From Halomicronema sp. CCY15110 (GTDB lineage Bacteria; Cyanobacteriota; Cyanobacteriia; Phormidesmidales; Phormidesmidaceae), in contig NZ_JACSWC010000134.1 of the NCBI RefSeq assembly GCF_016888165.1, forward strand, positions 1 through 33,389: a stretch of 33,389 bases of DNA, given 5' to 3'. Position numbers and translations under genes: made by a program. The notes beneath the pieces were generated by a model, which saw only the letters and a list, made by a program, of their open reading frames with translations, did no database searches and was not told the DNA's origin. Every line of letters begins with the position of its first letter. The stretch's first letter is position 1. This document shows, one piece after another, positions 1 through 33,389 of the stretch.

Positions 1-57
1 CCCTTTAAATGGAACTATTCGGGCAAGCCTTTGACCTCATAATGGCTATGGTTATTT

Positions 58-963
58 ATGCCGTCGAGTACTAGTAAGCACAGAGTATTTGTGTTTATAG
101 ATTCAGAAGTGATTCCAGACCAGCAAATCATTGTAGTTCCCGTAGAAGACGCTTATTTTCTAGGACTTCTTTCTAGCCATGTTCATGTGAAATGGTCTCT
201 TTCCGCTGGAGGAACTTTAGAAGATAGACCTCGTTACAACAACTCAGTTTGCTTCGATCCTTTCCCCTTCCCAGATCCCACCCCAGAGCAAAAACAGAAA
301 ATCTGCGACCTAGGCGATCGGCTCGATGCCCACCGCAAACAAGTGCAGGCCACCCATCCCGACATCACCATCACCGGCATGTACAACCTGCTCACCAAAC
401 TCCGCGCTGGGGAGCCCTTCACCGACAAAGACCGCGCCTACAACGATCGCGCCCTCGTCAGCACCCTCAAACAAATCCACGACGAGCTAGACCTCACCGT
501 CCTCGATGCCTACGGCTGGCCCCACACCCTCACCGACGAGCAAATCCTCGAAAACCTCGTCGCCCTCAACGCCGAACGCGCCGAAGAAGAACGCAACGGC
601 CACATCCGCTGGCTCCGCCCCGAATACCAAGCCCCCGATGATGTACGGGCGCACGGCCGTGCGCCCCAACAGGGCACGCTTGAAGGCATCGCCGCCCCCG
701 AAGAAACTGTCATTGCCCCCGTCGAGCAACAGAAATTCCCCACCTCCTTCAAAGACCAGCTCGCCGCCATCCGCGACCTGCTGCGCACCCAAGGCGGCGA
801 ATGGACCGTCGCCCAAGTCAAAGCCCAATTCAAAAACGCTAGCCGCAAGCAAAAAGCCATCCAAGACTGCCTCGACACCCTTACCGACCTCGGCGTCATC
901 GCCTGCCACACCGAAGACGGCACCCCCCGCTGGTACCTCGCCGACCTGCAAACCGCCGCCTAG
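58..963 (+). CDS. C-terminal remnant of an MmeI-like (type IIL) restriction-modification methyltransferase
   Basis: The 301-residue frame matches the target-recognition and C-terminal part of MmeI-like proteins, which fuse nuclease, N6-adenine methyltransferase and specificity domains in one chain of about 900 residues or more. Visible landmarks are TSKHRVFVFIDSEVIPD (residues 5-21), the LGLLSSHVHVKWSLSAGG stretch (35-52), CFDPFPFPDP (65-74), a helical region (75-190) and a winged-helix-like end (about 230-301). The nuclease and the SAM/NPPY catalytic motifs are absent. In this frame a TAA lies at 40-42 and no upstream frame continues, so the gene is cut off about 20 codons before the conserved region instead of just running off the window. 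The first 190 bases are AT-richer than the rest, which is strongly C-ended. Probably non-functional alone, although the specificity domain is intact. The family is fairly sure; whether it is expressed is unknown. Confidence 0.7.
   Translation: MPSSTSKHRVFVFIDSEVIPDQQIIVVPVEDAYFLGLLSSHVHVKWSLSAGGTLEDRPRYNNSVCFDPFPFPDPTPEQKQKICDLGDRLDAHRKQVQATHPDITITGMYNLLTKLRAGEPFTDKDRAYNDRALVSTLKQIHDELDLTVLDAYGWPHTLTDEQILENLVALNAERAEEERNGHIRWLRPEYQAPDDVRAHGRAPQQGTLEGIAAPEETVIAPVEQQKFPTSFKDQLAAIRDLLRTQGGEWTVAQVKAQFKNASRKQKAIQDCLDTLTDLGVIACHTEDGTPRWYLADLQTAA
647..666. repeat. Perfect 20-bp palindrome inserted in frame in the methyltransferase remnant
   Basis: GGGCGCACGGCCGTGCGCCC is its own reverse complement. 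It encodes part of DDVRAHGRAPQQ at about residues 194-205, a segment that looks like an insertion between the conserved RPEYQAP block and the C-terminal domain. It resembles the dispersed GC-rich palindromes of cyanobacterial genomes, but only one copy is in this window. Confidence 0.6.
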
Positions 964-985
964 CTAAAATATCCCCATCCCAACG

Positions 986-1219
986 TTGCCCCCCTTGGAG
1001 CCCGCCCCCATACCCGACCTGAGCCTCAACGAAACCCAACTCAAAGACTTGATGAAGACCGCCATCCTAGAAATCTTTGAAGAGCGGCGCGACCTCTTGC
1101 AAGACTTGATCGCTGAAGCCCTCGAAGCCATCGCCCTGATCAAAGCCATGGATGAAGGCAAGGATGCTGAGGCGGTTAGTCGAGAGGCCATCTTGGCCAT
1201 TCTGGAACAGCCAGAATGA
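986..1219 (+). CDS. Antitoxin of a RelE-type toxin-antitoxin pair
   Basis: A small, acidic, helical protein of 77 residues. It resembles the short antitoxins found upstream of RelE-like toxins in cyanobacteria: a LKxLMKTAILEIFEERRDLLQDLIAEAL helix, then AIALIKAMDEG and the end SREAILAILE. No DNA-binding fold is obvious. The stop overlaps the start of the next gene (ATGA at 1216-1219), so translation is probably coupled, as is usual for antitoxin-toxin pairs. The start is uncertain: the TTG at 986 gives a proline-rich N-terminus, and the first ATG is only at 1052, inside the conserved helix, so a non-ATG start is likely. Function is inferred from size, composition and neighbour. Confidence 0.7.
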   Translation: MPPLEPAPIPDLSLNETQLKDLMKTAILEIFEERRDLLQDLIAEALEAIALIKAMDEGKDAEAVSREAILAILEQPE

Positions 1220-1686
1220 AGGTTAAATTTAGAAAAACCGTTGCACAAGACCTCCAGAAGTGGCGCAATAAAGCCTTGCTCGGCAAAGTGAGGGCGGCGA
1301 TCGCGGCGATCGAAGCGGCTGACACCTTGGATGAAATCACTAACCTGAAGCAACTAAAAGGCGGCGATGGCTACTGCCGTATCCGGCTGGGTGACTATCG
1401 CACCACCGCTCGCCTGGACAGAATCGAAGAGTCGTTATTTTTCACCTGCCCCCGCTTCACCTCTCCCCATTTCTGTCACGGCAGAATGGCCGCACTGGTC
1501 GCCGAGAGGGCGATCGCTCATGGGACGAAGGTAAGTGTCCACGAGCTGATCAATAGTTGCAAAAAGCTGCACGGGTATTCAACTCTTGAATGTCCATATA
1601 TCAATAGATTGAAGCCAATAGTTGAAAAGTTGAAAGAATTGAAAGGGTACCCCATCCTGATACAAGGGAAAGTAAGCCAAAAATAA
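1216..1686 (+). CDS. RelE/ParE-family toxin with an unusual C-terminal extension
   Basis: The first 60 or so residues match RelE-type mRNA interferases: MKVKFRKTVAQDLQKW, then a helix with AAIEAADTLDEITNLKQLKGG, then YCRIRLGDYR. Known members of this size cleave mRNA or block replication and stop soon after a strand such as FVRFLHRREIYRYFP, at 85-95 residues. Here the expected last strand is only vaguely present (about residues 68-80), and the frame continues to 156 residues with an AT-richer tail (from about 1510) of no recognised family. The tail may come from a frameshift, deletion or fusion, so activity is doubtful. It overlaps the antitoxin gene by 4 bp. Family assignment of the N-terminus is good; the tail is unexplained. 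Confidence 0.65.
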   Translation: MKVKFRKTVAQDLQKWRNKALLGKVRAAIAAIEAADTLDEITNLKQLKGGDGYCRIRLGDYRTTARLDRIEESLFFTCPRFTSPHFCHGRMAALVAERAIAHGTKVSVHELINSCKKLHGYSTLECPYINRLKPIVEKLKELKGYPILIQGKVSQK

Positions 1687-2016
1687 GCCGACTGTCAGCA
1701 CTGATGGCTGAATCCCTTGCTATGAGAAGAATTCAGTCGCTATCGTTGTTACCACTTCTGTAACGAAACGAGGAGAGCTAAAACTTTTGAACTACCCGCG
1801 ATCTGCTCAGTGGCAGGGAGGTGGGAGATGAATGCCGATGCCGACGCCCAGAAGCGAAGATATCAGCACCACACTGCGTTTACTGGGGGGCGATCGCCAA
1901 ACTGGAGACGACACCCCTCGCCTTGCCAGAATTTGTCCGGCAGCCAATAGTGGCCCCTTTGCCATTCTCGGCATCCCTGGTTACATAGAGACTGTACTGT
2001 CTAAGCGTTGAAAACT
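1687..2016. other. Intergenic stretch with no recognised gene
   Basis: About 330 bp between the toxin and the tautomerase. The only frames are short; the one starting at 1828 has about 41 codons and no recognisable product. No convincing promoter, terminator or repeat was seen. It may be decayed coding sequence, but this cannot be shown. Confidence 0.4.
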
Positions 2017-2367
2017 ATGCCATTGATTAAGGTACAGACCTCATTGCCGGCCCCAGAAAGAGCCCACGTCGAAGCCATGCTCAAGGATTTGTCGAGCCGC
2101 CTCGCGGCTCATCTCGGCAAGCCCGAATCCTATGTGATGACGGCGTTTGAGGGGGATGTGGCGATGACCTTTGCCGGCACGACTGAACCCGTATGCTACG
2201 TCGAGATCAAAAGTGTCGGCACGATGGGGGCAAAAACGAAAACCATGAGCGAAGACTTTTGCACCAAAATTGAAGAGACGCTCGGCGTCCCCAAAAGCCG
2301 CACCTATATTGAGTTTGCCGATGCGCCGGGGGCCATGTGGGGCTGGAATGGGAGAACTTTTGGCTGA
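2017..2367 (+). CDS. MIF-family tautomerase (phenylpyruvate tautomerase-like)
   Basis: A 116-residue protein of the macrophage migration inhibitory factor/tautomerase superfamily, which forms trimers and tautomerises keto-enol compounds such as phenylpyruvate. The start is set by the family: after removal of Met the protein must begin with the catalytic proline, and ATG at 2017 gives Met-Pro-Leu-Ile, whereas the upstream TTG at 2008 would bury it. Also visible are the LGKPESYVM segment containing the substrate-binding lysine, a SVGTMGAKTK segment matching the family's SIGKIGG region, and the C-terminal WGWNGRTFG end (GWNNSTFA in animal MIF). Length is normal for the family. It is a lone gene with no operon partner; dnaX lies convergently downstream. 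The physiological substrate in cyanobacteria is unknown. Confidence 0.9.
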   Translation: MPLIKVQTSLPAPERAHVEAMLKDLSSRLAAHLGKPESYVMTAFEGDVAMTFAGTTEPVCYVEIKSVGTMGAKTKTMSEDFCTKIEETLGVPKSRTYIEFADAPGAMWGWNGRTFG

Positions 2368-2390
2368 TTTTTCATCACTGTCCATAAGCA

Positions 2391-2407
2391 GGGGGCGGGC
2401 CGCCCCC
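2391..2407 (+). terminator. GC-rich hairpin after the tautomerase gene
   Basis: GGGGGCGG (2391-2398) can pair with CCGCCCCC (2400-2407). It lies 23 bases after the stop codon. The loop would have to open at the cost of the inner pairs, and no T tract follows, so this is at best a weak intrinsic terminator. Confidence 0.35.
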
Positions 2408-2490
2408 TTAAGGAAAATCTAAGGCGGGTCATCAATTAATTCCAGAAGCCTTGCGCTACCAACATTCCCACGCCCGCACATGCTCAACCA

Positions 2491-2555
2491 GCTAGGGGCT
2501 GTCACCCTGACAGGAAAAGCATTTTACGGCTAAATAAATAATGACAGCCCCTAGC
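2491..2555. repeat. 65-bp MITE-like inverted repeat
   Basis: Perfect 14-bp arms, GCTAGGGGCTGTCA (2491-2504) and TGACAGCCCCTAGC (2542-2555), enclose a 37-base AT-richer centre with no coding potential. It lies in the spacer between the convergent tautomerase and dnaX genes. It looks like a miniature inverted-repeat element or the collapsed ends of an insertion sequence. A long bidirectional terminator hairpin is the alternative. Confidence 0.6.
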
Positions 2556-2641
2556 CAACCGGATTGACCTTGGGGCTGGAGACGCACAGCGGGCCGCCTG
2601 ATGAAATATCGACGACTGGGATCACTTCTGGCGACCGTAGC

Positions 2642-2656
2642 GCCCCGCGTCGGGGC
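2642..2656 (-). terminator. Hairpin directly after dnaX
   Basis: GCCCCG (2642-2647) and CGGGGC (2651-2656) form a 6-bp stem with a CGT loop immediately after the dnaX stop. There is no T tract in the direction of dnaX transcription, so terminator function is only plausible. Confidence 0.35.
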
Positions 2657-4624
2657 TCAAAAGGGGACATCATGCCCCGGCGAGGAGGACGGTTTGGAGT
2701 GGCCTTTGGCACCTTTATGCTTCGAGGTTGTCTCATCGGCATCATCGTCGGACAAATCGACAATTTGTCCATTAAAAAATTCGGCGAAGCTTTTCACGGC
2801 GCGATCGACATCAGACGCCGACTGCCACTGATGGGCCACGGGCGCTTCTGGTCGAGTGATGGCATGGGGCGGCGCTGGTGACGCTGTCGGTTCTGGAGCA
2901 GTGGCGGGCGGCGGAGTCGGGGGGGCAGCCGACGGGTGATCGCTCTGGGCGGGGGGCGGCGACGGCGCGGTGATGGGCGGCGGGCTCTCGGCTGGCGGCG
3001 CACCCGCCACCTCTAGCGAAACTTTGACCGGCTGATTGAGTAACTGCTGAAAAGCCGCCTCAATATTGGGCAGCTTCGATTGGGCCATCTTCAGCAGCTT
3101 GTCAGACCGAATGCCCACCCGAGCCGATTTGCCGTCGTAATTAATCAAATGTCCTTGCTGTTGCAGGAGGGCGCGGGTGCCCATGGGCTTGACTTGGGCA
3201 ATCACCTGCGCCCACAAGGTCACCAGATCCGGGGTGCCCGCTGGGGCAGCCGCCGATGGCGGAGTCGATGGTGAGTGGGGGACTGGGCTGGTCGGAGCCG
3301 GAGCCGGAGCCAGAGTTGGGGTTGTGACCTCAGTGGCCGGCGGGGGGGGGCTGGCAGCTGGCGGGGCAGCGGTGGGAGTGGGGGGTGGAGCCGCCGCAGT
3401 CGCGGCGGCGGGCGGTGCCGCTGACAGTGGGGGCACGGTCGGAGCAGCAGTCGGAGGAGCGGCAACGGCTGGGGCGGTTCCCCGAGGCATGGGCCGGGGA
3501 GCGATCGCCCCAGCTTCATGACTTACGCTCACCTGTGCCGACGGCAGCAAATTCATCAGCGTCACCTCTAGCCAGAGGCGCGGCTGGGTCGTGTTGCGGA
3601 GTTGCGTCTCGGCTTCGCGCAGGATCTTTTGCCCGGTGAGTAGCAGCGGTAATGAAAGGGATTGGCTAAATTCTTTCATCGCTTCCCACGTTGGGGGCGT
3701 TACGGGCACCAGGTCGGCCCGACCGCCAGCAGTTTTGGCGATGATCAGGTCGCGGTAGAAGCCGGCCAGGTTTTGCAGCACAATCATCGGCTCGCGGCCC
3801 CGATCCATCAGGCGGCGTACCGTGTCGAGGGTGGTGACGCCATCATCCGTGGCGATCGCCTGCGCCAGTTCCAGCAGGTCGCGTTCGGGGACTGCGCCCA
3901 CGAGATCCCAGACCTTTTCGGCGCTGATGGGGGGGGGCAGCAGACTCAGTTGATCCAGCAAGCTTTGGGCATCGCGCAGTCCCCCCTGGGCAATTTGCGC
4001 GACCAAACGCACCGCGTCTTCGGTAATCTCGATCGCTTCTTTTTGAGCGATCGCCTGCAAATGACCCACCATCGCTTCGAGGGGAATGCGGCGAAAGTCG
4101 AACCGCTGGCAGCGAGAAATAATCGTCGGCAGCACCCGCTGGGGATCGGTTGTCGCCAGCACAAAAATGACATGTTCCGGCGGCTCTTCCAAGGTCTTGA
4201 GCAGCGCATTGAACGCCGCTGTGCTGAGCATGTGGCACTCGTCGATCACATAGACCTTGAAGCGGCACTGCACCGGGGCAAACTGGGCGCGTTCGATTAG
4301 CTCGCGAATGTTGTCAACGCCGGTGTTGCTGGCGGCGTCGATTTCCACAATGTCGAGAATGGAGCCGTTGCTGATGCCCCGACACACTTCACACTGGCCG
4401 CAAGGATGGGGATTGGGCTCGGTTTGGGTCAGGCAATTAAGAGACTTGGCGAGGATGCGAGCACTGGAAGTTTTGCCCGTGCCCCGTGGCCCACAGAACA
4501 AATAAGCTGGGGCGATGCGCTGCTGTTCTAGCGCGTGACTCAGGGTTTGGGCGATCGCGTCTTGCCCCACCAACTCGGTGAAGGTTTGCGGGCGATATTT
4601 GTGGTGGAGTGGCTCATATCCCAT
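2657..4624 (-). CDS. dnaX: DNA polymerase III subunit gamma/tau
   Basis: Clamp-loader ATPase that assembles the sliding clamp and couples polymerases at the replication fork. The AAA+ core starts with HHKYRPQTFTELVGQ. Walker A GPRGTGKT is at 45-52, the zinc-binding cysteines are Cys64, 75, 78 and 81, Walker B VYVIDECHML is at about 124-133, and the SRC sensor (arginine-finger) motif is at about 168. Residues about 375-475 and 555-605 are proline/alanine-rich linkers around a domain at 480-555 typical of cyanobacterial tau. The chain is uninterrupted: no intein, although dnaX inteins occur in this phylum. No slippery heptamer for a short gamma form was noticed. The last residues are HDVPF, like the C-terminal tip of SSB. 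A DUF2079 gene lies 56 bp upstream on the same strand. ATG start with the conserved N-terminus. Confidence 0.97.
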   Translation of the reverse strand: MGYEPLHHKYRPQTFTELVGQDAIAQTLSHALEQQRIAPAYLFCGPRGTGKTSSARILAKSLNCLTQTEPNPHPCGQCEVCRGISNGSILDIVEIDAASNTGVDNIRELIERAQFAPVQCRFKVYVIDECHMLSTAAFNALLKTLEEPPEHVIFVLATTDPQRVLPTIISRCQRFDFRRIPLEAMVGHLQAIAQKEAIEITEDAVRLVAQIAQGGLRDAQSLLDQLSLLPPPISAEKVWDLVGAVPERDLLELAQAIATDDGVTTLDTVRRLMDRGREPMIVLQNLAGFYRDLIIAKTAGGRADLVPVTPPTWEAMKEFSQSLSLPLLLTGQKILREAETQLRNTTQPRLWLEVTLMNLLPSAQVSVSHEAGAIAPRPMPRGTAPAVAAPPTAAPTVPPLSAAPPAAATAAAPPPTPTAAPPAASPPPPATEVTTPTLAPAPAPTSPVPHSPSTPPSAAAPAGTPDLVTLWAQVIAQVKPMGTRALLQQQGHLINYDGKSARVGIRSDKLLKMAQSKLPNIEAAFQQLLNQPVKVSLEVAGAPPAESPPPITAPSPPPAQSDHPSAAPPTPPPATAPEPTASPAPPHAITRPEAPVAHQWQSASDVDRAVKSFAEFFNGQIVDLSDDDADETTSKHKGAKGHSKPSSSPGHDVPF

Positions 4625-4680
4625 AGTTCTACGATACCGGGAGACGGCGGGATCTGGAGGATAAGTCTAATGCAAATGTA

Positions 4681-6324
4681 TTAGGTCGCGTCTGCACTTA
4701 AGAAGGTTTGCCAATCAGTCAATGCTGCTGGGACAGAGGGGACATGCCGTTGGAGCAATACTAGACCATCGCGGGCATCGACAAGGCCGTATTGACCACT
4801 ATCCAGCAAACCATTGATGAAGGGGACGAAGGTGTTGTAGCGATCGCGATCGCGCCCAAAGGCCACCTGATAGCGCCGCAGTCGCCCCAAATCTGCCGCG
4901 ATGAACTGCACCGTTTCTGCCGTGCCCCCATCGTTCAAATATTCAATGCGGGGCATGCGCAAAATCGCTCGCCGACCAGATATGTGGGGCACGAGATAGG
5001 TCGATGCCGTGACGCTGGCTTCGGCAGGAATTTGCGCCAATAGCTGATTGATTTCCCCCGCTCGCTGCCACTGTTGCGGCAAGGGCACGTACACCAGCGG
5101 CTGATACGAGTCAGGGAGGGCAAAGGAAAACGTCCGGCTGGGGTTGGTAAACGGTACCAGCACCAGCGAGATGATCAGGCAAACGCGCCAAACGCGGCGA
5201 AAGGTACGGCTGGGCGATCGCGGGGTCACCTTTTCCAGCCCCTGACCAAACCGTCGAAAGCCCTGGCCGCGCCACCAAATGATCGCCCCGTAAAACATGC
5301 CCGGCACCACATTCAGCGCGTAGCGAATACTGGTGTTGAGGCCAGAATTGCTTTCCGTCAAAGTCATTTTGAGCAGGGGCGGGCCAGCCATAATCCAAGC
5401 GGTCGGCGACAGCGCGGGAATGAACGCTAGGGGCAGCCAGTGTCCGGCCAGGTATTCCAACGTGCCATCCAGCGGGGTGACGAGTTCGCGCAGCAGCAGT
5501 CCGGGTTGGCTCACCATCGCCCACAGCACTTCAAGCGTTGACGCTTCTTCACTATCGAGGTATTGGCCGAACTCCTCAATCATGAACCGTTTGGAAATGT
5601 CGTCGGAGAAGATCGGCATGAAGACATTCGTGACCAGCACAAAATAGCCGACACTCAGCGCGCAGACCGCCGCCCCGATCGCCGGATGGCGGCGACTCGC
5701 CAGCAGATACGCCCCGACGCCAAACAGCGGAATGGCGCTATCTTCGCGCACCGCCAAAATTGCCAAACATAGCAGCCCAAAGATGGCCCAGCGGCGATAT
5801 TCCATCGCTAGCAGCAGGCCAAAGATAAAGAGGGGAATCTGCCCTAAATCGTGGAAGTTGGCGAGGTAGGGATTGAGGACAGCGATCGCCCCATAAAAGC
5901 TCACCATGATCGCGAGTGAGAGGCGATGCTCCAAATGCTTGCGGGCTAGAAAATAGAGCAGCAGACCGGCGATCGCGGCAAATGCCGCTTGCAACACGGA
6001 CAACGTCACGGGCGAGGGCAAGAGCCGGTAAATCGGCCACCACAAGAGCAGCGCAGGCGTGAAATGCTGACCCAGACGGCGATAGTCCACCCTCGGCAAT
6101 TCCCCCGCGTGAATCACATCGGTCGATAACTGGGAAGACAGCGTGCTCTGGAAGAAATTGCCGTGGGCATTATTCCAAAACACCTGGTTAAAGATGCCCT
6201 GATCGTAGGAGGCGTAATAGGTGAAATAACGATGCAGCAGCAGTCCGGCGATGATCAGGAAAAAGGCCGTCGCGATCGCCCCGACCCGCCTCAAATCTGC
6301 TTCCTTGCGCCAACTCAATATCAT
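4681..6324 (-). CDS. DUF2079 polytopic membrane protein
   Basis: A 547-residue integral membrane protein with about ten hydrophobic segments, beginning at residues 13-31. The N-terminal pattern RYFTYYASYDQGIFNQVFWN, the RLGQHFTPALLLWWPIYRLLP block and the NFHDLGQIPLFIFGLLLA block are typical of DUF2079, a family related in architecture to GT-C membrane glycosyltransferases; its substrate is not known. The C-terminal 130 residues are a soluble-looking domain containing HISGRRAILRMPRIEYLN, as in the family. It ends 56 bp before dnaX on the same strand and may be cotranscribed with it, though no functional link is known. Upstream lies the divergent ABC exporter (151-bp spacer). The ATG start precedes a short positively charged stretch, as expected for a first membrane helix. 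Confidence 0.88.
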   Translation of the reverse strand: MILSWRKEADLRRVGAIATAFFLIIAGLLLHRYFTYYASYDQGIFNQVFWNNAHGNFFQSTLSSQLSTDVIHAGELPRVDYRRLGQHFTPALLLWWPIYRLLPSPVTLSVLQAAFAAIAGLLLYFLARKHLEHRLSLAIMVSFYGAIAVLNPYLANFHDLGQIPLFIFGLLLAMEYRRWAIFGLLCLAILAVREDSAIPLFGVGAYLLASRRHPAIGAAVCALSVGYFVLVTNVFMPIFSDDISKRFMIEEFGQYLDSEEASTLEVLWAMVSQPGLLLRELVTPLDGTLEYLAGHWLPLAFIPALSPTAWIMAGPPLLKMTLTESNSGLNTSIRYALNVVPGMFYGAIIWWRGQGFRRFGQGLEKVTPRSPSRTFRRVWRVCLIISLVLVPFTNPSRTFSFALPDSYQPLVYVPLPQQWQRAGEINQLLAQIPAEASVTASTYLVPHISGRRAILRMPRIEYLNDGGTAETVQFIAADLGRLRRYQVAFGRDRDRYNTFVPFINGLLDSGQYGLVDARDGLVLLQRHVPSVPAALTDWQTFLSADAT

Positions 6325-6475
6325 GGTGCGACGTTCAACCTACCCGGCGATCATGCTTCCTGCTCCGTAGAATACCGCCTGGGTGCCTCACTCAGCACGA
6401 TTTTGGAGCAGCGATCGCCCCCTGGAACTTCAGCCTCGTCGTCTAGGATGAGAACGGTGGATATTTGGCAGCAGT

Positions 6476-8248
6476 ATGGCGCGATCGCAACAATCATCCC
6501 AGGGCAACTGGCATCTGAGAAAGCTTGGACAATATCTGCGACCCCATTGGCGACAGGTCGCCCTGGGCACCCTAGCGCTGCTGCTGGTGAATCTGGTCGG
6601 CGTGCGGATTCCCTTGCTGATACGCGATGGCATTGACGAGTTGCAGGTCACCTTTAGCTTTAACCGCATCACGTATTATGCGGTGGTGGTGCTGGTGCTG
6701 GCTTCGATCATGTGGGGCATGCGCATGGCGTCGCGCATCCTGATTTTTGGGGTGGGGCGACAGGTTGAGTTTGACCTCAAGCAGCGCATTTTTCAGCACC
6801 TGCTGGGCATGGAGCCGAGTTATTTTGCCACCAACACCATTGGCGAATTAATTAGCCGCGCCACTAGCGATGTGGATAACATTCGCCGCCTGTTGGGCTT
6901 TGCCGTGCTGAGTTTGGTGAACACCCTGTTTGCCTACGCCTTCACGGTGCCGGTGATGTTGTCGCTAAATGTGCGACTGACGGTGGTGGCGCTGGCGGTG
7001 TATCCAGTGATGTTGATTTTGGTGCGGCTGTTTAGCGATCGCCTGCGCAATCAACAACTCCGCGTGCAGCAATCCACCTCGCGCCTGAGCGAACTGATTC
7101 AAGAAGACCTGAGCGGCATTTCGCTGATCAAAATCTACGCCCAGGAAGAGAACGAGCGCCGCGCCTTTGCGGAACTAAACGATACTCTGCTGGATGCCAA
7201 CCTGACCCTCGCCCGCACCCGCAACACCCTGTTCCCGCTGTTGGGGGGGCTGGCCAGCATTAGTCTGCTGCTGATTTTGGCGACGGGGGCCGGGGCGATC
7301 GCCGATGGGGCGCTGTCCGTCGGTGACTTTATCGCCATGGTGCTGTACGTGGAACGGTTGGTCTTTCCCACCGCGCTGCTGGGCTTCACCATCACGGCCT
7401 ATCAGCGGGGCGAGGTCAGTATCGATCGCGTCGAGGCGATTCTCACCAGCACACCGAAGATTGTCGATGCGCCTACGGTTCAGGCTTTACCCAGCGAAAC
7501 GGTCAGCGGACGCCTGGAAGCCCGCAATCTGAATTTTGCCTACCCCGACAGCAAAACTCCGGCGCTCAACGGCGTATCGTTCACCATTCAATCGGGAGAA
7601 ACGGTGGCGATCGTCGGCCCCATTGGCTCCGGCAAATCGACCCTGGCCAATGCCCTGCCCCGCCTGCTGGATATTGCGCCCGGCCAAATCTTCCTCGACG
7701 GTCAGGATATTACGGACATTCCTCTGGCGGACTTGCGGCAGGCGATCGCCTACGTGCCCCAAGAGAGCTTCCTCTTCAGCACCACCATCAAGAACAACAT
7801 TCGCTATGGGGAACCGCTGGCGGAATTACCGGAAGTGAGACACGCCGCCAAACTCGCCCAAATCGCCCCCGAAATTGACAACTTCCCCAAACAATACGAA
7901 ACCATTGTGGGGGAGCGGGGCATTACGCTCTCCGGGGGCCAACGACAGCGATCAGCCCTCGCCCGTGCCCTCATGGTGGAAGCGCCCGTGGTCGTCCTCG
8001 ACGATGCCCTCTCCAGCGTCGATAACCAAACCGCCACTGACATTCTCAATAACCTGAAAACGGGAACTCAAAATCAGACGGTGCTCTTTATCTCTCACCA
8101 AATGGGCGTCGCCGCCTTGAGCGATCGCATCATGGTGGTGGATCAAGGCCGCATCGCCCAAATCGGCACCCACGACGAACTCGTCCGCCAACCCGGCCTC
8201 TATCAACAACTTTGGGAGCAACACAAACTCGAAGAAGTGCTGCTGTAA
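6476..8248 (+). CDS. ABC exporter half-transporter (fused membrane and ATPase domains)
   Basis: A 590-residue ABCB/MsbA-type exporter subunit that would pump a lipid, drug or peptide outward as a dimer. Six membrane helices lie within residues 25-310. The nucleotide-binding domain has Walker A GPIGSGKS (381-388), Q-loop VPQESF (428-433), signature LSGGQ (485-489), Walker B VVVLDD (505-510), D-loop SSVD and H-loop His541. The residue after the Walker B aspartate, normally the catalytic glutamate, is Asp510; LDDALSSVD occurs in degenerate halves of heterodimeric exporters (BmrC-like), yet no partner gene adjoins. Substrate unknown. The last 24 codons reappear about 6.5 kb downstream at 14752-14823 with synonymous changes only, so the 3' end has been duplicated around the TIR/peptidase unit. 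Confidence 0.93.
   Translation: MARSQQSSQGNWHLRKLGQYLRPHWRQVALGTLALLLVNLVGVRIPLLIRDGIDELQVTFSFNRITYYAVVVLVLASIMWGMRMASRILIFGVGRQVEFDLKQRIFQHLLGMEPSYFATNTIGELISRATSDVDNIRRLLGFAVLSLVNTLFAYAFTVPVMLSLNVRLTVVALAVYPVMLILVRLFSDRLRNQQLRVQQSTSRLSELIQEDLSGISLIKIYAQEENERRAFAELNDTLLDANLTLARTRNTLFPLLGGLASISLLLILATGAGAIADGALSVGDFIAMVLYVERLVFPTALLGFTITAYQRGEVSIDRVEAILTSTPKIVDAPTVQALPSETVSGRLEARNLNFAYPDSKTPALNGVSFTIQSGETVAIVGPIGSGKSTLANALPRLLDIAPGQIFLDGQDITDIPLADLRQAIAYVPQESFLFSTTIKNNIRYGEPLAELPEVRHAAKLAQIAPEIDNFPKQYETIVGERGITLSGGQRQRSALARALMVEAPVVVLDDALSSVDNQTATDILNNLKTGTQNQTVLFISHQMGVAALSDRIMVVDQGRIAQIGTHDELVRQPGLYQQLWEQHKLEEVLL
8177..8248 (+). repeat. Direct repeat, left copy (3' end of the ABC exporter gene)
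   Basis: The last 72 bp of the exporter gene, from GAACTCGTCCGCC to the stop codon, recur in the same orientation at 14752-14823. They differ at 7 positions (all synonymous, including TAA versus TAG). This copy is part of the intact gene. The two copies bracket the peptidase and TIR-WD40 genes and could be the attachment-site duplications of an integrated element. Confidence 0.75.
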
Positions 8249-8312
8249 GGCAACGCGCCGGACTGGCCGAGACAAGATGAACGCCCATTAAATTGCGGTA
8301 GTCAGCATGCTG

Positions 8313-10259
8313 TTAACCATTGGCTGAATTACCAACCTGTTTAGTTTGCACATCAGTAGAAGTCTGACGATCTCCCAACTGAGAACCGCTGCCCAGACCA
8401 AACTGCGCCGTGTTGAGCCATTCAGCCTTGACCAGCGACCACCAATCTGAAGTGAGCCCCTGCTGGATGTAGGCGTAGGGCAACCAGCCATACCCATGGT
8501 CGCCCCACTCATTGCCCCAACAGTTGCGAATCAGAAACGCGCCTTGGGCAAAGTATTTGTCCTCAGGGTTAGGGGTGGCATCTGTAGCTATCTCCACGGG
8601 GGGGCAGCATGGTTCCCCGTCCGCATTGAGCACGACATGATCATCCGCATACCCTACCGCCACTAATGCATGACCGCCTTCGTTGAGGTCGTCGGCACAA
8701 GGTAGCGGCAGGTCGCCATCTTTGAGGGATTCTAAATAGGCCGAGCGATACAGGCTAAACCCAAACGCACAGGGAAAACCCGCTGCCAGCAACGCTTTGA
8801 TCTGTAACAACAACGCTAGCTTGTTGGTCTCTTTCAGCGGGTCAAGGCGAAAATATTTGAGGGCCTGATAGTTTTGGGCGTACGCAAAACAGAAGCCGCC
8901 GGGGTGGGTATCCAGCCGGGTTTCGTCATAGGGCCAATACTTTTCGGGAGGGGTGCCAAACAACACCATCGCTTTCATGGTCTCACGCAGGGAGGTGCCG
9001 ACGTTGCCCGTAACCTGCATCAAGTCACGGGTTACTTTGTAGAGAAAGAGGCGAGACGCTTCATAGTAGCCCTGGGCGCTGCGTTTGTGAAAATATTCCA
9101 CGAGGGCGATCGCGGCATGGCTGGAGCAAGCTTGCAGCGTGCCCTGATTTTCAATGGGGGAGCACCAAGGCGTCAGGTCTACCGAACTAGGTAAGCGCAA
9201 CCATGAATCTTTGGTGTTTGGAGCGGCCTGCGATCGCAAAATGGGGATATGGATTAGAGGTTGAAGGGAGGTGGACTTGACCACATTCTTCTCGTTAGTT
9301 GCTTCCTGGTCAATTGCCTGACCAGCCAGAAGAAAAACATCGCCACTGGCTAATCGTGTCGGCGGACGTGTGGTCAATTTTGGCTGACGAAATAACTCCT
9401 TCAGTTTGTCATCGATCTGTGGGGTGATCGCTACGTCAAAGAAATATAGGCTGTTTTTGATAAATTGCAGAATGTCTTGCTGTAGTAGAGTGTGATCGCC
9501 CTCTGGAGACTGGAGGCACTCGAAATCCCCGACTGCTTGGTAGCAAAACTGCAATGTCTGCCAGATTTCATCACAGAGCCTCTGCATTGCGACGCCATCA
9601 TCGCCACCATCGCTGACATTCGTGACTGAAGCAAACGTGCGAAAAGCGAGATAGCGTTCTCGAAAATCGGCTCGCTGGCTAATTTGCGCCCACGGCAATG
9701 CACTGGCGGCGATATCATTGAGCTGAAGATGTTGCAGCGCTGAGAGGGCGAGGGGCAGATACAAATTGTGAATGAGGAACACCATATTTTTTTTGCGGGA
9801 GTTGAATCGATTGATAGGAGCGGCCAAAATCGTCGCACTTTCAATCAGTGGATAAACCACATCAATCACCGCCTGAAACTGGGCCGGTTGCGCTTTCACC
9901 AGTGTATTTAGCGTTTGTCGACTGTGGGGAAAAGCAAGTTGATAAAAAGTCTTTAAATAATCGTGGGGGACGGTTTTAATGGTGTGGGTTGAGGCCGGAC
10001 TTGAGGCATCAGGGACAAATTGAGCGGGTTGCAGCACGACCATGGAGTTGTAGTGCTGTTTGAGTTTTTCGCTGATCTGACGGGTGGTGTCATCCGCTGA
10101 TGACTGATCGATGAGGTGGTTGAGCAGAGCGATAATGTCATTTTCGCGATTTTCTAAAGCTTCAATAATTCTGAAATCGCCTGCTTCCACTAGGCTTTGC
10201 AGCGTAAAGTCATTGCGATCAGGATGATCAGGCACCCACCCAGTAACGATGCTTTTCAT
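8313..10259 (-). CDS. Papain-like (C1 family) cysteine peptidase with a large N-terminal domain
   Basis: A 648-residue protein whose last 280 residues form a C1-type cysteine protease. They contain PIENQGTLQACSSHAA with oxyanion Gln372 and nucleophile Cys378 (six apart, as in papain), GGHALVAVGY with His530, and FLIRNCWGNEWGDHGYGWLPYAYI with Asn579, so the catalytic triad is complete. The N-terminus GWVPDHPDRNDFTL is a motif common at the start of bacterial C1 peptidases. Residues about 40-330 are helical and of no family I recognise. No signal peptide is seen, so it is probably cytoplasmic. ATG at 10259 is chosen because AGGGGAAATT precedes it and the GWxPDxPDxxD motif follows; the longer frame from 10346 would overlap the upstream gene. 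It lies 40 bp after the TIR-WD40 gene on the same strand, so probably one operon, with the peptidase a possible effector. Confidence 0.85.
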   Translation of the reverse strand: MKSIVTGWVPDHPDRNDFTLQSLVEAGDFRIIEALENRENDIIALLNHLIDQSSADDTTRQISEKLKQHYNSMVVLQPAQFVPDASSPASTHTIKTVPHDYLKTFYQLAFPHSRQTLNTLVKAQPAQFQAVIDVVYPLIESATILAAPINRFNSRKKNMVFLIHNLYLPLALSALQHLQLNDIAASALPWAQISQRADFRERYLAFRTFASVTNVSDGGDDGVAMQRLCDEIWQTLQFCYQAVGDFECLQSPEGDHTLLQQDILQFIKNSLYFFDVAITPQIDDKLKELFRQPKLTTRPPTRLASGDVFLLAGQAIDQEATNEKNVVKSTSLQPLIHIPILRSQAAPNTKDSWLRLPSSVDLTPWCSPIENQGTLQACSSHAAIALVEYFHKRSAQGYYEASRLFLYKVTRDLMQVTGNVGTSLRETMKAMVLFGTPPEKYWPYDETRLDTHPGGFCFAYAQNYQALKYFRLDPLKETNKLALLLQIKALLAAGFPCAFGFSLYRSAYLESLKDGDLPLPCADDLNEGGHALVAVGYADDHVVLNADGEPCCPPVEIATDATPNPEDKYFAQGAFLIRNCWGNEWGDHGYGWLPYAYIQQGLTSDWWSLVKAEWLNTAQFGLGSGSQLGDRQTSTDVQTKQVGNSANG

Positions 10260-10299
10260 GGCAATTTCCCCTGAAGTTTGCAGATTTCGTCTAATTGAC

Positions 10300-13200
10300 T
10301 CATGGTGATTGGGCCGCCTTCTGGCATAGTCGCTCCACGGCGGCACTAGCGTTCAAACTGTCGTGATAGGTTTGGGTGCGATCGCAGCTTTGTCGCACCA
10401 GGGTAGATAAATCGGTATCAAAAGGCCACTGCCGACCGTAGCGGTCTGAGCCGACGGTGAGCAGCCACTGGCCATCGCGACTGAAGTAGATGTCATTGAC
10501 TGACCCGGTGTGACCATGCCACATCGCGACGAGGTGGCCAGTGGCATCCCAAATTCGTACGTAGCTATCGGCACTGCTGGTAGCCAGATATTTACCATCT
10601 GGGCTAAAGGCCAATCCCCAGACGCCGCGATGGCTCCCCTGAACAGCAGGAGCAAAATTTTGCAGGGTTTGTAGCCGCTCCCCCGTCATCGACCATATCT
10701 TCACTAAACCTTCTTGGCCAGCGGTGGCTATAGATTGACCATCCGGGCTGACCACAGCGTTATGCACATTGCCGTCATGGGCGACCCACTCCGCTTTCAC
10801 CGCGCCTGTGGTATCCACAATTTTGATGCGCCCACCTTCTTCTGCGGTTAGCAAACGAGTTCCGTCCGCTAACCAGTTCACGCGGGTGATGGGCTGCGTA
10901 CTGGTAATGTTCATTTGGGGTTGACCGTCACGGTTCCACAATATGAGTTGGCCATCAAAATCCACTGTCGCGATGATCTGTCCATCAGGGCTAAACTTCA
11001 GGTCAGAGATAAATCCCGCCGGGTCTGTAAAAAATTCCTGCAGCAGTCGCCCCTCAGCATCTAGCAGTTTTATGCCCCGAGGAGCCCGATTGAGCGTTGA
11101 CTCGTTGAAGTCGGCTGTCCCCGCGATCGCGATAGTGCCATCTTCAGCGATGTCTACCGCCTGCACAGTGCCGGCAAAACCGGGAATCTCCACTTTGCGG
11201 CTTGAGCGATGCCAGATACTCACCAATCCTTGATCGCCAACTACCGCAAAAGTGTCTTCACTCGGATGCACGGCCAGGGTGTACATTTCATTTCTTTCGC
11301 GAAAAACCGTCTTTTCGATTGACCACAGCCGAATCGTCTGATCGCGACTCGCGGCGGCAATAAACGAATCGTCGGGGGCAAAGCTCAGCTTATTGATGTG
11401 ATCGTCCGCCTGATAAGTCATCAGAAAATTGCCGTCGAGGTCAAAGAGGCGCACCTGCCCATCTGTACTTGCGACAGCCAGAACATTGCCGGTGTTGCTA
11501 AAGCGCACATCCCGCAGTTCTAGATCGGCATCGGCATCCTCTGAACTGATGGAAATAGTCGTGCGCAAACTGCCATCGGTATACCAGAGTTGCACACTGC
11601 CCGATTGGTTGGCAGCGGCCAACAGCGGTTGGGTGGGATGAAAGGCGACGGCAAACACGGTGCCGCCATCGACACTCGGTAACACTTGACGAGAAGTCCC
11701 CTCGGCATCCCATAACCGCGCCGTGCCATCGTTGCTCGCCGTGGCTAACCATTCGCCCTGCGGACTGTACGTCACATCAATCACCTGATCGGTGTGATCG
11801 TCGAGCGTCGCCACTTCCGTGCCCTCCTGGTTCCACAGTTTGGCCGTGCCATCCAGGCTGGCGGTGGCGATTTGCTGCCCATCGGGACTCACATCTACGC
11901 TGTAAACCACATCATCATGCCCAGTCAACACGGCTTGCGGTTTAGGCGGAGTCGCTGTAGACAGGGGGGTGATCGCCCAAATCTTGGCCGTTTTATCCCA
12001 GGCGGTAGTGACCAGCCACTGCCCATCGGGACTAAAGGCTAAATCGGTCAAAATGGCAAAGTTAGTCGCATACCAGTGCGCCACCGGTTGCCCGTCGGGG
12101 GTCCAGAGTCGCAGCTCCCCGTCGGCATCCCCCGTAGCGATCAGGTCACCGTTGCGGTTAAACGCTACGGTTTGCACGCCATCTTGGTGGCCGGTCAAAA
12201 TGTGGGTAATGGGAATCGCATGGTGATCGCGAATGAGATTCCCCAATACTTGAGCATTCAGCGCTGACGTATCGCTCCGAAACCCCCATAGCTGGTCGAG
12301 ATAGCTGGCAGATTTCAGGCTATTGATCAAGTTTTCCGGATCGCTGGGGTCCAAATCGTAGACGCGATCACCCGCCAAATTCAGCGCTTGAATTGTTTCG
12401 GCTAGGCCGCTTTGTGCTTGCTGTATCGTGCGATAAGAAAAGCCCAACGAGGCAACGATGATGCCGCCCGCGATCGCCAATGCCCCTCGTAAAATCTGCC
12501 GTCGCCGCTGGTCAGCCCGATAAGTCGCGCGGCTGATTTGCAAATATTCCCGCTGCAGGGCGGTAGGCGGAGGAGATTTTTGCTCGGCGTCGGTGAGCCA
12601 GATGGCGGCGGTGTCGAGTTCGGTACCACGCAGCAGGAGGCTGTCGTTGCGCTGCTTGGTTTGCCACTCCAGGGCTTTGAGAGAGAGTTGGGTGTGGGCA
12701 GCCAGGTGGTCGCGATCGCTTTCCAGCACCCGCACCAATTCTCGGAAGCTGGCGTCAAACTCGGCAGCGTCGGGGCGAAAGTCGATCCACTGGACAGGGC
12801 GTAACACTCGGTGCAGGTCTTTGGGATCGACATCGCGGCAGAGGACGGTGAGCACTCGCTTGCCCAAGGACTCGGCGTAGGTGACTTCGTCGTCGCAGTA
12901 GGGCGAGTTTACCGACTCTGGCGACAGCACAAACAGGAAGTGGTTGGCGACTTCGATGCCGCGATGGATTTCTTGCTGAAAGTCGCTTCCCGAGGCGATG
13001 CTTTCCTGGTCGAACCAGGTAGTTTTGCCCTGTTCCTGCAAGGTTTCGTTGAGCTTGCGGGCAAAGTCGCTGTCGGTGCGCGAGTAGGAAATGAAGACAT
13101 CCAGGGAGCCGACGGGGGGCTGTTGCAGGCTGGTTTCGATGAATTGGATGTGCAGCAGTGTGGGGGCACTCTGGGGGCGATCGCGGGCCACTTTCAGCCA

Positions 13201-14415
13201 GGTTTCGGCATGGCGCAGGTTATAGCCCCGCAGCAGGTGCGCCGGATTTTGCTGTTGCCGCTGCCATTTCAGCGCTTTGACCAAAAGCTGCTTGTGTTCG
13301 TTGTGGTAAGTCGCATCGGTGGCGACGGTTTTGAGCAGTTGGTCGAGTCCGGCTTGGTGCGAGTCGGACTCCGAGGGCGCAGTCAGATCAATGGCTTGCC
13401 ACCCTTGCAGGTGATCGGGTAAGTCGGTGGGCGCAACGGCGTTGACCATCACAGGAATGAGGCGCTTATGCAGCTCTAGGGCGATGGCGGTCGCCTCCTG
13501 ACAGTGAGCAGACTGTACCGACTCTGGGGAGACGACCATCACGATATTGTCAGCCTGCTCGATGCCCGTGCGCACCGCTTGCGAGACATCGGCACTGGCC
13601 TGAATGTCGGCCCCGTCATGCCAGACAGTGATGCCCTGACGTTGCAGCACCCGCCGCAGTTCATCAGCTCGGAGTTGGTCGCTGGAAATGTATGCCAAAA
13701 ACACCCGTGTCATCAAGTTTTGGGCGTTTTTGAGGCTCTCGACAATATATTCGCAGTGCAAATCCGTCGGTTCACAGGGGGGCTGGCGATCGCTGAACGG
13801 TTGGTGCAGCCAGGACTCGGCTTGTTCGCGATCACGCCCAATCAGCAGATACTGAGTTTGCTTTTGGTGCCGCTCCCAGATGAGTGCCCGGTCGAGCAAC
13901 CAAGTGTGGGTGTGAACGTAGTCGCGATCTCGTTCAATCAGTTCCAGCAAATTGCGGCACCCAGCGGCGTAGTCATCAACGCCGTCGCGCAGGTAAATCC
14001 AGTTGATTTTGCTCAGTTCGGGGGGCATGTTGGTAAAGCTGGAATGCTTACCCGCTGCACAATATGCTTGCCACTCGGTCTCGGTACCATCGGGATGGCG
14101 CTGCTGCCAGGTTGCATAGCTGATTGCCTCGACGTGCAGCAGCGGAATGATGCGCTTGCGATATTTGACAGCCAACTCCACCTCAAGGCTGCAATAGGCC
14201 GAGTTGATGGAATGGGGCGCAATGATGAAGACGAAATTGTCGGACTGCTCAATGCCGCCGTCAATCTGCTTTTGATAATCGACGCCAAACGGAATGTCGT
14301 TAAAGTCGAACCAGGTTTGCAAGCCTGCCGCCGTGAGGCGATCGCTCAACTTGGCGGCAAAGTCTCTGCTGTCTACTCGCCCATAAGAAATGAACACATC
14401 TTGGTAGTCACTCAT
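10300..14415 (-). CDS. Triple-TIR, single-membrane-segment, WD40-repeat protein
   Basis: A 1371-residue multidomain protein. TIR-like domains lie at about 5-165, 235-365 and 437-565. Each is followed by a helical linker with the pattern LLLRGxxLxxAxxWL..LQxEYI seen in cyanobacterial TIR/STAND proteins. A hydrophobic segment at 641-661 (ILRGALAIAGGIIVASLGFSY) should place the TIRs on one side of a membrane and the rest on the other. About 14 WD40 repeats (roughly 730-1330) suggest two seven-bladed propellers, followed by a short tail with QSCDRTQTY. TIR1 (C75-SLE78) and TIR3 (C507-DDE510) keep the glutamate aligned with the NADase catalytic residue; TIR2 has Ala308 there. There is no NTPase domain between TIR and WD40. 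Start ATG has ACAGGGGTG six bases upstream. It is the first gene of a probable two-gene operon with the peptidase. A role as a sensor with NAD-cleaving or scaffold TIRs is inferred. Confidence 0.9.
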   Translation of the reverse strand: MSDYQDVFISYGRVDSRDFAAKLSDRLTAAGLQTWFDFNDIPFGVDYQKQIDGGIEQSDNFVFIIAPHSINSAYCSLEVELAVKYRKRIIPLLHVEAISYATWQQRHPDGTETEWQAYCAAGKHSSFTNMPPELSKINWIYLRDGVDDYAAGCRNLLELIERDRDYVHTHTWLLDRALIWERHQKQTQYLLIGRDREQAESWLHQPFSDRQPPCEPTDLHCEYIVESLKNAQNLMTRVFLAYISSDQLRADELRRVLQRQGITVWHDGADIQASADVSQAVRTGIEQADNIVMVVSPESVQSAHCQEATAIALELHKRLIPVMVNAVAPTDLPDHLQGWQAIDLTAPSESDSHQAGLDQLLKTVATDATYHNEHKQLLVKALKWQRQQQNPAHLLRGYNLRHAETWLKVARDRPQSAPTLLHIQFIETSLQQPPVGSLDVFISYSRTDSDFARKLNETLQEQGKTTWFDQESIASGSDFQQEIHRGIEVANHFLFVLSPESVNSPYCDDEVTYAESLGKRVLTVLCRDVDPKDLHRVLRPVQWIDFRPDAAEFDASFRELVRVLESDRDHLAAHTQLSLKALEWQTKQRNDSLLLRGTELDTAAIWLTDAEQKSPPPTALQREYLQISRATYRADQRRRQILRGALAIAGGIIVASLGFSYRTIQQAQSGLAETIQALNLAGDRVYDLDPSDPENLINSLKSASYLDQLWGFRSDTSALNAQVLGNLIRDHHAIPITHILTGHQDGVQTVAFNRNGDLIATGDADGELRLWTPDGQPVAHWYATNFAILTDLAFSPDGQWLVTTAWDKTAKIWAITPLSTATPPKPQAVLTGHDDVVYSVDVSPDGQQIATASLDGTAKLWNQEGTEVATLDDHTDQVIDVTYSPQGEWLATASNDGTARLWDAEGTSRQVLPSVDGGTVFAVAFHPTQPLLAAANQSGSVQLWYTDGSLRTTISISSEDADADLELRDVRFSNTGNVLAVASTDGQVRLFDLDGNFLMTYQADDHINKLSFAPDDSFIAAASRDQTIRLWSIEKTVFRERNEMYTLAVHPSEDTFAVVGDQGLVSIWHRSSRKVEIPGFAGTVQAVDIAEDGTIAIAGTADFNESTLNRAPRGIKLLDAEGRLLQEFFTDPAGFISDLKFSPDGQIIATVDFDGQLILWNRDGQPQMNITSTQPITRVNWLADGTRLLTAEEGGRIKIVDTTGAVKAEWVAHDGNVHNAVVSPDGQSIATAGQEGLVKIWSMTGERLQTLQNFAPAVQGSHRGVWGLAFSPDGKYLATSSADSYVRIWDATGHLVAMWHGHTGSVNDIYFSRDGQWLLTVGSDRYGRQWPFDTDLSTLVRQSCDRTQTYHDSLNASAAVERLCQKAAQSP

Positions 14416-14960
14416 AACACCCCTGTCGTTGCGTTGGTGCTGCCCCCACCACTAGCTGTTGCTTCACCCAGGTGATAGCCCCTTATCTTCTGGGGGCAAA
14501 ACTGATACGGCAAGCCTCTGTTGCCTCGCTGGGTCGAACACACATTTCAGCGATTGCCGCTTCTGTGCCCTGCTCTGATTGCGCGTAGCTTATAGGGGAT
14601 ATGCTGCCAAGATACCCGGGAGCTCTCCCAAGTTCGTCAAACCATCATGCTTTTTATAGTTGTCGTTTATACAACTTTATGAAGGGGGCGGTATCGTGGT
14701 TGGGCAATCTGGGAGCGATCGCTTACGTGTCTCACGAAAGTTGGCTGGGGCGAACTCGTCCGCCAACCCGGCCTTTACCAACAGCTTTGGGAGCAACACA
14801 AACTCGAAGAAGTCTTGCTATAGCGCCGCCTGGTCGCGCTGCCCCTTGGATGCCGACAAGTCAGGCGACCCACCAGCATGAAAAAATTTATTGACTTAGC
14901 GGGTTATTGCGCCTCAACCCGGCACAATGAAGTCGTTCAGTTAGGCTGACAAATAAGCTT
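14416..14960. other. Spacer between the TIR-WD40 gene and the PhnD-like gene
   Basis: 545 bp without an intact gene. It contains the ABC exporter tail fragment at 14752-14823 and a short inverted repeat, AGTTGT (14658-14663) and ACAACT (14671-14676). The part before 14752 has no recognisable coding sequence. Promoters for the divergent TIR-WD40 and PhnD genes should lie here, but no confident -35/-10 pair was found. Confidence 0.5.
14752..14823 (+). pseudogene. ABC exporter C-terminal fragment; right copy of the direct repeat
   Basis: Translates to ELVRQPGLYQQLWEQHKLEE followed by VLL and a stop, identical in protein sequence to the last 23 residues of the exporter ending at 8248. There are 7 base differences in 72, all silent. 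Immediately upstream the similarity stops abruptly, and the remaining 1.7 kb of an exporter gene is absent. This is either the original 3' end displaced by insertion of the 8.3-14.4 kb unit, or the relic of a deleted paralogue. Confidence 0.8.
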
Positions 14961-15872
14961 ATGAAACGGCGGCAATTGGTCGGCTGGGGACTCATTGGAG
15001 TTTGCTTGGCGCTCCTGTTCAACCTGACGGGGTGTAATCAGCGATCCGCTCCCTCCGGCGGCCCCAGCCGTTTGGTCATCGGTCTCGTTAGCTACGATAC
15101 GGGGGCGGCAGCCTCGGTCGATGCCTACACGCCGCTCAAAAACTATCTGAGCGAAGCTTTGGGGGCTCAGATCGAGCTAGAACCCGTGTTTAACGAACTG
15201 CGGGCAGTGGAGCAGATTCAGGCCCAAGCGTGGGATTTGGCTTTTGCTCCGGCAGGGTTGGCCGCGATCGCCGTCGAGGATGCGCAATACATTCCCCTGT
15301 TTCCGTTGCAGGGCAGCCCAAAACAGCGATCGGTGGTGGTCGTCCCCGCTGATAGCACCGCTGAGTCTTTGTCTGATTTGGCGAATGAAGTGATTGCATT
15401 AGGTGAGCCGGGGTCGGCCACCGGCTACTACCTACCGCTATACGACTTGTATGGGTTGACCTTTGCCGAAATTCGCTTTGCGCCGACGCCCAAGACGGTT
15501 CTAGAGTGGCTTGCTCAGGGCGACGTGGCGGCTGGCGCGCTTTCAGAAGAAGACTATCAACAATATCGCAATGAGTTTGACGCCAATACTTTGCGGGTGC
15601 TGCATGAGAGCCGCACGATCAACAACGGCGCGGTGTTGCTCAGTCCCGCGATCGATCGCAACCAGCAGCGACTCATTGAGGACGCCATGCAGGCGGCCCC
15701 GGCCAGCGTCGCCTCCGATGCCGGCTATATCGCCAACGCCGCACCTCCGACTTTTGACCAACTCATTCAGCTCGTGGACAAAGTGCGCCCCCTGGAAGAT
15801 CGTGTACGAGAGCAACCAGCGGTCTTGACGATGCCGGGCGAAGGGTCAGCGGCGGAAGAGGCGGCTCCATAA
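14961..15872 (+). CDS. PhnD-like phosphate/phosphonate-type ABC substrate-binding lipoprotein
   Basis: A 303-residue lipoprotein with a signal peptide (KRR, then a hydrophobic core) and lipobox LTGC, modified Cys25. The mature part begins RLVIGLVSYDTGAAASVDAYTPLKNYLSEALG, the N-terminal lobe of PhnD/SsuA/TauA-type binding proteins of the phosphonate-phosphite family. It continues with WDLAFAPAGLAAIA and the GEPGSATGYYLPLYDLYG segment where ligand oxyanions are usually bound by Ser/Thr. No permease or ATPase gene adjoins, so it is an orphan binding protein that may feed another transporter or a sensor. The next gene on the same strand, 482 bp away, is the cyclase-kinase. The last 30 residues are low-complexity and acidic. 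The ligand cannot be assigned. Confidence 0.88.
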   Translation: MKRRQLVGWGLIGVCLALLFNLTGCNQRSAPSGGPSRLVIGLVSYDTGAAASVDAYTPLKNYLSEALGAQIELEPVFNELRAVEQIQAQAWDLAFAPAGLAAIAVEDAQYIPLFPLQGSPKQRSVVVVPADSTAESLSDLANEVIALGEPGSATGYYLPLYDLYGLTFAEIRFAPTPKTVLEWLAQGDVAAGALSEEDYQQYRNEFDANTLRVLHESRTINNGAVLLSPAIDRNQQRLIEDAMQAAPASVASDAGYIANAAPPTFDQLIQLVDKVRPLEDRVREQPAVLTMPGEGSAAEEAAP

Positions 15873-16354
15873 AGGCCGCTCCCCCAAGAAAAGCTATCGC
15901 CGGAAAACGAGCATCTGTGACCACGCCGCAAACGGCGGGTTGCTAAAAACGGCGGGTTGCTCAGCTGGGCGTCAAGCAACGATCGCTGCTGGGACATCGG
16001 CTGGCAGAAGAAAATGACGGGCCATCTGAACTCAATGCCAAAATCGATCTGGCAGCGACATCACGGGCTTGTCATGTGATCAGAATTTCGCTGAGGACAC
16101 CCGTAAAATTCCATGAAACTGGCTCCATACTGACATCAATCACAGCGGCTTACGTTACGGTAGTCGTAAATTGATCAATAACTGTGGCAGTTACGGATTG
16201 ACGACGATCGGCGTAACGGGTACGCAGGCCCAGTTTTTTGACTGTCCTACACAATTTGTAGGTAAATCGGCAGCTCAGGGTTGAAGCATCTGATTAGTAG
16301 CAGAGCCTTTTGAGTAAAGGCCCTGACGATAGGTGGCATATTTTTCCCAATGGT
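15873..16354. other. Spacer upstream of the cyclase-kinase gene, with a 17-bp tandem duplication
   Basis: 482 bp with no gene. AAACGGCGGGTTGCT occurs at 15930-15944 and again at 15947-15961, a 17-bp period. A small hairpin, GCCTTT (16305-16310) with AAAGGC (16316-16321), lies about 35 bases upstream of the ATG used for the next gene and could affect its translation. Confidence 0.5.
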
Positions 16355-18526
16355 ATGAATTATCCGATACCTGACAACTCCCAAGGACAGCGAACCCTCG
16401 CAGCGATCGTGTTGACCGATGCGGTGGGCTTTAGTGCCCGCATGTCGATTGATGAGGAGAATACCCTCAGCCTGATTCATCGTGACTTGGGGCTAATGGA
16501 ATCCTTGTGTCAACAGTTCGAAGGACGGATGATTAAGTCTACGGGCGATGGGCTGCTGATGTGTTTTTCGAGTGCGGTGCAGGCGGTGCACTGTAGTTTA
16601 GAAATGCAGCATCAACTGGCCGATGCCTACCAGGCCATTCCCCCAGAGCAGCGCCTCGAACATCGCATTGGCGTGCACCTGGGGGATGTCTTCTTTAAAG
16701 ATGGCGATGTGATGGGCAATGGGGTCAACATTGCGGCCCGGTTGCAAACCGAAGCTCACCCAGGGGGCATCTGCATCTCACAGATTGCTTACGATGTGGT
16801 GAAATCGCGAGTGGAGCTGAACGCGACCTACGCTGGCCCGCTGCAACTTAAAAATATTCAGGAACCACAACCGGCTTACCATATTGACCCTCATGGCAAA
16901 GCGGCGACCGATGATGCCACCGCGACCTACCAAGAGTCGGTGATCTCCTCAGAGGCGACCCGGCGAGAGCCTGATCATGCGGGTTCGTCCCGAGCCAAGC
17001 TGGGGCCGGGCAGTAAGGTGGGAGGTCGCTATGTGATTCAGCGGGTACTGGGCCAAGGGGGGTTTGGCCGCTCATATTTGGTCGAAGATTCCCAGCGATT
17101 TGGGGAAGCGTGTGTCCTGAAGGAGTTTTTTCCCCGCAATGCGTCGAAGCGATCGCTGCAAAAAGCCCTGGATCTCTTCAAGCGCGAAGCCAAAACGCTG
17201 TATCAAATCAACCATCCTCAGGTGCCCAAGTTTCTGGCGGGCTTTACCCAAGAGCAACGCCTGTTTATCGTGCAGGAGTACATCGACGGCGTCACCTATT
17301 CGCACCTGCTCAAAGAGCGTAAGCGCAACGGCCAGACCTTCACTGAACCTGAGATTAAGCGCTGGCTGATTCATATGCTGCAAGTGCTGGAGTATCTCCA
17401 TGGCTTAAATATCGTGCATCGCGATATCTCTCCGGACAATGTCATGTATTGCCGCGAACGCGACCTGCCCATTCTCATCGACTTTGGGCTGGTCAACGAT
17501 GCCATGAATGAGATTTTGTCGGGCGAAGACGAGCAAGACGAGGATGCACCGCGCACGGCCACGGTGGTGGGCAAATTTGGCTATTCCCCGCCGGAGCAGA
17601 TTCAACTAGGCCAATGCTTTCCGTGTAGTGATCTGTATGCGTTGGGGGTGACCGCGATCGTCATGCTCACCGGACGCTATCCGCGCGAATTGATGAATCG
17701 CCATACCCTCGATTGGCAATGGGAACAGCAGGTGGCGATCAGCTCCTCGTTTGCGATGTTGCTGCGCCAGCTGATCCATCGTCAGCCGCAGGAGCGGTTT
17801 CAGTCGGCGTTGGCGGTGCTCGAAGCCCTCACGCCGCTGCTCGGGGTCGAAGAAGTCAGTTCCCCCCTGCCGCAGTCGATGCTCACTATGACGCGCATTG
17901 ATCTGTCGCCGGATCCCCAAGCGGCCCCGGAATTTAATGCACCGATGCACATTCGTTCGACTTCGTTGCTGCAAAATGAGGCGTTTGTCTCTCGCTGTCG
18001 AGAGGAGTTGACCCGCTGCATCGGCCCGATGGCGACCCTCATTATTGAAGACGCGATCGATCAATATCCGGATGCCAGTCCCCACGAATTGGTGGAAATT
18101 TTGGCGTCACAACTGTCTGATGGCAAACAGGCAGAGCAGTTTGTCAGCAGTATTCATTTATCGAGTGCAGCGGCCAATCCTACTAGTCAGGTGAGTCGCT
18201 CGGGGCTGACGCGATCGCAGGGAGCCACGAGTGCAGCCCGCTCCATCAGCCAGGGCCACAGCCGCGCTTCAGGGTTCCCCTCCAGTCCTAGCATCAGTGG
18301 TGAGCCGTCAACCAATGATGAGACTGGAGCAGGCTTGAGTCCAGACTTTATCCACCAATGCCAACAGGCGCTAACCCGCTGTGTCGGCCCGATGGCGGCG
18401 ATGCTGATTGAGGATGCGCTGGCCGATTATGCTCACCTCCAACGGCCCGATTTTGTCGCGCAGTTGGCAACTGAAATTCCTGATCCCAAAAAGGCGCAGG
18501 AATTTCAACAGCAGTTACTGGGATAA
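16355..18526 (+). CDS. Class III nucleotidyl cyclase fused to a Ser/Thr protein kinase
   Basis: A 723-residue fusion. Residues about 12-180 are a class III cyclase domain with metal-binding Asp22 (LTDAVGFS) and Asp65 (TGDG), Lys61, Asp118 (DVMGNGVN), and Asn125 and Arg129 (NIAAR). All expected catalytic residues are present, and the Lys/Asp pair suggests ATP as substrate and cAMP as product. Residues about 225-505 are a Hanks-type kinase: LGQGGFGRSYLV loop, Lys256, HRD Asp357 (HRDISPDN), DFG Asp376 and a GYSPPEQ activation-segment end. The C-terminus holds two related copies of a 55-residue domain, RCREELTRCIGPMATLIIED and QCQQALTRCVGPMAAMLIED, of a type found in bacterial kinases and cyclases. 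No membrane segment. The ATG at 16355 is chosen over TTG at 16310 because the domain begins soon after. Its 3' end overlaps the next, convergent gene by 12 bp. Confidence 0.9.
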   Translation: MNYPIPDNSQGQRTLAAIVLTDAVGFSARMSIDEENTLSLIHRDLGLMESLCQQFEGRMIKSTGDGLLMCFSSAVQAVHCSLEMQHQLADAYQAIPPEQRLEHRIGVHLGDVFFKDGDVMGNGVNIAARLQTEAHPGGICISQIAYDVVKSRVELNATYAGPLQLKNIQEPQPAYHIDPHGKAATDDATATYQESVISSEATRREPDHAGSSRAKLGPGSKVGGRYVIQRVLGQGGFGRSYLVEDSQRFGEACVLKEFFPRNASKRSLQKALDLFKREAKTLYQINHPQVPKFLAGFTQEQRLFIVQEYIDGVTYSHLLKERKRNGQTFTEPEIKRWLIHMLQVLEYLHGLNIVHRDISPDNVMYCRERDLPILIDFGLVNDAMNEILSGEDEQDEDAPRTATVVGKFGYSPPEQIQLGQCFPCSDLYALGVTAIVMLTGRYPRELMNRHTLDWQWEQQVAISSSFAMLLRQLIHRQPQERFQSALAVLEALTPLLGVEEVSSPLPQSMLTMTRIDLSPDPQAAPEFNAPMHIRSTSLLQNEAFVSRCREELTRCIGPMATLIIEDAIDQYPDASPHELVEILASQLSDGKQAEQFVSSIHLSSAAANPTSQVSRSGLTRSQGATSAARSISQGHSRASGFPSSPSISGEPSTNDETGAGLSPDFIHQCQQALTRCVGPMAAMLIEDALADYAHLQRPDFVAQLATEIPDPKKAQEFQQQLLG

Positions 18527-19459
18527 GTCGTTAGACGAAGAACCACTGCGTCGCCCCTCGCGATAGCGCTCTAACCGTTTCATCGCCATTTGCAAACTCA
18601 AGCGCATGCGGTTAAACGCTTCGGCCAGTTTGCCCACTTCGTCTTGCGAGTCCTGCGTGAATTCGGCCTCGGTATCGCCCATGCTGACGGCCTCGGCCAC
18701 CATTGCCATGCGGTTCAGCGGTTTAACCACGAAGCGCTTGAGCCATAGGTTGACCAGGACGATCGCCACCGCAAACGCCACGATAAAGATTCCTAAAATC
18801 AGCACTAAAGACTGTCTGGCGGCCTGCACGACTCGTTCGGCGGGGACGGAAATCATTTGTGCCCCAACGATTTCATCCAATTCCCAACCGAAGCCATTTT
18901 CGGAGCCATAGCGCTCAATCATGCTGGCCGGGGCCGCCGCTGGGGTACTGTGGCATTCCAGACAGCTTTGCTGAGTAATTTTGATGGGGCGAGCAATGTA
19001 GTAGAGATCTCCCGCTGGGGTACTGCGAAAGCCACTGACTTCTGAAGCACTGTTGGGATTGGCCCGAAAACTGTTGACGAGTTCGGTCTCAAAGGCATCA
19101 GCCTTGTCCCTCAAGTTAGTGGGGTTGAGAGTTGCTTCTTTGTAAAAAAAGTCACTGTAGTTCGGGTTCAGGCGAAAGGTTTCAAAGACCTCGCGGGCGG
19201 AATAAGCGGGCACACTTTCGGGGAGAAATTCTTCGTCCAGCCGATCCGCAATTTCGGGTTGCACCTGCTCGCTGGTGTAACCGCGAATGGCGTTCATGGT
19301 TTCCATTAGCATGAGGGCGTTGGTGGTGAGTTGGCCTTGGGTGCCGCGATTGAGCACCGAAGAGAGGGCCACACCACTGGCCAGCACGCCGCCTAAGAAG
19401 ACTAACGTGAGCAAGAGCGTAAATTTTTGACCTAGTTGCAGATTTTTAAGCTTAATCAT
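18515..19459 (-). CDS. HAMP-domain sensor with a Tll0287-like (DUF3365) c-haem domain
   Basis: A 314-residue membrane receptor-like protein. Membrane helices lie at about 12-34 and 217-240. The periplasmic part between them (about 40-215) is a Tll0287-like/DUF3365 domain ending in the haem-attachment motif CLECH (166-170), expected to bind c-type haem and sense redox state or small ligands. A HAMP domain follows (about 240-292: VKPLNRMAMVAEAV, DEVGKLAEAFNRM). The chain ends 22 residues later with no kinase, cyclase or methyl-accepting domain, so it must signal through a partner. The cyclase-kinase encoded on the opposite strand is the nearest candidate, with 12-bp overlapping 3' ends, but this is inference. 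Start ATG precedes KLKNLQLGQKF, a normal cytoplasmic lead into the first helix. Confidence 0.9.
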   Translation of the reverse strand: MIKLKNLQLGQKFTLLLTLVFLGGVLASGVALSSVLNRGTQGQLTTNALMLMETMNAIRGYTSEQVQPEIADRLDEEFLPESVPAYSAREVFETFRLNPNYSDFFYKEATLNPTNLRDKADAFETELVNSFRANPNSASEVSGFRSTPAGDLYYIARPIKITQQSCLECHSTPAAAPASMIERYGSENGFGWELDEIVGAQMISVPAERVVQAARQSLVLILGIFIVAFAVAIVLVNLWLKRFVVKPLNRMAMVAEAVSMGDTEAEFTQDSQDEVGKLAEAFNRMRLSLQMAMKRLERYREGRRSGSSSNDLSQ

Positions 19460-19746
19460 AGGGGGCGACTACTCATGGAGGACTCTGTAATGTCAATACA
19501 CATGCAATGACGGGATTTCGGGGAAGTGACCATCAGGCAAAGTTGCCAGAACCGTGCCATCACGTTCGCATGACAATTTCGGGGTTTCTCCTAACCTTCC
19601 CAGCGGCAATAATCCTGATGTAGCACCCTGTTCTGATTTCCCTCCAATCTACGCACAGAGTGCTCGGAAGGTTCCAAAACTTTGCTTTCATTTCATTTCA
19701 TGCGATCGCGACTGTCAACTGGGTCACGAGCATTGAGGGCAAGGGT

Positions 19747-20706
19747 TCATTCTGCCGAGGCTACCGTCAGGCAGTCGTGGAGCGATCGCCAGCCCAGCCC
19801 CTCATATCGCGCCAGTTCCCGCTGGGGATGCAAAATTTCCACCAAGATTTCCAAAGAATCCACCAAGCGCGGCCCCGGACGGTTGAAATATTGATTGCCG
19901 TCGGTGACATACACGCGCCCCGTCTTGACGGCCCGGAGCATAGACCAATAGGGATGATCGCGTAACCCCCGACTCTCGCGGATCGTCGTCGCCATGTCGT
20001 AACCACAGGGCATCAAAATGATCACTTCGGGGTCAGTCTTAACGAGATCATTCCAGGTAATCCACGGGGAATGTTGACCGACTTGGGCCAGCAGCGCCCG
20101 TCCCCCCGCCAGGGACACCAATTCCGGCACCCAGTTGCCCGCCGACATCAGCGGATCGGGCCACTCGATGCACACTACCGTGGGGCGGTGAGAGACCGTT
20201 GCCACCTGCTGCTGGCAGCGGTCAACGCGGGCTTGGAGGGCCGCGATCGCCGCCTCCGCCCTGGCCGCTCCAGCATCCCCCAACAGCGCGATCGCCACCT
20301 GACGAATATCACCCCACACCTCTTCCAGACGATTCGGTTGCAGTGACAAAATTTGGGGCGATAGGCCGGTGAGGGCAGCTACCGCCGCTTCCACCTCTGG
20401 CAGACTGACGGCACAGACTTCACACTGGGCCTGGGTCAGAATGTGGGTCGGTTGCAGCGCTTGCAACACATCGGTCTTGATTTGGTAAACACTCAGCGCC
20501 GATTGCAGTAGCTGGGTCACGCGATCGTGGATTTCGCCACTGGTGCCCTCGGGATTGAATTTGGGCGCAGTGCAGGTGGGCAGCGCGGTCACCGCCGCTG
20601 GAAAATCGCACTCATGGCTACGCCCGACCTGATACTCCGTCAGGCCGAGGCAGTGCACAATTTCTGTCGCGCTGGGCAGTAGGGAAACAATTTTGAGCGG
20701 GTTCAT
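19747..20706 (-). CDS. BtuF-like cobalamin-binding protein
   Basis: A 319-residue protein of the helical-backbone (class III) periplasmic binding family. It begins IVSLLPSATEIVHCLGL, has LTQAQCEVCAVSLPEVEAAVAAL, GNWVPELVSLAGG and NRPGPRLVDSLEILVEILHP, all typical of the BtuF/cobalamin-binding group. Known members deliver vitamin B12 to BtuCD, but this one has no signal peptide or lipobox, as in many cyanobacterial homologues, and no permease genes adjoin. It may therefore act in the cytoplasm in corrinoid handling; this is uncertain. The start ATG at 20706 is supported by the conserved N-terminal strand beginning at residue 6. The gene is followed by a 287-bp spacer and preceded by a repeat-rich 383-bp spacer. 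Confidence 0.82.
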   Translation of the reverse strand: MNPLKIVSLLPSATEIVHCLGLTEYQVGRSHECDFPAAVTALPTCTAPKFNPEGTSGEIHDRVTQLLQSALSVYQIKTDVLQALQPTHILTQAQCEVCAVSLPEVEAAVAALTGLSPQILSLQPNRLEEVWGDIRQVAIALLGDAGAARAEAAIAALQARVDRCQQQVATVSHRPTVVCIEWPDPLMSAGNWVPELVSLAGGRALLAQVGQHSPWITWNDLVKTDPEVIILMPCGYDMATTIRESRGLRDHPYWSMLRAVKTGRVYVTDGNQYFNRPGPRLVDSLEILVEILHPQRELARYEGLGWRSLHDCLTVASAE

Positions 20707-20842
20707 GGCAGGGCACCGAAGTCAGCAATGGAGACTTAGGGACACTATATCGGCCCCGTTGGTTTCTGGAACTGGCGATCGGGGCAGGTATTTCTAAGTT
20801 GGTGCATACCGCCCCAGCAGCATCCGCAGGACAATGGCCGCT

Positions 20843-20926
20843 GAGGGGTGACGGGCGAGGGGTGACGGGCGAGGGGCGGGGGGCAAGGGGTGACGGGCGA
20901 GGGGCGGGGGGCAAGGGGTGACGGGC
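20843..20926 (+). repeat. Tandem array of six 14-bp G-rich units
   Basis: Two GAGGGGTGACGGGC units are followed by two copies of a 28-bp double unit, GAGGGGCGGGGGGC plus AAGGGGTGACGGGC. The plus strand is strongly G-rich, with runs of four to six G spaced by a few bases. The array ends directly at an inverted-repeat element (20929-20989). It lies upstream of the BtuF-like gene on the minus strand. Confidence 0.85.
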
Positions 20927-20928
20927 GA

Positions 20929-20989
20929 GGGGACGGTTCCCTGTCGGATCAACCGAGACAGTCAGGAATAGTCCGAGGGAACCGTCCCC
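20929..20989. repeat. Palindromic element with GGGGACGGTTCCCT arms, copy 1
   Basis: Perfect 14-bp inverted arms, GGGGACGGTTCCCT (20929-20942) and AGGGAACCGTCCCC (20976-20989), enclose 33 bases. A second element with the same arm sequence is at 32437-32510. The arms resemble the REP-like hairpins associated with IS200/RAYT-type transposases in other bacteria; no transposase is present here. Confidence 0.75.
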
Positions 20990-21089
20990 TAACAGTTCCC
21001 TGACCGGTTAGTCCCCTAACAAGGTTAGATTTTTGGGGCAACGGGGTTACGTGTTCAGCCGTGGGGGGGCAATCGCCACGCCAAAAGCT

Positions 21090-22004
21090 TCACAGTTCCC
21101 ACGGCAGGGGCGCAGCATCGGTTTCGGGGGGCTCTGCGGGGGCGGTCTGGGGCGATCGCAATGCCTCCAAGCCCTGAAAGTCAAAGAGCTGCGGGTCGGC
21201 CAACTGACTCTCGGAAACGTGCTGCAAGCTACGAAAAATCGAGTCCACCCGCCCCGGCGATTCCCGTTCCCACTGGGTCAGCATTTGCTTGATCTGCACC
21301 CGTTGTAAATTGTCTTGGGAGCCGCAGAGAGTGCAGGGAATGATGGGAAACTGCCGCTGGCGGGCATACCGAGCGATGTCTTTTTCTGGACAGTAGGCGA
21401 GGGGACGAATGACAATGTGGCGGCGATCGTCCGTCAGCAGCTTGGGCGGCATCGCCTTCATGCGTCCCCCGTGGAAGAGGTTGAGGAAAAACGTTTCCAC
21501 CAGGTCGTCGCGATGATGACCCAGGGCAATTTTCGTCACCCCTTCCTCCGCTGCGACCCGATACAACACCCCCCGCCGCAGCCGCGAACAGAGGCCACAC
21601 ATGGTCTTGCCTGCCGGAATTACCCGCTGCACCACGCTGTAGGTGTCTTGCTCCACAACGCGGAACGGCACCCCTAGTTGGCTCAAATACTCCGGCAGTA
21701 CGTGGGCGGGAAAATTCGGCTGCTTTTGATCCAGATTCACCGCCAGCAGCTCAAACTGCACGGGGGCGCGGCGCTGCAAACTCATCAGCATGTCCAACAG
21801 GGTGTAAGAGTCTTTGCCACCGGACAGGCACACCATCACTTTGTCCCCGTCTTGAATCATGCCGTAGTCTTCAATGGCTTTACCCACCTGCGATCGCAGC
21901 CACGCCTGGAGTTTTTTGAAGGTTTTTGAGGTCGGTCGAGTGACGGGAGCCGTAGTCATAACCAATGAGGAATAGAGAACGCGGTCAACGGGGATGTCAT
22001 TCAT
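21090..22004 (-). CDS. ttcA: tRNA 2-thiocytidine(32) synthetase TtcA
   Basis: A PP-loop ATPase of the TtcA/TtuA family, 304 residues. It adenylates C32 of certain tRNAs and exchanges oxygen for sulfur using an iron-sulfur cluster. Visible are the PP-loop [13 protein letters not shown] (SGGKDS at 61-66), cluster cysteines MCGLC (Cys136, Cys139) and CTLCG (Cys224, Cys227), and [20 protein letters not shown], a TtcA hallmark. Residues 1-29 are poorly conserved, so the ATG at 21959 (MTTAPV) is an equally good start; neither has a clear ribosome-binding site. The last 30 residues are a lineage-specific tail. No operon partners. A tandem 16-bp repeat array sits in the divergent promoter region. Confidence 0.88.
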
Positions 22005-22037
22005 TGTAGAGAGGGGCGATCGCTCTACTCAAGCAAT

Positions 22038-22101
22038 CCCTCACACCCAACCACCCTCACACCCAACCACCCTCACACCCAGCCACCCTCACACCCAGCC
22101 A
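22038..22101 (+). repeat. Four tandem copies of a 16-bp unit
   Basis: CCCTCACACCCAACCA occurs twice, then CCCTCACACCCAGCCA twice, without gaps. It lies between the divergent ttcA and DUF3177 genes, ending 38 bases before the latter's ATG, so its copy number could influence expression. It is of the short tandemly repeated type common in cyanobacteria. Confidence 0.9.
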
Positions 22102-22139
22102 CAGTGATACCCTATTAGAGCTGTCATTCCCCGCCATCA

Positions 22140-22769
22140 ATGCTGACTCTGCCCCCCCTGCTTGCTGCTACTGAACCCGCTGCCATGTGGTCGTTAGAGA
22201 AATTCGTCTGGGCAGACTATCGGATTGCGGTACTCTTCACGGTTTTTTTGCCCCTGATTTTGCTGATTTGGGCGTTTGTGCAAAAAAACGAAAGTATCCA
22301 GCGATTGTTGACCATCTACTGGCGTGTGGCGAGTCTGCTGATGATCACGGTGTATCTAATGATTGGCGGCTTGACGTTTAGCTTTCTGACCGGGCTGATG
22401 GCGCGTATCTTGATTCCGCTCAGCCTGTGGTTTTGGGAAGATCTCAACGAAGAGATTCGTGAACAACCTAACTCAGTGCTGCGATTTGTGTTTGTGGCCT
22501 GGCGCTGGGCGGTCAGCCTCTACAGCGCTGCCGGGGCGGTGTTTTTGGCGCTGTACATCCCCTGTGCATTTTCACGCGGTCAGTTTGCCGGGGCCGCTTG
22601 CCAGACGTGGCTACAGCCCCCCCTGCTGTACAAAGAAATGCTCCATGGCGGCTACACCAATGGTTTTCTCGCGTTCTTCGGCATCGTGGGCCTGCTGATT
22701 TATTTGCTGGTGCTGGGCTACTTTGTGTTTGTGCGACTGGGGCGTCAGGGCCGCTCCGCGATTAACTAA
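22140..22769 (+). CDS. DUF3177 family membrane protein
   Basis: A 209-residue hydrophobic protein with about five membrane segments (approximately 28-48, 62-95, 118-145, 170-198). The patterns DYRIAVLFTVFLPLILLIWA, RLLTIYWRVASLLMITVYLM and MARILIPLSLWFWEDLNEEI are those of DUF3177, a family almost confined to cyanobacteria and of unknown function. ATG at 22140 is the first in frame; a later ATG at 22185 (MWSLEKFVWADYR) is also possible and may be closer to the conserved start. Single gene, followed by a GC-rich hairpin. Confidence 0.82.
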   Translation: MLTLPPLLAATEPAAMWSLEKFVWADYRIAVLFTVFLPLILLIWAFVQKNESIQRLLTIYWRVASLLMITVYLMIGGLTFSFLTGLMARILIPLSLWFWEDLNEEIREQPNSVLRFVFVAWRWAVSLYSAAGAVFLALYIPCAFSRGQFAGAACQTWLQPPLLYKEMLHGGYTNGFLAFFGIVGLLIYLLVLGYFVFVRLGRQGRSAIN

Positions 22770-22776
22770 GCAGAAC

Positions 22777-22807
22777 GGGGTGGGTCGGTCAGCGGCTTAC
22801 CCACCCC
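22777..22807 (+). terminator. Hairpin after the DUF3177 gene
   Basis: GGGGTGGGT (22777-22785) pairs perfectly with ACCCACCCC (22799-22807) around a 13-base loop, 8 bases after the stop codon. No T tract follows. Likely a transcription terminator or 3'-end stabiliser. Confidence 0.6.
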
Positions 22808-22888
22808 ATTCGCCCCTCCCAAGAGGGGAACGTAACCGGTTTGGGCTTAACCCGAACTGACGTTAATTAAGTTCAGGGCGATCGCGTA

Positions 22889-23191
22889 ATGACTACCATG
22901 CTCCCGATCCAACGACTCGAACAATACACCTTTCGCTTTCCTCAAGAGGTGTTGATGCTCAATGCTCAAGTCAATGGCGAGGAGGATTTTGTGGTTGTGT
23001 TTCGCGGCTTTTCCAGCTCGCTGGTGAATCCGACGGCGGCGGATCCGGAAGTGCCCGTTTTGGCCGAGGACGCGGTCATTGAGACTGTCGATCGCCTGCA
23101 AGGCCCCTACAACCCAGACAATCCGCAGTATCTGGAACGGGATATTCCCTGGGCTGACTTTAGCGATCGCCTCACCGAACTGGGTCTTTAG
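22889..23191 (+). CDS. Small conserved cyanobacterial protein (DUF7734-like)
   Basis: A 100-residue soluble protein beginning RLEQYTFRFPQEVLMLNAQV, with FRGFSSSLVNPTAADPEVPV and IETVDRLQGPYNPDNPQYLE. I recognise this pattern from a small family conserved across cyanobacteria and plastids (I believe DUF7734); no function is known. The ATG at 22889 gives MTTMLPIQRLEQ; the second Met (22898) is possible. It stands alone and is followed by a strong symmetrical hairpin shared with the convergent pseudopilin operon. Confidence 0.75.
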   Translation: MTTMLPIQRLEQYTFRFPQEVLMLNAQVNGEEDFVVVFRGFSSSLVNPTAADPEVPVLAEDAVIETVDRLQGPYNPDNPQYLERDIPWADFSDRLTELGL

Positions 23192-23213
23192 GAGCGATCG
23201 GCCCAAAACCCTC

Positions 23214-23246
23214 AGACCCCCGGTTTTTGACAAAAACCGGGGGTCT
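23214..23246. terminator. Bidirectional hairpin between convergent genes
   Basis: AGACCCCCGGTTTTTG (23214-23229) is the exact reverse complement of CAAAAACCGGGGGTCT (23231-23246), with one base between. A G+C stem followed by a T run is thus formed in either direction. It lies 22 bases after the DUF7734-like gene and 20 bases after the last hps gene, and should serve both. Confidence 0.85.
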
Positions 23247-23266
23247 ATTCATGCACAACGGCCTGC

Positions 23267-23851
23267 TTAAAAAGCATTTTCCCAGGCGGCGGCATCGTTG
23301 GCGCAGGTGGCGTCTTCAAAGGACATGGTGCCACCTAATATCGTCGTCACCACGACGCAAGCCTGGATGTTGTCGTTGTTGGCCGGGTTGATTTGCACGA
23401 CAAAGGGTAAAGCTTGGGGAACCCCATCGGGATCTAAACGCACCATGCCTTGGTAGTCAAAGGTGATGGAATTCACGTCGTCAGGGGTGGCTGCGGCCAA
23501 GGGCGAGCTAGCGGCTAAGGTGATCATGCCGTCCCGAAGTTCATTCGGGCCGAGCCTTTCTTTAACACCATCGGTAATGACAGTGGGAAGATCGGGCTCA
23601 TCGGGTGGCACTTCTTCCCTAATTTCTACGGTGATCCGGGTGCGCTGCGAGATCGCTTCCTGTTGGGCCTGTCTCAGCACTTGCACCAGGTCGGTTTCGA
23701 CGGCGCGGACGCGCTGACGGGTGGCATAGGCCAGCCAACTGGGGGTCGAGATCGCGGCTAAGATCCCAATAATAATGACCACAACCAAGACTTCGATCAG
23801 GGTGAAGCCAGCGGTGGCATCAGGCTGCTTAGACGATTCAGGAAAAACCAT
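23267..23851 (-). CDS. GspH/FimT-type pseudopilin, HpsD-like
   Basis: A 194-residue prepilin-like protein. It has a short leader ending in Gly15, then FTLIEVLVVVIIIGILAAIS: the prepilin peptidase site with glutamate at position +5 and the hydrophobic assembly helix. The next part, RQRVRAVETDLVQVLRQAQQEAISQRTRI, is typical of GspH/FimT minor pseudopilins. Downstream of hpsA-hpsB-hpsC, this position corresponds to HpsD of the hormogonium polysaccharide locus, where pseudopilins are thought to help secrete polysaccharide for gliding. ATG at 23851 is preferred; GTG at 23860 would add three residues. It lies 56 bp after hpsC and is probably the last gene of the operon. The hpsD name is by position; the pseudopilin class is certain. 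Confidence 0.85.
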   Translation of the reverse strand: MVFPESSKQPDATAGFTLIEVLVVVIIIGILAAISTPSWLAYATRQRVRAVETDLVQVLRQAQQEAISQRTRITVEIREEVPPDEPDLPTVITDGVKERLGPNELRDGMITLAASSPLAAATPDDVNSITFDYQGMVRLDPDGVPQALPFVVQINPANNDNIQACVVVTTILGGTMSFEDATCANDAAAWENAF

Positions 23852-23907
23852 GGGATTCACTCAACGATTGGCGGCATTAAACAACAGTTCATTCAAAAAA
23901 ACGACGA

Positions 23908-24888
23908 TTACGGTGCGTTTTGAATCACCCCGCGAATGAGCACCTGGGATTCTAGCGTGGGTAAGCTACTGCTCTCGGTCAGGCCCACCACTTGGTTCCG
24001 GCCCAGTTGAGCCGCATTCCCCTGCAAATAAACAATCAAGCTCTTGTTGAGGTTTTGGCTGTTAGCCACACCAGCGTCAGGCTGAGCTACGCAGGTATAA
24101 AAACTGTTGAAACCAGTACCCGCTGCTGGCGTGCGAGCGAAGGTGGTATCGGGGCAGGGAGTACTAGCATTACCGTTATCAACAACGTTGACGAAATCGG
24201 TAAGCACTGCGGTGTTGCCGTCAGTGGTTTCGCCAGTGGCTTTTCGCCAAGTAGCAAAGGTATTGAAGGTGTTAGTCGCCAAGCCAGGAATAAACACCGT
24301 TGGGTCGGCGTAGCCCCGGTTGCGCGTGAGGGTGTTGTTGCTGATTTCGTCGTAGGCGGGCAGCTCATAGCGAATAATGCGAGACTGGCCTTCCCAGATG
24401 CCGACGTTATCGTTAGTTTGATGGAAATAGACGACTAACGTGTATGTATTTTGCCGAACTAGCAAAGCTTCACATTCGTCGGTATTCGCTGGAGGCTGAT
24501 TATCGCAATTATTCAAGTCAGTGATCTCTTGATCCGATAGCGGGTCTAAGCGCCAAAATGCCAATACCGGAGTTGCTCCTGCTGGCTCATCGTCGAGCTG
24601 GCCCAACAAATTGTAGGCAGTCGTAAAGTCGCTGTAGACAAATACGGCTTCGCCGACATCGCTGGCGATGTAATCGAGGGCGCGGCGCATGTCTTGCTGG
24701 GCTTGGGTGAGACGCTCTTCGCGGTTGTTGACCTGGAGCATCTCAATGACGAGGAAGAGCAACCCGCTGGTAATGATGCCGCCAATCAAGATCGCGACTA
24801 ACAGCTCTAGCAGGGTAAACCCGCGTTGGGTCAGGTGTTGGGCCTGACGCGAGCGACGATAAAGGTGGTGGATGAGGTTGGCAGGCAT
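23908..24888 (-). CDS. hpsC: Hormogonium polysaccharide secretion pseudopilin HpsC
   Basis: A 326-residue PilW-like minor pseudopilin. The leader is QRG with cleavage after Gly23, followed by FTLLELLVAILIGGIITSGLL with Glu28 at +5. Next comes NREERLTQAQQDMRRALDYIASDVGEAVFVY, a stretch characteristic of HpsC. The large globular domain has several cysteines that may form disulfides (NNCDN, DECEA, TPCPD, YTCVA). In Nostoc the hpsBCD pseudopilins are needed for polysaccharide export and gliding of hormogonia. It lies between hpsB (54 bp upstream) and the HpsD-like gene (56 bp downstream), same strand. Confidence 0.88.
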   Translation of the reverse strand: MPANLIHHLYRRSRQAQHLTQRGFTLLELLVAILIGGIITSGLLFLVIEMLQVNNREERLTQAQQDMRRALDYIASDVGEAVFVYSDFTTAYNLLGQLDDEPAGATPVLAFWRLDPLSDQEITDLNNCDNQPPANTDECEALLVRQNTYTLVVYFHQTNDNVGIWEGQSRIIRYELPAYDEISNNTLTRNRGYADPTVFIPGLATNTFNTFATWRKATGETTDGNTAVLTDFVNVVDNGNASTPCPDTTFARTPAAGTGFNSFYTCVAQPDAGVANSQNLNKSLIVYLQGNAAQLGRNQVVGLTESSSLPTLESQVLIRGVIQNAP

Positions 24889-24942
24889 GGTGAATACCCC
24901 TAAGAGCGGTGACGAAAAATCAGGCAGTGGAAGCAGCAGGCA

Positions 24943-25641
24943 TTAATTACAGCTAGCGGGGCGATCAGCGACAGCAGTATTAGAGTCAAGCTGGCTGTTG
25001 TCGGTGTAATCGATCCAGTTACACAACGAGTCGGCACCTTCGGTGGAACCTAAGCTGGTGTAAAGCACCGCTTTGGGCCGCTCTGAACGATCGCCCTGAG
25101 TGTTTTGGGCGCGGCCTCCCTGGGTCATGCCTAACATGGCCTCCTCGGTGGATAGAGCGCCCGTGGCAGTATCAACCGCGTCGAAATCGTAGACCCGCAC
25201 TCCCATTTCAAAGGTATTGGCAGCACCGACTCTGGACACAAGATAGCTTTGGACAACAAAATCATCGTCGCCATCGTTATTAACGTCAACGACTCGCAAC
25301 GTTGTGGCGGTATCGGTGAGACCTGTGGGGCCATCGACTTCGGGAGCGCGGTCTTCAGTGGCCGTGACCACTGTGGGCAAATTAGCCAGATCGCCCTGCT
25401 CGAACATGATGCGGACGCGATCGATCTCGCTTTGGGCGAGGGCGAGGGACTGCTCGGCCTTTTGGCTTTGCACTCGCGTGGCGACGGAAATCGCCATCAT
25501 GGGGGCAATCACTGCCCCGACCACCCCCACCACCACGATCGCCATAACGCATTCGATGAGGGTGAGGCCCGCTTCGTTTGGCCCGGTGGCGGGTAAGGCC
25601 CGCACCGGGGGAGCACTGGGATTGTGAGCTGAGCTAGTCAT
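24943..25641 (-). CDS. hpsB: Hormogonium polysaccharide secretion pseudopilin HpsB
   Basis: A 232-residue prepilin-like protein. Leader cleavage is expected after Gly25 in NEAG, followed by LTLIECVMAIVVVGVVGAVIAPMM with Glu30 at +5; the usual first residue Phe is Leu. Next is QSQKAEQSLALAQSEIDRVRIMFEQGD, typical of HpsB. A DVNNDGDDD loop looks like a calcium-binding motif. The start at 25641 (ATG, with GGAAGG about eight bases upstream) is preferred to GTG at 25650. It follows hpsA by 41 bp and precedes hpsC by 54 bp, forming one operon. Confidence 0.87.
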   Translation of the reverse strand: MTSSAHNPSAPPVRALPATGPNEAGLTLIECVMAIVVVGVVGAVIAPMMAISVATRVQSQKAEQSLALAQSEIDRVRIMFEQGDLANLPTVVTATEDRAPEVDGPTGLTDTATTLRVVDVNNDGDDDFVVQSYLVSRVGAANTFEMGVRVYDFDAVDTATGALSTEEAMLGMTQGGRAQNTQGDRSERPKAVLYTSLGSTEGADSLCNWIDYTDNSQLDSNTAVADRPASCN

Positions 25642-25682
25642 GGAAATCACCTTCCAACAGGAGTGAAACGATAGCGGGGGCG

Positions 25683-28600
25683 CTAGTTACAGAAGTCGGG
25701 GAAGATGGCGTCACCATCCTCATCGACGGCGCAACGGAGGTTGCTGATGTAGGGGTCATCGGCGGAGAGTTCGCGATAGTATTCGCTGCGCGATCGCCCT
25801 AACTGGGCAAAGCGGCGGGCGGCCGGAGCCGGGGGCACATATAAGAGGCCGACATCAAAGCCCCAGCGGCGATCGGGCGGCTGGTAGTGATAGAACCACT
25901 CAGCGGTGGTGGGAGCGGTGCCCGGTTCCCAAGCTTGTTGGTCATAGGGGCCAGTGGCCGAGGTCGAGAAGTTGAGCTGAATGAAGGCTCCACTAATAAA
26001 CAGATCCCGATCGGACCAGCGCTCTAAGAAGCGAGGATAGTTGTGTAACCCCCCGTAGGACTCGTTGGTGCGTTCGGGCACAATGCTGCCGACAAAGGTG
26101 GCGTTCACGTAAGTGTCAACCGCTTGTGGTTGATTGGCATTGCGCTCGTTCTCTTCGCCCATGCTGATGTAAGCATTATCGGCAGCAAACGCTTGGAAAT
26201 AGCGCTGCCACTTCCCAATACCAGCACCAGCACTATTGTCCAGGTAGTACGTGCCGTTACGGTCGATCCAGATAGGCGTTGTGTTATCGCCAGGAACTTG
26301 GTTTAGCCATTTAGCAGTCTCACGCAAAGGACGGTTGAAGGACGCGAAAGATGAGGTACGAGAGTTGGCTAGCAAGAAGGCATCTGAGATCGCCCCATCA
26401 GGGAAGTCAGCCGACAATACCGTGAGGCCATCGGTCAAAATCTCGACGGGTCGCCAGTGATCGTTGGTCAGGTTAGCAAAGTTGTCTAGATCTAACTCGT
26501 CGGCGGTCCGGTTGGTGTAGAACTCGGCGAAGTTATAGACGCCATCTAAAGTGTCGGTAAACTCTTCGAGTAAATTGGCCGTTGTGCCGTCAGAACTGTG
26601 CAGGTTGAAATCACCCTGAATGTAGGCGGTATTGTCTGACACGAAGGTCATGCCGTTTTGCCGACCGGTGGCAGGGTCACCGCCACTAAAGTCAGCCGCA
26701 GCACCGCTGGCTGTGCGGAAGCGGAAGCCGTGGGGCCGACGGTCGGGATCAGGGGCAAAATCGACGGGCTTAATGCTGACGTTGTTGTCTTGCAGGGGCG
26801 GGTCTTGCTCTAGCCCTGGCATGGCGTTCATGCGACAGCCAGCCTGCGTAACGACGCGGAAATTAGTGCCATCCAGGTCTGCGCAGTTAGTCCCGGCCCC
26901 AGCGGGGCGCACGATTTCATCTTCACGCACAGCGTCTTCGCGGAAGGCATAGAAGATACCCTCGGTCGCAAAGTCGGTATCTATAGCGGGGTTATCGGGC
27001 TTGGAGGGTAGCCAATAGTCGCCCGTACCTACTTGGTTTTGGGTGATGGCCTCAATATCGATGTCGAGCACCCGCACGGCCATTTGTTCGCGGCCATTGA
27101 AGATGCCTTTGTCGAGGAAGGGCACATCAATACCCGTACCCGCCGGAACTTGGATGCGGAAGACCTGACCAGCATTATTAGGAGCTGTCAATCCAGAAGC
27201 ATTGGCGGCAGCGGGCAATACCCAGCCATTGCCCGCATCAGCAGGGTTAGCAGCGCGGGGAACAGCGGCAATGTCAGCCAGCCCTTTAATGGGATCATCA
27301 GTCGCCGCTGAGCGCACAACTGCATAGTTGACACCACTACCAGCGCCATTGACGTCAGTACGAGTGATATAAGGATCGTTGACATACTCTTCGGCGGTGG
27401 GTTGTTGATGGTAGTCGGCACCGTCGTGATCGTGATCGACTAAAGGAAATAGGTAATAAAGCGATGGAAACTTGATCGGATATTCATCGATTTCTGAGCA
27501 GGCGATCAAACCCGCAGCAACGTTGTTATCTGCACCACCGCCACCGCCAGCGGCCAGAGCTTGGAAGATGTTCGGGTCGCATCCGACTTTGAATACGAGA
27601 TCGTTATTACCGTTGAGGAAACCCCCAACTGGTTCAGTCAACCCCGTTGAATAGTCGTAGTTGACGAACGAACCAGCACCAGGATCATAAGCGACTGAGT
27701 TAGGCCCTTGCCCTTCTCTAAAGCCAAGGTCACGGTCTCTGATTAAAGAGGTGTAGTAGTTGACTTGACTACTAAAGTTCAAGATGGCGTCTACATCGCC
27801 AGCCGCAAGGCTGGGGATAACGCCCGGTTCTTCAACGAGCGCCAGCCAGTCATCCAGTGTCCATTCGGCAAAATATTCGGCGGTGTCACATTTGGCCTGG
27901 AAGCCGTTTTTATCAGCATTGCCACCATTTGCCGGGCATAAGTTGCCATCCGTGATCACGGTGTCAGTGTCTTGATCTACCCAGATCGTACTTCCAGAGG
28001 CATTTAAATCACCTCTGGCCTTCAAGAAATTGACGAGACCAAAGCTGCCTGTACCGCCGCAGGGGTTACCACCGCCCCCAGTGTTGTTAGGGTCACTGCC
28101 ATTTAAACAGGTGGCGATCTGACCGATGCTTTGCCCAAGTTGCCCAGAAACGTTCTGCATGGAACTGGGGGGATTAGCCAGAATCGTCTCAATCTCAGCA
28201 ATATCTCTATCGACGTTGTAAGCCAGGAGACCCAAGGTGCAGGCCGCACTGTGAACAGTGGACTTGTCGGCTGGGCTGAGGGCAATAAAGCTAGCCGCCG
28301 AGGCTAAGCCGCCGTCATCGATAATGCGCCGCAGGGCAGAAAAATCGCCCCACATTGACTGAAAAGGATAAGGATGCACGAAGGCATCTTGAACGGGCGG
28401 GAAGGACGGTGCACCGCCTCGGGGATCACCGGCGAAATAAGCGAGATTTCGCAGTGCTTTGCCTAAAGGTGCGGTTCCAATGACTTCATCGCTAAATTCA
28501 CTGGGAGTATCAAAGTCGGGATGATACTTAAATTCCCAGCCATTCGTGCCCTCACCTCTGAAAAAATCTGTCTTCAGCGTCCCGAGATTATCGTAGTTAT

Positions 28601-30602
28601 CAAAGGTGCGGCTATTGATGATGCTCTGTTGGGTACCGGGGTGAGCGGTGAGGGCCATACAAGCCGCCGGAAATGTACCATCAGAGGCCATATCGCCAGG
28701 GCCTTCGTAGTGGTAAACCACCATGCCCTGCACTGCCGCCAGGTTATCTCGCAGCGTCCGCCGCTGCCGATATTCATGGTTACCCACTTCATCAGCCGTG
28801 AAGGTAGTCAGATCCGTTTTGCTCTGAGTAGGCGGATACAGCGGGTCGCCAGGAGGTGCGGGAATCGCATTCAAAGAACCCGCTCCCACGGGTGGAACCG
28901 CAGGAAGTTGGCCCCATCCATTGACGTTACCCAACTCCAGGCGCTCGCCGACCACTACGCGCAAACCACCTTTAATGGCCTGCCGCTCCCAATAACCGTC
29001 GAGCCCGGTTTCATCCGCAATGAGTTGAGTTTCTTCGTAGTCTTCGTCACCGTCACCGTTGTCAATTTCTTGACCCACAGTGCGATCGTCTGTGGTGACA
29101 GCGGTGGTGTTGTTATCCAGACTCAGCCGAGGCTTACTGAGGTCATAGCGAGGTTTTGGCCCCCACCGATTATCCGCCCGATAAAAGTCATCGACAAAGG
29201 GGCGATCTTCCGGCGCATTCCGAATCCGGGCCGCCATGTCGCTACCTTCCCAATCGGCATCACGATTCCAACCAGCTTGATTAATATGCTCAGAGCGATC
29301 CCGCAAAAATAGCGCGATGGGGTTCATCGCCACTTCCGACGGACTGCCGCCATCCACCGAGTCGTTAGCGTTGGTTAAATTCCTGCCCGCAGTGGGCGGT
29401 GTGCGATCGCCGGCAAACAGGTGAAACTCAACATTAGCGCCACCGTAGTCATTTTCCTTGGTGCGGCCTTTGATGGCCTGTCCTTCGAAGGTGCTGCCAT
29501 CGTCATACTCGACTGCGCCCAGGGTGATTTCCGAAGCCAGTTCGCTATATATACACGAATTGTGGGAAGTCACCATGTAAGAATCGATCTGATCGGCGAC
29601 GATGAGGCTGCCATCCGTGTGCATCGCCCCATTCCACTTAAAATCTTCCCCCGGAAAAATGTCGAGGTCATAGCGGAACCATGCGCCCCACTTGTTGACC
29701 GTCGAGGCAATCCGCGATTGCTGAAACTCTAAGCTCTCAAAGGTTTGCCCCACATTGTTGCCGCGATTATTCGAGACAAACGCCGTAATTTGAAAGTTTT
29801 TCTGAATGTCGGAGCTAGCAACGGTGTCAACCGATTGCCAGCCTTCTTCGACCACGGCGGCACCCCCACAAGACCCGATCGCCTGTGTAGTCGCGAGGGG
29901 ACCGGTGCGCGTGACGAGGGCACCAGCTTTTTCGTCATCCGCCTTCGCCTGCAAATTCACTTCATTCCCCGTTTCGGGGTTAGTGGCTTCATGATCCACC
30001 AAAATTGAGTAGGCTGCCCACTCGGTAGGCTCGCCGTTGGCATCTTCCTCAATCTCGCCATCACCATTCACATCGGCAGCAAAGGCCCAGGCATTATCCA
30101 AACGAGCAACTCCATCGCTATCTGTGCCGTTAATGTTGAGTCGCTTTTCACCCGGTAGTGTATAGGGATCGGGGAGGCTATCTAATAAGTCAAGGTCTTC
30201 ACCCACCGTGTCAGGGATGCGGTCAGCATCAGGCAACATCATGTTGGCGAGGTAGTCGCTAGAGGGTACGCCGATCAGACGTGGATCTTGGGTGAATAAA
30301 AATTCGAGCTTGGCCTTGGCCCGGTCAATTGCCGGGGTCGCCGCGTTATAGATGACCTGCTGTTCGCGCTGGCTAATCACCTGACTGCTACGCGAAAAGG
30401 TGCGAAACGTCAGGGCGCTCGCCGTGAGCAACACCATCAAGATGAGCAACAGCGTCGTCGGAAAGACAAACCCCGCTCGGGCCGTCGCGCGGCGTCGCCG
30501 TCCACTAAACCACCAGAGCGATCGAAAAACGCCCTGCATAAATGGCTTCAGCCACCGCTGAAAACGACTGGATTGAGGGGATGTGTGACGATTAGGCATC
30601 AT
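25683..30602 (-). CDS. hpsA: Hormogonium polysaccharide biosynthesis protein HpsA
   Basis: A very large exported protein of 1639 residues. The basic N-terminus (FSGRRRRATARAGF) precedes one hydrophobic helix (about 45-66, VFPTTLLLILMVLLTASALTF) and SQVISQREQQVIYNAATPAIDRAKAKLEFLF, as in HpsA homologues. The layout resembles a PilX-like minor pilin with a giant C-terminal domain, though Glu5 is missing. The rest is rich in Asp, Asn and Gly, with possible calcium loops such as DVNGDGEIEED (177-187) and DHDHDGADYH. In Nostoc punctiforme hpsA heads the hps locus required for motility polysaccharide; its exact role is unknown. It is the first gene of the hpsA-B-C-D-like operon. The ATG pair at 30597-30602 is the only start before the basic stretch. 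Confidence 0.88.
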   Translation of the reverse strand: MMPNRHTSPQSSRFQRWLKPFMQGVFRSLWWFSGRRRRATARAGFVFPTTLLLILMVLLTASALTFRTFSRSSQVISQREQQVIYNAATPAIDRAKAKLEFLFTQDPRLIGVPSSDYLANMMLPDADRIPDTVGEDLDLLDSLPDPYTLPGEKRLNINGTDSDGVARLDNAWAFAADVNGDGEIEEDANGEPTEWAAYSILVDHEATNPETGNEVNLQAKADDEKAGALVTRTGPLATTQAIGSCGGAAVVEEGWQSVDTVASSDIQKNFQITAFVSNNRGNNVGQTFESLEFQQSRIASTVNKWGAWFRYDLDIFPGEDFKWNGAMHTDGSLIVADQIDSYMVTSHNSCIYSELASEITLGAVEYDDGSTFEGQAIKGRTKENDYGGANVEFHLFAGDRTPPTAGRNLTNANDSVDGGSPSEVAMNPIALFLRDRSEHINQAGWNRDADWEGSDMAARIRNAPEDRPFVDDFYRADNRWGPKPRYDLSKPRLSLDNNTTAVTTDDRTVGQEIDNGDGDEDYEETQLIADETGLDGYWERQAIKGGLRVVVGERLELGNVNGWGQLPAVPPVGAGSLNAIPAPPGDPLYPPTQSKTDLTTFTADEVGNHEYRQRRTLRDNLAAVQGMVVYHYEGPGDMASDGTFPAACMALTAHPGTQQSIINSRTFDNYDNLGTLKTDFFRGEGTNGWEFKYHPDFDTPSEFSDEVIGTAPLGKALRNLAYFAGDPRGGAPSFPPVQDAFVHPYPFQSMWGDFSALRRIIDDGGLASAASFIALSPADKSTVHSAACTLGLLAYNVDRDIAEIETILANPPSSMQNVSGQLGQSIGQIATCLNGSDPNNTGGGGNPCGGTGSFGLVNFLKARGDLNASGSTIWVDQDTDTVITDGNLCPANGGNADKNGFQAKCDTAEYFAEWTLDDWLALVEEPGVIPSLAAGDVDAILNFSSQVNYYTSLIRDRDLGFREGQGPNSVAYDPGAGSFVNYDYSTGLTEPVGGFLNGNNDLVFKVGCDPNIFQALAAGGGGGADNNVAAGLIACSEIDEYPIKFPSLYYLFPLVDHDHDGADYHQQPTAEEYVNDPYITRTDVNGAGSGVNYAVVRSAATDDPIKGLADIAAVPRAANPADAGNGWVLPAAANASGLTAPNNAGQVFRIQVPAGTGIDVPFLDKGIFNGREQMAVRVLDIDIEAITQNQVGTGDYWLPSKPDNPAIDTDFATEGIFYAFREDAVREDEIVRPAGAGTNCADLDGTNFRVVTQAGCRMNAMPGLEQDPPLQDNNVSIKPVDFAPDPDRRPHGFRFRTASGAAADFSGGDPATGRQNGMTFVSDNTAYIQGDFNLHSSDGTTANLLEEFTDTLDGVYNFAEFYTNRTADELDLDNFANLTNDHWRPVEILTDGLTVLSADFPDGAISDAFLLANSRTSSFASFNRPLRETAKWLNQVPGDNTTPIWIDRNGTYYLDNSAGAGIGKWQRYFQAFAADNAYISMGEENERNANQPQAVDTYVNATFVGSIVPERTNESYGGLHNYPRFLERWSDRDLFISGAFIQLNFSTSATGPYDQQAWEPGTAPTTAEWFYHYQPPDRRWGFDVGLLYVPPAPAARRFAQLGRSRSEYYRELSADDPYISNLRCAVDEDGDAIFPDFCN

Positions 30603-31005
30603 GTTGGCTCACCCAATTAGCAAGTCCGAGATAAATCAATAGAACATTCACTGCGAAAATCGCTGGCAGCTCCCATACTAGCTAACCAGCGTCAAACCTA
30701 TCCTGTAATGACTCAGCGTGTGAAGTCCTGTAGATGATAGCGAGGCTGCTTTCTAGCAATCACAACCCGCCGTCCTGAAACCCTGAAGAATTTTAGCGAA
30801 TCTTTTACAAAATGCCACCTTTTGTAAGGGCGGCGTTAAACAGAAGGTACCCACCCTTTCTAACAAATCGATCAGTAGCCGTCAAAACATTTGTTACATC
30901 AAAATACAAGATGAAACTCAGTGTTTTTACGCAATATCCGTAGATCCGCGCAGCTCAGGGGCGGCAACTATATTAATAACCCGATCAAGCCGGTTTCGAC
31001 TGCGT
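30603..31005. promoter_or_regulatory. hpsA upstream region with clustered TTTGTAA-type inverted repeats
   Basis: About 400 bp without a gene, AT-richer than its surroundings. It contains TTACAAAA (30805-30812) with TTTTGTAA (30820-30827), and TAACAAAT (30861-30868) with ATTTGTTA (30889-30896), both perfect 8-bp inverted repeats built on a similar half-site. They lie about 200-300 bp upstream of the hpsA start and could be operators or transcript hairpins. No confident -35/-10 pair was identified. Confidence 0.4.
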
Positions 31006-31082
31006 TCAACCTACCAGTATCGAGAGTGGAGCGGAGTCGCAACTCGGTTCAGGGGGAGCTTTGTTGCCCGCAAGTCCCTAAG
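31006..31082 (-). repeat. 77-bp dispersed repeat, copy A
   Basis: This sequence recurs as the reverse complement at 33309-33385 with 7 mismatches in 77. Read in the direction of the adjacent ABC gene it begins CTTAGGGACTTGCGGGCAA and supplies that gene's stop codon. It is probably an extragenic repeat or a remnant of an insertion-sequence end. Confidence 0.8.
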
Positions 31083-32049
31083 ATTCGCGGCGCTGGTTAA
31101 TGCGATCGATAAAAAAGTCTTCTAACGTCGGGCGCGCCAGTCGCATCGTGACCAAAGTGCCGCCCATGCCCCGCAGACTCGACATGAAATCATGGGGAGC
31201 CCCATTCAGGGTGCCGTGCCACAACCCCTGCTGAAATTGCAGTTGAGGCACCCACTGTTGCAGGATGTCGAGGTTGCCGCCGCGCCCCGAGACTTGATAC
31301 TGGCTCGACTGCCCCAGCAGCTCATCGAGGGTGCCCGCACACAGCAGCTCGCCCTGGTCGAGCAACGCCACGCGATCGCAGATCGTCTCGACATCGGACA
31401 ACACATGACTGTTAAAAAAGATGGTCTTGCCCCTGGCCTTGAGGGCCAAAATTACCTCCCGCACCCGAAAGCGCCCCATCGGGTCAAGGCCCGACATCGG
31501 CTCATCTAAAAACACCACCTCGGGGTCGTTGATCAGGGCTTGGGCCAACCCCACCCGCTGCAACATGCCCTTGGAATATTGTTTGAGGGGCTTTTTCGCG
31601 ATCGCCTTCGCATCCAGACCCACCATCTCCAATAGCTCGGCGATGCGCTGCCGTCGCTGAGTTGCCGATAAGCCAAACAGGCCAGCGGTATAGGCTAACA
31701 GCTCATGCCCGGTCAGATAATCATAGAAGTAGGGGTTCTCCGGCAGATAGCCGATGCGATGTTTGACGGCGCGATCGCCCAGAGGCTGACCCAGTAGCGT
31801 CCCGCGTCCGCTGGTGGGGCGCACAATGCCCAACAGCAATTTGAGCAACGTGGTTTTGCCCGCGCCGTTTGGCCCCAGCAGACCAAAGGTTTCCCCCGGT
31901 TGCACCGCCAGGTCGCACTGTTGCAGCGGCGTCACCGATTGATTGAGCCAAAACCCAGTGCGATAGGTCTTGGTGAGCTGATACGTCTCGACCATGGCGG
32001 CGGTGGGGGCCACCGGGGGGTCAGCAAAGCTGGGAGCGGAAGCGGTCAT
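31078..32049 (-). CDS. ABC transporter ATP-binding protein (ABC-2/CcmA type)
   Basis: A 323-residue ATPase subunit of an ABC-2 type transporter. Walker A GPNGAGKT is at 59-66, Q-loop region [15 protein letters not shown], signature variant [13 protein letters not shown], Walker [13 protein letters not shown] and switch histidine FFNSHVL. The C-terminal 90 residues are an accessory domain ending [10 protein letters not shown], as usual in this group. Such proteins pair with an ABC-2 permease to export polysaccharides, lipids or drugs; no permease is adjacent in the window, so it could lie elsewhere or be shared. Residues 1-18 are low-complexity and the conserved domain starts at [15 protein letters not shown] (Met19), so translation may start there. 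The stop codon lies inside dispersed repeat copy A. Confidence 0.88.
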
Positions 32050-32160
32050 GGCAGTACCGTTTTATGTCAGGCTGGGACTAGGCAGGCGCGACCTGGTGAA
32101 CATGAGGCCGCGATCGCACTTCAAAGAGCCGTATTGTAGGGTATCGGAAATCGAACTACC

Positions 32161-32316
32161 ATGACTCGTTCCAAAATTGTCGCAATTATTACTGGGGCAC
32201 TCTCGCTGCTGCTAGCGATCGGTTATCTCTTGCTCGTGCAATTACTCGACTTTCGAGGAGAAATGCTGCCCGCGCCAGTGGATGTGGTGGGGTGGCTGGT
32301 GCGCGACGCCCTCTAG
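32161..32316 (+). CDS. 51-residue single-pass membrane protein, conserved in cyanobacteria
   Basis: Reads MTRSKIVAIITGALSLLLAI, then GYLLLVQLLDFRGEMLPAPV and an 11-residue tail. One membrane helix (about 6-27) is followed by LLDFRGEMLPAP, a pattern I recall from small unnamed cyanobacterial proteins. It is divergent from the ABC ATPase gene, with a 111-bp shared spacer. No function is known. The good hydrophobic helix, the ATG start and the family-like motif support a real gene despite its length. Confidence 0.65.
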   Translation: MTRSKIVAIITGALSLLLAIGYLLLVQLLDFRGEMLPAPVDVVGWLVRDAL

Positions 32317-32436
32317 GAATCGGTGCCCAATTGGCTGGGCCGATACCAGATAGCCTTGATCACAGAAAATCATCCCTTCGGGGACTGGATTGGGGCTTTA
32401 AAGCTTCACGCGACCCAAAATATTGGTCGGTATTTA

Positions 32437-32510
32437 GGGGACGGTTCCCGACTGACTTAGCGGATACAGTATGACCTTGACCATGACCTTGACCGCAGGG
32501 AACCGTCCCC
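32437..32510. repeat. Palindromic element with GGGGACGGTTCCC arms, copy 2
   Basis: Perfect 13-bp inverted arms, GGGGACGGTTCCC (32437-32449) and GGGAACCGTCCCC (32498-32510), match the arms of the element at 20929-20989. The 48-base centre shares only short stretches with copy 1 (CGGAT, ACAGT) and contains a 12-bp direct duplication, ATGACCTTGACC twice (32471-32494). Confidence 0.75.
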
Positions 32511-32550
32511 TGGGTGGCTGGTTCACGCAACCAATAGGTTGGACGCAGCC

Positions 32551-32799
32551 CTAATAATAGTCGCGATCGAATTCTGGTTCGGGCTCATAAAAGTTGGACG
32601 GATCCAACAAAAAGCGCATGGCTTCTTCTTCGAGCCGATTAATGAGATAGGGTTCCAGGGCATCGGCATGACGCAGAGCAGAAATATACCCCTGAGAGAA
32701 AAGGCGCAATTCGTCGGTGCGATAACCCCGATTCCAATGGTCTACCAAAGCATCCGTAATGCGCTGATAGTACCGAATCGATCTTGCATCTTGAAGCAT
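32551..32799 (-). CDS. Small conserved cyanobacterial protein (DUF6761-like)
   Basis: An 82-residue protein: MLQDARSIRYYQRITDALVD, a WNRGYRTDELRLFSQGYISALRHADALEPYLI helical part, LEEEAMRFLLDPSNF and an acidic, aromatic end (FDRDYY). I recognise the pattern from a small cyanobacterial family (I believe DUF6761) of unknown function. It is soluble and helical. Single gene, convergent with the 51-residue protein gene and divergent from rpmF. Confidence 0.78.
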   Translation of the reverse strand: MLQDARSIRYYQRITDALVDHWNRGYRTDELRLFSQGYISALRHADALEPYLINRLEEEAMRFLLDPSNFYEPEPEFDRDYY

Positions 32800-32950
32800 A
32801 GCGATGTCGTACTCTCACCTTGGTAACAATTTGCGACGTAGCGTTCCAAAACAAGCCGTTTTGTAACAAAAAGTCGCATCCGGCCTTTGCATCACCTATC
32901 ACTACTGTACTGAAAATCTGCCCAAGGTGCGGACGGCAATTACGCCCCTC

Positions 32951-32986
32951 TCTCTCCTCGAATCTCTCCTCGTCTCTCTCCTCGAA
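32951..32986 (+). repeat. Three tandem 12-bp units upstream of rpmF
   Basis: TCTCTCCTCGAA, TCTCTCCTCGTC and TCTCTCCTCGAA follow each other without a gap. The array ends just before the candidate rpmF promoter, within the divergent spacer to the DUF6761-like gene. Confidence 0.8.
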
Positions 32987-32992
32987 AATGGA

Positions 32993-33023
32993 TTGCTGTT
33001 TGCTGGAAGAAAGGGTGTATAGT
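32993..33023 (+). promoter_or_regulatory. Candidate rpmF promoter
   Basis: TTGCTG (32993-32998) and TATAGT (33018-33023) are spaced by 19 bases, slightly long, and lie 27 bases before the rpmF ATG. A sigma-70-type promoter is plausible but unproven. Confidence 0.35.
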
Positions 33024-33050
33024 TGAAAGGTTGTCAAATTTTTAGCAGTT

Positions 33051-33230
33051 ATGGCGGTTCCCAAAAAGAAAACCTCGAAGGGTAAGCGGGATCAGCGCAA
33101 GGCGCATTGGAAGCACACAGCAGCGCTGCAAGCTCAAAGAGCCCTGTCGCAAGGCAAGTCGGTGCTCACTGGTCGTTCCAAAGGTTTCGTCTATCCCACT
33201 GATGATGAGGATGAAGACGACGAAGAGTAA
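33051..33230 (+). CDS. rpmF: 50S ribosomal protein L32
   Basis: A 59-residue basic protein, [20 protein letters not shown], followed by [29 protein letters not shown] and an acidic tail DDEDEDDEE. This is the cyanobacterial/plastid form of L32, a component of the large ribosomal subunit; it lacks the zinc-binding cysteines of some bacterial L32 proteins. Length is normal. The ATG is unambiguous because the family begins MAVPKKK. Single gene with its own candidate promoter and a strong intrinsic terminator. Confidence 0.95.
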
Positions 33231-33268
33231 AATCCCCCACCCGCCTTTATGGCCTCAACTTCAGACCG

Positions 33269-33303
33269 AAAAACGGGATGTAGCGTCGCTGCATCCCGTT
33301 TTT
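33269..33303 (+). terminator. Intrinsic terminator of rpmF
   Basis: AAAAACGGGATG (33269-33280) and CATCCCGTTTTT (33292-33303) are perfect inverted arms. The stem extends inward through a T-G pair and AGCG/CGCT around a single T. The run of T at the 3' arm gives a classic terminator, 38 bases after the stop codon. Confidence 0.92.
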
Positions 33304-33308
33304 GTGTG

Positions 33309-33385
33309 CTTAGGGACTTGCGCGCAAAAAAGATCCCCATGAACCGAGTTTCGACGCCGCTCAACTCTCGATACTGGTAGGTTGA
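33309..33385 (+). repeat. 77-bp dispersed repeat, copy B
   Basis: Reverse complement of the sequence at 31006-31082 with 7 mismatches. It starts CTTAGGGACTTGCGCGCAAA five bases after the rpmF terminator. Like copy A, it follows the 3' end of a gene in the same relative orientation. It may continue past the window. Confidence 0.8.
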
Positions 33386-33389
33386 GCGA

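Follow-up and report, generated by a model that had tools for sequence, protein, structure and literature searches.

A cyanobacterial nucleotidyl cyclase-kinase fusion with two STAC-like modules beside a HAMP-terminal heme receptor gene

A protein that carries a nucleotidyl cyclase, a Ser/Thr kinase and a duplicated C-terminal module in one chain raises the question of what such a chain is attached to and what might control its two enzymes. The question is considered here for a 723-residue protein encoded at 16355..18526 (+) in a stretch of 33,389 nucleotides from Halomicronema sp. CCY15110 (contig NZ_JACSWC010000134.1), referred to as the window. Its architecture of cyclase, kinase and two STAC-like modules was assigned from the open reading frame, from Pfam and from its orthologues.

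A conserved cyclase-kinase fusion

The open reading frame runs without internal stops from an ATG at 16355 to a TAA; the frame extends upstream to a TTG at 16310, and loci L002-L008 carry an ATG at the aligned position. The class III nucleotidyl cyclase domain lies at 16403..16855 (+) (Guanylate_cyc, PF00211, E 6.9e-13; nearest PDB entry 3mr7, E 1.8e-30) and is followed at 17030..17803 (+) by a Hanks-type Ser/Thr kinase domain with an HRDIS catalytic loop (Pkinase, PF00069, E 2.7e-35). Both Pfam matches are above cut-off and the fusion is conserved, so that the initial annotation was right in placing cyclase and kinase in one intact chain. The last 220 residues gave no Pfam match at E ≤ 0.01, and no hydrophobic helix was found when the chain was searched for one. 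In a full-length model (mean pLDDT 69), low-confidence stretches at residues 181-212, 505-540 and 604-658 join the domains, as would be expected of a tethered effector.

Class III nucleotidyl cyclases use two metal-binding Asp residues, a Lys/Asp pair that reads the base, and an Asn and an Arg that stabilize the transition state. The corresponding residues in the present chain are D22 and D65, K61 and D118, and N125 and R129, and they are invariant in all 17 full-length orthologues. By analogy with the class III family, K61 and D118 suggest ATP as the substrate of the cyclase. The kinase keeps its glycine-rich loop, the VAIK-type Lys, the Glu, HRD, the Asn and DFG; K256, E278, H355-R356-D357, N362, D376 and G378 are invariant in the same 17 orthologues, and the kinase residues are unchanged in all of the 41 fusions compared. 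The exceptions for the cyclase among these 41 are an Asn-to-Thr change in G049, which leaves the transition-state Asn in 40/41, and a short N-terminus in L086. The Lys of the HRDxK motif is Ser in 41/41, the loop reading HRDIS and not HRDIK. Hence, the earlier statement that all expected residues are retained holds for the six cyclase residues and the kinase core, but is slightly too strong for the catalytic loop. The residue conservation supports the suggestion that cyclic-nucleotide synthesis and protein phosphorylation could reside in one polypeptide.

It had been cautioned that the fusion would be less novel if it were widespread and already characterised, or if the frame were a sequencing join of two genes. 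A whole-protein search of 39 related genomes gave the full architecture in 17 complete orthologues, that of the window included, and one cut orthologue, all within the same family; two modules are present in 17/17 of the complete proteins. The domain-architecture search that had been proposed did uncover a conserved family: a scan of named genomes, evaluated for the best 80 of 179 candidates, gave 79 loci, 38 of which are cyclase-then-kinase fusions, from Leptolyngbya, Nodosilinea, Halomicronema, Phormidium, Adonisia and others. Both modules lie in one open reading frame in 31 of these 38. Three more distant orthologues (L084, L085, L086) have a single module, contig ends cut the fusion before the modules in L066, L080 and L081, and L078 has a stop codon inside the kinase. 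In a scan of 386 phylum-wide genomes (E ≤ 1e-80, two candidates scored per genome), the matches listed that span cyclase and kinase were those of G000, G001, G014 and G049, the last outside the fusion's family. A frame of 678-751 residues with two modules was found in 35/63 family genomes. A conserved fusion family in which two modules are the rule is not an assembly join, and a sequencing join was rejected because the same architecture occurs in isolates and in metagenome-assembled genomes (L051-L088) as well as in those 35 genomes. The fusion is thus widespread within one family and was otherwise encountered only singly (G049, L087). A published characterisation of it was not found in the literature searched, mostly outside subscription journals; the parts are of known kinds, and their combination did not appear in that literature, which consisted mostly of listings and abstracts.

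The order cyclase-kinase had been called uncommon, which is true in a relative sense: the opposite order, kinase-cyclase-NACHT, exists in cyanobacteria (L103 and L127). These proteins, like those of the TOMM kinase/cyclase family TIGR03903, resemble the present one in joining a kinase and a class III cyclase in one chain; L103 and L127 differ in domain order, in the NACHT part and in having no STAC-like module. The window protein scores 101 against TIGR03903, below the curated cut-off of 705.75, and the order in that family, as its name suggests, is also kinase before cyclase. An unfused arrangement was seen in G191, where a gene for an FHA-GAF-cyclase protein, with a different cyclase, lies beside a kinase-module gene, a receptor gene and a PhnD-like gene.

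Among 46 kinase domains placed in a quick tree, the 23 of the fusions fall together on one side of a branch (SH-aLRT 94, not starred) and adjoin seven kinase-plus-module proteins that lack the cyclase and also carry HRDIS (support of the union 86). Modules also occur on HRDIK kinases elsewhere in the tree; the starred branches require that the kinase-module label changed three times or more, and the module kinases therefore come from at least three kinase lineages. The kinase might alternatively belong to an anti-phage defence system, as the PADLOC PD-T4-6 models match its domain with a best E of 2.2e-75. Against this, the 25 matches listed of 33 fall within residues 199-540, that is, the kinase and little beyond, instead of reaching well past it; the two neighbour proteins have no match to these models, and generic kinases too would be expected to match them. 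A role as a defence kinase is accordingly regarded as very improbable.

The C-terminal module

The two modules are encoded at 17978..18157 (+) and 18338..18517 (+). They are diverged copies of about 57 residues each, 36% identical and both matched by profiles, in agreement with the initial annotation. Profile A2, built from 34 fusion modules and one other and thus containing both copies, gives E 5.8e-30 and 6.2e-30; the independent profile A5, for which modules of non-fusion proteins alone were used, gives 7.4e-17 and 1.3e-19. They are the only copies in the genome at E ≤ 1. The module matches no Pfam family above cut-off, and no NCBIfam name for the C-terminus was among the matches listed. 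PXA was considered as an identity for the module (11/35 members at E ≤ 10, best 0.0004) and was dropped as a weak and multiply tested match. A module match in G262 (A2, E 0.0026) was likewise dropped as a false positive, since it has no GP motif and is absent with A5; the frame that holds it (L045) is presumably aminotransferase-like.

When module 2 was modelled alone with 44 diverse copies, four helices were predicted (residues 2-16, 20-30, 36-44 and 50-61; pLDDT 96). The motif [IV]GPxA lies between the first and the second helix, and G17-P18 is invariant across the 44 rows. Among PDB structures the model best fits Af1502, at Z 6.5 (61 residues, rmsd 2.9) against 4.4 for the next, a score that is low for a helical bundle and that can reflect a common arrangement in small bundles; Foldseek gave a probability of 0.89 with E 1.0 for the same comparison. 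In sequence searches, profile A4 found Af1502 as its sole match among 177,635 PDB sequences at E ≤ 10, with a marginal E of 0.085 and with GPxA in register, and A5 placed it at the top of two PDB matches, again marginally (E 0.053, next 0.55); a search of the PDB sequences with A2 did not find it. Against CbrA-type STAC, hhalign gave low probabilities of 28, 16 and 6% for A4, A5 and A2. When A5 was compared with an alignment of 13 SLC5-STAC proteins from plasmids, RpuS of pNGR234b and 12 homologues, the best two of 46 windows fell at the STAC position (18.0 and 17.8, next 16.6). No SLC5-STAC kinase was seen in cyanobacteria, where the SSF frames listed in 244 genomes are all of at most 757 residues. 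Plasmid searches with cyanobacterial SSF proteins also led to no SLC5-STAC kinase.

The STAC domain was reportedly described by Korycinski in 2015. According to the accessible text of PMC4834066, an LGPx(x)A motif links its helices 1 and 2, STAC is associated with transport, and Af1502-like proteins were discovered through their coupling to Af1503-type receptors, whose chain stops after HAMP and lacks an effector. The present module agrees with STAC in its size and predicted fold (about 60-90 residues, a four-helix bundle of two hairpins), in its [IV]GPxA motif and in its coupling to HAMP-terminal receptors, in 24/30 fusion loci and 26/26 genomes (see below). It departs from the contexts described there for STAC, which stands alone or links SLC5 and two-component domains. 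As no SSF or histidine-kinase domain is present, the module is labelled STAC-like and not a member of STAC; this is the best label when the lines from fold and sequence, each weak by itself, are taken together with gene context.

The heme receptor and its pairing with module proteins

The gene at 18515..19459 (-) is convergent with the cyclase-kinase gene and overlaps its end by 12 bases. It encodes the proposed partner, a HAMP-only receptor in which a transmembrane helix, a Tll0287-like c-heme Cache domain (PF11845, E 2.5e-43), a second transmembrane helix, HAMP (PF00672, E 2.5e-13) and a short tail follow one another; hydrophobic stretches begin at residue 9 and lie at 209-246. The sequence CLECH at 18950..18964 (-) is a CXXCH c-type heme motif, whose significance is treated in the accessible part of PMC12889525. 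The HAMP domain (residues 239-290, at 18590..18745 (-)) is followed by a tail with SLQMAM, and the protein has no output domain. In this 2026 preprint (PMC12889525), as far as its accessible text goes, the Tll0287-like domain was renamed sCache_heme, and a homologue with two transmembrane helices and HAMP was described as having the properties of an NO sensor. The window's receptor combines PF11845 with CXXCH, two transmembrane helices and a terminal HAMP, and so has the architecture of that characterised NO-binding protein. It matches Target 2 of the preprint (sCache_heme, Tll0287/DUF3365), with its two transmembrane helices, CXXCH Cache, cytoplasmic HAMP and no output named; no partner module is reported for Target 2 in the accessible text, whereas the present receptor adjoins an effector. 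Another Tll0287-HAMP gene of the window's genome (L211) encodes a long tail of a different kind and has no module near it.

At the level of loci, the receptor gene is present in 24/30 fusion loci against 0/41 module-free cyclase loci in the same scan (Fisher p 1e-13). The 30 loci are those fusion loci, among the best 80 of 179 candidates, that have at least 1.3 kb downstream, scored with one receptor profile; L059, L061, L066, L075, L078, L080, L081 and L084 were left out for a short flank or a cut gene, and the control loci (L089-L129) have flanks of up to 8 kb, some much shorter. All 24 linked receptors are convergent with the fusion, 18 of them within 1 kb and six at 1.1-5.7 kb. Fusion and receptor lie far apart in G049, the genome whose cyclase lacks the catalytic Asn.

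The cyclase-kinase might also be a self-contained soluble protein, with modules that serve as oligomerisation or scaffold domains binding each other or other proteins, and with the receptor as a syntenic bystander. Modules are indeed often paired or tripled, six of the 30 fusion loci have no receptor neighbour (L063, L070, L071, L085, L086, L087), and modules occur in other proteins that lack one (L174-L179, L181-L185, L187, L188, L190). Against this, when eleven other window genes were tried at the fusion loci, the receptor and the PhnD-like gene were kept in many distant loci where most of the others are not retained: of the remaining nine, 6476-8248 and a binding protein at 19747-20706 were found at high identity in one near locus, L051, and beyond these there were just two weak matches at 28% identity (L068, L075).

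The pairing also recurs with unrelated effectors, which argues further against a bystander. The receptor adjoins 17 of the 38 other module proteins whose surroundings were examined, with flanks of 1.5 to 8 kb that in some cases stop at contig ends; each gene was counted once, and L214 and L216 were omitted because they had been selected by receptor. These linked proteins are kinases with one module (L019, L025, L026, L028, L029, L031, L033, L035) or two (L034, L037, L038, L049), a caspase (L039; L161 holds the same gene), MscS proteins that match a cyclic-nucleotide domain weakly (L043, L044, L159) and one small protein (L042). A module protein with a weak DUF4388 match (L163) adjoins a different HAMP-terminal receptor. 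No linked receptor was seen for 20/38, namely L174-L177, two genes in L178, L179, L181, L182, L188, L190 and nine small proteins (L150-L157) that form one family in two related genomes. In L186 a HAMP protein lies about 5 kb away, and in L226 the receptor adjoins a transmembrane kinase without module.

Across genomes, profile A5 found the module in 26/292 cyanobacterial genomes of one draw. A receptor-sized PF11845 gene is present in 26/26 of these against 3/266 of the others (Fisher p 4e-34), where receptor-sized means E ≤ 1e-33 and a frame of 290-405 residues, limits chosen after the data had been seen, and where HAMP was checked at the fetched loci; the p-values are too small, since the genomes are related, the 26 falling in 8 family codes, and independence is overstated. 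On relaxing the limit to E ≤ 1e-25, 5/266 module-free genomes qualify, with G189 and G301 added. An earlier count with profile A2 had given 24/24 against 5/268. In G187 and G205, two of those five, an MscS-module gene adjoins the receptor gene, and A5 found both genomes by module alone; the HAMP receptor of another, G207, ends in a long tail of a different kind, and in G252 the profile used detected no HAMP. At least two module proteins occur in nine of the 26 module genomes. Each of the two in G001, G104, G136, G159 and G201 has its own nearby receptor (10/10), and one of the two in G309 is linked; none of the seven in G126, G177 and G319 is (0/7). The 26/26 count also speaks against a bystander receptor, and a self-contained protein is considered rather unlikely.

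A stretch SLxxAM or SLxxSM follows HAMP in 42/50 receptor-profile matches at module loci, counted by distinct C-termini. The eight without it are the MscS-linked L043, L044, L159, L214 and L216, the near variant L042, L163 and an unrelated long protein in L189. Outside module loci it occurs in 12/23 receptor-profile matches, all 12 in genomes that carry a module; the 11/23 without it include the second receptor of the window's genome. This distribution makes the receptor tail a candidate docking site, and the tail seems to differ with the kind of partner.

A PhnD-like periplasmic binding protein with a lipobox-like LTGC is encoded at 14961..15872 (+) (PF12974, E 1.5e-36). A PhnD-like gene lies upstream in 19 of the 38 fusion loci (best 80 of 179 candidates) and also beside several module kinases and receptors, and is thus a frequent third member of the cassette. 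The cassette could for this reason be thought to sense the ligand of the PhnD-like protein, a small oxyanion or phosphonate-like solute, with the heme setting only the redox state and the modules coupling solute sensing to the enzymes, as has been proposed for STAC in transport systems, with which it is associated (accessible text of PMC4834066). Against this, the receptor was kept and no PhnD-like gene was seen in L052, L068, L073, L074, L076, L077, L082 and L088, and a solute input is considered unlikely. Such an input is compatible with the docking explanation set out below and differs from it on the nature of the signal.

Proposed docking on an effectorless receptor

The reading preferred here, with a probability of about 60%, is that the cyclase-kinase is an effector docked by its STAC-like modules on the effectorless heme receptor. 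The cyclase-kinase would be the cytosolic effector, with its membrane receptor supplied as a separate chain. The periplasmic c-type-heme Cache domain would sense, the signal would pass through the membrane helices to HAMP, and the two modules would dock on the HAMP domain or on the conserved SLxMAM tail. HAMP receptors are dimers, and docking would therefore bring two cyclase-kinase chains together. Class III cyclases need homodimer formation; the paired chains could form the cyclase homodimer, and the signal would gate cAMP synthesis and kinase activity through the docked dimer. A further input probably comes to this receptor from the PhnD-like lipoprotein encoded upstream. The fusion, its conserved residues, the predicted fold and motif of the module, the gene neighbourhood and the co-occurrence across genomes are observed; the physical contact, the direction of control, cAMP as product, NO or redox as input, and the enzyme activities themselves are parts that we infer.

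The initial annotation had described the protein as soluble and its module as one that may bind partners. The second suggestion has gained support, since the module looks like a partner-binding one. The first agrees with the lack of a hydrophobic helix in the chain but is probably misleading, since its place seems to be at a membrane receptor. The likeness of the module to STAC and the co-travelling HAMP-only heme receptor had gone unmentioned.

Af1503 is a standard model of HAMP signalling; to our knowledge, the effector of HAMP-only receptors such as Af1503 is an open question. The Af1503/Af1502 pair of Archaeoglobus fulgidus (PDB 5a1q), as far as the accessible sources describe it, likewise couples an effectorless HAMP-only receptor genetically to a four-helix GPx(x)A protein. 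Af1502 is a bare 68-residue protein, whereas the present module occurs in two copies on a chain with a cyclase and a kinase; the sensor is a c-heme Cache domain, unlike that of Af1503, and the genes are convergent and not translationally coupled. The SLC5-STAC histidine kinases CbrA, CrbS and RpuS are similar in that STAC couples a membrane part to an output enzyme. There STAC lies in cis between the SLC5 transporter and the histidine kinase, while the present module is C-terminal on a cytosolic enzyme and has marginal sequence similarity to it.

A wider conclusion, held tentatively and at slightly less than even odds, is that cyanobacteria possess a plug-in system in which effectorless HAMP-terminal heme receptors are combined with a STAC-like tag repeatedly attached to interchangeable effectors. 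The effectors named are the cyclase-kinase, kinases of at least three lineages, caspases, MscS channels that carry a cyclic-nucleotide domain, small adaptors and a pentapeptide protein. The role of STAC was called unclear in the accessible text of a 2026 preprint (PMC13022988). Here the proposed adaptor lies in one chain with readily assayed enzymes and beside its likely receptor, so that HAMP-STAC switching becomes directly testable. Docking would give a first output to sCache_heme-HAMP receptors that have none, and would define a small domain that matches no Pfam family above cut-off. If the plug-in system is real, the signal from a single type of sensor could be turned into phosphorylation, proteolysis, ion flow or a second messenger, and bacteria would have in the cyclase-kinase a one-chain counterpart to the NO-cyclase-kinase route.

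Relatives of the cyclase domain

A close relative of the class III cyclase domain of the window protein is found at the N-terminus of a widespread cyanobacterial protein (L089-L102, L104-L126, L128 and L129), which mostly extends for at least 400 residues beyond this domain; in the three of these proteins that were scanned with Pfam (L090, L097 and L114), the part beyond the cyclase gave no match over the cut-off. Two further loci encode kinase-cyclase-NACHT proteins, one in a Coleofasciculus MAG (L103:3467-6745, forward strand) and one in Planktothrix rubescens (L127:7947-11537, forward strand). These have the two enzymes in common with the window cyclase-kinase, but in reversed order and with an extra NTPase part (NACHT) beside them.

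Receptors and other genes of the window's genome

The genome carries a second Tll0287-HAMP receptor (L211:5307-6446, forward strand), the long tail of which contains a YFQNL motif that is common to L212 and L213 and has a near-match in L225. In the window itself, a 1371-aa ORF (10300-14415, reverse strand) has WD40 repeats and three TIR_2 stretches by Pfam.

STAC-like modules on other proteins

Caspase-domain proteins (L161, L162 and L188) carry two to three C-terminal STAC-like modules, and among these loci a linked receptor is present only at L161. The members of a small paralogous family from two related genomes (L150-L157), proteins of 220-350 aa, each have a single C-terminal module, preceded by an unnamed N-terminal part. 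The module also occurs in MscS-type proteins, and a Tll0287-type receptor adjoins the gene in five of five cases (L043, L044, L159, L214 and L216). The cyclic-nucleotide-binding match in these proteins is weak and below the Pfam cut-off (all but L044 scanned), and it starts C-terminal to the module. The module thus placed looks as if it were inserted into the cyclic-nucleotide-binding domain.
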